IMG/VR virus record: IMGVR_UViG_3300028774_000007
Coordinates: 62,001-126,000 of that record
DNA length: 64,000 nucleotides
Reading direction: 5' to 3' (one strand)
Origin: a virus
The position numbers and the translations under genes are program-made. Below are positions 1 to 64,000 of the stretch, piece by piece (the stretch's first letter is position 1; each line of letters begins with the position of its first letter). The notes under the pieces were generated by a model. The model saw only the letters and a list, made by a program, of their open reading frames with translations, had not been told where the DNA came from and made no database searches.

Positions 1-648
1 CAAACACACAAAGCTTATGCTAGTGTAGATTCTAATAATATTGTAACTAAATTATTCTCTGATGTTTTTATACAACCAACTGATACGGACGTATTAATCA
101 TTGAAGGACAAGGAGATTCTGTAGTTTATATACAAAATAGTTATACATTGATGGATGAAAATCAATGTTATAATTATAAAATAGTTGATGGAAAAATAGT
201 CACTAGAGATTTAGAAGAAAAACAATCTGATGTTGATTATATAAATCGTGTGAAAATACAAAAATTACAAGAGATATCAAATGCTTGTGAGAAAACAGTA
301 TATGCAGGAACTGATGTGACTACATCTTTAGGTGTAGAACATTTTTCTTGTACTGCAAATGACCAAACTAACATTTCGGCTTCTGCTTCTGCCGTATTAC
401 AAGGGGCAACGCAAATCCCATATCATGCTGATGGTAAATTATGTAGAGTATTTAGTGGTGAAGAAATCACTAATTTATATACAAGCGTTAAGTTATTTGT
501 TACATATCAAGTTACATTCTGTAATCACTTAAATATTTGGATTAAACGTTGTACGACAATTGATGAATTGAACTCTATAACATATACTTCTAAACTCCCA
601 AGTGATTTATTAGAAAATTTTAATACTATTATGGGTATAGTAGAATAG
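1..648 (+). CDS. Phage tail/fibre-associated protein, 5'-truncated by window edge
   Basis: The reading frame is open from base 1 and ends at 648, so the gene starts before the window; the first possible start inside it (TTG at 148) is not needed. The visible part is about 215 residues. Its middle has a helical stretch (KIQKLQEISNACEKTV) followed by a beta-rich segment, a layout common in phage tail-tip and fibre-attachment proteins of the DUF4376 kind. It lies directly upstream of tail, baseplate and lysis genes on the same strand. The family assignment is a guess from layout; the tail role comes from position. Confidence 0.55.
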   Translation, partial: QTHKAYASVDSNNIVTKLFSDVFIQPTDTDVLIIEGQGDSVVYIQNSYTLMDENQCYNYKIVDGKIVTRDLEEKQSDVDYINRVKIQKLQEISNACEKTVYAGTDVTTSLGVEHFSCTANDQTNISASASAVLQGATQIPYHADGKLCRVFSGEEITNLYTSVKLFVTYQVTFCNHLNIWIKRCTTIDELNSITYTSKLPSDLLENFNTIMGIVE

Positions 649-655
649 AAAGAAT

Positions 656-1075
656 ATGAAAAAGTTATTCGAAAATTTAATTTTGTTTTTAATTGGTGGT
701 AGCATTTATTTCTTTTCTGAATGTATATTCAGAGGTTATTCGTTTATGCCTATGTTTATCGTAGGCGGTATATCGTTTCTATGTATAGGAGCATTAAATA
801 ATACAGTGTTTAATTGGAACACACCTTTATTAATACAACAATTTATATCAATGCTTATTATTACTTCTTTAGAATTTGCAAGTGGTATGATATTGAACGT
901 TTATATGGGATTAAATATGTGGGATTATTCTAACCAATGGGGGAACATTTATGGACAGATTTGTCCAAAATTTATGATAATCTGGTTCTTTGTTTCTCTT
1001 ATTGGTATTATTTTAGATGATATTATTAGATGGAAACTGTTTAAAGAAGAAAGACCGCATTATCAATTATTATGA
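656..1075 (+). CDS. Small polytopic membrane protein, CmpB/ABC-transporter-type-IV-like
   Basis: A 139-residue protein with about four hydrophobic segments (roughly residues 5-24, 30-48, 60-85, 103-122) and a basic C-terminus. The layout and the motif around GYSFMPMFIVGGISFLCIG resemble the short integral membrane proteins annotated as putative ABC transporter type IV (CmpB), which occur in Firmicutes and their phages. It starts 7 bases after the previous stop behind AGAAAGAAT. It sits in the tail module rather than next to the endolysin, so a lysis role is possible but unsupported. Confidence 0.6.
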   Translation: MKKLFENLILFLIGGSIYFFSECIFRGYSFMPMFIVGGISFLCIGALNNTVFNWNTPLLIQQFISMLIITSLEFASGMILNVYMGLNMWDYSNQWGNIYGQICPKFMIIWFFVSLIGIILDDIIRWKLFKEERPHYQLL

Positions 1076-1093
1076 AAGAATAGGGGGTGTAAT

Positions 1094-1996
1094 ATGGTAT
1101 TTTTAGGTAATTCATTTTTCTTAGGGCAAAAGTGTATGAGAACTACCCCATCAAGTATTTCTCATATTGTAAAAATTAAATTACAAAATGGTATGTTCGA
1201 TGAAGTATATATTGGTAAGGATACAAATACAACATATACAACAGATATAAATCCTACATGGGATTATAATACACTTTTACACGCATTTTTCAATGGTAAT
1301 TTATATGCTGGTAATGTAGATTTCCAATTATCACAAGTAAGTTCTATAAGAATAAAACGTAGAGTAACTGGTGAATATGAGTATACTACATTATTTGAGA
1401 TACCTATTAAGGTAGAATCAGATTTACGTTTTACAAGATATGATAGATTAGCACAATCTGGAATACAGTATGATTACATAAGCGTTCCAGTACTAAATAA
1501 CGTAGAAGGTAACTCTAGTGTTAAGAGCGTTTTAAGTCAATTTGAAGGTGTATTTATTGTTGGTAAAGACCAAACATTCAATACAATATTAAATGTTGCA
1601 ATCACTTCACAAAAGAATAGACCATCTTCCATTATCAATACAATAGATAGAAAATATCCATATGTTGTTTCTAATGGATTAAATAATTATTATAGCGGTA
1701 CAACAACTGGTATGTTCTTAGAAACAGAAACAGATAATTTCACATGGAAATATTATGATGGGTGGAAACATAGAGCCGATTTAATGGATTTTTTATGTGA
1801 TGGTAAGCCTAAAATTCTAAAGCATTATGATGGAAGAATTTGGATGATATCTGTTGTTGAAAATCCAACCGAAACAGTACAAGAACAAAATGATATTGTA
1901 ATTACTTCATTTAACTGGACTGAAAGTGATGATTATAATTCAACTAATGCGTTATATAATGGTGGGTTTATTGAAGTTAATGTTGAGGGGAGATGA
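1094..1996 (+). CDS. Tail/baseplate protein (distal-tail-like, unassigned)
   Basis: A 300-residue, beta-rich soluble protein without membrane segments. Its start follows a strong AGGGGGTG ribosome binding site. It contains a SIRIKRRV-TGEYEYTTL strand pair and a long polar middle, consistent with a distal tail or baseplate hub component. The next gene begins 6 bases after its stop, so the two are probably co-translated and act in the same tail-tip structure. I do not recognise a named family; the tail role is inferred from operon position between membrane/tail genes and a DUF5048-like protein. Confidence 0.6.
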   Translation: MVFLGNSFFLGQKCMRTTPSSISHIVKIKLQNGMFDEVYIGKDTNTTYTTDINPTWDYNTLLHAFFNGNLYAGNVDFQLSQVSSIRIKRRVTGEYEYTTLFEIPIKVESDLRFTRYDRLAQSGIQYDYISVPVLNNVEGNSSVKSVLSQFEGVFIVGKDQTFNTILNVAITSQKNRPSSIINTIDRKYPYVVSNGLNNYYSGTTTGMFLETETDNFTWKYYDGWKHRADLMDFLCDGKPKILKHYDGRIWMISVVENPTETVQEQNDIVITSFNWTESDDYNSTNALYNGGFIEVNVEGR

Positions 1997-2002
1997 TAAT
2001 CA

Positions 2003-3412
2003 ATGCCATATCAAGTACAGCAAGAAGACATTAGATTATTAAAACAATCTCCAAAGACTAATTATGTTTCGTTAGAGTTACAAAATAACGTATTTAAAAC
2101 AATAGATAAAATGGAAGGTCAACTTGTATCTGATTCATATACAATTGATGCAGATTCTGATATAAGAAGAACCTTTACACTTACATTAGTTGTAAGTGAT
2201 TCAAGTTTTAACATAGGAGAAAATTCTAAAATATGGTTGAATAAATATATTAAAATTACTATTGGTACTTTTAATTTAAGGACAGAATCAATCGTATGGT
2301 ATCCCGTAGGTACATACCTATTTACAGATACTAACTATAAATATGATTCAGTTTCTAATATATTAACATTAACTTGTGTAGATTTAATGAGTAAATTAAC
2401 GGGATTAAGAAACGGGCAACTTACTGGTTTAACTACCTCAATACCACAAGGTTCTGTACTTCGTGATACGATAATTTCAGTAATCACACAGTTAGGTGGA
2501 TTCCCAAATTATAGAATTGAGGATGCTGGAAAACCAATACCATATGACTTGAATTTTTCAACTGGGGCAACTGTTTATGAAATTCTTACGACACTAAGAG
2601 ACTTATATGCAGGATATGAAATGTTCTTTGATATTGATAATGTGTTCGTATTTCAACCAATACCAACATGTAAAGATACAGATTATTTTTTAGTAGATAC
2701 AGACTTAAAGGATTTAGTTATTTCAGAAGAAGTAAGTAACTCATTTTCTGATGTTAAGAATGTCACAGAAGTTTGGGGTCAAAACATTGAAGCTGATAGA
2801 TATACTGACAGTGTAACTATGAGTGGAGATACATATACTTTAACATTTACTTCCGCAATAGTTTTAAGTAATTATTTAGATATATCTTTTAAAGCATCAG
2901 CAAATAATGTTGCAAATGCAAAGATTAAATTTAACACAAGTACTGTATATAATATATTAGATGAAGATGGAGTAAATATTATAGCTAATAGGATTGTGGC
3001 AGGAAAAACGTATGTAGTTAGATATAGTAATAGCACAGTTAAATTATTAGGTCAAAATCAAATATATGCTATTTGGAAAGATACCAACGCTGATAGTCCA
3101 TATAACATTAATAAAATTGGTGAGATTTGTCAAATATTTAGCGGTGGTGACTATGAAAAAATATATTCTGACGACCTAGCTTTAGAACGTGCTAAATATG
3201 AAAACTGGTTAAAAACAAGATTACAAGATGCGACCGTGTTAGAAATGATTAATATACCTTGGATGGATGTAAATAAAAAGATTTTATACCAAAGTAAAGT
3301 AACAGGAGTAACACAAGGATATATAACTAAATCAATTAATGGCTCAACAACAACTGGGACGATGACAACTAATATTATAAAATATTACCCATTGTATCCA
3401 GACATTATATAA
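2003..3412 (+). CDS. Baseplate/tail-tip protein, DUF5048-like
   Basis: A 469-residue protein. Residues around 115-175 (NILTLTCVDLMSKLTGLRNG followed by a region predicted to bind the baseplate core) resemble DUF5048 proteins, which are found as upper baseplate or tail-tip proteins of clostridial siphophages. A long beta-rich insert (about 245-330) carries no recognised domain. A ribosome binding site GGGGAGATGA precedes the ATG. Acting at the tail tip, it probably connects the tail tube to the receptor-binding apparatus encoded downstream. The family call is moderate; the tail-module call is stronger because of context. Confidence 0.6.
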   Translation: MPYQVQQEDIRLLKQSPKTNYVSLELQNNVFKTIDKMEGQLVSDSYTIDADSDIRRTFTLTLVVSDSSFNIGENSKIWLNKYIKITIGTFNLRTESIVWYPVGTYLFTDTNYKYDSVSNILTLTCVDLMSKLTGLRNGQLTGLTTSIPQGSVLRDTIISVITQLGGFPNYRIEDAGKPIPYDLNFSTGATVYEILTTLRDLYAGYEMFFDIDNVFVFQPIPTCKDTDYFLVDTDLKDLVISEEVSNSFSDVKNVTEVWGQNIEADRYTDSVTMSGDTYTLTFTSAIVLSNYLDISFKASANNVANAKIKFNTSTVYNILDEDGVNIIANRIVAGKTYVVRYSNSTVKLLGQNQIYAIWKDTNADSPYNINKIGEICQIFSGGDYEKIYSDDLALERAKYENWLKTRLQDATVLEMINIPWMDVNKKILYQSKVTGVTQGYITKSINGSTTTGTMTTNIIKYYPLYPDII

Positions 3413-3427
3413 AAAGGAGATGAGTAA

Positions 3428-4123
3428 ATGGCTTATACTGATTGCCCACTAAGTACGCTACCAACTACTATTGATAGTTTTCCTAGAAGACAGGATTTAA
3501 CCCTTGCAGATTTGTCATTAGTACAAAGTTTTGAAACAAAATATGCAAGTGGAGATTTTGCTGGCGCTAACCAAATTATAGAAGATAACCCAACTTTAAA
3601 ATTAAAAATTAACAATGCAGAAACATGGAATGAAATGAGAGATGCAATTATTGCATTAGAGCATATGTTCATGACTGACATTGAAGATTACATAACTAAC
3701 GTAGCGCAATATCAAGGGACTTTTATACCATCAAAATCATATAAAAAATACGATATAGTTGATTATGTATTTAATGATGCTGTTAATTGTTATATGGTAA
3801 AATATAACAATACACCAGTTGGTACACTTCCAACTGATTTAAACTATTTTGCACCACAAACTCTTAGAGGTTTACAAGGTGTAAGTGGTATTGGTCTATC
3901 ATTTAAGAAATTATGGATTGATATAACTGAATATAAGGTAGATGAAAGTGTGTCTTATTTAGGTGATATTTATCAATGTTTAATTCAAAATGTAGGACAT
4001 AACCCATTAACTTCACCTACGTATTGGTTAAAAATTATGTACTTAACACCTCAAATTGTTACTAGCACAGATAAACCAACAAGTTTGAAATCTGGCGGCT
4101 ATTGGTTTAAGATAGTTGCTTAA
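3428..4123 (+). CDS. Baseplate protein with carbohydrate-binding (CBM5/12-like) segments
   Basis: A 231-residue protein behind AAAAGGAGATGA. Two short modules, about residues 98-140 (GTFIPSKSYKKYDIVDYVF ... YMVKYN) and 168-205 (DESVSYLGDIYQCLIQN ... YWLKI), have the pattern 'aromatic-x-valine-Y ... Y-x-C/V ... YW' of chitin-binding CBM5/12 domains seen on phage fibres and baseplates. Such modules usually bind cell-wall or capsule sugars. The N-terminal part is probably a structural anchor. The C-terminal segment (STDKPTSLKSGGYWFKIV) is typical of short phage appendage proteins. It lies immediately before the endolysin. Confidence 0.6.
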   Translation: MAYTDCPLSTLPTTIDSFPRRQDLTLADLSLVQSFETKYASGDFAGANQIIEDNPTLKLKINNAETWNEMRDAIIALEHMFMTDIEDYITNVAQYQGTFIPSKSYKKYDIVDYVFNDAVNCYMVKYNNTPVGTLPTDLNYFAPQTLRGLQGVSGIGLSFKKLWIDITEYKVDESVSYLGDIYQCLIQNVGHNPLTSPTYWLKIMYLTPQIVTSTDKPTSLKSGGYWFKIVA

Positions 4124-4144
4124 TAGAAAGGGGATTAATATATT

Positions 4145-5248
4145 ATGAATATTAAAGGAATTGATGTTTCAAAGCATCAAGGTAAAATTGATTGGTCAAA
4201 AGTAAAAGCAGATGGTGTAAAATTTGCTATGATTCGTGCTGGATATGGTAATTCTATATCACAAAAAGATACTTTATTTGACTATAATGTTACGAATGCT
4301 TTAGCTAACGGAATTGACGTAGGAGCATATTGGTTTAGTTATGCTGTTTCATCAACAGATGCACGAAAAGAAGCACAAGTGTTTTTACAAGTTATTGAAA
4401 AATATAGAGGTAAAATGAAATACCCAGTATGCTTCGATTATGAATATGATTCAGTCAAATATTCTATATCAAAGGGTGTGACACCTACTAAATCATCGAT
4501 GACTAGCATAGCAAAAACATTTATGACAGAAGTTAAAAATACTGGATGGGCTACCATGAATTATACTAATATGGATTTTATTAGAAATAAATTCGATATG
4601 TCACAGCTAAGTGAGTTTGAGATATGGCTTGCAGACTACAGTGGCTCACCAGACGTTACTTGCGGTATTCAGCAAACAAGTAGTAATGGTAAAGTTAATG
4701 GGATTAGCGGCTCTGTAGATATGGATACAGCATTTAAGGATTATGCAAATCATCAAACTGCATCAGATGCAGTAAGTGATACAACTTCTGATTTTAGTAT
4801 TTCAAAAGGTAATTCATATCAATTTAAAATTACATCAAGTAATACACCTAGCTTTATTTTAGGAACTGCTAATGTATTCACAGTCAGTTTAGTTAGTCAA
4901 ATTGGTAAGGAATATTTATTTAGAATCACAGCGATTGGAAATTCTGGTCAAGCAAGCGGAGTATTCCTTGATGGCAAGAAGATTTGTATAGTTACCGTTA
5001 AAGAAGATATTGTAGTTTCTGATACACCAACTACATTAAATGTTTCTAAGGGTAAAACTTATCAGTTTAAATTAACGGCAGATAAAAAACCAGTTTTCAC
5101 TTGTGGAAATGGTGGGATATTTATTGTTGATTTTGTAAAGTCAGAAGGTAATGACCATTTCTTTAAAGTAACAGCTATTGGGGATATTGGTCAATCAGCA
5201 GGATTTTATGCAAATGGTAAGAATATCTGTATAGGTACAATTAAATGA
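4145..5248 (+). CDS. Endolysin, GH25 lysozyme with two C-terminal wall-binding repeats
   Basis: Residues 3-200 form a glycoside hydrolase family 25 muramidase, which cuts the MurNAc-GlcNAc bond of peptidoglycan at the end of infection. The hallmark N-terminal GIDVSKHQGKIDW (catalytic Asp7) and the mid-domain VCFDYEYDS (acidic pair on the TIM-barrel strand) are present. The C-terminus holds two related blocks of about 70 residues, near 217-285 and 295-367, both starting SKG-x-x-YQFK and ending with an NG/DGKxICI-x-T-x-K strand. They are probably wall-binding beta-sandwich repeats. The protein has no signal peptide, so export should depend on a holin. Its stop overlaps the next ATG (ATGA), a typical lysis cassette. 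Confidence 0.92.
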   Translation: MNIKGIDVSKHQGKIDWSKVKADGVKFAMIRAGYGNSISQKDTLFDYNVTNALANGIDVGAYWFSYAVSSTDARKEAQVFLQVIEKYRGKMKYPVCFDYEYDSVKYSISKGVTPTKSSMTSIAKTFMTEVKNTGWATMNYTNMDFIRNKFDMSQLSEFEIWLADYSGSPDVTCGIQQTSSNGKVNGISGSVDMDTAFKDYANHQTASDAVSDTTSDFSISKGNSYQFKITSSNTPSFILGTANVFTVSLVSQIGKEYLFRITAIGNSGQASGVFLDGKKICIVTVKEDIVVSDTPTTLNVSKGKTYQFKLTADKKPVFTCGNGGIFIVDFVKSEGNDHFFKVTAIGDIGQSAGFYANGKNICIGTIK

Positions 5249-5574
5249 AAAAGATTAAGAAGAAACCAGAGTTTTCTAAGTTCGTAATTGGCGCTTTAGT
5301 TTCAACTTATTTTGTAGTTTTAATTCTAGGTATTTATGTAGTGATTAGTGCTTTAATACTATATCCAGAGTATGCCGTACAAGCATTAATGGCACTATTC
5401 ACATATGTTGGTACTGTTAATGCAATTTCTATACCATTTTATTTGACTACTAAAAGAGATGAGAATCTACAGAAATATCCAGACATAAAGACAATAGATG
5501 ATTTTAAATCTATGAACGATATCAGTTCAAATATGGGTGAAGACCTATCGAATATAAACAATACGGAAAAGTGA
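5245..5574 (+). CDS. Small two-TM membrane protein of the lysis cassette (holin candidate)
   Basis: A 109-residue protein whose ATG overlaps the endolysin TGA. It has a basic N-terminus (KKIKKKPEFSKF), two hydrophobic segments (about 14-36 and 45-66) and a polar, acidic C-terminus. Size, topology and translational coupling to the lysozyme fit a holin or a holin accessory protein that controls endolysin release. A second membrane protein follows directly, so which of the two makes the lethal lesion cannot be decided from sequence. Confidence 0.65.
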   Translation: MKKIKKKPEFSKFVIGALVSTYFVVLILGIYVVISALILYPEYAVQALMALFTYVGTVNAISIPFYLTTKRDENLQKYPDIKTIDDFKSMNDISSNMGEDLSNINNTEK

Positions 5575-5584
5575 GGAATATTAT

Positions 5585-5947
5585 ATGAAAGAATTTATGA
5601 GTTTCGTTATTACAAATTGGGCATTAATTGTCGGTTTCATTTTTGTTATTATTATGGCAGTACAAAAAATCATGGAGTTTGTGGCATTACCTACAGATAA
5701 GAGAATGGCAGAAGTTAAAGAAAGACTTTTAGAATGGGTTAGAATTGCCGAAGCAGACCTTGGTAGCGGTACTGGTGTACTTAAACTTGCACAAGTATAT
5801 AATACTTTCTGCGAAGCGTTCCCTTACCTAAAGAAATGGATTACAATTGATAAATTTGATGTTCTTGTAAAAGAAGCTTTAGCTAAAATTGAAGCCGCAT
5901 TAACTACAGAACAAGCTAAAATTAATGCTTTCCATTTAAGCAAATAA
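5585..5947 (+). CDS. Phage holin, LLH/superfamily-6-like
   Basis: A 120-residue protein with one N-terminal hydrophobic segment (about 7-27, ALIVGFIFVIIMAVQKIM) followed by an amphipathic, charged helical region with the pattern KERLLEWVRIAEADLGSGTG. This architecture, one transmembrane helix plus a long helical cytoplasmic tail containing GSGTG, is that of the LLH-type phage holins that often follow GH25 lysozymes in Firmicutes phages. The ribosome binding site is GTGAGGAATATT. A 10-bp hairpin follows the gene. Confidence 0.75.
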   Translation: MKEFMSFVITNWALIVGFIFVIIMAVQKIMEFVALPTDKRMAEVKERLLEWVRIAEADLGSGTGVLKLAQVYNTFCEAFPYLKKWITIDKFDVLVKEALAKIEAALTTEQAKINAFHLSK

Positions 5948-5960
5948 TAGAAACGATATA

Positions 5961-5992
5961 TATGCCATTATGGGTAATTCTGTAATGGCATA
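5961..5992 (+). terminator. 10-bp hairpin after the holin gene
   Basis: TATGCCATTA (5961-5970) pairs perfectly with TAATGGCATA (5983-5992) around a 12-nt loop. It is followed by AATTATAAAAAG rather than a clean T-run, so it may be an attenuator, an RNA-processing site or a weak terminator between the lysis cassette and the first adhesin cassette. Confidence 0.5.
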
Positions 5993-6022
5993 ATTATAAA
6001 AAGAAAAGTGAGTGATAATAAA

Positions 6023-6352
6023 ATGGCAAATATGTCAATAAATAATTTTACATTTCATGACCATACCACAATAGCGAGTGTGGGGAATGAATTACATCTT
6101 ACTAACAATATACAGACTGTCGATGTTGAAATTGTCGCCACTGGCACATTTACGGCAAATTTTGAAGGCAAAGGTTTATCTGGTGCATGGTATCCTATTG
6201 TTGGGGCTGATTTATCTACATTAAATTTAGCAAGTAATACTAATGTTACTACAGCTTTATGGCAAATAGATTTAACTGCGTTGGTATCTTTTAGAATTAA
6301 TTTAGTACAAAATGCAGGAACTGTTTCTGTATATGGAAAGGTAGTGGGATAA
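6023..6352 (+). CDS. Small beta-rich fibre-accessory protein, copy 1
   Basis: A protein of 109 residues from ATG 6023; an in-frame GTG at 6008 would add five residues. It is a single beta-sandwich-like domain (NFTFHDHTTIASVGN ... VDVEIVATGTFTANFEGK ... FRINLVQNAGTVSVYGKVV). It is clearly paralogous to the protein at 8756-9097, which shares the start (NF-F-HE/D), the middle V-x-FEV strand and the ending GxxSVYGKVV. Its stop codon overlaps the fibre start (TAATG). Such proteins may form the fibre base or a chaperone-like partner; that is inference. Confidence 0.7.
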   Translation: MANMSINNFTFHDHTTIASVGNELHLTNNIQTVDVEIVATGTFTANFEGKGLSGAWYPIVGADLSTLNLASNTNVTTALWQIDLTALVSFRINLVQNAGTVSVYGKVVG

Positions 6353-8589
6353 TGGCAGTAGATAATATTGCAAGAGGTTTAGCAAATTCTGCTGTAATTA
6401 TTGCGCCTACTAATGTATTTACAAGTAATGCATTAAGAGATGATTATTTTACATCTAATCCATCTGAAATAAAAGATAAACTATATTGTTTCAGTAATGG
6501 TCAATTACAAAGATATACAAATGGCGCATGGGTAGATTCAAGTCCTGCTATTAAAGGTGAGCAAGGGAACATGGGTATACAAGGTGTAAAAGGTGATACT
6601 GGTGCACAAGGACTAACAGGAGCACAAGGTAATACTGGAATTACAGGAGATACTGGTGCGCAAGGTATACAAGGAATAAGCGGTTTACAAGGGGTTCAAG
6701 GTTCTGTTGGAGACCCATTCAAAATTACTAAAACATATACTTCTATTTTAGAAATGGATGCAGATTATACTAATTCAGATATAGCTATAGGTAATTTTGT
6801 ATTAATTTCATCAACAGTTGATGACATAGACAATGCTAAAGTATATGTAAAAGACCTTACTGCATACTCTTTTGTAACTGATTTATCTGGTATTTCTGGA
6901 ATCAAAGGCGAAGATGGGTTACAAGGTATTCAAGGAATTGCTGGTATACAAGGCTCTATTGGAAACACTGGGTTAACTGGTTCACAAGGTATCCAAGGAG
7001 TTAAGGGTGATACTGGTGATACTGGTTTAACAGGCTCACAAGGAGCACAAGGGGCACAAGGTATTCAAGGTATTAATGGGGCTACTGGTGAACCGTTTAA
7101 AATTACTAAAACATATACTTCTATAGCATTAATGAATGCAGACTATTCTAATGTGAGTGTAGTTATAGGCAATTTTGTATTAATATCTTCTACCGTTGAT
7201 GATGTAGATAATTCAAAAATATATGTAAAAAATTCTAATGAATTTGCATTTGTAACGGATTTATCTGGTGCAACTGGTATACAAGGTGAAACAGGATTAA
7301 CAGGCGCACAAGGTATACAAGGAGCACAAGGGATACAAGGTAATCAAGGATTAACAGGGGTTGAATCTAGTTCAGCTTATACATCTGCCGTATCTTATGG
7401 ATACACAGGGACTGAAAGCAGTTTCTATACATTATTAGCTAAGACTTCTTATGTTTCAATTCCTGCAACAGCTACTTATGCTAGTGGAATTGTTACTATA
7501 ACTACACCAGTAACAACTAATAGATTTACATTCATTGCTCCTAGTGATTTTTTAGTATCTGATACATATAAGCTAAATGGAACAGCTATTGTAGTAAAAG
7601 ACTTAAAAGGAGTAGCCTTAACTGGTGGATGGGTAACTGGCTCTCCAATAGAGTTAACAGTATCTAATTCATCAGCTTTTTTTAAGAAAGGTAGTGGTAA
7701 GCCATTAGTAGTTACCACAGGAGAATGGACTGTTAGAACCGCCGTTGAAACAAATAAGTGGTATGGTGTATGTTATGGCAACGGGTTATTTGTTTCTGTA
7801 TCCGTTATTGGAACACATAGGGTCATGACTTCACCAGACGGTATAACATGGACGGGCAGAACTGCCGCAGAAGCTAATAGTTGGACTGTTGTATGTTATG
7901 GGAATGGTTTATTTGTTGCAGTATCAAGAGATGGGACGCACCAAATTATGACTTCACCAAATGGTATAACATGGACATATAGGACTGCTCCAGAACTAAA
8001 TTTGTGGTATTCTTTATGTTTTGGCAATGGGTTATTTGTTGCAGTTTCTCAAAATGGCACGAATCAAATTATGACTTCACCAGACGGTATAACATGGACA
8101 GCTAGGGCTTCTATCGAAGCTAGTTCTTGGCATGGGATATGTTATGGTAATGGGTTATTTGTTGTGGTTGCTCAAACTGGAACACATCAAGTTATGACAT
8201 CACCAGATGGTATAACATGGACTGCAAGAAATGCCGCAGAAGCTAATTATTGGATAAGTATATGTTATGGGAATGGATTATTTGTCGCAGTTGCACAAAC
8301 TGGTACGCATCAAATCATGACTTCACCAGATGGTATAAACTGGACAGCTATAACTGCTACTGAAAATAATACTTGGGGAAGTGTGTGTTATGGTAATGGA
8401 TTATTCGTTGCAGTTGCACAAAGTGGAACACATAGAGTTATGACTTCACCAGATGGGATAAACTGGACAGCTAGAACTGCCGCAGAAAATAATGTATGGG
8501 TATCTTTGTGTTATGGTAATGAAATATTCGTTGCAGTTGGCGCTGACGGTACTAACAGAGTTATGACTACTAATATCGTTTTAAATTAA
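6352..8589 (+). CDS. Tail fibre with collagen-like segments and seven-fold repeat head
   Basis: A 745-residue receptor-binding fibre candidate. After an N-terminal anchor (NIARGLANS), residues about 65-125, 185-250 and 310-345 are Gly-X-Y collagen-like stretches (GIQGVKGDTGAQG and similar), which trimerise. Between them lie two copies of an 80-residue globular insert (PFKITKTYTSI ... DLSG). The C-terminal 290 residues contain about seven copies of a 42-residue block ending NGLFVAVSxxGTHQIMTSPDGITWT, likely forming a beta-propeller-type head. Translation is coupled to the small upstream protein by TAATG. Collagen-like fibres of this type are common in Bacillota phages. Confidence 0.85.
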   Translation: MAVDNIARGLANSAVIIAPTNVFTSNALRDDYFTSNPSEIKDKLYCFSNGQLQRYTNGAWVDSSPAIKGEQGNMGIQGVKGDTGAQGLTGAQGNTGITGDTGAQGIQGISGLQGVQGSVGDPFKITKTYTSILEMDADYTNSDIAIGNFVLISSTVDDIDNAKVYVKDLTAYSFVTDLSGISGIKGEDGLQGIQGIAGIQGSIGNTGLTGSQGIQGVKGDTGDTGLTGSQGAQGAQGIQGINGATGEPFKITKTYTSIALMNADYSNVSVVIGNFVLISSTVDDVDNSKIYVKNSNEFAFVTDLSGATGIQGETGLTGAQGIQGAQGIQGNQGLTGVESSSAYTSAVSYGYTGTESSFYTLLAKTSYVSIPATATYASGIVTITTPVTTNRFTFIAPSDFLVSDTYKLNGTAIVVKDLKGVALTGGWVTGSPIELTVSNSSAFFKKGSGKPLVVTTGEWTVRTAVETNKWYGVCYGNGLFVSVSVIGTHRVMTSPDGITWTGRTAAEANSWTVVCYGNGLFVAVSRDGTHQIMTSPNGITWTYRTAPELNLWYSLCFGNGLFVAVSQNGTNQIMTSPDGITWTARASIEASSWHGICYGNGLFVVVAQTGTHQVMTSPDGITWTARNAAEANYWISICYGNGLFVAVAQTGTHQIMTSPDGINWTAITATENNTWGSVCYGNGLFVAVAQSGTHRVMTSPDGINWTARTAAENNVWVSLCYGNEIFVAVGADGTNRVMTTNIVLN
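7718..8575 (+). repeat. Tandem 126-bp coding repeats in fibre head (about seven units)
   Basis: Units of about 126 bp encode W-x-x-x-CYGNGLFVAV-x-x-x-GTHxxMTSPDGITWT-x-R. Unit borders near 7735, 7861, 7987, 8113, 8239, 8365 and 8491 are spaced exactly 126 bp, with high DNA identity between units in the ATGACTTCACCAGATGGT segment. Seven sequential blades would suit a seven-bladed beta-propeller; units can be gained or lost by recombination. Confidence 0.8.
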
Positions 8590-8600
8590 AATTTGATAAT

Positions 8601-8618
8601 TTCATATTATAATATGAA
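8601..8618. repeat. 18-bp perfect palindrome
   Basis: TTCATATTATAATATGAA is a perfect palindrome between the fibre stop and the terminator. It could be a protein-binding site or part of the 3' untranslated structure. Confidence 0.55.
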
Positions 8619-8634
8619 ACATCACAAAATTATT

Positions 8635-8676
8635 AATACTATAGGATTAAGACAAATTTTCTATAGTATTTTTTAT
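8635..8676 (+). terminator. Rho-independent terminator after first fibre
   Basis: AATACTATAG (8635-8644) pairs with CTATAGTATT (8661-8670), and the transcript then runs into TTTTATT. It would separate the first adhesin cassette from the second (8756-10,875), so the two fibres can differ in expression. The same stem core recurs in the terminator at 11,570. Confidence 0.75.
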
Positions 8677-8755
8677 TCGCAATATATACAAAAATAAAAT
8701 ATTTTTATGTACACATATAAACAATAAATTATAAGGGGAAAGGTGAAAAACATAT

Positions 8756-9097
8756 ATGTCTAGCAATGTTTTAGAAAATTTTATATTTCATGAAGATAAT
8801 AGTGATATAGGAGATGGCAATATTCTCACAATAACAAACAATATGTCAACTGTTAATTTTGAGGTTATCTCTTCTGATGATAATGATTTTGAAGCAATGG
8901 TATACGCTCAACTTGTTGATTCAGACAGATGGTATAATTATCCATGTTTTAAGTTACCTACATATGAATTAATAGATAATTCATTTAGTGAAAGTGGCTA
9001 TATTTATACCGTTGATGTTAGTGCAATTTCTAAAATTTTTATTAGATTACTTAGCAATACTGGACTAATTTCAATTTATGGAAAAGTGGTGAGTTAA
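8756..9097 (+). CDS. Small beta-rich fibre-accessory protein, copy 2
   Basis: A 113-residue paralogue of the protein at 6023-6352. Both open with a short NF-x-FH motif, share a central strand VNFEVIS / VDVEIVA and end with LISIYGKVVS / TVSVYGKVVG. The ATG follows GGGGAAAGGTGAAAA. Its TAA overlaps the ATG of the following fibre as TAATG, exactly as in cassette 1. The conserved pairing argues that this small protein works with, or sits at the base of, the fibre encoded next to it. Confidence 0.7.
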   Translation: MSSNVLENFIFHEDNSDIGDGNILTITNNMSTVNFEVISSDDNDFEAMVYAQLVDSDRWYNYPCFKLPTYELIDNSFSESGYIYTVDVSAISKIFIRLLSNTGLISIYGKVVS

Positions 9098-10875
9098 TGG
9101 ACAGTGTAGCGAGAGGATTGGCTTCAAGAGTAAATAATACTGGTAGGCTAAAAGGCTCTTATAAAGGGTATCTTAGCACAGCAGAAGGTGTTGACACAAC
9201 TGCAAGCGGTAACAATAGCCATTCAGAAGGATATTGTACTATTGCTTCTGGCGAAGGTAGTCATGCAGAAGGAGACCAAACAACTGCTTCTGGTACTTGT
9301 TCTCATTCAGAAGGTAGAGATATAACTGCTTCTGGTCATTTTAGCCATGCAGAAGGTAATGAAACAATTGCTTCTGGTACTTGTTCTCATGCAGAAGGAT
9401 TATCCACGATTTCAAACGGGTATGATAGTCATACAGAGGGATATGGTTCATCCGCTTCTGGTAGTAGTTCCCACGCAGAAGGTGAGCATACATTAGCTTA
9501 TGGTGATGATAGCCATGCAGAAGGATTAAATACAACTGCAAGCAGTAATTATTCTCATGCAGAAGGTCAATATACATTAAGTGCAAATGGAGTTATGTAT
9601 AACATAACTGCTTATAACAATACCAATAAAACAATCACACTTAATAATGTAACAGGATTAAGTGTTGGTGATAAGTTACAAATTAAAATCGTACTTGATA
9701 TGTCATTATCTAATATTAGTATTACAAAGATTACTGGTTTGGTTGTTACTTTAAATACAACATTAGTGATTAGTTCTAATTGGTTGTATGCTGTTAAATT
9801 ATCTTCTACGATGGGGGCAGTCCATTCAGAAGGATACAGTTCATTAGCTTGTGGGCTATACTCACATGCAGAAGGTGGAACTACATTATCAACTGGCGAA
9901 GGTAGTCATGCAGAGGGTGAAACTACAATTGCAAGTGGACGTTGTTCTCATACAGAGGGTGGTGCGACTAAAGCAAGTAATACTTGCTCCCACGCAGAAG
10001 GAAGTTCTACAACATCAAGCGGTTTATATTCTCATTCAGAGGGACAAAATACAGTAGCAAGTGGGTCTTGTTCACATGCAGAAAACGGTGGTGCAACTGC
10101 AAGCGGTCTTTGTTCTCACGCAGAGGGTTCTCTTACAAAAGCAAATGGAGATTATTCACATGCAGAAGGTGGCGCAACAACATCTGATGCATTTTTTTCT
10201 CACACACAAGGAACGTATAATAAAGTATTAACTGGAACTCCAACGGCTTATTCCGCAACGGCAGATGCTTTTGTAATTGGAAATGGAACTAGTGCTAGTG
10301 CTTTATCTAATGCTTTTAGAGTAACTTTTAATGGTAAGACTTATGGTCTATCTGCTTTTAATACAACTGGCGCTGATTATGCTGAATTATTTGAGTGGGA
10401 AGATGGTAATCCAGATAATGAAGATAGAGTTGGATATTTTGTAACACTTAATGGTGAAAAAATAAAAAAAGCTACATCTTTAAGTGATTATATTATAGGG
10501 GTAATATCAACTAATCCATCTATAATTGGAGATAATTATGCAGATGATTGGAACGGTAAATATGTTACTGATAAATGGGGAAGAATACAATATCAAAATG
10601 TACTTGTTCCTGCAACTGATACACAACCAGAACGTTTAGATTATGTCCCAGTACTTAATTCGTCATGGGATTCTTCACAACCTTATACTTCAAGAGAAGA
10701 CCGTAAAGAATGGGGAATTGTAGGTATGATGGGTAAGTTACTCGTCATAGATGATGGGACTTGTGAAGTAAATGGATATTGTAAACCAGTGAATGGAATA
10801 GCTACAAAATCTGATAGTGGATATAGAGTAATCAAAAGAATAGATGATACGTGCGTTAAAATTATAATAATTTAG
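9097..10875 (+). CDS. Tail fibre with YadA-head-like repeats and Peptidase_G2 autochaperone
   Basis: A 592-residue fibre. It begins with the same SVARGLAS anchor as the fibre at 6352. Residues about 25-165 and 245-380 consist of 14-residue repeats of the form ASGxxSHAEGxxT, the left-handed beta-roll pattern of YadA-type adhesin heads. An insert of about 80 residues (about 165-245) interrupts the array. From about 425 (GADYAELFEWEDGNP ... GYFVTL ... KWGRIQYQ ... VGMMGKL) it matches the Peptidase_G2 intramolecular chaperone domain, which assembles fibre trimers and usually cleaves itself off. The gene ends at a strong bidirectional terminator that closes the late operon. Confidence 0.85.
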   Translation: MDSVARGLASRVNNTGRLKGSYKGYLSTAEGVDTTASGNNSHSEGYCTIASGEGSHAEGDQTTASGTCSHSEGRDITASGHFSHAEGNETIASGTCSHAEGLSTISNGYDSHTEGYGSSASGSSSHAEGEHTLAYGDDSHAEGLNTTASSNYSHAEGQYTLSANGVMYNITAYNNTNKTITLNNVTGLSVGDKLQIKIVLDMSLSNISITKITGLVVTLNTTLVISSNWLYAVKLSSTMGAVHSEGYSSLACGLYSHAEGGTTLSTGEGSHAEGETTIASGRCSHTEGGATKASNTCSHAEGSSTTSSGLYSHSEGQNTVASGSCSHAENGGATASGLCSHAEGSLTKANGDYSHAEGGATTSDAFFSHTQGTYNKVLTGTPTAYSATADAFVIGNGTSASALSNAFRVTFNGKTYGLSAFNTTGADYAELFEWEDGNPDNEDRVGYFVTLNGEKIKKATSLSDYIIGVISTNPSIIGDNYADDWNGKYVTDKWGRIQYQNVLVPATDTQPERLDYVPVLNSSWDSSQPYTSREDRKEWGIVGMMGKLLVIDDGTCEVNGYCKPVNGIATKSDSGYRVIKRIDDTCVKIIII

Positions 10876-10876
10876 C

Positions 10877-10916
10877 AAAATGGGATATAACATTTTATTG
10901 TTATATCCCATTTTTT
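10877..10916. terminator. Bidirectional terminator between late (+) and early (-) modules
   Basis: AAAATGGGATATAACA (10,877-10,892) pairs over 16 bases with TGTTATATCCCATTTT (10,899-10,914) around a 6-nt loop. A-rich and T-rich flanks give U-runs in both directions. It lies between the convergent fibre gene and the - strand gene at 10,925. Confidence 0.9.
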
Positions 10917-10924
10917 ATGCGTTT

Positions 10925-11215
10925 TTATTTCTGTTTTAATAATCTTTTAGCTATTCTATAAACCCATTCTTTATGATAGTCTAAATTAAACCCAGTTGAG
11001 TAATCCCAATCTTTAAATTCTTTATAGAACTCGGTATTTTCGCTTATGTCTGGATAAAGTTTTTGCAGATTAAAAAGTTCTTCACTCCATTGGGAATAAA
11101 CTGCATCGTCTATAACATTTTTATCCAATTGATAATAGATGTATGAATGTACCAATATTTGTCTACGTCTTCTCTTAATTAATTCTGTAATTTTATTAAT
11201 TTCAATTTCAGTCAT
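10925..11215 (-). CDS. Small protein resembling the Ia domain of NAD-dependent DNA ligase
   Basis: Translation most likely starts at ATG 11,215, behind TTTTAGGTGG, giving 96 residues. The core (VHSYIYYQLDKNVIDDAVYS then EELFNLQKLYP) closely resembles the Ia, NMN-binding domain of LigA ligases (YY-x-LD-xx-ISDxEYDxLxxEL). No adenylation domain is present, so it is not a ligase by itself. Stand-alone proteins of this kind recur in Firmicutes phages and are annotated as LigA-related. Function unknown; one guess is NAD/NMN or host-ligase binding. Confidence 0.65.
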   Translation of the reverse strand: MTEIEINKITELIKRRRRQILVHSYIYYQLDKNVIDDAVYSQWSEELFNLQKLYPDISENTEFYKEFKDWDYSTGFNLDYHKEWVYRIAKRLLKQK

Positions 11216-11321
11216 TATTTTACCACCTAAAATTATTTTTAGTATTTTGTATATTCTATTTTTAAAAGCATATAATATTATCAGTAACCCATATAAATTA
11301 AATAAATAGGAGATTGACAAC

Positions 11322-11558
11322 ATGGCTAGAGGAAGAAAACCATTACCTAAAGATTACGAAAAACTCATTGCGGAAATCAATGATAAAATTGCCCGTTACA
11401 CAAAGAGGATTGAAGAATTTGAAACAGAAAAAGAAGAGTTAATGCAAGGTAGGAAACAGAAAGAACTAGAGACTTTGTATAATACGATGTTATCCACTGG
11501 CAAAACAGTTGAAGAAATCGTAACTTTAGTACATGATAGTTCTAAGAAATCCAAATAA
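11322..11558 (+). CDS. Small basic coiled-coil protein, possible partner of the MazF-like gene
   Basis: A 78-residue protein behind AGGAGATTGACAAC. It begins with a basic AT-hook-like MARGRKPLP, followed by a coiled coil (about 12-50, KLIAEINDKIARYTKRIEEFETEKEEL) and a short helix. It resembles small DNA-binding proteins found in Firmicutes plasmids and phages. It is one of only two + strand genes in the early region, placed upstream of the MazF/PemK gene but separated from it by a terminator and promoter. An antitoxin role is therefore conceivable but not supported by operon structure. A TATAAT at 11,271-11,276 with a weak TTGTAT may be its promoter. Confidence 0.65.
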   Translation: MARGRKPLPKDYEKLIAEINDKIARYTKRIEEFETEKEELMQGRKQKELETLYNTMLSTGKTVEEIVTLVHDSSKKSK

Positions 11559-11569
11559 TCTAACTTTAA

Positions 11570-11609
11570 AATACTATAAAGTCTTTTATTGGCTTTGTAG
11601 TATTTTTTT
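11570..11609 (+). terminator. Rho-independent terminator
   Basis: AATACTATAAAG (11,570-11,581) pairs with CTTTGTAGTATT (11,593-11,604; one G-U pair) and is followed by TTTTTA. It ends transcription of the 78-residue gene. The stem core AATACTATA matches the terminator at 8,635. Confidence 0.85.
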
Positions 11610-11614
11610 AGCCA

Positions 11615-11643
11615 TTGACTATTATCCATGATTGTGATATGAT
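11615..11643 (+). promoter_or_regulatory. Sigma-A promoter for the MazF-like gene
   Basis: TTGACT (11,615-11,620), a 17-bp spacer and TATGAT (11,638-11,643), with the start codon 40 bp downstream at 11,683. It gives the MazF-like gene its own promoter. Confidence 0.75.
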
Positions 11644-11682
11644 ATATACATAAATCTATATATAAAAAAGGAGAAATGATTA

Positions 11683-12336
11683 ATGTCTACCATCGGCAAT
11701 AGTACAAACATAAGTGAAGCCTTAGTAGAAGAAGAGTATGATAATAGAGAATTTAAAAGAGGGGAAATTTACTTCGTTAATTTAGAAGATATGGGTTATG
11801 GCTCACGATACATTCAAATGAAAACCCGTCCTGCTCTAATAATTCAGAATGATGTCGGCAATAGTCACAGTCAAACAATGATTATCGCATTACTTACAAC
11901 TTCCGATAAGAAACCTTATCCATTTCAATATCACTTCCCTCTTAATGGGAGAATATCGGTTATTATGTTCGAACAAATTATGACTGTTGATAAGTTTCGT
12001 ATGCTGAATAGATGTGGAGCATTAACTCATGAACAAATGATAGATGCCGAACAAAAACTTATGTATTCGTTACAACTTAATAGAATGTCACTTGAAAATA
12101 TTATTGACTTTGATATTATGAGTGTAAATTCCAAAACAACTAATTTTGGAAATGTTACTTACTTCGAAATCGTGATACATTTTCTAAATAATCAAGATAG
12201 AATAATCAATATATCGTTAGATAAATTGCAAGAATACAACAAGGTAGTTACTAAAAGTATAAAATTTATTAAACTAAAGAAACTGCTAGATTGTTGCAAA
12301 GGGTTGAATTGGTTAGTTAACAACAACGAAATTTAA
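11683..12336 (+). CDS. MazF/PemK-family protein with C-terminal extension
   Basis: Residues about 22-135 match the PemK/MazF toxin fold. Visible are FKRGEIYFVNLEDMG, the TRPALIIQNDVGN strand with conserved Arg-Pro, the IIALLTTSDKK strand, and a final IMTVDKFRMLNRCGAL segment. MazF proteins cut single-stranded RNA at short motifs; in phages they may be toxins, dominant interfering copies or regulators. At 217 residues it is about twice the usual size, with about 85 extra residues of unknown fold. It has its own promoter and is on the + strand, opposite the surrounding early genes, which suggests a moron-type acquisition. No canonical antitoxin is visible. Confidence 0.8.
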   Translation: MSTIGNSTNISEALVEEEYDNREFKRGEIYFVNLEDMGYGSRYIQMKTRPALIIQNDVGNSHSQTMIIALLTTSDKKPYPFQYHFPLNGRISVIMFEQIMTVDKFRMLNRCGALTHEQMIDAEQKLMYSLQLNRMSLENIIDFDIMSVNSKTTNFGNVTYFEIVIHFLNNQDRIINISLDKLQEYNKVVTKSIKFIKLKKLLDCCKGLNWLVNNNEI

Positions 12337-12340
12337 TAAT

Positions 12341-12631
12341 TTATTTTTTAGAAACATTAGTAGAAATATTACTAATGTTTTTTACTAGTTTCTGTTCATT
12401 ATCAATTAGAATTGACATTGCTTGTGCTTTAGTGAAACCGACTTCAACTAGAGCATCATATTCATTTTTCTTTGCTAATGCGCCAATATGGAATAACTCT
12501 TTATTATTTGCATAATCAGAATATACAGTCATCAATTCTTTGAGGGCAGTATAAACAATTGGCTTATATGCTTCGACTAATCCGCTAATAGCTGTAGGGT
12601 CTTTTAATAGTTCTTTAAATAATTCATCCAT
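12341..12631 (-). CDS. Hypothetical helical phage protein
   Basis: The best start is ATG 12,631 behind AAGGAGATTACTT (96 residues); a longer frame from 12,661 lacks a good ribosome binding site. The protein is all-helical and begins MDELFKELLKDPTAISGLVE. It contains a GFTKAQAMSILI segment that resembles a UBA-like or small helical bundle motif found in many Firmicutes phage proteins. It is 5 bases from the convergent MazF-like gene. Function unknown. Confidence 0.65.
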   Translation of the reverse strand: MDELFKELLKDPTAISGLVEAYKPIVYTALKELMTVYSDYANNKELFHIGALAKKNEYDALVEVGFTKAQAMSILIDNEQKLVKNISNISTNVSKK

Positions 12632-12662
12632 AAGTAATCTCCTTTTGATGTAAGTCATCACC

Positions 12663-12974
12663 TTATTTATTGATATTAGATTTAAGAAATTCTTCTCTAA
12701 GTTCAGTCTCGTTTAGATTATATTTTTTAATAATATAATCTAAAAGTTCAGTTTCATCTATAGTTATTCCAGAACAAAATGGACAATATTCCTTCTTTAA
12801 TCCAATCTCATCCATCATATATGATGGGAAGTATCCTTCATAATCATTATCTTTTTCATTATCATGTACAACACATTCATCACATATATCTCTTCCGCAA
12901 GAATTACAGTGAGCAACAGCTTCTTCATATCTTGATTCACCACAAGAATCACAGCTATAATAATCTACACTCAT
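12663..12974 (-). CDS. Zinc-finger protein (RING/B-box-like Cys pairs)
   Basis: The start is most likely ATG 12,974, which overlaps the preceding TGA as ATGA (103 residues). The first half carries paired metal ligands, CDSCGES, CNSCGRDICDEC and later CPFCSG, arranged like a B-box or treble-clef cross-brace. An acidic linker (HDNEKDNDYEGYFP) and a helical C-terminus follow. Such proteins may bind nucleic acid or a host protein. No specific family is recognised. Confidence 0.7.
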   Translation of the reverse strand: MSVDYYSCDSCGESRYEEAVAHCNSCGRDICDECVVHDNEKDNDYEGYFPSYMMDEIGLKKEYCPFCSGITIDETELLDYIIKKYNLNETELREEFLKSNINK

Positions 12975-13552
12975 TTTACCGTTACCCATTCTTTTACGAT
13001 GACTTTATGTTCTGGAATAATTTTTTCGTATTCATTCTTTTTAACTTCATAAGGCTGAGAATAATATTCATTTTCTTGACATTCTGTAAGTCCACATTCC
13101 CATTCAACGCAAAAATACTTATCTAAAAGTTGAATATATGATGTTACAGAACGAGACCAACGTCTATCATCCCCCTCTTCTCTTTCAACCTCATAATCAA
13201 CTAAATTACTAATTTCTCTTTCTGTGAGTTTTTCTTTATTGGTAATTTTTTTAATCATAATTTCTTCAAAGTGGGTATCATAATATTCTTCTTCTTGTTC
13301 TTTAGCTAATTTAGCTTTGGCTTTTTCTGCTTCTTCTTTTGCTTTAAGTTCTGCGCTTTCGATATCTTTTTGTTTTTGAGTAGGTAACTGTGCTATAATA
13401 TAAGTGTTCATATCTCGCCATGTTTTAAATGAATCATTTAATGATTTAATTTTCCAATTAGTCTCAATCAATTCATTCCAATAATTATCCATATCTTCTT
13501 CTGTAAGATTCATGGATTTTAATAGCGCTTTGATTTCTGTTTTAGTAGCCAT
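12971..13552 (-). CDS. Hypothetical protein with charged coiled coil
   Basis: A 193-residue protein with a helical N-terminus (TEIKALLKSMNLTEEDMDNYW), a strongly charged coiled coil at about 64-100 (ESAELKAKEEAEKAKAKLAK) and a C-terminal mixed domain. It is translationally coupled (ATGA) to the zinc-finger gene downstream, so the two proteins may function together. No catalytic motif is visible. Confidence 0.65.
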   Translation of the reverse strand: MATKTEIKALLKSMNLTEEDMDNYWNELIETNWKIKSLNDSFKTWRDMNTYIIAQLPTQKQKDIESAELKAKEEAEKAKAKLAKEQEEEYYDTHFEEIMIKKITNKEKLTEREISNLVDYEVEREEGDDRRWSRSVTSYIQLLDKYFCVEWECGLTECQENEYYSQPYEVKKNEYEKIIPEHKVIVKEWVTVK

Positions 13553-13562
13553 TTATTTCTCC

Positions 13563-14408
13563 TTATTTCTTTTTAAAAAGATTAATGAACCAATTAGCAA
13601 TTTTTAGAATAAAGTTCATAAAGCCATTCGTGACTGGCACAATAATATCTTCCTTTGGCTCACCAGTAGAACCCCATGCTTCATCAATTGGGTAAGTATA
13701 AGGTAATATAGCTTGGTCTTTTACACCCCAGTTAAGACCCCAACTATTAGAAATTAACCAACCAGTTTCATTCCATCCGTAAATTGTTAATGCGTGATTC
13801 CCTGCTAAATCAGAACCTTTTTCAATAACCGCTTGTACAGAACCATCTGCATTTATTATCACACTAAATCCATTGTCATTATACCACGGGACACCGATGC
13901 CTACATACCCATAGTTCATGATTGCCGATTTAATTTCATCTGGTGTAGTAACTTGGAAATATGTAAGAATTTTATTAGAAGAAGCTAAAGCATTTAACTT
14001 ATCCACTCCAACTTCTTGTAATTTATCGGTAAGTTCTGGAACTTCAAGATTATAATCAAAGTCTTCATTGAAAACATCCCCAACAGTTTGTAGCGTTTTA
14101 AACATATCTCTTAGATACATTCCTTGCATAGTAAGGTCTGGTCTATTAGCATATAAAAACCCAACTGAAAATCTCTTAAACACACCGTTTCTAATCAAAT
14201 ACAGTTTTTCTCTTACATATCCACCCATATGAGGAACACATGAATTTATATTACTTTGGTCTTTATCCTCGTTCGGTTGCCCAATCGTATATGTTTTAGG
14301 AAATACTACGGTTTTTGCAACGCTTAGTTTATAATCTCTTGTATCTACCTTTGGTTTTAAAGCACCTAACTCACCAGTAAACATTTGAGGTTTATTTACA
14401 TTATCCAT
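13563..14408 (-). CDS. Papain-like (C1A) cysteine protease
   Basis: A 281-residue protein with the papain triad in order. Gln51 (oxyanion hole) and Cys57 lie in QSNINSCVPHMGGY, His205 in GNHALTIYGW and Asn221 in ISNSWGLNWG. The last 30 residues (GFMNFILKIANWFINLFKKK) form a hydrophobic/amphipathic tail that could anchor it to the membrane. There is no signal peptide and little propeptide (first 50 residues). The usual tryptophan after the catalytic Cys is Val here. Papain-like proteases are unusual in phages; it could process a phage or host protein. The nearest neighbours are unknown proteins. Confidence 0.8.
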   Translation of the reverse strand: MDNVNKPQMFTGELGALKPKVDTRDYKLSVAKTVVFPKTYTIGQPNEDKDQSNINSCVPHMGGYVREKLYLIRNGVFKRFSVGFLYANRPDLTMQGMYLRDMFKTLQTVGDVFNEDFDYNLEVPELTDKLQEVGVDKLNALASSNKILTYFQVTTPDEIKSAIMNYGYVGIGVPWYNDNGFSVIINADGSVQAVIEKGSDLAGNHALTIYGWNETGWLISNSWGLNWGVKDQAILPYTYPIDEAWGSTGEPKEDIIVPVTNGFMNFILKIANWFINLFKKK

Positions 14409-14422
14409 ATTTTATCTCCTTT

Positions 14423-14704
14423 TTATATTTCATTTCTCATTCTTATACCTAATATACTTCTCATGACTGATTCTTTAACCATTTTATAATGAGTATAATC
14501 TGGAAAAATATTTTCTGATTCTTTTTCTCTTATTGCTTGTAAAGCCCTTGCTACATCAACCATTACTTCATTTACTGGTCTATAACTTTCTTCTGGATGC
14601 ATCATAATATCTACACCAATATTTTGTAATTCTCTAGCAACATTATCAATATTTTTCTGTCTATAATCTTCTTTGCTAATATCGTCATAATTCAAATTAT
14701 TCAC
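14423..14704 (-). CDS. Hypothetical phage protein
   Basis: A 93-residue, mostly helical protein with no recognised domain (EDYRQKNIDNVARELQNIGV then VNEVMVDVARALQAIRE). The ATG lies just after the ribosome binding site AGAGGGGGTGAA at the 3' edge of a 200-nt non-coding, structured leader. Its expression could therefore be controlled by that leader RNA. Confidence 0.6.
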   Translation of the reverse strand: MNNLNYDDISKEDYRQKNIDNVARELQNIGVDIMMHPEESYRPVNEVMVDVARALQAIREKESENIFPDYTHYKMVKESVMRSILGIRMRNEI

Positions 14705-14906
14705 CCCCTCTCATTAAGACTGACCACAATATATAGTGGTGTCACCTAACGACAACCACAACATGTAGACCTAAACTGTGAATGAAATACGAATTTGATT
14801 TCACAGACAGCCTACAGTACCTCTAGTTTTATCTGTGTGACCTCACAAGCCGTTTGTAGGGATTCGGAGTATAGTTTTAAGTCTGAAATTACGTAAGCTG
14901 ATACGG
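14705..14906 (-). promoter_or_regulatory. Structured non-coding leader with mutually exclusive hairpins
   Basis: This 200-nt gap is clearly more GC-rich than its surroundings. On the - strand it can form CTGTGAAA/TTTCACAG-type pairing around 14,777-14,806. It can also form a stem GTGG-T-TGTC/GACA-CCAC ending near 14,734; that CCAC can alternatively pair with the next GTGG (CCAC-TATATATT-GTGG, about 14,727-14,742). Competing hairpins just upstream of the ribosome binding site at about 14,710 are typical of a cis-acting RNA switch or attenuator. It could equally be a small RNA. No promoter consensus is visible inside. Confidence 0.4.
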
Positions 14907-14910
14907 TCAT
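14812..14910 (-). CDS. Possible 32-residue peptide coupled to the upstream gene
   Basis: An ATG overlaps the TGA of the 14,907-15,278 gene (ATGA) and opens a 32-codon frame (MTVSAYVISDLKLYSESLQT ...) ending at TAG 14,812. The coupling is the only positive evidence. The region is also a candidate RNA element, so this may be a leader peptide or chance. Confidence 0.25.
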   Translation of the reverse strand: MTVSAYVISDLKLYSESLQTACEVTQIKLEVL

Positions 14911-15278
14911 CTAATGCCAAGTTTAGATTTGAGTTCAATAATTTTTTTATTTATATCATTTTCTTCTTTATCTACTCTTCCTTCTTCTTCTGTATATTTA
15001 ATGACTTCATCAATATATTTTCGGAATTTAATTAATCCATCATGATTATACGCATCAATTAATTCATAAATACTTCTACCAAGACCATAACCATAATCGA
15101 GACCATAGTTAAGGTTATAGGCATCCTTATCTGGCTTCGGTACATTGATGCTTAATTCAGATTTTTGCTTTTGTAATGTTCTAATTTGCTCAATTAAATT
15201 ACACTCTGGTAAATTCTGGTCTACTGAACAAATATTTTGCTTAATTACTGGTTGTGTTTTATTTTTGTTCCAAAACAT
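14907..15278 (-). CDS. Hypothetical protein with C-terminal coiled coil
   Basis: A 123-residue soluble protein behind AAGGAGTAACAAAA. It has a helical middle (LIEQIRTLQKQKSEL), a tyrosine/glycine-rich stretch (NLNYGLDYGYGLGRS) and a charged helical C-terminus. No known motif. It lies 12 bases after the previous gene in a run of unknown accessory genes. Confidence 0.6.
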   Translation of the reverse strand: MFWNKNKTQPVIKQNICSVDQNLPECNLIEQIRTLQKQKSELSINVPKPDKDAYNLNYGLDYGYGLGRSIYELIDAYNHDGLIKFRKYIDEVIKYTEEEGRVDKEENDINKKIIELKSKLGIR

Positions 15279-15290
15279 TTTTGTTACTCC

Positions 15291-15650
15291 TTATAATTCA
15301 AATTCAAATTCTGTACCAATTAAATCTTTTAAACTATTGTTAATTTTATTAATTTCGTTTGTTCTTATCATATCTGCATCAGATATACTATATTCTGCTC
15401 TAACTCTATCAATAATATCTTTCATTATTTCTTCCTTATTTTTATTAGCTAAATATTGTAGACTTTTTTCAATACAATTATATTTACCAGTATCATTAAA
15501 TATAAGCTTAATAATCAATGTACTACCTTTTATATATTTATTAATAAAAGGTATTTTATGGTAAGTTTGTATTTCAGCGCCTAAATAATCATGAAATGGT
15601 CTTTCATAAGTGCCAACGTTAAATCCTGCATTTAATATTTTAAATTTCAT
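15291..15650 (-). CDS. Hypothetical protein
   Basis: A 119-residue mixed alpha/beta protein (MKFKILNAGFNVGTYERPFH ...), with acidic and helical C-terminal half. It overlaps the end of the SLOG-domain gene by 11 bases, so the two are translationally coupled. No conserved catalytic residues could be picked out. Confidence 0.6.
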   Translation of the reverse strand: MKFKILNAGFNVGTYERPFHDYLGAEIQTYHKIPFINKYIKGSTLIIKLIFNDTGKYNCIEKSLQYLANKNKEEIMKDIIDRVRAEYSISDADMIRTNEINKINNSLKDLIGTEFEFEL

Positions 15651-16191
15651 TTTTCAATTCCTTCGGATTAATAATCACAATATTTTTGTTCATACCTTTA
15701 GCGTATTTTACACATTTTCCAGTACCGCCTTTAGTCCCATCCCAAACAGCAATAACAATATCTGATTTATTTACCATATATTCATTACGCTTTTGCATTT
15801 TTTCAATATAATAAATATCTTCTTTTTGACCATCGACTTTGTATCCTTCTATCCTATCAACAAGGGTAAGGATATCTGCTTGATATAGTTGCGTTCTCCA
15901 TTTTTGAAAATCTTGCTTATTCCATAGGATATATTGTCTTTTAAATGGGACTGCAATTTCAGTTATAATATTTTTATAGGAACTCTTTAATTTATTACAA
16001 ACATAAAATGCCATTTGGTCAACACCTAGCGCCCCACCACAAATGAAGTGAAATTCTTCTCCTTCATTTTCTTTAATTATTTTTGTTACGGTTGTTGTAA
16101 TAGCAAGAATAACATCTTGATTTTTAGGTATATCCCAATTATAACCACCGAGTTTATTAGGTCTATGCCCTGTAAAACATATAGTAATCAT
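15640..16191 (-). CDS. SLOG-superfamily (DUF1273/YpsA-like) nucleotide-binding protein
   Basis: A 183-residue protein with the DUF1273 signature ICFTGHRPNKLGG at residues 3-16, the FICGGALGVDQMA Rossmann turn (about 49-61) and a late DIVIAVWDGTKGGTGKCVKYA segment. SLOG proteins bind nucleotides or ADP-ribose-type ligands and occur in phage and defence contexts. It overlaps the downstream and upstream genes by a few bases. Given the macro, NADAR and ART-like genes in this window, an ADP-ribose-related ligand is a reasonable guess. Confidence 0.8.
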   Translation of the reverse strand: MITICFTGHRPNKLGGYNWDIPKNQDVILAITTTVTKIIKENEGEEFHFICGGALGVDQMAFYVCNKLKSSYKNIITEIAVPFKRQYILWNKQDFQKWRTQLYQADILTLVDRIEGYKVDGQKEDIYYIEKMQKRNEYMVNKSDIVIAVWDGTKGGTGKCVKYAKGMNKNIVIINPKELKNEI

Positions 16192-16730
16192 TTATTCTCC
16201 GCTATAGCTGTTAAAATATCTAAGACAATTGCATTTACTGAACTTTGAACCCCATCAATTGCTGTATATTCTATATTATATTTATTTAAAATATCAACTA
16301 ATTCAACAGCTATTTCATCAGATTCTTGTTCTGTTTGATTCCTACCATTTGTGTCATATACTTTTTTGCGATTGATAAAGTAATTAAGATTGTTATATTG
16401 AGATAATTCATCGATAACTAAATTATCTAATGTTCTTGACTTCTTACCGTATTTGTTATTATAAAGTACAGTAAGAATTAAAGGTCTATCAGTTACAATA
16501 ACATCTACTTTGCCATTTACCCTAAATAATCTATGGTTCTGTTTAGCGAATATGTATAGTTCATCCTTAAAGGTCTCTTGCCTGTCTTCCCATACTAAGT
16601 CTTTAGCGAACTCTGTTACAAGTTCACAGCTAACTCCGAGCCATTTAAGGTGTGCAAACACATCTGCCATGATAGTGCTTTTACCAGATGATGGGCTTGC
16701 TATTAGATTAACTACTAATGTATTAGCCAT
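16188..16730 (-). CDS. P-loop ATPase/kinase (AAA_28/NadR-type)
   Basis: A 180-residue P-loop NTPase. Walker A is ASPSSGKST at residues 12-20. A DRP motif in VIVTDRPLILTVL plays the role of Walker B/substrate-binding, and a lid-like segment FINRKKVYDTNGRNQTE follows. This arrangement is found in phage ATP/GTP-binding proteins related to nicotinamide-riboside or nucleoside kinases. The substrate is not predictable. It overlaps the SLOG gene by 4 bases (ATGA), suggesting linked functions. Confidence 0.75.
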   Translation of the reverse strand: MANTLVVNLIASPSSGKSTIMADVFAHLKWLGVSCELVTEFAKDLVWEDRQETFKDELYIFAKQNHRLFRVNGKVDVIVTDRPLILTVLYNNKYGKKSRTLDNLVIDELSQYNNLNYFINRKKVYDTNGRNQTEQESDEIAVELVDILNKYNIEYTAIDGVQSSVNAIVLDILTAIAENK

Positions 16731-16745
16731 TAAATTCCCTCTTTC

Positions 16746-17183
16746 TTAAAAGCCACTTTCTTGCATAGTTGCATCAAATAAATTACATTCCAAATGAGTA
16801 TCATCAATTGCTATAATTTTAAGAGAACGATAATCCCATCTGCCGCAATAATCACCATTAAAATAAGAATTGTCACAATCAATAACTACTATTTTACTTT
16901 TTCTATTAAACGTACCATTTTTCTTTTTAGGGAAAGTTGAGATAAAGTCTACCATATTAACATTTTGTAATTTATTGACTTTAGCTATGACTTTATCTAT
17001 GTTTTCAATATACTCTGATTGAGTTAAATATATTCTTGATAAATCATCAAATTCCCTATACCCAAGTTCTACAAATTCGTCTTCTTCATAATCTTCTTTA
17101 AGTTCATCCAAAGCCTTTAATATTTTGCTAAAATCATAGTCTATAGATAATTCATTTTTACCAATTGTTAATTTATCTTTCAT
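16746..17183 (-). CDS. Hypothetical protein
   Basis: A 145-residue acidic protein overlapping the DHH gene by 11 bases. The N-terminal half is helical and rich in Asp/Glu (LDELKEDYEEDEFVELGYRE). The C-terminal half has a WDYRSLKIIAIDDTHLECNL strand-rich segment. No family recognised. Coupling to the DHH phosphoesterase gene suggests co-regulation. Confidence 0.6.
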   Translation of the reverse strand: MKDKLTIGKNELSIDYDFSKILKALDELKEDYEEDEFVELGYREFDDLSRIYLTQSEYIENIDKVIAKVNKLQNVNMVDFISTFPKKKNGTFNRKSKIVVIDCDNSYFNGDYCGRWDYRSLKIIAIDDTHLECNLFDATMQESGF

Positions 17184-18057
17184 TATTACACTCTTTCAAT
17201 AATAATTTTTTACTAGTAAATCCTGCGGCTGAAAAATGTCCACCACCACCAAAAGATTCAGCAACTTTACTACAATCGACTGTCTTATCTGTTGAGAATA
17301 AGGAATAGGTGTACTGTGTGCCATCAAAAACATAAACAACCACAAATGGATATTGATTAATCTTATCTCCAAAAATCCAACTATTTGATTTTTTATTTAT
17401 AACATAGCATTTATATCCTGCTAGTTCTGATTCATATCCAAAATTAGATAAATAATATTCATTATCCGAATCTATATATTTTTTGATAATATTTCCATCG
17501 TGAATAATATCGTCCAAAATATTTGTGTGTCCAAATTTATCTTCTGATAATAACCTATCCCATATTGGATTAGATGGTGTCATATTAAGGCTTTCAATCC
17601 CTAACTTGAAATATGTGGTCATATCTCCATATTTATAAATCCAACAATCATAATCAGAAACTAATTTAATATACATGGGACATTCTTCGAAACTTACGTT
17701 ATATAAAAACATATAAGTTAATGCCGCACCAGATATCTTATCTTGGATTAAACCTTTGATATTATGTAAATTTTTATATTTTTTAATTAACTTTAGTGAA
17801 GATATATGGTGGTCACACCACACTATATTAGTAGTTCTATTTAGTATATTTTGGAATTGGTCTAAAGTTGGTTCTGTGAAAGAATAGTCTACTATGTATA
17901 CCTTTTCATTATTAGATACAACATCTGGTAATGGTTTAGTATAATCAACTTCAAAGAAATCTTTTTTAGAAAACGCATACCCATGTTTCTCTTCGTAATT
18001 TAAAACAACTGATGCCGCACAAATACCATCCATATCATTATGATAAAAACATTTCAT
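17173..18057 (-). CDS. DHH/DHHA1 phosphoesterase (NrnA/oligoribonuclease-like)
   Basis: A 294-residue DHH-superfamily hydrolase. Metal ligands are visible in order: H6-N-D-x-DG (residues 6-11), a VDYSF motif (about 56-60), the eponymous CDHHIS at 81-86 and an SDYDCW motif. The C-terminal DHHA1 nucleic-acid-binding loop GGGGHFSAAGF is near residue 270. Relatives degrade short oligoribonucleotides (nanoRNA), cyclic dinucleotides or pAp. In a phage this could recycle RNA fragments or blunt cyclic-nucleotide signalling; the sequence does not decide. It lies just after the macro-domain gene. Confidence 0.88.
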   Translation of the reverse strand: MKCFYHNDMDGICAASVVLNYEEKHGYAFSKKDFFEVDYTKPLPDVVSNNEKVYIVDYSFTEPTLDQFQNILNRTTNIVWCDHHISSLKLIKKYKNLHNIKGLIQDKISGAALTYMFLYNVSFEECPMYIKLVSDYDCWIYKYGDMTTYFKLGIESLNMTPSNPIWDRLLSEDKFGHTNILDDIIHDGNIIKKYIDSDNEYYLSNFGYESELAGYKCYVINKKSNSWIFGDKINQYPFVVVYVFDGTQYTYSLFSTDKTVDCSKVAESFGGGGHFSAAGFTSKKLLLKECNNER

Positions 18058-18070
18058 TAATTTATTCTCC

Positions 18071-18487
18071 TTATAATTTACATACTAAAATTTTACAATC
18101 CGTATCTTTAAACACATCTTCGATAATCTGCCTAACCATTCCCCATTGAAGCCTGTCTCTTGTGCAACCTAACTTGTAAATCGCTATTTTTTCAATCTTC
18201 TTTTCAATAATAATATCTCTCATCATTTCTAATGATTTAGTCAGCGATTCATATGTAGGCTTATTCCAATACTTAGATTTTGTTACCAAATTAAATACTT
18301 TATTTACTAGAATACAATCTGGATATGTACGCTTACCATTTTGATGTAGGTATTGTCTTAGATGAAATCTTTTTTGGAACTCAACCGCTATTCCTGCCCC
18401 TAGTTCATAATCAGCAGAAATACAATGTGCTAGATAATATTCATTTGGAAGATTGAATAAATTATATTTTATTTCTTTAATTTTCAT
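18071..18487 (-). CDS. Macro domain protein (ADP-ribose/ADP-ribose-1''-phosphate binding)
   Basis: A 138-residue single macro domain. It has AHCISADYELGAGIAVEF (about 20-37), the adenosine- and ribose-binding loop of the TARG1/OARD1/Poa1 branch, and IAIYKLGCTRDRLQWGMV, the second ligand loop. Such proteins bind or hydrolyse ADP-ribose esters or ADP-ribose-1''-phosphate, the side product of Tpt1-type RNA 2'-phosphotransferases. Together with the NADAR pair and the ART-like gene near 46.7 kb it makes ADP-ribose chemistry a recurring theme of this phage. Start ATG 18,487 behind GAAAGGAC. Confidence 0.85.
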   Translation of the reverse strand: MKIKEIKYNLFNLPNEYYLAHCISADYELGAGIAVEFQKRFHLRQYLHQNGKRTYPDCILVNKVFNLVTKSKYWNKPTYESLTKSLEMMRDIIIEKKIEKIAIYKLGCTRDRLQWGMVRQIIEDVFKDTDCKILVCKL

Positions 18488-18497
18488 TTTGTCCTTT

Positions 18498-18680
18498 CTA
18501 AACTGATTTAACTAATTCGTAATCATCAGCCGTATTTTCATTAATATAGTCTATCATACCTAAATATTTCAAATTATCCATACTAAATGTATTAACATTA
18601 ACTTGATGAGTAATTTGATATTTAACTTTTGACTTTTTATTTATAATGGTATCTCCAATTTTAATAATTTTATATTCCAT
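18498..18680 (-). CDS. Hypothetical small protein
   Basis: A 60-residue protein, mainly beta strands at the start (YKIIKIGDTIINKKSKVKYQ), behind AAAGGAGACATTAC. It has a size and fold like small phage YopX-tail or SH3-like proteins. No identification possible. Confidence 0.6.
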   Translation of the reverse strand: MEYKIIKIGDTIINKKSKVKYQITHQVNVNTFSMDNLKYLGMIDYINENTADDYELVKSV

Positions 18681-18693
18681 TGTAATGTCTCCT

Positions 18694-19056
18694 TTAGAAT
18701 ATCATACAAACTAATATTTGTACAATGTGTAAACTCTGGTCAATGTAAAGTGAATGCCAATCTGAAATATTAAGTTTCTTATACCATCCTCTACATTTCC
18801 ATGCATCAATTAACATATGACCAAATACTAAGAATGCTAGTTTTAATGGGATATATGCGAATCCAAAAATCATAAGACCAAATGTAATACCGATACCCCA
18901 AATTGCAGAATGGACAAATAGTATATAATTACTCTTTGCCTTATAAGTTGCTAAAAATTCACTTTGAAGTGAATAATCCAATAATAGATTTATCCAATAT
19001 AAAAAGATAAATATATAAAAAGGATTTTGTTTTATTTGTTCTAATAAAATATTCAT
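18694..19056 (-). CDS. DUF3307 integral membrane protein
   Basis: A 120-residue protein with three or four membrane segments (about 13-30, 44-66, 70-90, 105-120). It has the DUF3307 pattern LLDYSLQSEFLATYKAKS and FGHMLIDAWKCR, including the conserved His and Asp in the membrane. DUF3307 proteins are common in phages and Firmicutes; function is unknown. It is the first gene after the sigma-A promoter at 19,088-19,116. Confidence 0.8.
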   Translation of the reverse strand: MNILLEQIKQNPFYIFIFLYWINLLLDYSLQSEFLATYKAKSNYILFVHSAIWGIGITFGLMIFGFAYIPLKLAFLVFGHMLIDAWKCRGWYKKLNISDWHSLYIDQSLHIVQILVCMIF

Positions 19057-19087
19057 TTGTGTACTCCTTTATTTATTCCCTATATAT

Positions 19088-19116
19088 ATTATAGTATATT
19101 TTAATTGTTTTGTCAA
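19088..19116 (-). promoter_or_regulatory. Early sigma-A promoter
   Basis: On the - strand: TTGACA (19,111-19,116), 17-bp spacer, TATAAT (19,088-19,093), then ATATATA. It is one of ten near-identical promoters of the early region and drives the 18,694-19,056 gene and those downstream. Confidence 0.9.
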
Positions 19117-19121
19117 GTAAA

Positions 19122-19511
19122 TTAGGAATTAAATTCTTTTATATTATATCCATAAGAATTAAGCCAATCGGCTACTAGATGACGATGGCAAAAATCTTCT
19201 GGTTTTTCGTAACAAATAAGGGCGATACTATCATGGATATTCATATTGTAATATGAAGTATTTTTCATCAAATCTGCTAAATCTTTAAGTACTTTTTTAT
19301 AATCTAGTTTATCTAATACTTCTGATTGGAAATGTTCTATGTAAAAATCATTATCATGATTTTCTTTCCACTCCATAAAGAATTTATATTTAGGAGCAAG
19401 TTTCTTATATTCTAATCCATCCCATCCTTTAGGACTTTTACCACAAATTGCAATTGGAATAATGTTTGGTGTAAGATTCTTTATATTAGAAAAATAACTT
19501 GTATATATCAT
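19122..19511 (-). CDS. DUF488-family protein
   Basis: From ATG 19,511 (GGAGTATAAA in front) it is 129 residues; an upstream ATG at 19,523 is less likely. The DUF488 hallmarks are present: an N-terminal YTSYFSNIK, a central ICGKSPKGWDGLEYKKLAPK and the C-terminal ICYEKPEDFCHRHLVADWL with Cys and two His. DUF488 proteins are found widely in phages and bacteria without an established function. It follows a terminator after dUTPase and precedes a promoter, so it ends a transcription unit. Confidence 0.8.
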   Translation of the reverse strand: MIYTSYFSNIKNLTPNIIPIAICGKSPKGWDGLEYKKLAPKYKFFMEWKENHDNDFYIEHFQSEVLDKLDYKKVLKDLADLMKNTSYYNMNIHDSIALICYEKPEDFCHRHLVADWLNSYGYNIKEFNS

Positions 19512-19526
19512 TTTATACTCCATCCT

Positions 19527-19559
19527 AAAAAGGGCAAGCTAACAAAAGCTTACCCTTTT
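19527..19559. terminator. Hairpin terminator after the dUTPase gene
   Basis: On the - strand AAAAGGG-T-AAGCT pairs with AGCTT-G-CCCTTTT around a 6-nt loop, followed by T-rich sequence. A-rich sequence on the other side makes it potentially bidirectional. Some read-through into the DUF488 gene is likely because no promoter lies between. Confidence 0.75.
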
Positions 19560-19567
19560 AATATTAT

Positions 19568-20098
19568 TTATTTACCGCTACTACCTAACATTCCCATACC
19601 ACGTTTTGATTCAATCTTTTTTAAATCTTCATATGGAAGTTCTTCAATATTTGTTTTAGGTACTGGTAGTAGTAACGATTGGGTAATAGCTTTTTTATAT
19701 GGATAAATTATTACATCATTTCCAAACTTTAATTTTATTGATTCTATTTGTTCATTCTTTTCTTTTTCGTCTTCTTTAAATTTTAGAATAATAATAAAAT
19801 TATTTGTGGTATTAGTAATAGGAACTTTCCATTCGTTTCTAAATCCAGAATCAATTACTCCACAACGTTGTGCAATACCTTTTGTACCAGTTGAACCACG
19901 TTCTTTTAAAATCATAACATATTCATCTGAAAATGCAGATGCGATTCCTGTTTCAATCATGACTGTTGTATGAGGATTTATTACTAAATATTCTTGTGTA
20001 AAATTTGCATATATATCATATCCTGCATTTTCTATATCTTTATTTGGTATAACCCCATCACTTTTTACTTTTGAAAAATAAACTTTAATTTCACTCAT
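19568..20098 (-). CDS. dut: dUTP diphosphatase (trimeric dUTPase family)
   Basis: Start ATG 20,098, behind AAAGGAGATTTTAAT, gives 176 residues. The trimeric dUTPase motifs are visible: AGYDIYANF (motif I), ILKERGSTGTKGIA (motif II, phosphate binding) and GVIDSGFRNEWKVPITN (motif III with the catalytic Asp). The RGMGMLGSSGK tail matches the glycine-rich motif V that closes on the nucleotide. An extra segment of about 45 residues sits between motifs III/IV and V. The enzyme keeps dUTP out of DNA and feeds dUMP to ThyX. It lies downstream of nrdJ and an HNH gene. Confidence 0.93.
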   Translation of the reverse strand: MSEIKVYFSKVKSDGVIPNKDIENAGYDIYANFTQEYLVINPHTTVMIETGIASAFSDEYVMILKERGSTGTKGIAQRCGVIDSGFRNEWKVPITNTTNNFIIILKFKEDEKEKNEQIESIKLKFGNDVIIYPYKKAITQSLLLPVPKTNIEELPYEDLKKIESKRGMGMLGSSGK

Positions 20099-20114
20099 AT
20101 TAAAATCTCCTTTA

Positions 20115-20615
20115 TTATATATCATTTTTTATAAATCTAGCGTTATTGATATCTCGTTTTCTTGGATTAATTAAATTATGTAGTCTCCTATGTTCTGACT
20201 TTGTTAATACTAATAAATTATTTACATCATTATTTAATTTATTGAAATCTTTATGATGAACTTCATATTTTGGTAATAGATACTTAATGCCATTAATTTC
20301 TACACTATTTTCTTTATTTAATAAATATTTTTCTGCAACTAATCTATGCTCAAAAACAAAATCATCATCATTCTTAAATGGATGATTAGGACATCTAATA
20401 AGTTTATACCCATGACTAATTCGTTTATCAGATTTCCATGATGTATTTAGATTTCCTTTTAACCCATATTGTGGATTATTTTTACCTTTAAATGTTTCTT
20501 TTTTATCTATTCCCATACATTTCCTTGAACAATAATTATGTTTAGATATACGTGATGGTTTTCTATGAAATTTTTTATTACATATTTCACATTCACAATT
20601 CACTTCGCTTTTCAA
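20115..20615 (-). CDS. HNH homing-type endonuclease next to nrdJ
   Basis: A 166-residue protein. The N-terminus has a zinc-ribbon (CECEICNKKFHRKPS ... CSRKCMG), a NUMOD3-like DNA-binding stretch follows (KGKNNPQYGLKGN), and the C-terminus carries the HNH core (FEHRLVAEKYL, EVHHKDFNKLNNDVNNLLVL, HRRLH). Its TTG start overlaps the TGA of the ribonucleotide reductase (TTGA). Free-standing homing endonucleases usually sit beside a conserved replication gene in this way. Its presence between nrdJ and dUTPase suggests lateral mobility. Confidence 0.88.
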   Translation of the reverse strand: MKSEVNCECEICNKKFHRKPSRISKHNYCSRKCMGIDKKETFKGKNNPQYGLKGNLNTSWKSDKRISHGYKLIRCPNHPFKNDDDFVFEHRLVAEKYLLNKENSVEINGIKYLLPKYEVHHKDFNKLNNDVNNLLVLTKSEHRRLHNLINPRKRDINNARFIKNDI

Positions 20616-22960
20616 CTACATCTACTCCATCCACATGACTTACATAAATTACATCCACCTTCAAATATTAATGGCTCGGCACATTGAGGACAAATACCAG
20701 TTTTTATTAGTTGCTCTTTAGGGTCAGCCACAATGCAAGAATCAATTATTTTAGTAGGTTGTTTAATAACTTGTGGAATGGTAATCTTTTTTGGTTTAAT
20801 TTCTTCTTCTGTCTCATCGTCTTCTTCATCATCATCTTCATCATCTAATCCTAATTCGCTTCTGACTTCTTTATACATATCAATTAATGCATTTCCAATA
20901 GCCATTGGACAGCAAGCGCCTTTTGATGTATCATGTTTTAATACCGTTCTATTGGTATATGACGAACAAAGTCCACTACTATTTAATTGGTCTACGATGG
21001 TATAAATATTTCCGCCCAACCTAGCGCACAATGAAATTGTACGAGACAATCCAATCATGAAATTATTACAACCGCCACTCGAACCTTTATCAAAGAACGT
21101 TTCAAGTAAATCACCAGTCACAGGGTCAAACCATGCTGTACAATGTAAACTACCACAACCAGTAATTAATCTACGTTTCTTACCAATCTCATCATTATTT
21201 ATTAATAAGATATCTCCACGTTTTAATTCTGTCAGTACTTTTTTATCTTTATTGTCATCTATAGAAGTTAATATTCCAGTACGTTTGCATCCATCAACAT
21301 AAATTGTCATTCCTTTAAGCTTTTGTTCCCAACCATATAAATAAACTTTCTCTATATCATCTAATGTTGATTCTTTAGGTAAGTTTAAAGTAGAACTAAT
21401 AGCTGTATCGATATGTTTTTGCATTGTTGATTGCATATCAATTCTATTTTTCCAAGGAATCATATCTGATGATACAAAATATTCTGGTAATGTTTTTGTA
21501 TCATATTTTTTCATATACTCTGTTGCTTCGTCAATAAATACATCATAATAAACATCTTGATTTTTATGCAGTGTTTCTGTTTTACGTTTATAAGACATTC
21601 TAAATATAGGTTCACATCCAGTACTAACATTTAACATTGTACCAATGCTACCAGATGGTGCAATTGATAATAAAGAACAATTGCGTAACCCATATAATTT
21701 TAATTCTTCAATTTCATCATCCGTAAAATGTTCTTTAATGATTTTTGATTTCCAAACTAATTCTGTATATTTTGGAAATGAGCCTTTAGAAACTGCATTA
21801 TCTGATGAAGAAATAACCGCGCTTCTAAACATTTCGTACAAAATACTATCTATAAGTTTTAATGATTGTTCATCTCCGTATGTAATACCCATTTTTAAGA
21901 ACATTGAAGCAACACCCATAACCCCTAATCCAGTATTTCTATAGTTTATAGCCATATCTCTTTGTTCTTGTAATGCATGATACTTGAATCCATAGTCTAA
22001 AACTTCATCTAAAGCTGTAATAGCAATTCCAACATCATTTTTGAAAGAATTTAAATCAAATTCAGCATTTTCTGTATATGGGTTAATAACATATTCTGAT
22101 AGATTCATTGACCCTAAATTACAAGCCCCATTTTTTGGAAGTGGCTGTTCCCCACATGGATTACCAGTAACTACTTTATAATCATCAACAAATTCCATAA
22201 TATTATGATTTCTAAATTCATTTGTAAATATGATTCCTGGCTCTGCCCAATCAAAAGCATTTAAACACATTGATTTATATACATCTATTGGGCAAACATC
22301 ATATTTAATTTCCCCACTGTCGTATTTAAAGGTAATATGTTTAATTAATTTTTCACCAGTCAAGTAAAAATGTTTTACCATATCCATAAATTCATTATCT
22401 ATTTCAAGTGATAAATTCGCCTTTTCAATTTCTCCTGTCTTACTTTTAACAGTAATAAAAGTCTCTGCTTCTTTATGCCATGCATCAAGAGACATCATTA
22501 ATGCACCTTTACGAGAACCGCCTTGTGAAATACTTTCTGTAACTCTGTCAAAAATTCTCATAAAAGGGATTATACCATCTGATTCATAGCCACCACTTGT
22601 GGAAGACCCTTTTGGTCTAATTTTTGATAATGATAATCCTTGACCACCTTGCGTTTTATATGTAATAGCAAGATTCTTTGCTAAATCCATTATTTCAGAA
22701 ACACTATCTGGCGCATATCCACTAGAATAACAATTTGATGTGCTTGCATTTCTTCCAGTATTATAGTTAGTCATAGTACGACCACCATAAATAAATTTCT
22801 TTTTTAAAATCATATTTTTAATAGATTCATTACCATTAGAAATCCTGTTAATCATTTCATCAAATGTTTCTTTTTTACCATTTAATGTTTGCATATATTT
22901 TCCTGTACAAATATCAATCCCAAGTGTATTATTTTCGCCTAACCATTGTTCAACTGTCAA
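20612..22960 (-). CDS. nrdJ: Adenosylcobalamin-dependent (class II) ribonucleotide reductase
   Basis: A 782-residue class II reductase that makes dNTPs without oxygen or a second subunit. Seen in order are Cys77 in TSNCYSSG (redox cysteine), TYKTQGGQGLS, the finger-loop NPCGEQ with the thiyl radical Cys269 flanked by Asn267 and Glu271, and Cys280 in GACNLGSMN (partner redox Cys). IAPSGSIGTMLNVSTG is the phosphate loop. A long insertion with an EDDDEEDDETEEE acidic linker (about 715-735) leads to a C-terminal zinc-ribbon (CPQCAEP and CKSCGWSRC) that re-reduces the active site. It needs host B12, pointing to an anaerobic or facultative host that takes up or makes cobalamin. Confidence 0.95.
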   Translation of the reverse strand: MTVEQWLGENNTLGIDICTGKYMQTLNGKKETFDEMINRISNGNESIKNMILKKKFIYGGRTMTNYNTGRNASTSNCYSSGYAPDSVSEIMDLAKNLAITYKTQGGQGLSLSKIRPKGSSTSGGYESDGIIPFMRIFDRVTESISQGGSRKGALMMSLDAWHKEAETFITVKSKTGEIEKANLSLEIDNEFMDMVKHFYLTGEKLIKHITFKYDSGEIKYDVCPIDVYKSMCLNAFDWAEPGIIFTNEFRNHNIMEFVDDYKVVTGNPCGEQPLPKNGACNLGSMNLSEYVINPYTENAEFDLNSFKNDVGIAITALDEVLDYGFKYHALQEQRDMAINYRNTGLGVMGVASMFLKMGITYGDEQSLKLIDSILYEMFRSAVISSSDNAVSKGSFPKYTELVWKSKIIKEHFTDDEIEELKLYGLRNCSLLSIAPSGSIGTMLNVSTGCEPIFRMSYKRKTETLHKNQDVYYDVFIDEATEYMKKYDTKTLPEYFVSSDMIPWKNRIDMQSTMQKHIDTAISSTLNLPKESTLDDIEKVYLYGWEQKLKGMTIYVDGCKRTGILTSIDDNKDKKVLTELKRGDILLINNDEIGKKRRLITGCGSLHCTAWFDPVTGDLLETFFDKGSSGGCNNFMIGLSRTISLCARLGGNIYTIVDQLNSSGLCSSYTNRTVLKHDTSKGACCPMAIGNALIDMYKEVRSELGLDDEDDDEEDDETEEEIKPKKITIPQVIKQPTKIIDSCIVADPKEQLIKTGICPQCAEPLIFEGGCNLCKSCGWSRCS

Positions 22961-23543
22961 TATTCGTTCCCCCTATACATGATTTATATTCTTGAATATA
23001 TTTATAAACATCAGCCCAATCACCTGCAAGGTCAATCTGATATTTATTAACATCAAATCCTTGATTCCACGGATATTTTAATAATATCTTTTTGTATTTT
23101 CCGTCAACTAAATTATGTACAGCATCATCTACCATGATATCTACATCAACCATTTGCTTATTTCCGCAAACAAATAAATGCTTATGAAGATTTATAAATG
23201 GATACTCTTTTTTAAATATGTTAATTTTAGTCTCTAGTATTGTTGGGGCTGTATCCGTTATCAAATACAAATCTATATCATTATCTTTACTCAATTTTTT
23301 CATATATAATTGAGATTCATATAACGGTTGTACACGCTCCCAAAGTTTAGGGTTTACCCACAAATCTTCTACAAGTCTTTTATACTCTTTTGGAAATATA
23401 TTTCTCATATCCCATTCAGTAATATCTTCCATTGTATAGTGTAACCCTGTGTATTCATTAAATAAACTTATGAATGCGAATGTCGAATCGAATAAGACAC
23501 AATCATAATCTACTCCAACTTTTATCTTATTTATTTTCACCAA
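22950..23543 (-). CDS. 5'(3')-deoxyribonucleotidase-like HAD phosphatase
   Basis: A 197-residue HAD hydrolase of the NT5C family. The nucleophile motif is VGVDYDCVLFD near residue 10, LITDTAPT supplies the motif II Thr, and IMVDDAVHN the motif IV Asp pair. A helical cap lies at about 30-70. The expected reaction is dephosphorylation of deoxynucleoside monophosphates. It overlaps nrdJ by 11 bases and the kinase gene by 17, so it belongs to the nucleotide-pool operon. Confidence 0.82.
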   Translation of the reverse strand: MVKINKIKVGVDYDCVLFDSTFAFISLFNEYTGLHYTMEDITEWDMRNIFPKEYKRLVEDLWVNPKLWERVQPLYESQLYMKKLSKDNDIDLYLITDTAPTILETKINIFKKEYPFINLHKHLFVCGNKQMVDVDIMVDDAVHNLVDGKYKKILLKYPWNQGFDVNKYQIDLAGDWADVYKYIQEYKSCIGGTNIDS

Positions 23544-24033
23544 TCTCCTTTATAAATTTAATTGCTTCTTGTTCTAAATCTTCAATCGTATCATTATTAT
23601 TTATAGTATAGTCATATGCAAAATTTAATACATTTGCATCAGCCATATTTGATTCAATCCGCTTTATATTGTTATTAGTAATTAATAATGTTTTTGCCCC
23701 AAAATCATTTACAAATCTTTGGATTTCGTCTGGTTCACGAACGTGTATGAACAGAAATGGACAATTATTCCCTTTGAATATATCGATTACTTCTACAACA
23801 TCTTTATAAGGCATATCATTATAATCTGAAAATAATAGTTTTAAATCGCTTAATAATTTTCTATCTTTTTCTGTTTTACCGCCATCCCATCCACCTATTT
23901 TAGCAATCATCTTTACTTTGTTAACAGATGAATAATTCATTACTTGATATTTACAGTTCTTCTTTACTAAATGTACGAAAGTATCCTTTCCCCATGAGCC
24001 AGAACCGTTGATGATTATAATCGTTTTATTCAA
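23527..24033 (-). CDS. Deoxynucleoside monophosphate kinase-like P-loop protein
   Basis: The start is most likely TTG 24,033, just after the ThyX stop and behind GAGGGGGAATAA, giving 168 residues. The P-loop NGSGSWGKDTFVHLV (residues 9-23) is of the phage T4 dNMP-kinase type (GxxxxGKDT). FLFIHVREPDEIQRF and TLLITNNNIKR fit the lid and base-binding parts of that family. It would phosphorylate dNMPs supplied by host DNA breakdown or by ThyX. It is next to a deoxyribonucleotidase, so substrate competition or discrimination between bases is possible. Confidence 0.75.
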   Translation of the reverse strand: MNKTIIIINGSGSWGKDTFVHLVKKNCKYQVMNYSSVNKVKMIAKIGGWDGGKTEKDRKLLSDLKLLFSDYNDMPYKDVVEVIDIFKGNNCPFLFIHVREPDEIQRFVNDFGAKTLLITNNNIKRIESNMADANVLNFAYDYTINNNDTIEDLEQEAIKFIKEIGENK

Positions 24034-24034
24034 T

Positions 24035-24643
24035 TTATTCCCCCTCTTTTTTAGATAGTCTCTTGTAAAAATCATCATTATATGCCGCATATCTTTCTCT
24101 GATATCTAACATATTAATATCTTTGTGAGTTTCTGTAAATTTTTCCCAAAAGTTACATGGTTTAAATTCTGGACACCCACAACGATAAATGCAGTTTGGA
24201 ACAAGAACATTTGCTATTTCTGGTTCTGGTTTATGTATTGTATACTTCAAATCTTCCGCAAGTTTTCTAGCTTCATCAGCGGCTTGATAACATAATCTTT
24301 TACGTTCTGTGTCAATTAAATTTTGTGGGTTAGCGAACCCATTAAAATCAACTAAACTATCTTGTGGTTTTTTATCTCTATCTTCGCCAGTTCTATCAGT
24401 TCGCTGTGTTCCAATGAATTTTTCCCATTTATGTCGTGACCACTCTGTACTAACCCAATATTTAATATTTTTCCAAACCCATAAAATATTAATGATTCTA
24501 ATTGGGCTATGCTCTGAAATTAGAAGGTCTTCTTTAAATTTTTGAGAAGGTTCGTTCTCTGTAAAATCTTTATTTACAGTTGTTCTACAACAATTCTTAA
24601 CAGTTTTCCAACTGCCATAAATTTCATTAATTTCAGTTTTCAA
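24035..24643 (-). CDS. thyX: Flavin-dependent thymidylate synthase-like protein (ThyX)
   Basis: The TTG start at 24,643 with AAGGAG seven bases upstream gives 202 residues. The ThyX signature is present in variant form. SEHSPIRI precedes YWVSTEWSRHKWEKFIGTQRTDR, where RHK replaces the usual RHR of the RHRxxS motif. A later segment VLVPNCIYRCGCPEFKPCNFW is typical of the clostridial-phage subgroup. ThyX methylates dUMP with methylene-tetrahydrofolate and FAD, so it works with the dUTPase and reductase here. The changed motif and the extra cysteines leave room for a different but related activity. Confidence 0.8.
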   Translation of the reverse strand: MKTEINEIYGSWKTVKNCCRTTVNKDFTENEPSQKFKEDLLISEHSPIRIINILWVWKNIKYWVSTEWSRHKWEKFIGTQRTDRTGEDRDKKPQDSLVDFNGFANPQNLIDTERKRLCYQAADEARKLAEDLKYTIHKPEPEIANVLVPNCIYRCGCPEFKPCNFWEKFTETHKDINMLDIRERYAAYNDDFYKRLSKKEGE

Positions 24644-24665
24644 ATAGTTTCTCCTTATATTACTA

Positions 24666-25307
24666 TCACATAGTACTATAATATGTATTACCAATTTGTT
24701 TCCATAGTTTACCTAAATGCCTATACTCTGACTGATATACAACATTGGAAGGACAAAGAGTTTCACCTTCTAAAACTCTTTTAGCAATTGCATAAGCCCT
24801 CTTAACAGCTTCTTGTTCACAAGCATTTTTTGCTCTGCTAGGGAATTTTACACCATTTTCAAACCCTGCATATTGACCTTCTGATTCTAAAACTCCACGG
24901 ATGGTGTTAGCAAACTTGCCACTTTTTACTCTATTTATAATAACATTGCCATCGAGTATTCTTTGAATATCTGTGGCATTATTTCCACCGTGTTCATTAT
25001 ATATACCTGCCGCCATACAAAACAAATCATCGTCAGTATAGTTATAAACCTTTTTAGAAATTTCTTTAGGCGGCGGTGTATATATTGATTTAATTTTCAT
25101 ATCACTAACTTTTTCTTTAGTGATTAAACTAATCTCGTTAAAGACTGTTGGTTCGCTAGTGTTCTCTATTTTACCAATACAATTCTCTATTTTGTATTTA
25201 TGAATTGGCGTTTCTGTAGCTTTCACTTGAAAGTCTATTCTATCACTCATTAATGATATTGATAACATGAGTGCTAATGAAAGGCATATCGCGCTAGTCC
25301 TTTGCAC
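24666..25307 (-). CDS. Exported SleB-type cell-wall hydrolase
   Basis: A 213-residue protein with a GTG start behind AAGGAGCGTGATTTT. Residues 1-30 form a signal peptide (basic start, then ICLSLALMLSISLMS). Residues about 93-213 match Hydrolase_2/SleB, the spore-cortex-lytic and CwlJ family. DDLFCMAAGIYNEHGG carries the catalytic Glu, followed by NVIINRVKSGKFANTIRGVL, QYAGF and VVYQSEYRHLGK. It should act outside the membrane on peptidoglycan. It is in the early nucleotide-metabolism operon rather than the lysis cassette, which is odd. Confidence 0.85.
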   Translation of the reverse strand: MQRTSAICLSLALMLSISLMSDRIDFQVKATETPIHKYKIENCIGKIENTSEPTVFNEISLITKEKVSDMKIKSIYTPPPKEISKKVYNYTDDDLFCMAAGIYNEHGGNNATDIQRILDGNVIINRVKSGKFANTIRGVLESEGQYAGFENGVKFPSRAKNACEQEAVKRAYAIAKRVLEGETLCPSNVVYQSEYRHLGKLWKQIGNTYYSTM

Positions 25308-25324
25308 AAAATCACGCTCCTTAG

Positions 25325-25555
25325 TTATCCTTTGTCAACTAAGTCTAGGTCATCTATCCAAAATAACCATTGTGGAGTTGATTCATCTTCTTCTAGTATA
25401 TACATAAATGTATAAAAATTATCAACGTCCAACTTAGCCGTAAAGGTATTATTTTTGTTTTCTGTAATAAACTTTGTAAATTTGTCAGAGTATTTACCTC
25501 TTTCGAGGATTTTGTCCGTTTTGATTTTTACTTTTCTACCAGATATATTTTCCAT
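25325..25555 (-). CDS. Hypothetical small protein
   Basis: Start ATG 25,555, behind GGAGTTAAAAAAAAT, gives 76 residues (MENISGRKVKIKTDKILERG ...). The frame extends further upstream but only into the promoter. It is a beta-rich, SH3-like small protein with an acidic end (EEDESTPQWLFWIDDLDLVD). First gene after the promoter at 25,578-25,606, so it leads the ThyX/nrdJ/dut operon. Confidence 0.7.
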   Translation of the reverse strand: MENISGRKVKIKTDKILERGKYSDKFTKFITENKNNTFTAKLDVDNFYTFMYILEEDESTPQWLFWIDDLDLVDKG

Positions 25556-25577
25556 ATTTTTTTTAACTCCTATATAT

Positions 25578-25606
25578 ATTATAGTATAATTTACAGTGTT
25601 TGTCAA
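25578..25606 (-). promoter_or_regulatory. Early sigma-A promoter for the nucleotide-metabolism operon
   Basis: TTGACA (25,601-25,606), 17-bp spacer, TATAAT (25,578-25,583) followed by ATATATAG on the - strand. The -10 is about 23 bp upstream of the first start codon at 25,555. Confidence 0.92.
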
Positions 25607-25641
25607 GTAATTAGGATATTTATTTAATTAGAATTTATTTT

Positions 25642-28600
25642 TTATATGTGATGAAAACTGCCTATATTCCAATATCCTTTATTCTGAAACACATGCTCTG
25701 CAAAGATTATATCATATTTTTCAATTGGGCTTTCTTCATATAATTCCGATGCCATATAAAACGCTCCATGCTTTCCAGAACCAATTGATTGTGTTCTAAG
25801 ACTATATTTCCATACTTTGTTAGGAACTTTGCTAAACCTATCTATAATAGGTCTAATTTCTAATACAACTAGTTTTCTACGTTCTTTTTCTTCCTGTGAG
25901 TGTGAACATAGATTAATATAGCCTAGAAACTCCAATTGTGTTAAAATTTTGTCTTTGTATGAAAAATCTTGTATAGTTTGACAGTTTAAAAAGTCGTCGC
26001 ATTCCTGCAATATATTTCTCACATTCAATTTTGTAAAAGATTTCTCGCTTTCTGTTGAGTTTCGTAGTACAATATTATATAGAGTTTGTTTACTTTCGAG
26101 TTTAGTCTTGCTAATTGTTTTAGAATTTCCCTGTTTAAAGAAGTCAAACATATCAACAATTCTAAGTAATTTCATAGAATTTCCAAACTCTTCAAAGAAA
26201 TCTAATTTAATTAGAATTTCAAGCTGTCTTGAATTAATTTGGATATCTCTAATATCATACAATAAATCAGTAAAGGTATTATATGTATTATTTCTTAAAC
26301 TATACAAATCATCAGCACAATTTTTATTTAAAAACTTAATTGATTGCATACCTTTATAAATTGATTTAGTGCTTATGTCAAATGAGTATTCAGATTTACC
26401 ATATCTAAATTTAGGCTCAACAATCTCTATCTTTAATAATTTAGACAATTCTGTCCCATTTGAAATGTCTTCTTCTGTTTCAGAACAATTTAAAAATGCA
26501 GTTAAAAACTCATAAGGGTGATAATAACGTAAGTATGCACATAGATATCCTAACATGCAATATGCGATACTATGGTTAAGTCCAAACATATATGAACTTG
26601 CATCTTCGATTATCTTTAGGAATATCTTTGCTTCTTCTTCTGATATCTCTCTAGGCTTATCAGAGACCTTGCAATAACCCTCTAAGATGTTTGGTAGCGC
26701 TTTCTGTAATCTATCAGCATCCTTACGACCAATGGCACGACGGGTATTATCAGCTTCACTACCAGATAGTCCACAAATATCAGTTAAGAATTTAATTACA
26801 TCTTCTTGATAGACCAGATAACCTAGATTGTCCTCTAACAATTTATCGATAATTGGTGATGGATTATGGTTAATTATATGTTTACTTAGACTATCTCTGT
26901 ACGATGCACCAGATGGACGAATCATAGCCGTAACAAGTGACATATCCTCAATAGATTTTGCATCAAATTTCTTTAATGTATTAAATGCAAAAGCAGATTC
27001 AAATTGAAATATTGCAGTATTAGATTTTTTCATATCAGCCCATACGTTTTCATCATTCCAATCAATCTGATATGATAACGGATATTTTTCACCAATATAT
27101 TCATAAGTCTTTTTAATGATACCGACATTCTTTAATCCTAAAATATCATATTTAGCAAGTCCAGTTTCATGAACGCATTCCATATCTAACTGCATAATTA
27201 CATTCCCATCATTTACGAAAGTACCATAATTATCAGCTAATGTAATTGGAGAAATTACAATTCCTGCTGGATGTTGGCTTTGAGATATAATAGTTCCTAA
27301 CATTCCTTCAAAGTAATAAAATATCTTAGGATACTTTTCTCTGCATTTATCAGCGTTAGCTTCGTATTCTGTTTTTATCGTTTTCATAATTGCTAAATTA
27401 TATGGGCTTTCACTTTTATTTAACTGTGGATTAGCCTTACACCATAAGAAGTCTAACGCTCTCCCTATATCATCAATTGTACCTTTGTCTGATATAGTTC
27501 CCATTGCTAAAACAAATGCTGTCTTTGGCTGTCCAAAATGAGTAATGATATGTTCGTATATCTTAGCCCTATCATCTTTAAACACATCAATATCGATATC
27601 TCCGATTTCCTTACGGTCTTCATTACAAAACCTAGAAAATACAGTTTTCCATCTAATAGGATTTAAATCAGTTACATCGGTAACATATGCGACACAGCTA
27701 CCGCCACAACTTCCTCTGCTGAACCCAATAGGGATACCGTTCTCTTTACACCAACAAAGAATTTCTGACATTGAAAGCATAAACCCTAACATATCAACCT
27801 TTTTAAATACCCTTATTTCTTCTTGAATATTTATTTCAAACTTTTCTTTTTGGCTCATTGGGATTATGCCATTTTTAAGTTTTTCTTTAAACATTTTATC
27901 GATACGCTTAATAAATACTTCTTCATCATTATCGTACATTCTAGGATATTTTATTGATGCATCCAGTACAATTTGTTCTATAGTACTTGCCATAACATTT
28001 GTATTTTCTATTGCTTCTAATATTATATCCATTGGTAATGAGTTTTGCACTATAAAGCTATGTACAAGTTCATCATATGTCTTATATGTTAAATCATAAT
28101 CGTCTTCATTGCTAAACTCAATTTTTTTAGATTTCTGTAATATACTACGGCATTCTGCTTTATAGCTATTTAAACTATGTGTATCTGTTCCTGCTATTAA
28201 TGGCTTATTATATTTCTTTGATAAGTCATATAGGCTCTTGTTAAAACTAATCTGGTCTTCTGTATTATGGTACTGAATTTCATAATAATCATAATGTTTT
28301 AACAGTTTATCAAAGTAATCTTTAGTCTCATCTATTTGAGACTGGTTGAAAAGAATTTCATTTCTTATTTTTAATCCGTCAAAATTAGGGTCTTCTTCTT
28401 TGGCTTCAAGAAGTTGGCTTTGTAACGATTCTATTTTTTCTTTAATTGGGGTTATGGTATTCATTAACTTATTTAATGGAGAAGCTAAACATGCTGAAAT
28501 TTTTACGATATTATCAGATACACCTAAAAATTCATCAAAAGTTAATCTTGGTTTATAGTAAAAATGGTCTGGTTGAGTAGCTAGTCCAACTAAAGTATTT

Positions 28601-28770
28601 AGTTCCTTTAATCCCTCAAAGTTCTTTGCTAATAAAACTGTGTGATAATTATCTCTAACTTTATATGGTTCATCTTCATTAGTGCTATCAAAGTTATCAT
28701 GAAATAATTTTTCAGTTAAATACACTTCACAACCATGAATATATTTAATTCCATTCTTTTCACAGTACAT
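25642..28770 (-). CDS. dnaE: DNA polymerase III alpha (DnaE-like), main part downstream of an in-frame stop
   Basis: The frame is open from 28,800, immediately after an in-frame TAA; its first ATG is 28,770 (1042 residues). It contains most of the PHP domain (GCEVYLTE, the NYHTVLLAKN region, GTDTHSLN). The C-family polymerase core has GFSRGSCGGSCVAYVTDVTDLNPI, the catalytic IGDIDIDVFKDDR and QHPAGIVIS. Finger and helix-hairpin-helix parts follow (QEDVIKFLTDICGLSG, FNLSHSIAYCMLGYLCAYLRYY). The missing first PHP histidines (HSHSD) and the TEHG turn lie in the short frame at 28,801-28,935. No ribosome binding site precedes ATG 28,770. It may be expressed by recoding, by reinitiation, or be an assembly or mutation artefact. 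Confidence 0.85.
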   Translation of the reverse strand: MYCEKNGIKYIHGCEVYLTEKLFHDNFDSTNEDEPYKVRDNYHTVLLAKNFEGLKELNTLVGLATQPDHFYYKPRLTFDEFLGVSDNIVKISACLASPLNKLMNTITPIKEKIESLQSQLLEAKEEDPNFDGLKIRNEILFNQSQIDETKDYFDKLLKHYDYYEIQYHNTEDQISFNKSLYDLSKKYNKPLIAGTDTHSLNSYKAECRSILQKSKKIEFSNEDDYDLTYKTYDELVHSFIVQNSLPMDIILEAIENTNVMASTIEQIVLDASIKYPRMYDNDEEVFIKRIDKMFKEKLKNGIIPMSQKEKFEINIQEEIRVFKKVDMLGFMLSMSEILCWCKENGIPIGFSRGSCGGSCVAYVTDVTDLNPIRWKTVFSRFCNEDRKEIGDIDIDVFKDDRAKIYEHIITHFGQPKTAFVLAMGTISDKGTIDDIGRALDFLWCKANPQLNKSESPYNLAIMKTIKTEYEANADKCREKYPKIFYYFEGMLGTIISQSQHPAGIVISPITLADNYGTFVNDGNVIMQLDMECVHETGLAKYDILGLKNVGIIKKTYEYIGEKYPLSYQIDWNDENVWADMKKSNTAIFQFESAFAFNTLKKFDAKSIEDMSLVTAMIRPSGASYRDSLSKHIINHNPSPIIDKLLEDNLGYLVYQEDVIKFLTDICGLSGSEADNTRRAIGRKDADRLQKALPNILEGYCKVSDKPREISEEEAKIFLKIIEDASSYMFGLNHSIAYCMLGYLCAYLRYYHPYEFLTAFLNCSETEEDISNGTELSKLLKIEIVEPKFRYGKSEYSFDISTKSIYKGMQSIKFLNKNCADDLYSLRNNTYNTFTDLLYDIRDIQINSRQLEILIKLDFFEEFGNSMKLLRIVDMFDFFKQGNSKTISKTKLESKQTLYNIVLRNSTESEKSFTKLNVRNILQECDDFLNCQTIQDFSYKDKILTQLEFLGYINLCSHSQEEKERRKLVVLEIRPIIDRFSKVPNKVWKYSLRTQSIGSGKHGAFYMASELYEESPIEKYDIIFAEHVFQNKGYWNIGSFHHI

Positions 28771-28800
28771 CTTTTTGGCAACCCAATTGTAGATATTACC

Positions 28801-28935
28801 TTAACCATGTTCAGTAGAAGCAATTGCCTTTTGCCCCAACTGAACACATCTGTCCACATAATCAGTAAATTTAGTACAGCTATCCAATAAAGAATAATCT
28901 GAATGCGAGTGATAAACTACATAATTATCTTTCAA
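28801..28935 (-). CDS. N-terminal PHP fragment of DNA polymerase III alpha, ending at in-frame TAA
   Basis: TTG 28,935 lies nine bases after AAGGAG and opens 44 codons with the family-typical start: KDNYVVYHSHSDYSLLD (metal-binding HxH) through GQKAIASTEHG. TAA 28,803-28,801 then ends the frame, but the same frame continues with GNIYNWVAKK and IKYIHGCEVYL, the normal continuation. Relative to the usual TEHGN turn there are exactly six extra bases, TAA plus a second GGT. The TTG overlaps the stop of the upstream HNH gene. Confidence 0.75.
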   Translation of the reverse strand: MKDNYVVYHSHSDYSLLDSCTKFTDYVDRCVQLGQKAIASTEHG

Positions 28936-29635
28936 TAGAATCATCTCCTTTATAATTAAATTCTCCGAACAGTTCAATTTCTTTATCTTTTCTTGCCTTA
29001 ATTGCTTTTTCTATAGTATCAAAACTTCCTATATTAATATTTTTGTAATTATACATAATCCTTGCTATATATTGATTACCAATTTGCGCTATACCTTTAT
29101 ATCCACTAGTGTTATTGCTATTTATTCCTCTATTTATACCATTAGTTGATTTATTAGCTAAACGTAAATTATTCCTTCTGTTATCATTTTTATTTGTATT
29201 TTTATGGTCAATTATTATATTAGAATCATTAATATCTAATATAACTCGATGTAAACGATAAGAAGAATTATGTTCATTTTTTTGACTACTTATAATATAA
29301 TTTTGGTCATTTTCTAGCCATGTAAAGTCTTTGATTTTATCATAATCAACTAAATCAAAATAAAAGTTTTTATCAGTATTTGTAGTCCATCCTATTCCAT
29401 ATTCATTAGTTAAATCATATTTATTATATTTTCGTTTTGCTTTAGAAGTCATTTCTTTATGTAAACATCCACAAGATTGTGTATTCATTTTCTTTAAATT
29501 AGAACCTCTAACTATAATATCGTTTCCACAATCACAATGACATAACCACCTAGTTTCCCCATTACCTACTACATCATATTTACTGATAACCAATAATTTA
29601 CCAAAAACTTTATTAGTTAAATCAACCCTAACCAT
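28925..29635 (-). CDS. HNH-AP2 homing-type endonuclease between primase and polymerase genes
   Basis: A 236-residue protein. An N-terminal treble-clef module (GKLLVISKYDVVGNG then WLCHCDCGN ... SCGCLH) precedes an HNH core (YRLHRVILDI ... IIDHKNTNKNDNRRNNLRLA). An AP2 DNA-binding domain follows (NNTSGYKGIAQIGNQYIARI ... NIGSFDTIEKAIKARKDKE). This is a standard free-standing homing endonuclease architecture. It lies between the primase-helicase and polymerase genes and overlaps the polymerase start, close to the interrupted PHP codon. Confidence 0.9.
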   Translation of the reverse strand: MVRVDLTNKVFGKLLVISKYDVVGNGETRWLCHCDCGNDIIVRGSNLKKMNTQSCGCLHKEMTSKAKRKYNKYDLTNEYGIGWTTNTDKNFYFDLVDYDKIKDFTWLENDQNYIISSQKNEHNSSYRLHRVILDINDSNIIIDHKNTNKNDNRRNNLRLANKSTNGINRGINSNNTSGYKGIAQIGNQYIARIMYNYKNINIGSFDTIEKAIKARKDKEIELFGEFNYKGDDSIER

Positions 29636-29641
29636 TTATTT

Positions 29642-31627
29642 TTAATATTCACCGCATTCACTTTCATTTAAATTATCGCATTCTAATTTTCTTCTCCCAA
29701 CTAGTATCCCATTGCTACCAAATTTAGTGGAAGAGTATTTAATTGAGCCATTATCCCAATTATATTTCTTATAAATATCATCACTACTACCATATAATCT
29801 ACGGGTAGCTTTATCGTATCTTAGCCCCATACGATAGCCCTTTTCCCCTAATGTTCTGTCTTTAAATACTGTGAATTGTCTATCAAAGTTTTCTTGTAAT
29901 AATTTTTTATCATATGTCTGTTCTAGCCCGTAAATTCTATCAGCCATATTTACAATATTAGAAGTTCCTAAGATATCATACTCATTTAAAGGTGTTCCAA
30001 CTTGTGGTTTTCTTGGATGTGCTACTAAGTGAATTGTGCAACTATTTCTCTTTGCAAAGTGAATCAATTCATTCATAAATTCTACTTGAACAGCCGTCAA
30101 ATCTGCATCAGCAATACCCTTAAAATTTAGACACAACCAATTGTCTAAAACAAATACTCTTGTACCTCTTTTCTTATACATATCTTTCATTCTGCTAAAA
30201 ACATCTAATGGGCTTGTTAGTAATAAATTATCGTATACAAACATTCTGTTCTTGTAGGTCTCTTTAATCTTCTCAACTGCCTGTGTAGTAGGCTTATAAT
30301 ACTTAAATCCGTTAGGATTAGTGAACTCTATAACGTGGTCTCTTCCTGCCGCCTGTGATAGTATCCAATTTAACATCTGTGATGTAGTGCTTTCTGCATT
30401 AAACCAGAATACTGATTCTCCTTTATCTACTGCATCAAGCACACAAGATTGTGCAATTAGTGTGGTCTTTCCTACACCACTGTAAGCCGTCCAAATATTC
30501 ATCGTACCATCTATGTAGCCATAAATCTTAGAATCTAAATCACGTAGTCCTGTTGATAAGTAATGGGTCTTTTCAATATCAAATTCTTCTACTGTTGTTA
30601 GGTCTACGATATTTTCAAGAGGAACTTCTTCTGCGTTATTAATTAATTGGAGTATGTCACCTTTACCACAACTTAATAAAATATTATTTGCATCTGTTTT
30701 TCTAATGAATACATTCTCGCTAAATGTTTGATAGTATGCTTCGACTTTATCTTCTTGTTCAACTGTTGGCTTAATAACTTTACAACGATATTCACCCAAA
30801 CGATTAATGGTATTTTTTAATCCTTCTTGCCCTGCTGAATCATTATCAAACCATAATATAATTTCTTTAAAATTTTCAAGGAAATCATAGTTAAATTCAA
30901 TCCATCCTAAATCATTTGCACCACCGTTAATTGAACATACATTAGAATATCCCGCTTCAACACAAGCTAAAGTATCTTGATATCCCTCTGTAATTACAAG
31001 TGGTTTTGTAATATCTACTTTATTACTATTATATAAGATAGGACACATAGATACTTTTGGTTGCCACCACATCTTCATTTCTCCATGTTTAATAGCATGT
31101 GATGGTCTATATTTAACTGCTAGTAATGTATTGTCTAAGTCTCTAAGTTCATATACTATATTACCATGAACATCCTGTTTAACATCCATGTAATCAAGCG
31201 TTGCCTTTGATATACCACGCTTTGCCAGATAGTCTTCTACTTGTGACCTATCTGTATTTGTCTCTTCCCGTGGATAAATATAGCCTTTAAAATAATCCTT
31301 TCTATCTTTTACACTTTGACCATAATCTTTAACATCATAGCCCATATCAAGTTCTTCAAATAATCTTTTTAAAGCTTTCTTATAAGTACCTTCTAATGTA
31401 GTATATAAATCTAAAATACCAAAGTTCTTACCACATCCGAAACAGTGGAAATAATGCTCTTTTGTATTCCAAGAAAAACTAGGTGTAGATTCATGATGAA
31501 AAGGGCAACACCCTTTTAAATTTGCTTCATCCCATTGTTCGAGATTCAATTCCTTATTAATGATAAAAGCCGCATTATCGCCTAGCTTGTCTTTCGCTTC
31601 TTGAATTTTCTCAAACAAATCTGTCAA
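29642..31627 (-). CDS. Bifunctional primase-helicase (DnaG TOPRIM plus DnaB-like)
   Basis: A 661-residue protein with T7 gp4 architecture. The zinc-binding CHC2-type motif is CPFHHESTPSF ... FHCFGCG (C41, H44, C62, C65). The TOPRIM domain has ITEGYQDTLA (Glu214) and WFDNDSAG (Asp261, Asp263). The RecA-like helicase has Walker A AYSGVGKTTL (Lys387) and a later FVLDNWL Walker B. It synthesises primers and unwinds DNA at the fork with the DnaE-like polymerase and SSB. The start is a TTG overlapping the HNH stop TGA. Confidence 0.93.
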   Translation of the reverse strand: MTDLFEKIQEAKDKLGDNAAFIINKELNLEQWDEANLKGCCPFHHESTPSFSWNTKEHYFHCFGCGKNFGILDLYTTLEGTYKKALKRLFEELDMGYDVKDYGQSVKDRKDYFKGYIYPREETNTDRSQVEDYLAKRGISKATLDYMDVKQDVHGNIVYELRDLDNTLLAVKYRPSHAIKHGEMKMWWQPKVSMCPILYNSNKVDITKPLVITEGYQDTLACVEAGYSNVCSINGGANDLGWIEFNYDFLENFKEIILWFDNDSAGQEGLKNTINRLGEYRCKVIKPTVEQEDKVEAYYQTFSENVFIRKTDANNILLSCGKGDILQLINNAEEVPLENIVDLTTVEEFDIEKTHYLSTGLRDLDSKIYGYIDGTMNIWTAYSGVGKTTLIAQSCVLDAVDKGESVFWFNAESTTSQMLNWILSQAAGRDHVIEFTNPNGFKYYKPTTQAVEKIKETYKNRMFVYDNLLLTSPLDVFSRMKDMYKKRGTRVFVLDNWLCLNFKGIADADLTAVQVEFMNELIHFAKRNSCTIHLVAHPRKPQVGTPLNEYDILGTSNIVNMADRIYGLEQTYDKKLLQENFDRQFTVFKDRTLGEKGYRMGLRYDKATRRLYGSSDDIYKKYNWDNGSIKYSSTKFGSNGILVGRRKLECDNLNESECGEY

Positions 31628-32397
31628 ACTATATCAACCCCATTCTTAAAACCATCTCTATCTGATTCAAATTGTTTTCTATACTTTACAGCTTCTTCTT
31701 TATTGTCACACCATTTAAAATAATGTTTTCCATTATAAGTTAAATAGGCATTCCATTTATTATATTTTTCATTATAAGATACACCAACTACACCTGTTTT
31801 GTTAGGTTCGATAGAGGATATTAATTCACAGTTTTTTAATCCTCTTTCTATTCTGCTATATATTGTATATATTGATATATTATATTTTTTAGAAATTTGT
31901 TGTGGAGTGAATTTTTCGCCATCAATTTCTCCGTATATATTATAAGATGTATTGTTTTGTTGTTCTTTATTTGTTGCCCATCTACAATTCTCTGGACAAT
32001 AATCTTTATTACCATCTATACGGTCTATACTTAGATTATCTTGATATCCATTATCTATAGACCAGTTATAGAAATTCATAAAATCATTAAGCCATTCTTG
32101 ACAGATATTTATATCTTTATAATATTCATGATATTTATGAGTTCCGTATACTCTACATTTCATCCCATGATATATGCTATATAATCTTGTATGCATTAAA
32201 CAACCACAAGATTTAGATTTTCCAGAAATTAATCTTTGAGCAGATACGTTTATTTCTTTATTGCATAACTTACATTTACATAGCCACAACGGTGAAACAT
32301 AATGACGATATTGTTTTTCTCCATTTTGTTTAATTGCTATTAAAAATCCGAAATTTATTCCTGTTAAATTATCATTAACTTTCAATATCTTCACCAT
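31624..32397 (-). CDS. HNH-like homing-type endonuclease with AP2 end, between nuclease and primase genes
   Basis: The likely start is ATG 32,397 (MVKILKVNDNLTG...), where the protein aligns with the treble-clef module of the HNH protein at 28,925; it gives about 257 residues. Features: WLCKCKLCNKEINVSAQ ... SCGCLM zinc module, the HNH variant LSIDRIDGNKDYCPENCRWAT, a helix-turn-helix-like FTPQQISKKYNISIYTIYSR, and an AP2-like end (KTGVVGVSYNEKYNKWNAYL). It overlaps the RecB-like gene by 23 bases and the primase start by 4, as expected for a mobile gene squeezed between two replication genes. Confidence 0.83.
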   Translation of the reverse strand: MVKILKVNDNLTGINFGFLIAIKQNGEKQYRHYVSPLWLCKCKLCNKEINVSAQRLISGKSKSCGCLMHTRLYSIYHGMKCRVYGTHKYHEYYKDINICQEWLNDFMNFYNWSIDNGYQDNLSIDRIDGNKDYCPENCRWATNKEQQNNTSYNIYGEIDGEKFTPQQISKKYNISIYTIYSRIERGLKNCELISSIEPNKTGVVGVSYNEKYNKWNAYLTYNGKHYFKWCDNKEEAVKYRKQFESDRDGFKNGVDIV

Positions 32398-33178
32398 TTT
32401 TAATAGGGCATACATTTCTGAACGCGCAAAAATTGTCGGAAAAGAAGTCTCCACAATTTGGGTAGAAGTCAAATGTTGATTCAATTTCTTCAACATTAGT
32501 TACAGCCCAATTCAAAGCTTCTTCATAGTCTTCTTGCTTAAAATCTATAATAGTCCATTCATTTTTTCTAAATCTGTTAAACATCATTTGCTTTGGAAAT
32601 TTACCGTATTTTTTATATGTAGCATATGAATATAGGTATAATTGTCTTGCATATTCTTTTAGTTCGGCTTTACTCTTAAACCTTGCTTTAGATTTATGGT
32701 CTATAATTACTAAATCTCCATTTTTATCAAGCGCGACTAAATCAATTTTACCATTAAATATAAACAAATCATTTATAACTTCTTCAAATTCATATTCAGC
32801 TTCAAGTATTTCAAAGTCATTAAATCCTTCAAAATTCTCAAAATATTTCTTTCCACTATCGTAATAATCTCCTGCAAAATCCTTTGAAAAGTCTTCTGAC
32901 ATTTTTAATGTAAAATCTGATGTTATTTCTTTGTTATAGTTATCAATATAATATTGTGATAAATCATAAACGTTTAGTTCGCCTTTTTCAAATTTCTCTA
33001 AAATATTATGGCAAAATCCACCGAACTCGGAAGTGCCATGACTTATGCCCTCTTCTCCATTAAAATAATGCTTAAAGAATCCATATCTACAATGTAAAAA
33101 TGAAGATATCTTACTAAACGAATATCTTGGAAGTTCACGTTGCTTTTCTGTTAATACTCCTGTGTTAATACTCTCCAA
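32375..33178 (-). CDS. PD-(D/E)XK nuclease, RecB/Cas4-like
   Basis: A 267-residue exonuclease-type protein. The N-terminal YSFSKISSFLHCRYGFF carries the first cluster cysteine (C30). The catalytic core is GKIDLVALDKNGDLVIIDHKSK with Asp146 and the D160-x-K162 pair, then QLYLYSYATYKKYG. C-terminal cysteines (about 239, 247, 253) could complete a four-Cys iron-sulphur cluster as in Cas4/AddB nucleases. It likely resects DNA ends with the nearby RecA/Sak4-like ATPase and SSB in recombination. Confidence 0.88.
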   Translation of the reverse strand: MESINTGVLTEKQRELPRYSFSKISSFLHCRYGFFKHYFNGEEGISHGTSEFGGFCHNILEKFEKGELNVYDLSQYYIDNYNKEITSDFTLKMSEDFSKDFAGDYYDSGKKYFENFEGFNDFEILEAEYEFEEVINDLFIFNGKIDLVALDKNGDLVIIDHKSKARFKSKAELKEYARQLYLYSYATYKKYGKFPKQMMFNRFRKNEWTIIDFKQEDYEEALNWAVTNVEEIESTFDFYPNCGDFFSDNFCAFRNVCPIKNGEDIES

Positions 33179-33199
33179 CTACTCACCAACCTTATAATT

Positions 33200-33230
33200 A
33201 AAGCCACAGAAATATCACATCTGTGGCTTT
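33200..33230. terminator. 11-bp hairpin after the SSB gene
   Basis: AAAGCCACAGA (33,200-33,210) pairs perfectly with TCTGTGGCTTT (33,220-33,230) around a 9-nt loop. On the - strand it is followed by AATTATAAGG, so termination would be incomplete. It may tune expression of the downstream replication genes relative to SSB. Confidence 0.65.
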
Positions 33231-33259
33231 ATTCTATTTATTAAATTTTCTGTGTTATA

Positions 33260-33673
33260 TTAGAATGGAAGTTCGTCATCATCTGGTGTTTCATTTTTAG
33301 CGCTTGTATCTTCGTTAGCAGTTTCATCAGAAGAAGTGCTTGCTTCGCTTTGGCTCTTAGAATCAATAAACTCAAAATTGTTTACAATGACTTCTGTCTT
33401 TTTGCGTTTATTACCATCTTTATCGGTATATGTACTGCTTCTTAGTTCGCCTTGAACTCCAACCTTTTGTCCCTTTTTGAAATACTTTACTAAGAACTCG
33501 GCATGTTGATTCATTGCTACGAAATCGATAAAATCTGCTTGTGGATGTTCTTTATCTTTACTATATCTATTTCTAGCAAGTGTAAAGTCAGCCACCTTAA
33601 AAGTATCGCTAATTTCTTTAATTTCGGGGTCTGCTGTTAGTCTACCAATGAAAATTGCATCATTACCTACCAT
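33260..33673 (-). CDS. ssb: Single-stranded DNA-binding protein
   Basis: A 137-residue SSB. The OB-fold covers residues 1-105 with typical strands (AIFIGRLTADPEIK, VADFTLARNRYSKD, DFIDFVAMNQHAEFL, YFKKGQKVGVQGEL). A flexible Ser/Glu-rich linker leads to the acidic tip DDDELPF, which recruits replication and repair proteins. It coats single strands at the fork. The gene starts 4 bases after the RecA-like gene. Confidence 0.95.
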   Translation of the reverse strand: MVGNDAIFIGRLTADPEIKEISDTFKVADFTLARNRYSKDKEHPQADFIDFVAMNQHAEFLVKYFKKGQKVGVQGELRSSTYTDKDGNKRKKTEVIVNNFEFIDSKSQSEASTSSDETANEDTSAKNETPDDDELPF

Positions 33674-33676
33674 ATA

Positions 33677-34636
33677 TTATTCTCCTTCATCCGTCTTAAT
33701 TAAACACTGTAACGCATCTAATACTTCTTCTGCAACGCTTAAATCTGTAATAACATTAAAGTTTGCAGTCTTCTTACCATTGACTAGATTATATTCCTTG
33801 ATGGCATTAGAAATATCAGTTCTACCTATACCATCATCTTGTAACTGTTTAGCCAACATGCTAATCTCTGCAATTTTGGCAGTTACTTCATCACTAGGAG
33901 TTACAGCTACTTTTACTTGCTGTGTAACTGTAGCTGATTTAACAACTGCATCTACATCACCACTATTAGCCCAATCATATAGGTTCTCTCCGTCTTTTTC
34001 TGTAAGTACATCATATCTACCCTCAAATAAATGCGTATTGTCTTTTTCTACATTTGGAATATGAGTTTCTTGGTCAATATTCAAAACAACAGTATACTGG
34101 AAATCTCCTGCTTCTCTTTGCTTAAAGCCAACACCAACTTTTTTAGGGGCTTGTTTACCATTCTTATCTTCCATCGTATAAGCTGTTTTACCTCTTACAG
34201 TAGAAATAATATGTATTGGAGTTTGTAGAATTTTTTCTTGGAATGCATCATCTCTAGGTGTTAACTTAGCCCAGTTCGTATATGAATTACCATTCATCTT
34301 ACTATGTACATCTAAGATATATTCCCACTCATGTGATGTGCTATCAATTACAAGTACTTTAAATCCTGCATCAACTGCGGCTTGAATTGCTTCGATGTAT
34401 TTTTCTGGTGTATAAGGTGCTTCTAACTGAATATCAGAGAATGAGAACTCATTAGCGTAGTATCTGATACGACCATTTTCTGTATCAATTACTGCAACTC
34501 CCTCGCCACCAGTCTTTCGTGCAAGTCCCGTTGCAAGTCTTAATGCCGTGTAACTTTTTCCTGCTCCTGCAACACCGCCTAGAAGAACTTTAACATAGAT
34601 ATTCTCTCTCTGTGCCTTTTTAAATTGCATTGCCAT
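33677..34636 (-). CDS. RecA-like AAA_24 ATPase (Sak4-type recombination protein)
   Basis: A 319-residue protein with Walker A GGVAGAGKSYTALRLA (residues 20-35), VAVIDTENGRIRYY, Walker B FKVLVIDSTSHEWE and the sensor-like HIISTVRGKTAY. These fit the AAA_24/Sak4 family, a RecA-core ATPase that promotes single-strand annealing with SSB. C-terminal residues about 225-319 are a helical extension with no recognised domain. Position next to SSB and a RecB-like nuclease supports a homologous recombination module. Confidence 0.85.
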   Translation of the reverse strand: MAMQFKKAQRENIYVKVLLGGVAGAGKSYTALRLATGLARKTGGEGVAVIDTENGRIRYYANEFSFSDIQLEAPYTPEKYIEAIQAAVDAGFKVLVIDSTSHEWEYILDVHSKMNGNSYTNWAKLTPRDDAFQEKILQTPIHIISTVRGKTAYTMEDKNGKQAPKKVGVGFKQREAGDFQYTVVLNIDQETHIPNVEKDNTHLFEGRYDVLTEKDGENLYDWANSGDVDAVVKSATVTQQVKVAVTPSDEVTAKIAEISMLAKQLQDDGIGRTDISNAIKEYNLVNGKKTANFNVITDLSVAEEVLDALQCLIKTDEGE

Positions 34637-34705
34637 ATTAATTTAATTACCTCACTTTATTATGTATTAAATTTTATATTAAAAATAATATAATCTGTTT
34701 AAGAG

Positions 34706-34957
34706 TTAGCCTTCTACTTTTGGAATAACAATTGGTTTATTCTTAGTTCTGCAAGATTCACATCTTAATGGCAAACTGCCGAATTTCGTAATAAAATATA
34801 CCGCATCATTATCTGTAAGCTGATACATTTTCCCACATTCTTTACAGATTCTATGACTTACTCTACGGTGTGGGCAGAAATCCCTTTTAATGGCTACTTT
34901 AGCTTGTACCTCACTTGAAACTTCTACAACAGAATTGTCTAGTTCTTCTTTAAGCAT
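34706..34957 (-). CDS. Zinc-ribbon protein
   Basis: An 83-residue protein with two CxxC knuckles separated by about 26 residues: ICKECGKMYQLTDNDAVYFI and LRCESCRTKNKP. This is the zf-trcl-like pattern of small phage zinc-ribbons that may contact nucleic acid or RNA polymerase. An additional CPHRR precedes them. It is the second gene after the promoter at 35,351-35,379, in the recombination operon. Confidence 0.75.
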   Translation of the reverse strand: MLKEELDNSVVEVSSEVQAKVAIKRDFCPHRRVSHRICKECGKMYQLTDNDAVYFITKFGSLPLRCESCRTKNKPIVIPKVEG

Positions 34958-34969
34958 TTTGTTTACCCC

Positions 34970-42341: not shown

Positions 42342-42596
42342 CTAATTATTTAATTTACATTTATTAACAGAATTAATCATACACTGTAAGTCTCGTTCTT
42401 CTTCACCAGAGATATAATCTAATGCATCTTGATATTTTTTCATATCAATTTCTGTTTGCATAGATACCACTTCAAGGTCAGTATTTGTACAATCTGAACC
42501 ATCTCTTAGTACTTCTTTTAAGCAATTCTTAAATTCTTCATTAGTACAATTTTCACTTTCTTCGAAGTCAAAATTTATTTCAAGTAAAACTTTCAT
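42342..42596 (-). CDS. Hypothetical acidic protein
   Basis: An 84-residue protein. It begins with a beta strand (MKVLLEINFDFEES) and becomes helical and acidic; it may be a small ferredoxin-like fold. The ATG overlaps the stop of the upstream gene (TAATG), so it is coupled to it. No identification. Confidence 0.6.
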   Translation of the reverse strand: MKVLLEINFDFEESENCTNEEFKNCLKEVLRDGSDCTNTDLEVVSMQTEIDMKKYQDALDYISGEEERDLQCMINSVNKCKLNN

Positions 42597-42844
42597 TATT
42601 CTAATGATTCCTTTTCTATCTCATCAATATTATTTTTTAAATATTTTGATACTTTTTGGTATCCTTTTGTATTATATTCTTCGTCAAAACCTCTAAATTT
42701 AACTCTAGCAGGATAAGCACTAGATATACTACCATCCTCTTCTACTTCAACCGTGATAGCCCACCCAAACGTATGTAATAGCATATTAATCCACCAGAGC
42801 AAACCACTGTCTCTAAATTCTCCCCATGTTCTTTTATCAATCAT
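42596..42844 (-). CDS. Hypothetical protein (conserved phage type)
   Basis: An 82-residue protein with FRDSGLLWWINMLLHTFGWA followed by a strand-rich VEVEEDGSISSAYPARVKFR segment. This WWINxLLHxFGWAI pattern is common in Firmicutes phage genomes, always unannotated. Behind GAAAGGATTTAAAA. Confidence 0.7.
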   Translation of the reverse strand: MIDKRTWGEFRDSGLLWWINMLLHTFGWAITVEVEEDGSISSAYPARVKFRGFDEEYNTKGYQKVSKYLKNNIDEIEKESLE

Positions 42845-42887
42845 TTTTAAATCCTTTCATATTGCAATATGAATTTATATTTTAGAA

Positions 42888-43181
42888 TTAATGAAAAAAG
42901 ATATCAAATATTGATTCTTTTTTATATGTTATTTCTGGTGGCTCTGGTTCTTCTGACGACAATGAACCCAAAGGCTCACCATGTTCAAGTTGCCAAAGCA
43001 TCCAATCTAAATCAGTTCCCCAAACAGGAGAACGTGTACCTGTCCAATCATTACGTAATTCCATTCCACTGTTATATGAATATTTTTTATATGGATTAAC
43101 TGATTTATTAGTTGTTATCTCATCTATTTTTTCAGAAATAGAACTACTATATTTTTCATGCCTTGTTATTTTAACTTTCAT
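42888..43181 (-). CDS. Hypothetical protein
   Basis: The GGAG inside the end of the upstream gene puts the start at ATG 43,181 (97 residues). It is polar, with a WTGTRSPVWGTDLDWMLWQL stretch and an acidic SSEEPEPPE linker. No known family. Confidence 0.6.
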   Translation of the reverse strand: MKVKITRHEKYSSSISEKIDEITTNKSVNPYKKYSYNSGMELRNDWTGTRSPVWGTDLDWMLWQLEHGEPLGSLSSEEPEPPEITYKKESIFDIFFH

Positions 43182-43185
43182 ATTA

Positions 43186-43584
43186 TTAATCTCCATAATC
43201 TATTTTTACTAAATGACACTTTATATATCCCCAATTACTAGGTTTACAATCCGACATTAGGAAATCTTTTAATTCATCATATTTATATTTACGTTCTAAT
43301 TCATATTGTAAATAAATTGATGTATTATAACTATTATCTAAAATTTCTGCTCTTTGCATAATTAAAAATAATCCTAATTTATCACAAAATAATACTTTTG
43401 CTAAATCAAAATGTTTTCCAGACCATTTTTTTTCTTGTAAATTTGATAATATTCCATGCAGAAATAAACGATATTCTTTATTAGTTGGCACTTTAATTAC
43501 AAAATATTTAAATACAAATACAATTCTTGTTGCCCCACATTCTATTTTTATATTAAAATCCCCTACACCAAATTCAAGTTTTAT
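43186..43584 (-). CDS. Hypothetical protein with non-canonical start (ATA?) overlapping upstream stop
   Basis: The body from GTG 43,491 (101 residues) contains LHGILSNLQEKKWSG, a known phage sequence pattern, but the frame stays open and clearly coding for 31 further codons upstream: KLEFGVGDFNIKIECG then TRIVFVFKYFVIKVPTN. In homologous phage proteins RIVFVFK-F-IKVP continues into the LFLHG part, so the real N-terminus is upstream. The only start options are ATA at 43,584, overlapping the previous TAA, or a -1 frameshift from the upstream gene. Function unknown. Confidence 0.65.
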   Translation of the reverse strand: MKLEFGVGDFNIKIECGATRIVFVFKYFVIKVPTNKEYRLFLHGILSNLQEKKWSGKHFDLAKVLFCDKLGLFLIMQRAEILDNSYNTSIYLQYELERKYKYDELKDFLMSDCKPSNWGYIKCHLVKIDYGD

Positions 43585-43784
43585 TCTTTAAGTACACCTA
43601 TTAACATACCAACTAGAAGCCCAATAAGATATATGATTAATTGACCAATGCCACCTAATGTAACAAGAAGTGCATCACCTTGTACAATTGCGAGAGTTGC
43701 GCATACTGTAAAAAATATAATCTGTAATGCTATGGTTATGACAAACACTTTATCTTCAATATCTAAACTTACAAATTTTTTCAT
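43581..43784 (-). CDS. Small two-TM membrane protein
   Basis: A 67-residue protein with two hydrophobic helices (about 12-34 and 38-62) and short polar ends (MKKFVSLDIEDK). Its TAA overlaps the probable start of the next gene. Holin-like in topology but far from the endolysin, so no role is assigned. Confidence 0.65.
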   Translation of the reverse strand: MKKFVSLDIEDKVFVITIALQIIFFTVCATLAIVQGDALLVTLGGIGQLIIYLIGLLVGMLIGVLKE

Positions 43785-43788
43785 TTAT

Positions 43789-44040
43789 TTATTCCTCTAA
43801 ATCATAGAAAACTTTTTCTAAGACTTCATGCACACAAGTTGAGATGCCACAATTACCAGATTCTTGCATTTCTCCCATTTTATCCCAAAACATTTTATTA
43901 GCTATCTCATTTGAATTAAAAAACGATACAACAGTGTCCCACGCATTATAACCACAAATTAATTGATGAAATTTATGTTCCAATGCGTTTGATTCCACAG
44001 AATATATTGGATATGTATTAGTAATATTTTTCATTTTCAT
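43789..44040 (-). CDS. Hypothetical protein
   Basis: Start ATG 44,040, behind GAAAGAGGACAT, gives 83 residues; the longer frame would overlap the neighbouring small membrane protein. It has a central ICGYNAWDTVVSFFNSNEIA and an acidic C-terminus. No known family. Confidence 0.65.
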   Translation of the reverse strand: MKMKNITNTYPIYSVESNALEHKFHQLICGYNAWDTVVSFFNSNEIANKMFWDKMGEMQESGNCGISTCVHEVLEKVFYDLEE

Positions 44041-44057
44041 ATGTCCTCTTTCTATAT

Positions 44058-44228
44058 TTAATTCCAATATACGAATAAATAATATATGATATATATCCAA
44101 CCTAAAAAACCATGTAAAATACACCATCCGATACTATGCCATTTTGCAAATGAGATAATAGCGGCTATAACATTACCAACACCAATACCACTTGAAACAG
44201 TGCCACCATCGTTATTATTACTCGACAT
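44058..44228 (-). CDS. Small membrane protein, 56 residues
   Basis: ATG 44,228 behind AAAAGAGGTAAAATT opens MSSNNNDGGTVSSGIGVGNV and continues into a hydrophobic segment (SIGWCILHGFLGWIYIIYYLF) to TAA 44,058. The glycine/serine-rich start with a SFAKWHSIGW turn is a recurring phage mini-membrane protein type. Function unknown. Confidence 0.7.
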   Translation of the reverse strand: MSSNNNDGGTVSSGIGVGNVIAAIISFAKWHSIGWCILHGFLGWIYIIYYLFVYWN

Positions 44229-44232
44229 AATT

Positions 44233-44430
44233 TTACCTCTTTTCTATGATACCCTGTGCATCATCTTCAAAAATTGTTAAATAGTGTTTATTATGGTTAG
44301 TTTTAATTATGTAATAACAATAATAATTGCTATCTACAAAATTAATACTATAATTACATCCAGATTTAAAGGTAAAATTTCCATTATCTGATTTCATACT
44401 ACAAAGTAGTTTACATTTATTTTTTCCCAT
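44233..44430 (-). CDS. Hypothetical small protein
   Basis: A 65-residue protein with beta-rich sequence (FTFKSGCNYSINFVDSNYYC) resembling a small SH3-like or OB-like fold. It overlaps the NADAR gene by 14 bases, so it is coupled. No identification. Confidence 0.6.
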   Translation of the reverse strand: MGKNKCKLLCSMKSDNGNFTFKSGCNYSINFVDSNYYCYYIIKTNHNKHYLTIFEDDAQGIIEKR

Positions 44431-44872
44431 TTTTAAGTTCCTCTCTAATAGCCATTAATCTTGAACAAAATTCTTGACGAGTTAATACAGTTTCGTTCTT
44501 CTTATGTTTACCTAATGAATGCGTTAGATTAGCATTTCCAGTAGCCAATAAAGCCCTTGCAAAGCCGTTATTCTTAGACAATGAATTATAAGCCCTGTCA
44601 AGTAAACCTTGATACTCTTGACTGTCTCTCTTGTATTCTACACCTTGCCAATATAGCACTTGCTTAGTCCACCAGTTCTTGCCGTATCCCTTTTTCTTTG
44701 CCCCAAATCCAACTAGCTTGCAAATTTCTACTTGCATATCCACGCTTTCATATTTTAGACTTTGTAGCCAACCTTCCATGCTGTTGCACAAAATCCCATC
44801 CATATAAAATGGATGGGGTGCAAAATTGGATAATGATGCCGCAGGATACGATTTTCCACTACCAATATCCAT
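44417..44872 (-). CDS. NADAR-family protein, copy 1
   Basis: Start ATG 44,872, behind AAATAGG, gives 151 residues. It has the NADAR layout. YPAASLSNFAPHPFYMDG with the SNF motif, then SMEGWLQSLKY (position of SEHYFQAxK), GYGKNWWTKQ, and the end RALLATGNANLTHSLGKHKK ... FCSRLMAIREEL (LLaTGnaxLxe-S-x-D). NADAR proteins are N-glycosidases or hydrolases that process ADP-ribose- or nucleotide-derived metabolites. It is directly downstream of the RNA ligase gene. Confidence 0.78.
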   Translation of the reverse strand: MDIGSGKSYPAASLSNFAPHPFYMDGILCNSMEGWLQSLKYESVDMQVEICKLVGFGAKKKGYGKNWWTKQVLYWQGVEYKRDSQEYQGLLDRAYNSLSKNNGFARALLATGNANLTHSLGKHKKNETVLTRQEFCSRLMAIREELKNGKK

Positions 44873-44895
44873 TTTTATATACCTATTTCTTTCTT

Positions 44896-46044
44896 TTATA
44901 AACCCCACTGTAATAAGAAATCATTGCTTACACATTTGAAAGATATACCTAAATCGTAATTTCTATATACGTAACCTTCTCTTAACGTATCATAAATATT
45001 AGATTTACCAGTTGAAAATGCCATAAGTTCATCAATCGTGTCTGGCAATATGTATTCAGTCTCAACGATAGGAACAAATTTAATACCATAATTAGAAAAC
45101 AAATCCTTTGCACTCACGCTATCAATCTTGCCGTTCTTTTCAGTGATTAAATTAAAAGCATAAAAATCTCTACCCTTGATATGATACTTATTCTTTTGAA
45201 TTGTTTCGCCAACTGTCTCGCCTTGTAACGTTATGTAATCATTATCTTTAATTAATTTTCTTAGAACTGATTCTACATTATATTTTAAAGCCATTTCCCA
45301 ATACACGTTATCATCGTAAAAACATTTCTTAGATGGTGTTGGCTGTGCAACAGAACGAGAACAAATTATAAACTTATACTTCTCTTTTTTGAATATCTTG
45401 TATAGTAAACCTTTGTTTGCTTTCTTTAGTGTGAATGTAGTTGAAGTACCATCCAACTTCTCCGTAACCATGAATGGCTCTTTATTTTTAAGTACACTAG
45501 GCATATTCTGTACTCTTTCCTCGTCGGTCTTAACAACCCAATAAGGGAACTTATTCGCATTAACCTTTGGTCTTAAAATATGTATCACAATATTCTTAAA
45601 CCACTGATGTTTGATTAAACGCTTGAACAACTTATTCTTAAATAGTTTCTTGTATCTGCCTTGAATCCTTGTTAACAAATCAACCTTTGGCGCTTCGTAA
45701 TCCTCTTGAATCTTAGTAATACCTAGAATATCTGTGACATCTTCACCAATCTTATGATTACCATCTAGTAAGATTGATATTGGTAATACTAACCCTTGAC
45801 TTAACGTATTACGCATTTTCATGCTTTTTACTTTAAAGCCCTTACCCTCTAGGAACTCAAATTCTGGATTATCAGATGGAACTCTTGAATCAATTTCTAT
45901 GTAAACACCTAAATCGCCATCTTTAAACTCGTCTTTTTTAGTAATAACATTCCAACCTAAGACATTGACTTGCTCGATTCTATCAGCACCCATGATTGGT
46001 CTGATATTATATACTTTCTCTACGTGTGCTAATACCCTTTCCAT
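44896..46044 (-). CDS. RNA ligase, DraRnl (Rnl5)-type with N-terminal OB module
   Basis: A 382-residue ligase. Residues 1-120 form an OB-like module (MERVLAHVEKVYNIRPIMGADRIEQ ... DGDLGVYIEIDSRVP). The nucleotidyltransferase domain starts about 165 with motif I TEKLDGTS (Lys196 is the AMP-bearing lysine), then motif III-like DFYAFNLIT, and later GYVYRNYDLGISFKCVSN (motifs IV/V). This is the DraRnl layout, an RNA ligase that seals 3'-OH/5'-PO4 nicks, preferring RNA 3' ends on duplexes. It is the natural partner of the kinase-HD protein and of RlaP-like and TROVE proteins in this window. Confidence 0.92.
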   Translation of the reverse strand: MERVLAHVEKVYNIRPIMGADRIEQVNVLGWNVITKKDEFKDGDLGVYIEIDSRVPSDNPEFEFLEGKGFKVKSMKMRNTLSQGLVLPISILLDGNHKIGEDVTDILGITKIQEDYEAPKVDLLTRIQGRYKKLFKNKLFKRLIKHQWFKNIVIHILRPKVNANKFPYWVVKTDEERVQNMPSVLKNKEPFMVTEKLDGTSTTFTLKKANKGLLYKIFKKEKYKFIICSRSVAQPTPSKKCFYDDNVYWEMALKYNVESVLRKLIKDNDYITLQGETVGETIQKNKYHIKGRDFYAFNLITEKNGKIDSVSAKDLFSNYGIKFVPIVETEYILPDTIDELMAFSTGKSNIYDTLREGYVYRNYDLGISFKCVSNDFLLQWGL

Positions 46045-46050
46045 TTTCTA

Positions 46051-46524
46051 TCATCCTTTTTTATTTAATATTTGTATTGCTTTATTTACATCTGTTTCGT
46101 TTAGTCCTAAACCATTGTACCAAGACGTTTTAACCCAAAATTTATCATATCCATATTTTTCCCAATCAAAATGGTCATCATCAAGTATTACAAATGATTC
46201 TATGTTATCGTGATTATCTAACCAATATTTAATTTCTTCTTCTCTTTTTCCCGTCGGACTTACATAAGTTGATGACATAATTTCAATATTATATTTCTGT
46301 AATATCTTAATAAATTCTTTACAGAAATCCATACATTCGTTATAATTAATTGACCAACCATATCTCCAACTTGATGACAATACTATTTTGCAACCAGTAG
46401 AATCAATAATATTTTTTAGAAATGGAAGTCTAGTCTCGTCAATATCATTATACCTATCTTTTCTGTTTTTGAAATAACTCGATGAGTTTAAAACTCCATC
46501 TACATCTAAAAATATTATTTTCAT
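46051..46524 (-). CDS. HAD phosphatase of the RNA-repair (HAD_SAK-like) type
   Basis: A 157-residue HAD domain. MKIIFLDVDGVLNSSSYF (Asp7, Asp9) is motif I, KIVLSSSWRYGW motif II, and SFVILDDDHFDW motif IV. The pattern 'DVDGVLNS ... LSSSWR' is that of the HAD domain in the multidomain 'Swiss army knife' RNA-repair proteins and their stand-alone phage homologues. It could remove terminal phosphates from cleaved RNA. It starts seven bases upstream of the RNA ligase gene, so the two are co-expressed. Confidence 0.8.
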   Translation of the reverse strand: MKIIFLDVDGVLNSSSYFKNRKDRYNDIDETRLPFLKNIIDSTGCKIVLSSSWRYGWSINYNECMDFCKEFIKILQKYNIEIMSSTYVSPTGKREEEIKYWLDNHDNIESFVILDDDHFDWEKYGYDKFWVKTSWYNGLGLNETDVNKAIQILNKKG

Positions 46525-46534
46525 TTTTTATTCC

Positions 46535-46792
46535 TTATAATAATCTTTTAATTTTAGTAATATTAATTGGTTCATGTATTATATACTGCCACCATGCTAA
46601 TTTTTCTACTAGTTCTGGATGCTTATTTATATCATAATTTACTTCCAATAATACACTACCATAACTTAAAGCTATTGACGGCTCTATTGATAAATATGTG
46701 AATCTACCATTTTCAGTTATACCAAATAAGTACCCATCTTTTTGTATTTGATTCCAATTATTTTCTGATGTACCATGATATAACCATAACAT
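46535..46792 (-). CDS. Mini ART-fold protein resembling Tpt1/KptA or ADP-ribosyltransferase core
   Basis: An 85-residue protein. LYHGTSENNWNQIQKDGYLF, RFTYLSIEPSIALSYG and VLLEVNYD follow the H-Y/L-S ... strand order of the ADP-ribosyltransferase superfamily and in particular the C-terminal half of RNA 2'-phosphotransferase (LYHGTS ... HLS ... VLLEVD). It is much shorter than either family, so it may be a minimal or inactive version. Context, between HAD/ligase and NADAR genes, supports an NAD- or RNA-2'-phosphate-linked role. Confidence 0.6.
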   Translation of the reverse strand: MLWLYHGTSENNWNQIQKDGYLFGITENGRFTYLSIEPSIALSYGSVLLEVNYDINKHPELVEKLAWWQYIIHEPINITKIKRLL

Positions 46793-46793
46793 T

Positions 46794-47123
46794 TTATTTT
46801 ACCTCACAACTTAACAATAACTTCTTATAATTGTTTTTAGCATATTCATAGGCTTGTCTATAATCAAGTACATCATTATTATAAGAAAATTTATATTTAT
46901 TCTCTGGACGTTTATTAAATTGTATAATTTCTGATAATTCAATCTCATCTAAATCTACAAATTTACAAGTAATATTTTCTATGCTCATTGGAGTATCTAA
47001 GACAATATGGTTTTGAATATATATTGCAATATTAACCCCTACGTAATATGTAATAGAATTAGTATCATTGATATCGAAACTTCTCGGTTCTACAATAATT
47101 GGTGTACCTTTATAATGCATCAT
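46794..47123 (-). CDS. Hypothetical protein
   Basis: A 109-residue protein, beta-rich at the start (YKGTPIIVEPRSFDINDTNS) and helical at the end. It overlaps the NADAR gene by 4 bases and is one base from the ART-like gene. No known family; the tight packing suggests it belongs to the same pathway. Confidence 0.6.
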   Translation of the reverse strand: MMHYKGTPIIVEPRSFDINDTNSITYYVGVNIAIYIQNHIVLDTPMSIENITCKFVDLDEIELSEIIQFNKRPENKYKFSYNNDVLDYRQAYEYAKNNYKKLLLSCEVK

Positions 47124-47536
47124 CTTAATTCTTCTCTTACCCTCATTAGAATCTTTCCTAGCTTGTTCTCACCCACTCCATTGACTGTGCCCCAAATATC
47201 ATCACCATGCTGATTCCCTTCTTCTAAAGGCTCATTCCCCGTAGCTAACAGCAATCGTTTAAGGTCTTCATGTTGTTCAAACTTAGCTTTTACAACTTCA
47301 TACATAACACTATCTTTGATATTTTCCCAAACAGGTGTTAGTTTAACGCTTCTACCTCTTGATTTTGCTTTTGACGGTGACATAGTACAGAACTTAATTT
47401 TCTGTTCCAACTGTGAACATTTCATAGATTGAAAAGCCGCTTCGCTATTTTGAAATGTTAGTCCTCTATATGTAACTTCCGTTTCATAGAAATTGCTTAA
47501 AAAGAAATACTGACCTCTAAATTCGTTAATTGCCAT
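47120..47536 (-). CDS. NADAR-family protein, copy 2 (YbiA-like)
   Basis: A 138-residue protein with an almost canonical NADAR pattern: FRGQYFFLSNFYETEVTYRG, FQNSEAAFQSMKC (SEhxFQAxK), WENIKDSVMYEVVKAKFEQH, and LLATGNEPLEEGNQHGDDIWG. In YbiA-type enzymes the Glu and Trp pair handle an N-glycosidic bond of riboflavin-pathway intermediates, and in conflict systems NADAR removes ADP-ribose from modified guanine. The two NADAR copies differ strongly, so they are probably not a recent duplication. Confidence 0.88.
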   Translation of the reverse strand: MAINEFRGQYFFLSNFYETEVTYRGLTFQNSEAAFQSMKCSQLEQKIKFCTMSPSKAKSRGRSVKLTPVWENIKDSVMYEVVKAKFEQHEDLKRLLLATGNEPLEEGNQHGDDIWGTVNGVGENKLGKILMRVREELR

Positions 47537-47558
47537 TTTTAATCATCCGTTCTTTTTT

Positions 47559-47894
47559 TTATAATACTTCATATAATACATCTTGAATTGAATCTAATAA
47601 TTCAGATTTATCTATTCCGTATTCGTCTAAAAATTCTTTTAAATAAGTCCCATGTATCATCTTATCAATAATCATTTCAGAAATATTATCAACATCATAT
47701 CCACTTATTTCAAAATCTTCTCCTAAACGAACTTCTTTACCATAATTTTTTCCGCTTAAAATTGAAACAGAATTATTATTATTAACAAATCCTTTAGTCC
47801 CTTTTGGGATTATGACTTCTTCGTTTAGAATAGCCGTATAGGTTATAAAATCTTTTGGAAATATGAATTTTTGTCCATAACTTATTTTAATCAT
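47559..47894 (-). CDS. Hypothetical protein
   Basis: Start ATG 47,894, behind AAGGAGTTAAAAAA, gives 111 residues. The first half is a beta-barrel-like fold (MIKISYGQKFIFPKDFITYT, VIIPKGTKGFVNNN) with a hypermodified-loop feel; the second half is helical. No motif recognised. Confidence 0.6.
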   Translation of the reverse strand: MIKISYGQKFIFPKDFITYTAILNEEVIIPKGTKGFVNNNNSVSILSGKNYGKEVRLGEDFEISGYDVDNISEMIIDKMIHGTYLKEFLDEYGIDKSELLDSIQDVLYEVL

Positions 47895-47907
47895 TTTTTT
47901 TAACTCC

Positions 47908-48159
47908 TTATATATTTGGGAAAATATAATTTGCAACTTTCATTAAAGCTTTATATAAATCCCCACGGTCATCATATAATTCGTAATTATCATTTACGCG
48001 CTTATAAACACACGCTTCATTATTTGCATTGTTAAAAATCTTGAAATCTTCATCTTTTAAAATAAAATCCATGTGTAAAGTTTTTACTAATATTCTGAAA
48101 GCTTCTTCACATTCGATATCTATATTTACAACAGTTTTACATTTTACATCTACTTGCAT
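47908..48159 (-). CDS. Hypothetical protein
   Basis: An 83-residue alpha/beta protein (MQVDVKCKTVVNIDIECEEA ...). It lies 13 bases from its downstream neighbour. No family recognised. Confidence 0.55.
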   Translation of the reverse strand: MQVDVKCKTVVNIDIECEEAFRILVKTLHMDFILKDEDFKIFNNANNEACVYKRVNDNYELYDDRGDLYKALMKVANYIFPNI

Positions 48160-48169
48160 AATTATACCT

Positions 48170-48712
48170 TCATTCTGTTACGAATTTTCTGGCATTGTGT
48201 GTTAATTCAGTTAATGTTTTAGGCTCAAAATCATTAACATCTACCCCTACGTTATAAGCATTCTTGCAATATGCCCACGGGTAGTTATGATAAAATGAAG
48301 GGTTATCATGTACATGACCAAATAGGTCAATTGAATTATGGTAAAACCCATTCCATTCAGCCATAGGGTAATGACATAAAATTACTTTATTATAATTATC
48401 TTCAATCTCTTCATATTTCTTAACCCATTTGAATAGACTTAAATCAAAATTTCTATCTTTTAGAAATCTATAATCATGGTTTCCCTCAATTAAAAATTTC
48501 TTACCTTTAAGACGACTAATAAATTGGTTAGCCATTAACCCGTTTCCCCAAACAACATCACCTAAAATATAGACCTCATCACTTGCTAGGATTTTCTGAT
48601 TCCATTTTAAAATAATAGTCTCGTTCATTTCTTCAATTGATTTAAAAGGTCTATGACATAAAGTCATAATATTTGCATGATTAAAATGCAAATCGCTTGT
48701 ATAAAATTTCAT
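48170..48712 (-). CDS. Calcineurin-like metallophosphoesterase
   Basis: Start ATG 48,712 gives about 180 residues. The metal-binding motifs appear in order: FYTSDLHFNHANI (D-x-H), EVYILGDVVWG (GDxxW), FLIEGNHDYRF (GNHD), VILCHYPM (H) and DLFGHVHD (GHxH). Phage relatives are small phosphodiesterases, some acting on cyclic 2',3'-phosphate ends or cyclic nucleotides. Here it could belong to the RNA end-healing set or to anti-signalling. The start is chosen where the DLH motif falls at residue 7. Confidence 0.87.
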   Translation of the reverse strand: MKFYTSDLHFNHANIMTLCHRPFKSIEEMNETIILKWNQKILASDEVYILGDVVWGNGLMANQFISRLKGKKFLIEGNHDYRFLKDRNFDLSLFKWVKKYEEIEDNYNKVILCHYPMAEWNGFYHNSIDLFGHVHDNPSFYHNYPWAYCKNAYNVGVDVNDFEPKTLTELTHNARKFVTE

Positions 48713-48717
48713 ATGTA

Positions 48718-48936
48718 TTAACCTAACCTTTGTCCACATTGATTACAATATACATTCATACTTATTTCTGTGTTACCACAATTTGGGCATGAGCATGAAT
48801 AATTATCATAAATTGGTCTTTTTGCGATATCTCTTCCAATTGCATTTACTGCGATTTTCATATAATCTTTTGTAAGCATAGCGCCATTTTCAGCCGCATC
48901 TTTAAAAAATAATAAAGCTTTCTCATCGTTACTCAT
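48718..48936 (-). CDS. Zinc-ribbon protein
   Basis: Start ATG 48,936, behind AAGGAGAACAAA, gives 72 residues: a helical N-terminal half and a C-terminal zinc-ribbon (CSCPNCGNTEISMN ... YCNQCGQRLG). Similar domains are tethering modules in bacterial and phage proteins. Unknown role. Confidence 0.7.
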   Translation of the reverse strand: MSNDEKALLFFKDAAENGAMLTKDYMKIAVNAIGRDIAKRPIYDNYSCSCPNCGNTEISMNVYCNQCGQRLG

Positions 48937-48946
48937 TTTGTTCTCC

Positions 48947-49477
48947 TTATGTATTAAGTTTTTTATCTTCAACTATATAATCAACAAGTTCTGGATTAAC
49001 CCCTTGCCATGAAAGTAAATTTTTTTCCATTTTAGTTTCAAGAACATCTTCAAAACTATATGTGATATCAAAACCAAATGCTCTCATCACACAACGATAA
49101 CAACGCTTATTTGGGCAATATGTACCATCGTCAAATATTTGGCTATCATCCCCGTACTTCCAGAATAATATAGCCGCACCAATACCAGAACTTCTTGAAA
49201 TTCCCGCATCACAATGAACCAAAATTGTATCAACTTCGTTTTCCCAACGCTTTACAAATTCAGCTATTTGATTAGCTTGTTCTTGTGTTATACCACCATT
49301 GTCATCTTCAACATCATCAAATTGCCAATGACCAATAGCCTTAATTTGAGGATTTTTAAAAAATCTATTTGGGGCATCACCATAAGTATGAATTGAAATA
49401 ATTGCAGTTGTTGGTATATTTTTTAAAGCAGAATAAGTTTTTGCCTTGTTCCTAGATAACACAACCACTTCTTTCAT
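48947..49477 (-). CDS. Cysteine-based protein/nucleotide phosphatase (PTP/DSP fold)
   Basis: A 176-residue phosphatase. The active-site loop VHCDAGISRSSGI carries Cys89 and Arg95 (C-x5-R), and the upstream WQFDDVEDD offers the general-acid Asp about 35 residues before it. It resembles tyrosine/dual-specificity phosphatases found in phages. The substrate could be a phosphoprotein, RNA 5' end (as for RNA triphosphatases of this fold) or phosphoinositide-like metabolite. It stands in the end-processing neighbourhood. Confidence 0.83.
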   Translation of the reverse strand: MKEVVVLSRNKAKTYSALKNIPTTAIISIHTYGDAPNRFFKNPQIKAIGHWQFDDVEDDNGGITQEQANQIAEFVKRWENEVDTILVHCDAGISRSSGIGAAILFWKYGDDSQIFDDGTYCPNKRCYRCVMRAFGFDITYSFEDVLETKMEKNLLSWQGVNPELVDYIVEDKKLNT

Positions 49478-49491
49478 GGAGCATCACCCCT

Positions 49492-49938
49492 TTATTTTCT
49501 ATTTTTATCAACAAAACATTCTTTAACAAATATAGAATTATGATTTGAAATAATTCCATAGACACAACATCCGTTAAAATCCGTTCTACGATTTATGACC
49601 TTATATTTATCGATTTTTGACAAACTTCCAACACTTCTTGATACTGGTTCAAGTGAGCATTTAATTGGTTTAATATAAATGTATCCGAGTTTATCATTTT
49701 CTTCACATGTATTCGTATGCAGAGGATTATAATATCCATCTGAATAGTACAAATCATCCATAGAATCCAAAGTATATCTATACTCATTATTACTATCATC
49801 ATGATGGGCTTCTTCATCTGTACTTCTACATATAATTCCATCTAAGATTCTATGATGATTATAAATAGATGCTTCAAATGTATTACCTACCCCACCTGTT
49901 ACATAAACAGGCTCATTATCAAACGTTGATGATGGCAT
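49492..49938 (-). CDS. Hypothetical protein
   Basis: A 148-residue protein starting MPSSTFDNEPVYVTGGVGNT. The GGVGNT turn is followed by polar, histidine-rich sequence (HHDDSNNEYRYTLD). Its C-terminal half has VNRRTDFNGCCVYGIISNHN. No family recognised. Confidence 0.55.
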   Translation of the reverse strand: MPSSTFDNEPVYVTGGVGNTFEASIYNHHRILDGIICRSTDEEAHHDDSNNEYRYTLDSMDDLYYSDGYYNPLHTNTCEENDKLGYIYIKPIKCSLEPVSRSVGSLSKIDKYKVINRRTDFNGCCVYGIISNHNSIFVKECFVDKNRK

Positions 49939-49940
49939 AA

Positions 49941-50378
49941 TTATTTCCTTTCGCTAAACACTTTCTTAACTGTCTCTGAAATCAATTTATTGTCAGCCTT
50001 ACCTTTTAAAAGTGAAAAGTAAGTTTTCATTGCAGTACCAATGTTATCTCCTGCGGTCTTAGTCACATTGATTCCTTCTGAAATAATTTTATACAGTTCT
50101 TGTTCCGTCATTTGAGTAGGTACATAGCTTTGAAGATAAGCTTTTTTATTTAGGCATGAAGTCTTAATGTCTTCCCTGTTTTCCACAAACTCCAATGTCT
50201 CATTAATCTGCTTAATCTCTTTGCTGATAACTTCAATAATTTCCGCATCAGTCAGTTCCCTTTTCAATTCAATGCTTTTGTTTTTGATATTAGAAAGAAC
50301 CATTCTGATACATAATTTAATATCAGTGTTGTCTTCTCTGATTGCCTTGATTAATTCAATTTGTAATTTATTTAACAT
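49941..50378 (-). CDS. GatB/YqeY-domain protein
   Basis: A 145-residue all-helical protein that matches YqeY over its length. KAIREDNTDIKLCIRMVLSN, AEIIEVISKEIKQINETLEF, LQSYVPTQMTEQELYKIISE and GDNIGTAMKTYFSLLKGKAD are the recognisable segments. YqeY is related to the tail of GatB, the tRNA-dependent amidotransferase subunit that recognises tRNA. A phage copy next to a sigma factor and RNA-repair genes hints at tRNA binding; this is inference. First gene after the promoter at 50,411-50,439. Confidence 0.8.
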   Translation of the reverse strand: MLNKLQIELIKAIREDNTDIKLCIRMVLSNIKNKSIELKRELTDAEIIEVISKEIKQINETLEFVENREDIKTSCLNKKAYLQSYVPTQMTEQELYKIISEGINVTKTAGDNIGTAMKTYFSLLKGKADNKLISETVKKVFSERK

Positions 50379-50410
50379 TTTTTTTATCTCCTAATTTATT
50401 TCTTGTTTAT

Positions 50411-50439
50411 ATTATACATTATTTTTGTTTATTTGTCAA
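50411..50439 (-). promoter_or_regulatory. Early sigma-A promoter
   Basis: TTGACA (50,434-50,439), 17-bp spacer, TATAAT (50,411-50,416). Unlike most of the set it lacks the ATATATAG extension after the -10 (TATAAACAAG instead). It lies 6 bp from the sigma factor stop. Confidence 0.88.
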
Positions 50440-50444
50440 GTAAA

Positions 50445-51275
50445 TTAATAATTTAATTTTTCTTGAAGTTTTTTATTAACCATTTTAATTACTTGGTCTA
50501 CTCTTTGTTTAGAAACACCATACATATCACCTATTACTTTATAAGTAATATCTATATCGTCCTCTTTGCTTTTCAACCAAGTCATATAAATTTTCTGTGT
50601 ATTATCGCTATATCTGCTAATATTTTTTTTGATATTAGAGACAAGTTCATTTTTGCTTTCTTCATCTTCAATGTCTTTTTCAACATTAGCATTATTATCC
50701 ACTACACTATTACCTTTAGTTTCAGAAGTTAACGGAAATACATCATCCAAACTATCTTGATTTAACATTGTGGCAATATTATTAAAATCAGACCTTGAAC
50801 ATGCAATGTCACAATTTCTGAACATTTCATCGTATGACATATCTTTGTTTTTTATAATATAGTTCTTAATCTCAATAGCCTTGCTACATGGACTAATGCT
50901 GATATTATCTATGTAGATATCCATGTGCTTTAACCTATTCACAATGGCTGTATAACAGTTAGTAGATAGCTTACCTTTAGTCTCATCATATGTTCTTATA
51001 GCGTTTAGTAGGGCTTCTGAACCTATTTGATACATATCATCATAATCTTTGTCAACTCTAAAAGCATATTTTTCCCATATTATGGAATTTATCATATCCT
51101 TATATTGTGCGTACATTTTAGAGATGCCATCGTTTGCAGTTTTCAATGTATCATTAAGTTCTTTAATTGCATTAATTCCATTGATATTATTATTGCTAAA
51201 GACGACTTCTGGTGCGCTTGCAGTAACTAGATTTACTCTTGCATTATTATCCAACGGAACGTTAAATTCATTCAT
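50445..51275 (-). CDS. RNA polymerase sigma factor
   Basis: A 276-residue sigma-70-family protein. Region 2 is at about 55-125 (KDYDDMYQIGSEALLNAIRT, KLSTNCYTAIVNRLKHMDI) and region 4 at about 215-275, with a helix-turn-helix DITYKVIGDMYGVSKQRVDQVI. The linker is long and acidic. It should direct host RNA polymerase to phage middle or late promoters; the early promoters seen here are already host sigma-A type. It sits between the iteron-like operator region and a promoter. Confidence 0.85.
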   Translation of the reverse strand: MNEFNVPLDNNARVNLVTASAPEVVFSNNNINGINAIKELNDTLKTANDGISKMYAQYKDMINSIIWEKYAFRVDKDYDDMYQIGSEALLNAIRTYDETKGKLSTNCYTAIVNRLKHMDIYIDNISISPCSKAIEIKNYIIKNKDMSYDEMFRNCDIACSRSDFNNIATMLNQDSLDDVFPLTSETKGNSVVDNNANVEKDIEDEESKNELVSNIKKNISRYSDNTQKIYMTWLKSKEDDIDITYKVIGDMYGVSKQRVDQVIKMVNKKLQEKLNY

Positions 51276-51321
51276 TATATTATCCTCTATATTCTTTATA
51301 TTTAATATGATTTACTGTGTA

Positions 51322-51381
51322 GTTCATAAACATAGTTTATCAATTAGTTCATAAACGTAGTTTATAAATTCGTTCATAAAC
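51322..51381. repeat. Iteron/operator array: GTTCATAAAC every 25 bp
   Basis: GTTCATAAAC occurs at 51,322, 51,347 and 51,372, exactly 25 bp apart. After the first two copies a near-inverse half, TAGTTTAT, follows, giving dyad-like units. A fourth half-site TTCA occurs at 51,384. The array lies 47-106 bp upstream of the sigma-factor start on its coding strand, in a 347-nt gap. It may be an operator controlling the sigma gene or an origin-type iteron set. Confidence 0.7.
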
Positions 51382-51622
51382 TGTTCACAGTATGAGTGAG
51401 ATGTAATTTTGTAGAGGTTTATTCATTTATTTGGCATATGCGGTATTGATTTTGCATATAAATAGGATATATGGTAATTTAATTCTTAATTTAATTGATT
51501 AATTGCAAATTCAATTTTTTAAAAAAAATAAAAATTAAAATTTGACCATATCGTTTTGAAGTGTGGGTGGGGGACGGGGGCAAGTATAAAAAAGTGGTCT
51601 TATGTAAAAATGAGTATAAAAA
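51382..51622. other. A+T-rich gap with G-rich tract, origin candidate
   Basis: Between the iterons and the gene at 51,623 there is no convincing frame. It holds an extremely A+T-rich stretch (about 51,475-51,545, including AATTTTTTAAAAAAAATAAAAATTAAAATTT) followed by a G-run block GGGTGGGGGACGGGGG at 51,565-51,580, exceptional for this genome. Iterons, A+T-rich element and G-tract side by side recall replication origins; no DnaA boxes were recognised. Confidence 0.4.
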
Positions 51623-52324
51623 TCAATCTACCCCATCGTATAAACTTGCAGATAAATCTTCGTCTAATTGCGAATCCTTAATTGCTTGAATCAGTTTTAC
51701 CTTTGTTTCCCTACACATACTATATCCATATCCTTTGTAGCGTAATGCTCTCTCAAATGAACTAACAGGGTATGGCAGTATATTATCCGCTACTAATCTA
51801 TGCTGTAGCAAGTGTTCAAAGAAATCCTTATGATAAACAGTTTGATACTGGTCTGTTTCACCGTTAGCTATTTTGTAATAAGCGAATTTAGTTATAGTCC
51901 AATCAAACCGATTCATAACCTCTTCATAAAAACCGAATGTTGACCTAATCAATTCTAAAACAACGTCATTATCTTTATGGTTATAGGCAATTACTTTGTC
52001 ATTCTCATAACGTAACGTGTAATCCGAATCAGCTTTTATTAATAAATCTACTTCGTTGAATGCCGCTTCATCAAAGAAAAACATATCGATATCTTTAAAT
52101 TTTTGCGACGTGAAGATGTTCTTAAAACAGCCACCCGCAATAAAGCACCTATAACTTTTAAGATATTTATTGAGGAATTGCAACCCCATAAAACTTTCGG
52201 AAGATTTAGTTCTATATGTAGTCTCTGCGGCATCCTTTTTAATAAAACCTTTAGGATTACCAAAAGGCTCAAACAAACCTAAGTCCTTATCTAAATCCAT
52301 AAAATCATTAGTTACTCCAAACAT
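51623..52324 (-). CDS. Nucleotidyltransferase-fold protein (poly(A) polymerase/CCA-adding-like head)
   Basis: A 233-residue protein. CFIAGGCFKNIFTSQKFKDIDMFFFD carries the Gly-Gly (64-65) and D-x-D (78, 80) of the pol-beta-type nucleotidyltransferase head, and VVLELIRSTFG a strand corresponding to the third acidic position. The rest is helical (MNRFDWTITKFAYYK), as in CCA-adding enzymes without their full neck and tail. It could repair tRNA 3' ends or modify another RNA. It overlaps the next gene by one base. Confidence 0.75.
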   Translation of the reverse strand: MFGVTNDFMDLDKDLGLFEPFGNPKGFIKKDAAETTYRTKSSESFMGLQFLNKYLKSYRCFIAGGCFKNIFTSQKFKDIDMFFFDEAAFNEVDLLIKADSDYTLRYENDKVIAYNHKDNDVVLELIRSTFGFYEEVMNRFDWTITKFAYYKIANGETDQYQTVYHKDFFEHLLQHRLVADNILPYPVSSFERALRYKGYGYSMCRETKVKLIQAIKDSQLDEDLSASLYDGVD

Positions 52325-53094
52325 TAAGATTCCCTACATTTCTCTAAAATTAGGTAAACAGCCATATCTTTTGAGACACCTTCATCTACCATAGCTTTAG
52401 CAAATTTTTTAATTATATCAAAGTTTTTAGGATGTAGTATTGTTGAAAAGGTTTCACTAAATCCTAAACTAACCATATATTCTTTAAATAAATGATGATG
52501 TGCGTTATAAACACTTTTATATTTATACACTAATAAATACATTTCTAAAGAGTTTACTTCACGATACTGTGTTGCACATTGTAAAGACAAACAAAGTTCT
52601 AAAGATTTAAAGAAATCACTATATGTATCTTTAATAGCTATTTCTTCTGTTAGAATAATAGATTTAGCTACAAGTACACAGCTTATTTTTTTACCAAAAT
52701 AGTAATCGTGTGATTCAGAAATTTTACCGTAATCTTTATATGTATTGCTATTAACGTCTACTAAAGCTTTACATTTAAAGTATCTACAATTATAATAATT
52801 ACCAATAGAATAAAATACATGAGGCAATTCTTTACAGAAATGAAAACCATTAGAACATAACTTAATAGGTCTATCATTTGTAATATCGGATTGCTTTCCT
52901 ACCTCATACTGAAATTTACCATAGCAACGTAGGTCTAAATCCGTAGCTTTAAACCCTTCCACCCATTGCCAATCTTCTTGTGTTGTAGGAGAAGAAGTTA
53001 AAATACTTTTTTCTTCTGTTGTGTCACCTTTAAATATTGGATTTTTATCATACTCTTTCATAGATTCTTTAACTTTATTTTTATCAAAAAACAT
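52324..53094 (-). CDS. Hypothetical protein (DUF7666-like)
   Basis: A 256-residue protein. WVEGFKATDLDLRCYGKFQYEVGK ... LCSNGFHFCKELPHVFYS is a recognisable phage motif (K-G-F-x-LC-x-x-GFHFC), seen in many fibre-distant phage genes of unknown role. Its C-terminal half is helical (AVDEGVSKDMAVYLI) and may mediate oligomerisation. Behind AAAAGGAGAAACAC. Confidence 0.65.
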   Translation of the reverse strand: MFFDKNKVKESMKEYDKNPIFKGDTTEEKSILTSSPTTQEDWQWVEGFKATDLDLRCYGKFQYEVGKQSDITNDRPIKLCSNGFHFCKELPHVFYSIGNYYNCRYFKCKALVDVNSNTYKDYGKISESHDYYFGKKISCVLVAKSIILTEEIAIKDTYSDFFKSLELCLSLQCATQYREVNSLEMYLLVYKYKSVYNAHHHLFKEYMVSLGFSETFSTILHPKNFDIIKKFAKAMVDEGVSKDMAVYLILEKCRES

Positions 53095-53230
53095 GTGTTT
53101 CTCCTTTTATGTATTATATTTATTTGTTATTAGGAATGGGACGAAAGATGCGTATAAGATAAGAGGGGCGAACTCTCTTAAAATCATTGTTTTGCTCATA
53201 TCAAATATGGCTTAAACGTTGATAAAAAGT

Positions 53231-53317
53231 TAGCATAGAATTACCACCCCCTTTTTGGCACTTAGACCATATAAACATTAGCGTAACTTGCGAAATAGGG
53301 TCTAGCATAGAATTACC
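53231..53317. repeat. Two 15-bp direct repeats in a 247-nt gap
   Basis: TAGCATAGAATTACC occurs at 53,231-53,245 and again at 53,303-53,317, each followed by a C-rich triplet (ACCCCC / GCCCTC). The gap 53,095-53,341 has no supported gene. A 6-bp inverted repeat TAGACC/GGGTCTA flanks the second copy. These could be regulatory sites for the gene at 52,324-53,094. Confidence 0.6.
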
Positions 53318-53341
53318 GCCCTCATAAAATCCAATGAAACA

Positions 53342-54466
53342 TTAGTCTCTTATTAAACTGTCTATATATTCGGCATAATTTTCATCAGCATCAAATGGCG
53401 GTTTATCACTATCTTTATAAGTAATTGATTGAATAAACTTTAATCTTGTTTCTATAAAAGTAATATCCTTAACGTAGGGAATTTCAGATACATAGACAAG
53501 TCCTAAATGATTTAAGGTTGAACCCTTGATTTCTTTATACTTAATGAATTTAGTGTAGATTTTTTCATCGTCGATGAACGTTCTACTTGTCCATTTATCA
53601 ACAGGAATCCAAATTGATTCAATTAATCTGCCTTTAAGATATAGGTTTTTCACTTCGACCTTTACAGCTTGTGGGAAATTACCCTCAAAGGTATTACCAG
53701 TTAGCATATGTGACCTTATATAGCCACAGCTAGGATTATAGTAGCAGTCCTTCATAGCTTTCATGTAACGGTCAAATCCATCCCATCTGACAGCAGAAAC
53801 GGGGATATAGTCTTTACAAATAACGTTCTCATTTAAGTTTACATTAGGGTTAACGCACAACGTTACATTTTTTTCTTTTTTGACCAGTCTGCAAATTGTG
53901 CCGACCCCATCAACATATCCAGCATTGATACAACTATTGCATTTTAAATTAATATCGATATCTCTGTAATCACATGTATTACAGATATTTTTGTTAAGAT
54001 ATTTATTAATAATTGCTACACAGCCCTCGCGACCAGTTGCATATTCAAAATTATCAAAGAAGAATACAAATTTTTTAGGAATTTTGTAGGTGTTCGCAAG
54101 ATATGAATAAGTATAGATATCATCCTTATCTTCTTTAGCATCGACAAGGATTGGTTTCCATGCAATATCATAACTGTCATAATATGGAGCATAGGCATTA
54201 TACATTCTTCTTGTTTGTGGAATAGTAGCTTGTACTGGCAACGAATTAATGTATTCTTCGCATTTTTTAAAAGCTGTGCGTGGATTACCGTCTTCTATTA
54301 AAAAGGTTGCATCTTTTGGCTGATAGTGTAATCCATCACTACCATTATTTTTGTAATAATACCCATAAGCGCTTTCAATACTTTCATCTATATTAATAAG
54401 TCTAGGTATAAATTTTCTAACTAATGTTGCTTTTTCAAGTTCGGGTATATAAGCTAATTTTCCCAT
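53342..54466 (-). CDS. Hypothetical large protein with Cys clusters
   Basis: A 374-residue protein. It has an N-terminal helical region, then a zinc-ribbon-like patch (CNTCDYRDIDINLKCNSCIN, residues 162-181) with a later C-R-L and CVNPNVNLNENVICKDY, and a beta-rich C-terminal half. No known domain. The clusters suggest a metal site. It starts 40 bp after the promoter at 54,506-54,534 and is the only gene in its unit before the repeats. Confidence 0.65.
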   Translation of the reverse strand: MGKLAYIPELEKATLVRKFIPRLINIDESIESAYGYYYKNNGSDGLHYQPKDATFLIEDGNPRTAFKKCEEYINSLPVQATIPQTRRMYNAYAPYYDSYDIAWKPILVDAKEDKDDIYTYSYLANTYKIPKKFVFFFDNFEYATGREGCVAIINKYLNKNICNTCDYRDIDINLKCNSCINAGYVDGVGTICRLVKKEKNVTLCVNPNVNLNENVICKDYIPVSAVRWDGFDRYMKAMKDCYYNPSCGYIRSHMLTGNTFEGNFPQAVKVEVKNLYLKGRLIESIWIPVDKWTSRTFIDDEKIYTKFIKYKEIKGSTLNHLGLVYVSEIPYVKDITFIETRLKFIQSITYKDSDKPPFDADENYAEYIDSLIRD

Positions 54467-54505
54467 TTCTCTTTCTCCTTTTATTGTGTCTTATCTTGTA
54501 GATGT

Positions 54506-54534
54506 ATTATACCTTAGATTTGTTTATTTGTCAA
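54506..54534 (-). promoter_or_regulatory. Early sigma-A promoter
   Basis: TTGACA (54,529-54,534), 17-bp spacer, TATAAT (54,506-54,511), then ACATCTAC. It overlaps the last codons of the 54,524-54,934 gene. Confidence 0.9.
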
Positions 54535-54934
54535 GTAATATAACAAATTCTTTTAGTCTATTTATCTCGTTATTTAAAATATCAGTTACTAATAAAATAT
54601 CTTTATCATTCATTGATTTATTTTTAAATTGTTTTGCTTCTTTTAAAAAATATCTTAGTGTAGCATTCGTTTTATTCCAAGTCCAATTTTCACCCAATGG
54701 GCTAGTATCCATATTAATTACTTTGCTATTATATTTATTAAAAGCTATATAAATATTCGGAAGATAACCTTGCAATATATTATCTTCCGAAATGTGACCA
54801 CCACAACAATACAACGTTTTGTATCCTTTTCTATTTAGAATACAAATAATATCCGAAATATTATCATCAATCTCTGCTTTATATTGATAGCTATGATTAC
54901 AACTCTTATCCCAACATACAGTACATACTTTCAA
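54524..54934 (-). CDS. Hypothetical protein with Cys/His N-terminus
   Basis: A 136-residue protein behind AAGGTGGTGATAT. The start VCTVCWDKSCNHSYQYKAE and the CCGGHISE turn at about 44-50 could bind zinc or nucleotide. GYKTLYCCGGH followed by YIAFNKYNS recurs in clostridial phages without assigned function. Its 3' end carries the promoter for the downstream gene. Confidence 0.6.
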   Translation of the reverse strand: MKVCTVCWDKSCNHSYQYKAEIDDNISDIICILNRKGYKTLYCCGGHISEDNILQGYLPNIYIAFNKYNSKVINMDTSPLGENWTWNKTNATLRYFLKEAKQFKNKSMNDKDILLVTDILNNEINRLKEFVILLDK

Positions 54935-54986
54935 AATATCACCACCTTATTTTATATTATATGCAATTTAAAATAAATTATGATTA

Positions 54987-55277
54987 TTATCTATAGGAAT
55001 ATGGTTCGCCGTCGGTATCACCGTATACTATGTAATTGACAACATATTTAATTGTTAAAAAGCCACCGCAAATTAAAAACAATGCAAGTAAGCAATTAAT
55101 ACACGGCACGAAACAAGGAAGTGAAAACATTAGCTTCTCCCAAAAAGATACACTTTTTGTTGCCTTTTTGAACTTTTCATTTTGACGTTGCAAACTAACG
55201 CAAGTACCTTTTAAGACAATAAACGCTATTATTAAAGTAATAATTGTGCTAATGATATAGAACATTAAAAATTCCAT
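54987..55277 (-). CDS. Two-TM membrane protein, paralogue A
   Basis: A 96-residue protein: MEFLMFYIISTIITLIIAFI (TM1), a polar coiled segment (LQRQNEKFKKATKSVSFWEK) and TM2 (about 52-75). It is clearly paralogous to the protein at 57,079-57,375 (MDFLIFYIISTIIVLLIKAI, then a polar stretch and TM2). Both have their polar middle predicted inside or outside together. Role unknown; membrane scaffold is possible. Confidence 0.7.
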   Translation of the reverse strand: MEFLMFYIISTIITLIIAFIVLKGTCVSLQRQNEKFKKATKSVSFWEKLMFSLPCFVPCINCLLALFLICGGFLTIKYVVNYIVYGDTDGEPYSYR

Positions 55278-55290
55278 TTGAATTTCTCCT

Positions 55291-55608
55291 TTAATTTTTA
55301 TCTATTTTTTGACCGCATTTCATGCAGTAATCTTCGCCTATCTCTAGTGCATGACCACACCGCTTACAGTGTAATGTAAATTTCAATAAATCATCTGCAC
55401 CGCCATCATCATGAATAAAAACACTACTTAACCCTAATCCAGAAACTGGTTTTTCGGATATTTGTTTTGAAATGCAATCAATGATTTCTTGATGATTATT
55501 GATTTCATTTGTAAAATCGTATATCCTATTTTGTTCTTCCAATGACTTAAATGTATCAATTCCTATTTGCTGTAGTTTTATATATTTTTTTAGATTTTCT
55601 TCGTTCAT
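55291..55608 (-). CDS. Zinc-ribbon protein
   Basis: A 105-residue protein. Helical first half (NEENLKKYIKLQQIGIDTFKS), then a conserved C-terminal zinc-ribbon (HCKRCGHALEIGEDYCMKCGQK). The ribosome binding site is AAAGGAGAAACAAG. Unknown function, but it pairs in position with a membrane protein. Confidence 0.65.
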   Translation of the reverse strand: MNEENLKKYIKLQQIGIDTFKSLEEQNRIYDFTNEINNHQEIIDCISKQISEKPVSGLGLSSVFIHDDGGADDLLKFTLHCKRCGHALEIGEDYCMKCGQKIDKN

Positions 55609-55637
55609 CTTGTTTCTCCTTTCATTTGGTTTTGTTA

Positions 55638-55853
55638 TTATATTTTACCAAAATTTATATTAAATAACATTGACATTCCATAATCTCTTAACTTAAAAAC
55701 TTTATTTTCTTCGCTTGCTTTATTTTTCTTTTCATCTGGCATATCGTCACCATGCATGGTACACAGTCCACTGTCCTCATACTTGCAACTACCCATAACT
55801 GTCGCGTAGGGGCACTCCGTACCCTCAATGTAACAAAAATTACCCATTGCCAT
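55638..55853 (-). CDS. Small Cys-rich protein
   Basis: A 71-residue protein with MAMGNFCYIEGTECPYATVM followed by a CTMHGDDMPDEKKN linker. Several Cys (7, 14, 22, 31) and His make a metal site likely. Behind AAGGGGTAAATGTC. No family recognised. Confidence 0.6.
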   Translation of the reverse strand: MAMGNFCYIEGTECPYATVMGSCKYEDSGLCTMHGDDMPDEKKNKASEENKVFKLRDYGMSMLFNINFGKI

Positions 55854-55961
55854 GACATTTACCCCTTTAATTCATTGTATTATTTTATCATGATTTTTAG
55901 ATGCCCTAGAAGGCTCTGTATGACACGATAATTTTGGGTATAAGATTACCCTACCCCCTAT

Positions 55962-55984
55962 AAAAAAGTGTCTCCTGTGGACAC
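55962..55984 (-). terminator. Rho-independent terminator candidate
   Basis: On the - strand GTGTC-CACAGGA-GACAC (55,984-55,968) is followed by TTTTTT (55,967-55,962). It ends transcription of the 56,038-56,379 gene. The stem is only 5 bp but GC-rich for this genome. The gap 55,854-56,037 also holds GGGTA-TAAGAT-TACCC near 55,935-55,950. Confidence 0.6.
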
Positions 55985-56037
55985 GATTTCACTAAAATCT
56001 ACCGAATTTGAAAAATTTTGAGAATAAAATCAAAGTT

Positions 56038-56379
56038 TCATCGAATTGCTTTTACAGCGAAAGACAACTCTTGTCTTTTTTGGTTTACTTGTATAATTTC
56101 TTCTCTTAATTTTTTAAACTTGTTTTGTTTATTATTATTTCTAGCAGAAATTCTGCCAACACATTCTGTACTCCCCCAAAAGATACAATAAACCTTATTA
56201 TTTTTAGTAGTATCAATCCATATCAAAGGAATTTGAGATAAAATAATTTTCCTTCCATCGATATTATATTTTGAAAAATTGTCATTAATAAAATACGATG
56301 GACTATGTGGGCAAATATCCTTATTCCAATTATCATTAAAATCAATCAAAATTTCTGACAAATATATCACCTTCTTCAA
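56038..56379 (-). CDS. Hypothetical protein
   Basis: A 113-residue protein. It has a beta-rich start (VIYLSEILIDFNDNWNKDI), an IPLIWIDTTKNNKVYCIFWG strand pair and a basic helical end (NNKQNKFKKLREEIIQ). No known family. It is the last gene before a terminator. Confidence 0.55.
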   Translation of the reverse strand: MKKVIYLSEILIDFNDNWNKDICPHSPSYFINDNFSKYNIDGRKIILSQIPLIWIDTTKNNKVYCIFWGSTECVGRISARNNNKQNKFKKLREEIIQVNQKRQELSFAVKAIR

Positions 56380-56399
56380 ACAAAACTAAACTTTTATTT

Positions 56400-56546
56400 T
56401 TACGAAAAAAAATAATTTTGGGTACAAATTAAAAAAATTACTATACTACCAACTGTATAGCCAAACAAATATTGATATTTTTCTGAAACATGATTTCGTA
56501 ATATCGCTCCAATGACAATTAATATAAAAGCAATAAATAAAAACAT
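56400..56546 (-). CDS. Small membrane protein, 48 residues
   Basis: An ATG at 56,546 behind AAGGATAAACA opens MFLFIAFILIVIGAILRNHV and continues with a second hydrophobic stretch (YTVGSIVIFLICTQ) to TAA 56,400. Two membrane helices. Its spacing and ribosome binding site make it likely real. Confidence 0.65.
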   Translation of the reverse strand: MFLFIAFILIVIGAILRNHVSEKYQYLFGYTVGSIVIFLICTQNYFFS

Positions 56547-56549
56547 TGT

Positions 56550-57098
56550 TTATCCTTCCTCATCTGGTGTATTCATTATGTCAATTAAAATATTAGTAGC
56601 ATATTCAAGATAATTTAAGTCCGATATTAAAGATGATTGAAATGTTGGATATTGATTTTTATCATAATAGCATAATCCATTTTCATCTGGCTTTAAATTT
56701 ATATTACGATTAGGCATTTTAAGCGAGTAAATAAATTGGGTTAACATGAATTTTTCAAATTCGTTAAAATCACTTGTATCAATTTTAGCAATATCATCAT
56801 CGATAACAGCTTCAATTACTTTAAACATGATTGGGGCTGAATGCGTAGCTGAAATAATTTCAAACCCAAATTCCTTCTTAAATCTGTATGGAATATAGTT
56901 TGTGCAATTTTTATCGATTTGGCTTAATACAGTCTTTAATCTTTTAGCTTTTTCTTTGTCTATTTTTTCCAAGCGAAACATAATTGCATTAAGATAAAAC
57001 TTTTGAGAATCTTGTCTATAAGCCCTCAAAGCTAAACTTTGAATCTCTTGTAATTGTTTAGAAACTTCTGGTCTATAATTAATGGTAGTATCTCTCAT
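56550..57098 (-). CDS. Hypothetical helical protein
   Basis: The ribosome binding site GGAAGAG favours ATG 57,098 (182 residues) over 57,125. The protein is helical, with QLQEIQSLALRAYRQDSQKF and a conserved-looking KFYLNAIMFRLEK. No known domain. Its start overlaps the membrane-protein gene upstream. Confidence 0.6.
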   Translation of the reverse strand: MRDTTINYRPEVSKQLQEIQSLALRAYRQDSQKFYLNAIMFRLEKIDKEKAKRLKTVLSQIDKNCTNYIPYRFKKEFGFEIISATHSAPIMFKVIEAVIDDDIAKIDTSDFNEFEKFMLTQFIYSLKMPNRNINLKPDENGLCYYDKNQYPTFQSSLISDLNYLEYATNILIDIMNTPDEEG

Positions 57099-57375
57099 TT
57101 GTCTCTTCCTTCTTTTCTTTCCCATAAACGTCTATTCTGACATCATTTTTAACGTCATCTTGACTAAATATAAGTATAATAATAATACCTATATTTATCA
57201 ATGGCAAAAGAAGCATTAAATTATTAGCTATCTTTTCAGAAATTGTAATTTTTTTTTGCTTTTCTTTAAAATCTGGAAGTTCTCTCTTTAATTGATTGGA
57301 TACTGATTTGATAATTATAGCTTTAATTAATAAAACTATAATTGTGCTGATAATGTAAAATATTAAAAAATCCAT
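57079..57375 (-). CDS. Two-TM membrane protein, paralogue B
   Basis: A 98-residue protein related to the one at 54,987-55,277: both start M(D/E)FLxFYIISTII, have a polar helical middle and a second hydrophobic segment (LLLPLINIGIIIILIF here). They flank a block of five small genes, suggesting a duplication. The polar tail KKEETNERYYH differs. Confidence 0.7.
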   Translation of the reverse strand: MDFLIFYIISTIIVLLIKAIIIKSVSNQLKRELPDFKEKQKKITISEKIANNLMLLLPLINIGIIIILIFSQDDVKNDVRIDVYGKEKKEETNERYYH

Positions 57376-57394
57376 TTGTCTATCATCCTTTCTT

Positions 57395-57550
57395 TTATTC
57401 TGCTTCTGTGATAATTCCGTAAGAAATTAATTGCTCATATTGTTTTATCGCATGAGGTACGGTAGTTTCCCAATATGCCCCACCTTTATTTAAAGACAAT
57501 ACCAGTTCCAAAATAAGTTCCTCTTTGCTCATTTGTTCGTCTTCATTCAT
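57395..57550 (-). CDS. Small acidic protein, 51 residues
   Basis: ATG 57,550 (MNEDEQMSKEELILELVLSL ... GIITEAE) to TAA 57,395. The frame starts 2 bases after the next gene's stop, preceded by AAGGAGAACTAATC. Helical; no match recognised. Confidence 0.65.
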   Translation of the reverse strand: MNEDEQMSKEELILELVLSLNKGGAYWETTVPHAIKQYEQLISYGIITEAE

Positions 57551-57552
57551 GA

Positions 57553-57876
57553 TTAGTTCTCCTTAATTTTATTTGATTTGCAAGTAATAATTAAACAATT
57601 GCAGTACTGTTCAAGTTCTTTGAAACCTTCAAAATCTATATTATCTCTCTCTTGATTAGTATAGATGATGATATATTCATATTTTAGAATATATAAAGCC
57701 TTGACATATGATATAACATTAGATATCGAAATTTTACCACTTCCAATATTCCAAACGTTTCTACAAGGCGATAAGATATTTGGATTGTCTTGAACAAATG
57801 CTAAAGAATTTGAACTTGCGGTAATTAGGTCTTGTACCACTTTTGATTTATAGGGGCTACCCTCTAATATAAGCAT
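57553..57876 (-). CDS. Hypothetical protein
   Basis: A 107-residue alpha/beta protein (MLILEGSPYKSKVVQDLITA ... YILKYEYIIIYTNQERDNID) with a possible nucleotide-binding start, but no P-loop. It lies 4 bases downstream of the adenylosuccinate synthetase gene and may be functionally linked. Confidence 0.6.
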   Translation of the reverse strand: MLILEGSPYKSKVVQDLITASSNSLAFVQDNPNILSPCRNVWNIGSGKISISNVISYVKALYILKYEYIIIYTNQERDNIDFEGFKELEQYCNCLIITCKSNKIKEN

Positions 57877-57880
57877 TGTT

Positions 57881-64000: not shown

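What the first reader, a model, noticed from the sequence alone, without database searches (positions are those of the whole stretch)
44417..47536. Two NADAR proteins and an ART-like protein around an RNA ligase; macro domain elsewhere
Two divergent NADAR-family proteins (44,417 and 47,120) flank the ligase/HAD/ART-like genes; a TARG1-type macro protein (18,071) and a SLOG protein (15,640) add further ADP-ribose- or nucleotide-binding folds. A Tpt1-type reaction makes ADP-ribose 1'',2''-cyclic phosphate, which macro proteins process, so these could be steps of one NAD-dependent RNA 2'-phosphate pathway. Alternatively NADAR and macro proteins may remove ADP-ribose placed on DNA or RNA by a DarT-like defence enzyme.
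Basis: inference. Interest (0 to 1): 0.75.

Follow-up and report, generated by a model that had tools for sequence, protein, structure and literature searches.

The report
ADP-ribose erasers inside phage RNA-repair island
A large bacteriophage carries two different enzymes predicted to strip ADP-ribose off guanine, plus a tiny relative of ADP-ribose-attaching enzymes, next to a kit for mending broken RNA, which suggests it repairs both the cuts and the chemical tags that bacteria use against phages.

Summary
In a 143-kb virus record, 44417-47536 (minus strand) encodes a T4 gp30.3-type NADAR, an RNA ligase, a "Swiss-army-knife" HAD phosphatase, an 85-residue ART-like protein, an unknown ORF and a YbiA-type NADAR. 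Both NADARs keep the catalytic Glu/Lys. T4 gp30.3, the tested relative of one, removes ADP-ribose from guanine in DNA and RNA in vitro. The 85-residue protein matches only the NAD lobe of KptA/Tpt1; the RNA lobe and three of four catalytic tetrad residues are missing, so the Tpt1 2'-phosphate pathway is not supported. The macro protein at 18071 is TARG1-like with an intact Lys/Asp dyad. The wider region (35.5-49.5 kb) is an RNA-repair island. Best reading: an RNA-repair kit extended with ADP-ribose erasers against host ART defences, function inferred from families. In relatives the stable core is ligase, nucleotidyltransferase and kinase; gp30.3 is absent beside an 84%-identical ligase, and no other contig examined has the full arrangement. 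The general idea is already in print (Iyer, Burroughs, Aravind). New here: two NADAR subfamilies together, and a free-standing NAD-lobe-sized ART in YbiA-then-ART order, resembling the YarT-YbiA pair.

The parts
47120..47536 (-). NADAR, YbiA subfamily (catalytic Glu at third site; E32, Q36, K39, E106)
   Evidence: PF08719 2.7e-27; YbiA 2b3w and NADAR 8bau matches; alignment A1
46794..47123 (-). 109-aa ORF of unknown function between NADAR and ART-like gene, ATGA overlap with NADAR
   Evidence: no family match of note; sequence
46535..46792 (-). 85-aa ART-like protein, corresponds to the NAD lobe of KptA/Tpt1 only (H6, T8, Y33; Q69 proposed third site)
   Evidence: NCBIfam RNA 2'-phosphotransferase 0.012; KptA HMM rank 2 of 12,802 ORFs, copies of itself counted once; alignments A2, A3; model pLDDT 73 with KptA rows, ART folds fill the list
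46051..46524 (-). HAD_SAK_2 phosphatase (DVDGVLN motif), predicted RNA-end phosphatase
   Evidence: PF18143 2.5e-28
44896..46044 (-). ATP-dependent RNA ligase with N-terminal OB domain (EKLDG motif)
   Evidence: PF21189 7e-30, PF09414 1e-18; PHROG 968 6e-65; TIGR02306 3e-35, below its cut-off
44417..44872 (-). T4 gp30.3-type NADAR (His at third site); start re-set from 44908 to 44872
   Evidence: PF08010 2e-53; aligned with T4 gp30.3
18071..18487 (-). TARG1-type (ALC1-like) macrodomain hydrolase, dyad K70/D111
   Evidence: 4j5r E=7e-26 with alignment; DarG 1.5e-13
15640..16191 (-). YpsA-family SLOG protein
   Evidence: PF06908 1e-19
35500..36996 (-). vWA/DUF2828 RNA-binding protein (a TROVE-like role is my inference)
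   Evidence: PHROG 850 4.5e-129; PF11443, PF25043 and a sub-threshold vWA hit
37611..38516 (-). polynucleotide kinase fused to C-terminal HD domain (RNA end healing)
   Evidence: TIGR04075 8e-14, CCA-enzyme HD region 1e-5, both far below the models' cut-offs; PHROG 505
39526..40359 (-). nucleotidyltransferase, conserved near the ligase in relatives
   Evidence: PHROG 388 4.7e-8; L076 and L077 synteny
48170..48739 (-). calcineurin-like phosphoesterase
   Evidence: PHROG 547 4e-43
48947..49477 (-). dual-specificity / PTP-SAK-like phosphatase
   Evidence: DSPc 1e-7, PTP-SAK 0.002, both below cut-off

Best explanation
The locus is part of a phage RNA-repair island to which ADP-ribose erasers have been added. 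Island core (inferred from families): the kinase-HD protein, HAD and phosphoesterase heal RNA ends, the nucleotidyltransferase replaces lost bases, and the OB-fold ligase reseals, reversing host anticodon or other endoRNase attack. The two NADARs hydrolyse the N-glycosidic bond of ADP-ribose on guanine in RNA or single-stranded DNA, reversing a host ART toxin; the TARG1-type macro elsewhere could cover phosphate-end or thymidine ADP-ribose. The 85-residue protein is a minimal ART-superfamily NAD lobe whose target is unknown. Shown here: gene identities, conserved catalytic residues, tight packing, and linkage of ligase, nucleotidyltransferase and kinase in a relative. Inferred: every activity in this phage, the substrates, and that the enzymes act together.
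For: NADAR families and active-site residues intact. T4 gp30.3 active on G-ADPr DNA and G-ADPr RNA. RNA-repair genes around them. L076, with an 84%-identical ligase, keeps the nucleotidyltransferase and kinase homologues; L077 has nucleotidyltransferase, phosphoesterase and ligase close together. L166 pairs the kinase homologue with a phosphoesterase, tRNA-like genes and the vWA protein. A TARG1-type macro lies 2.7 kb from a ligase homologue in L125 and near one in L126. No DarT match in the record, so a host ART is the likelier target. Human TARG1 reverses phosphate-end ADPr RNA.
Against: T4 gp30.3 and YbiA did not protect cells from DarT1, so the natural substrate is open. Iyer et al. favour soluble ADPr derivatives for phage NADARs. 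NADAR and gp30.3 are not linked to ligase or HAD within 6 kb in 68 other NADAR loci and 12 other gp30.3 loci (that ligase model was built from few sequences). gp30.3 is absent next to the ligase in L076. The macro is 26 kb away in this phage. No activity was measured.
Confidence: 0.5

Rival explanations
1. The YbiA-type NADAR and the 85-aa ART form a phage-borne writer-eraser (toxin-antitoxin-like) pair, as in myxobacterial YarT-YbiA, and the repair genes beside it are unrelated in function.
For: Same order: YbiA-type NADAR upstream of a small ART. YarT is described as a small globular ART with an H-Y-[E/D/Q] motif; the window protein has H6, Y33 and possibly Q69. The same block, with 100% identical ART and NADAR, is in contigs from two other metagenome datasets, so it is not a sequencing slip.
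Against: An unknown ORF lies between them. No match to an HYD1-type family was listed. The ART is found only in this phage species. Toxicity untested.
Confidence: 0.2
2. The NADARs act on soluble NAD-derived signals or toxins (cyclic ADPR variants, ADPR phosphates) made by host abortive-infection systems, not on nucleic acids.
For: Iyer et al. argue this for phage NADAR/Macro/SLOG sets; this phage has NADAR, macro and SLOG.
Against: Published NADAR activity, T4 gp30.3 included, is on guanine ADP-ribose. In the parts of papers read here I saw no test on cyclic ADPR.
Confidence: 0.15
3. NAD-dependent Tpt1 pathway: the 85-aa protein removes RNA 2'-phosphate and NADAR/macro process the ADP-ribose cyclic phosphate.
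For: NAD-lobe similarity to KptA, in a locus with RNA ligase and phosphatase.
Against: No RNA lobe; tetrad Arg18, His19, Arg68 are in the missing lobe; the position of KptA His is Tyr33; no PF01885 in the record (a like search with PF01661 also missed the known macro, so this negative is weak); NADARs inactive on phosphate-end ADPr.
Confidence: 0.05
4. The clustering is incidental: gp30.3 and NADAR are mobile early accessory genes that happen to sit beside repair genes.
For: Two NADARs this close is not significant alone; gp30.3 is absent in L076; no conserved linkage; of 8 other gp30.3 records scanned only one (G008) has a separate NADAR over the cut-off.
Against: RNA-ligase matches are frequent in this sample (18 of 26 records: this phage's own G001, the ligase-selected G002, 8 gp30.3 and 16 NADAR records, no random control).
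Confidence: 0.1

Closest known systems
T4 gp30.3 NADAR (PMC11125620, PMC11833690)
   Same: Family PF08010, His at third catalytic site, Glu/Lys pair kept
   Different: Host and gene setting; in T4 it sits by 30.2, 30.1 and DNA ligase 30 with the alt ART gene beyond; here beside an RNA ligase
YarT-YbiA pair (PMC11125620)
   Same: YbiA-type NADAR upstream of a small ART
   Different: Intervening ORF; ART matched best by the KptA NAD lobe; not tested for toxicity
KptA/Tpt1
   Same: LYHGT motif and whole NAD-lobe length (83-94 aa in the 8 KptAs against 85 here)
   Different: No RNA lobe, no Arg-His-Arg, Tyr for His at second site
DarTG antitoxins (NADAR DarG1, macro DarG2)
   Same: NADAR and macro eraser folds
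   Different: No DarT match in the record; the macro is TARG1-like with a Lys/Asp dyad
Phage RNA-repair gene sets described by Iyer, Burroughs, Aravind (PMC7824862, PMC9503650)
   Same: Ligase, HAD-SAK, nucleotidyltransferase, kinase, phosphoesterase, RNA-binding protein, with NADAR/macro/SLOG in the same genome
   Different: Two NADAR subfamilies flank the ligase/HAD/ART genes directly, with a free-standing NAD-lobe ART

Membership tests
NADAR superfamily (47120 protein) | PF08719 match with catalytic Glu and Lys, third acid residue | tested here: met
   2.7e-27; E32, K39, E106 aligned with YbiA
gp30.3 NADAR subfamily (44417 protein) | PF08010 match, Glu/Lys pair, His at third site | tested here: met
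   2.1e-53; E45, K52 and LTHS aligned with T4 gp30.3
NADAR superfamily | guanine-ADP-ribose hydrolase activity | not testable with these tools
   published for relatives such as T4 gp30.3 and YbiA, not for these proteins
KptA/Tpt1 | N-terminal RNA lobe with Arg18/His19/Arg68 equivalents | tested here: not met
   85-aa ORF begins just before the NAD lobe's LYHGT; no PF01885 match in the record
KptA/Tpt1 | NAD lobe with LYHGT and VHLS motifs and the tetrad's fourth residue (Arg) | tested here: inconclusive
   LYHGT met; VHLS is TYLS; tetrad Arg not aligned, R30 one column off
ART superfamily | ART fold | tested here: inconclusive
   pLDDT 73.2 with KptA-like rows against 44.7 alone; Foldseek best E 0.033; VIA Z up to 7.2, all 50 rows ARTs; the KptA rows make this partly circular
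ART superfamily | sequence similarity above chance | tested here: met
   13.8 bits against best of 5000 shuffles 8.7; rank 2 of 12,802 ORFs (its identical copies counted once), E=0.017; signal mostly in LYHGT..N..I..G
YarT-YbiA pair | YbiA-type NADAR directly upstream of ART | tested here: inconclusive
   order kept, one ORF between
YarT-YbiA pair | ART toxic in E. coli and rescued by its NADAR | not testable with these tools
   needs an experiment
DarTG | DarT toxin gene adjacent | tested here: not met
   no PF14487 match in the record at E<=10
TARG1/ALC1-like macrodomain | Lys84 and acidic residue 125 dyad | tested here: met
   K70 and D111, spacing 41 as between 84 and 125, counted by hand; role of the dyad, which prints Glu125 where the aligned chain has Asp
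HAD_SAK_2 | family match and DxDG motif | tested here: met
   2.5e-28, DVDGVLN
ATP-dependent RNA ligase | nucleotidyltransferase domain with KxDG | tested here: met
   PF09414 1e-18, EKLDG (motif recalled)

The most novel reading that the evidence does not exclude
The phage encodes a complete write-and-erase ADP-ribose cycle tied to RNA mending: an 85-residue NAD-lobe-only ART modifies RNA (an end phosphate, as a KptA-like enzyme can, or guanine), the YbiA-type and gp30.3-type NADARs remove base marks and the TARG1-type macro removes end marks, so that ADP-ribose serves as a reversible tag or block during end healing and ligation. It would be among the smallest ARTs known (smaller than the 113-residue TreTu chain; otherwise recalled).
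Probability: 0.1. Interest if true: 0.85.

Novelty: new variant of a known kind. Interest (0 to 1): 0.5.

Why it matters
What phage NADARs do is an open question: T4 gp30.3 has the chemistry but not the DarT1 rescue. A locus that puts two NADAR subfamilies in one compact block with an RNA ligase, end-healing enzymes and a candidate minimal ART makes RNA, rather than DNA alone, a testable substrate, and offers a cognate ART to test against its own erasers. If the 85-residue protein is active, it would show how little of the ART fold is needed.

Tried and rejected
Tpt1 pathway: rejected (missing lobe and tetrad residues). DarTG in the phage itself: rejected. Relatives of the 85-aa protein: none in 50,697 phage records (at E<=10 only three unconvincing records), one weak hit in 72,556 plasmids, none in genome contigs, two same-species contigs in IMG/VR.

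Structure of the 85-aa protein alone failed (pLDDT 44.7). An ART-like ORF in L089, 3.4 kb from a HAD gene, was first taken as support for an ART-HAD link; I dropped it as too distant and too weakly similar.

In one search the MACRO rows are an artefact (a stale result file repeated the previous query) and were discarded. The NADAR and gp30.3 models there converged on each other (104 hits each), which shows homology but cannot separate the subfamilies. In one search two of the four NADAR hits (G006, G007) are gp30.3 genes hit by the NADAR model and were not counted; both weak hits are NADARs and were not counted. A search of the record with PF01661 missed the TARG1-type macro, so family negatives in this record are weak. 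One search has no random-phage control. Families not listed are not excluded.

Promoter and terminator counts (119 and 4) do not exceed shuffles (means 113.8 and 3.9), so no operon claim rests on them.
Full report
What was checked. The window is 62001-126000 of a 143,233-base virus record. No phage record matched the 42-50.5 kb stretch in DNA. The genes from 63.9 kb down to about 12 kb run mostly on the minus strand.

The two NADARs. 47120-47536 matches PF08719 (2.7e-27), and 44417-44908 matches PF08010, the T4 gp30.3 family (2.1e-53). They match different PHROGs (1017 and 652) and are 22% identical. Searches that start from either protein converge on both. In alignment A1, which holds T4 gp30.3 and E. 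coli YbiA, the catalytic Glu and Lys are invariant; the third site is Glu in the 47120 protein and His in the 44417 protein and in T4 gp30.3. PMC11543638 (passages and one section read) assigns Glu to the YbiA subfamily and His to phage NADARs. Neither is missing its catalytic residues. The gp30.3-type gene is listed from GTG 44908, overlapping the ligase, but most aligned relatives start at the equivalent of 44872.

What is known of activity. PMC11125620 (sections 2.1, 2.2 and Discussion read): all four tested NADAR types, T4 gp30.3 included, remove ADP-ribose from guanosine in DNA, but phage NADAR and YbiA did not rescue DarT1 toxicity. PMC11833690 (abstract and two Results sections read): NADARs, T4's included, act on guanosine-ADPr RNA; NADAR did not act on phosphate ends, whereas human TARG1 did.

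The 85-residue protein. It has no close relatives outside this phage species. Its best family hits in two independent libraries are both ART superfamily: PARP, E=0.052, and RNA 2'-phosphotransferase, E=0.012. BLASTP against E. coli KptA gives 29% over 73 residues, E=1e-5 for the single comparison. A model of eight KptAs ranks it second of 12,802 ORFs, its identical copies counted once (E=0.017, 14.1 bits there; 13.8 bits against a best of 8.7 among 5000 shuffles), though most of the signal is in LYHGT..N..I..G. From LYHGT to the C-terminus the eight KptAs have 83-94 residues, so the window protein is the size of an NAD lobe alone. PMC6333775 (passages read) places three of the four tetrad residues in the N-terminal RNA lobe, which is absent here. 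Where KptAs have VHLS this protein has TYLS, which gives an H-Y pattern; Q69 as third residue is my proposal. Modelled alone it fails; with KptA-like rows pLDDT reaches 73.2 and pTM 0.65, and all 50 rows of the second-look list are ARTs, Z up to 7.2, including the 113-residue TreTu and the RhsP2 toxin domains. That test is partly circular, and Z under 8 is not strong by itself.

The macro and SLOG proteins. 18071-18487 is TARG1-like (E=7e-26 to 4j5r); K70 and D111 align with the TARG1 dyad, spaced 41 residues, by hand count (Lys84 mechanism from PMC7050489, passages). 15640 is a YpsA SLOG. The macro is 26 kb from the ligase here, but 2.7 kb from a ligase homologue in L125 and near one in L126.

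The surroundings. Between 35.5 and 49.5 kb lie a vWA/DUF2828 RNA-binding protein, a polynucleotide kinase with an HD region, a nucleotidyltransferase, the OB-fold RNA ligase, HAD_SAK_2, a calcineurin-like phosphoesterase and a DSP-type phosphatase. L076, with an 84%-identical ligase, keeps homologues of the nucleotidyltransferase (62%) and kinase (63%) but has no gp30.3 after the ligase; its contig starts at the ligase, so the other side cannot be seen. L077 has a nucleotidyltransferase homologue, a phosphoesterase-like ORF and the ligase close together. L166 groups a kinase homologue, a phosphoesterase, tRNA-like genes and the vWA protein. I read the repair genes as the older association and the NADARs and ART as additions in this phage.

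Linkage counts. Within 6 kb, no other contig combined ligase or HAD with a NADAR among 68 NADAR loci and 12 gp30.3 loci of other phages; of 17 HAD loci of other phages one (L094) has a weak NADAR match 2.5 kb away. On whole records, of 10 examined (this phage's own species, one ligase-selected, eight gp30.3-selected) 2 carry a separate NADAR over the cut-off: the own species and G008. Of 20 others (16 NADAR-selected, 4 selected by macro, KptA or HAD) 0 carry gp30.3 over the cut-off. Having both subfamilies is therefore uncommon in this sample. RNA-ligase matches occur in 18 of 26 records, without a random control.

Judgement. The mechanism I think likeliest is removal of host-made ADP-ribose from guanine, alongside end repair of cleaved RNA. 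Against it: T4 gp30.3 does not rescue DarT1, Iyer et al. favour soluble ADPr targets (PMC9503650, sections 3.4.3, 3.7.3, part 1 of 3.7.4 and passages), and linkage is not conserved. The pairing of a YbiA-type NADAR with a small ART recalls YarT-YbiA and is the most testable alternative.

Other papers. PMC11481870 (abstract and passages): phage anti-DarT proteins AdfA and AdfB are described there as direct DarT inhibitors, not erasers, so NADAR or macro erasers would be a different counter-defence.

Print status. The general prediction that phage NADAR, macro and SLOG proteins serve RNA repair or anti-signalling is in PMC7824862 (passages) and PMC9503650. Searches for NADAR with RNA ligase, phage and operon (3 papers listed) and for YarT (1 paper listed) showed no title describing this arrangement; nothing wider is claimed.

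Noticed in passing
window 37115-37325 (-): tRNA-like RNA: Rfam tRNA 31.1 bits at 37122-37184 (cut-off 29), missed by ARAGORN; 9-bp acceptor-like stem, T-arm, hairpin in place of an anticodon arm, fold z=-2.75, an 11/12 sigma70-like promoter at 37359; just upstream of the vWA RNA-binding protein gene. Possibly a Y-RNA/tRNA mimic or a decayed tRNA. L166 has tRNA-like genes near its vWA gene; L164 and L165 show none.
   Followed up: partly
window 57881-59164 (-): Adenylosuccinate-synthetase-like gene (PF00709 3e-40; PurZ model 4e-15, below its cut-off); could relate to 2-aminoadenine DNA.
   Followed up: no
window 17173-18057 and 16188-16730 (-): DHH phosphoesterase (PHROG 4771 1e-48) directly beside the TARG1-type macro, and nearby a small kinase with a weak NadR match.
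   Followed up: no
L089:9847-10233: Small ORF with an LYHVT ART-like motif, top hit of the KptA model (E=1e-4), in a phage contig with a HAD_SAK gene 3.4 kb away.
   Followed up: partly
L135:3989-4225: Short KptA-like ORF that lacks the LYHGT segment, in a human-gut phage scaffold marked unverified; may be a fragment.
   Followed up: no
L019 and L079 (SPbeta-like): A match to the window SLOG protein lies about 2.5 kb upstream of a NADAR of the 47120 type in SPbeta-like phages.
   Followed up: no
L114 (T4 122-130 kb): In T4 the NADAR gene 30.3 sits near a ligase (gene 30) and an ART (alt), a loose parallel to ligase, ART-like and NADAR here.
   Followed up: no
window 50439-50411 and 42328-42300 (-): Two perfect 12/12 sigma70-like promoters bracket the region that holds both NADARs; the total promoter count is at shuffle level.
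   Followed up: no
window 41557-42279 and 49941-50378 (-): R2K-clade ATP-grasp protein and a YqeY-like protein in the same block; a YqeY homologue also follows the vWA gene in L165.
   Followed up: no
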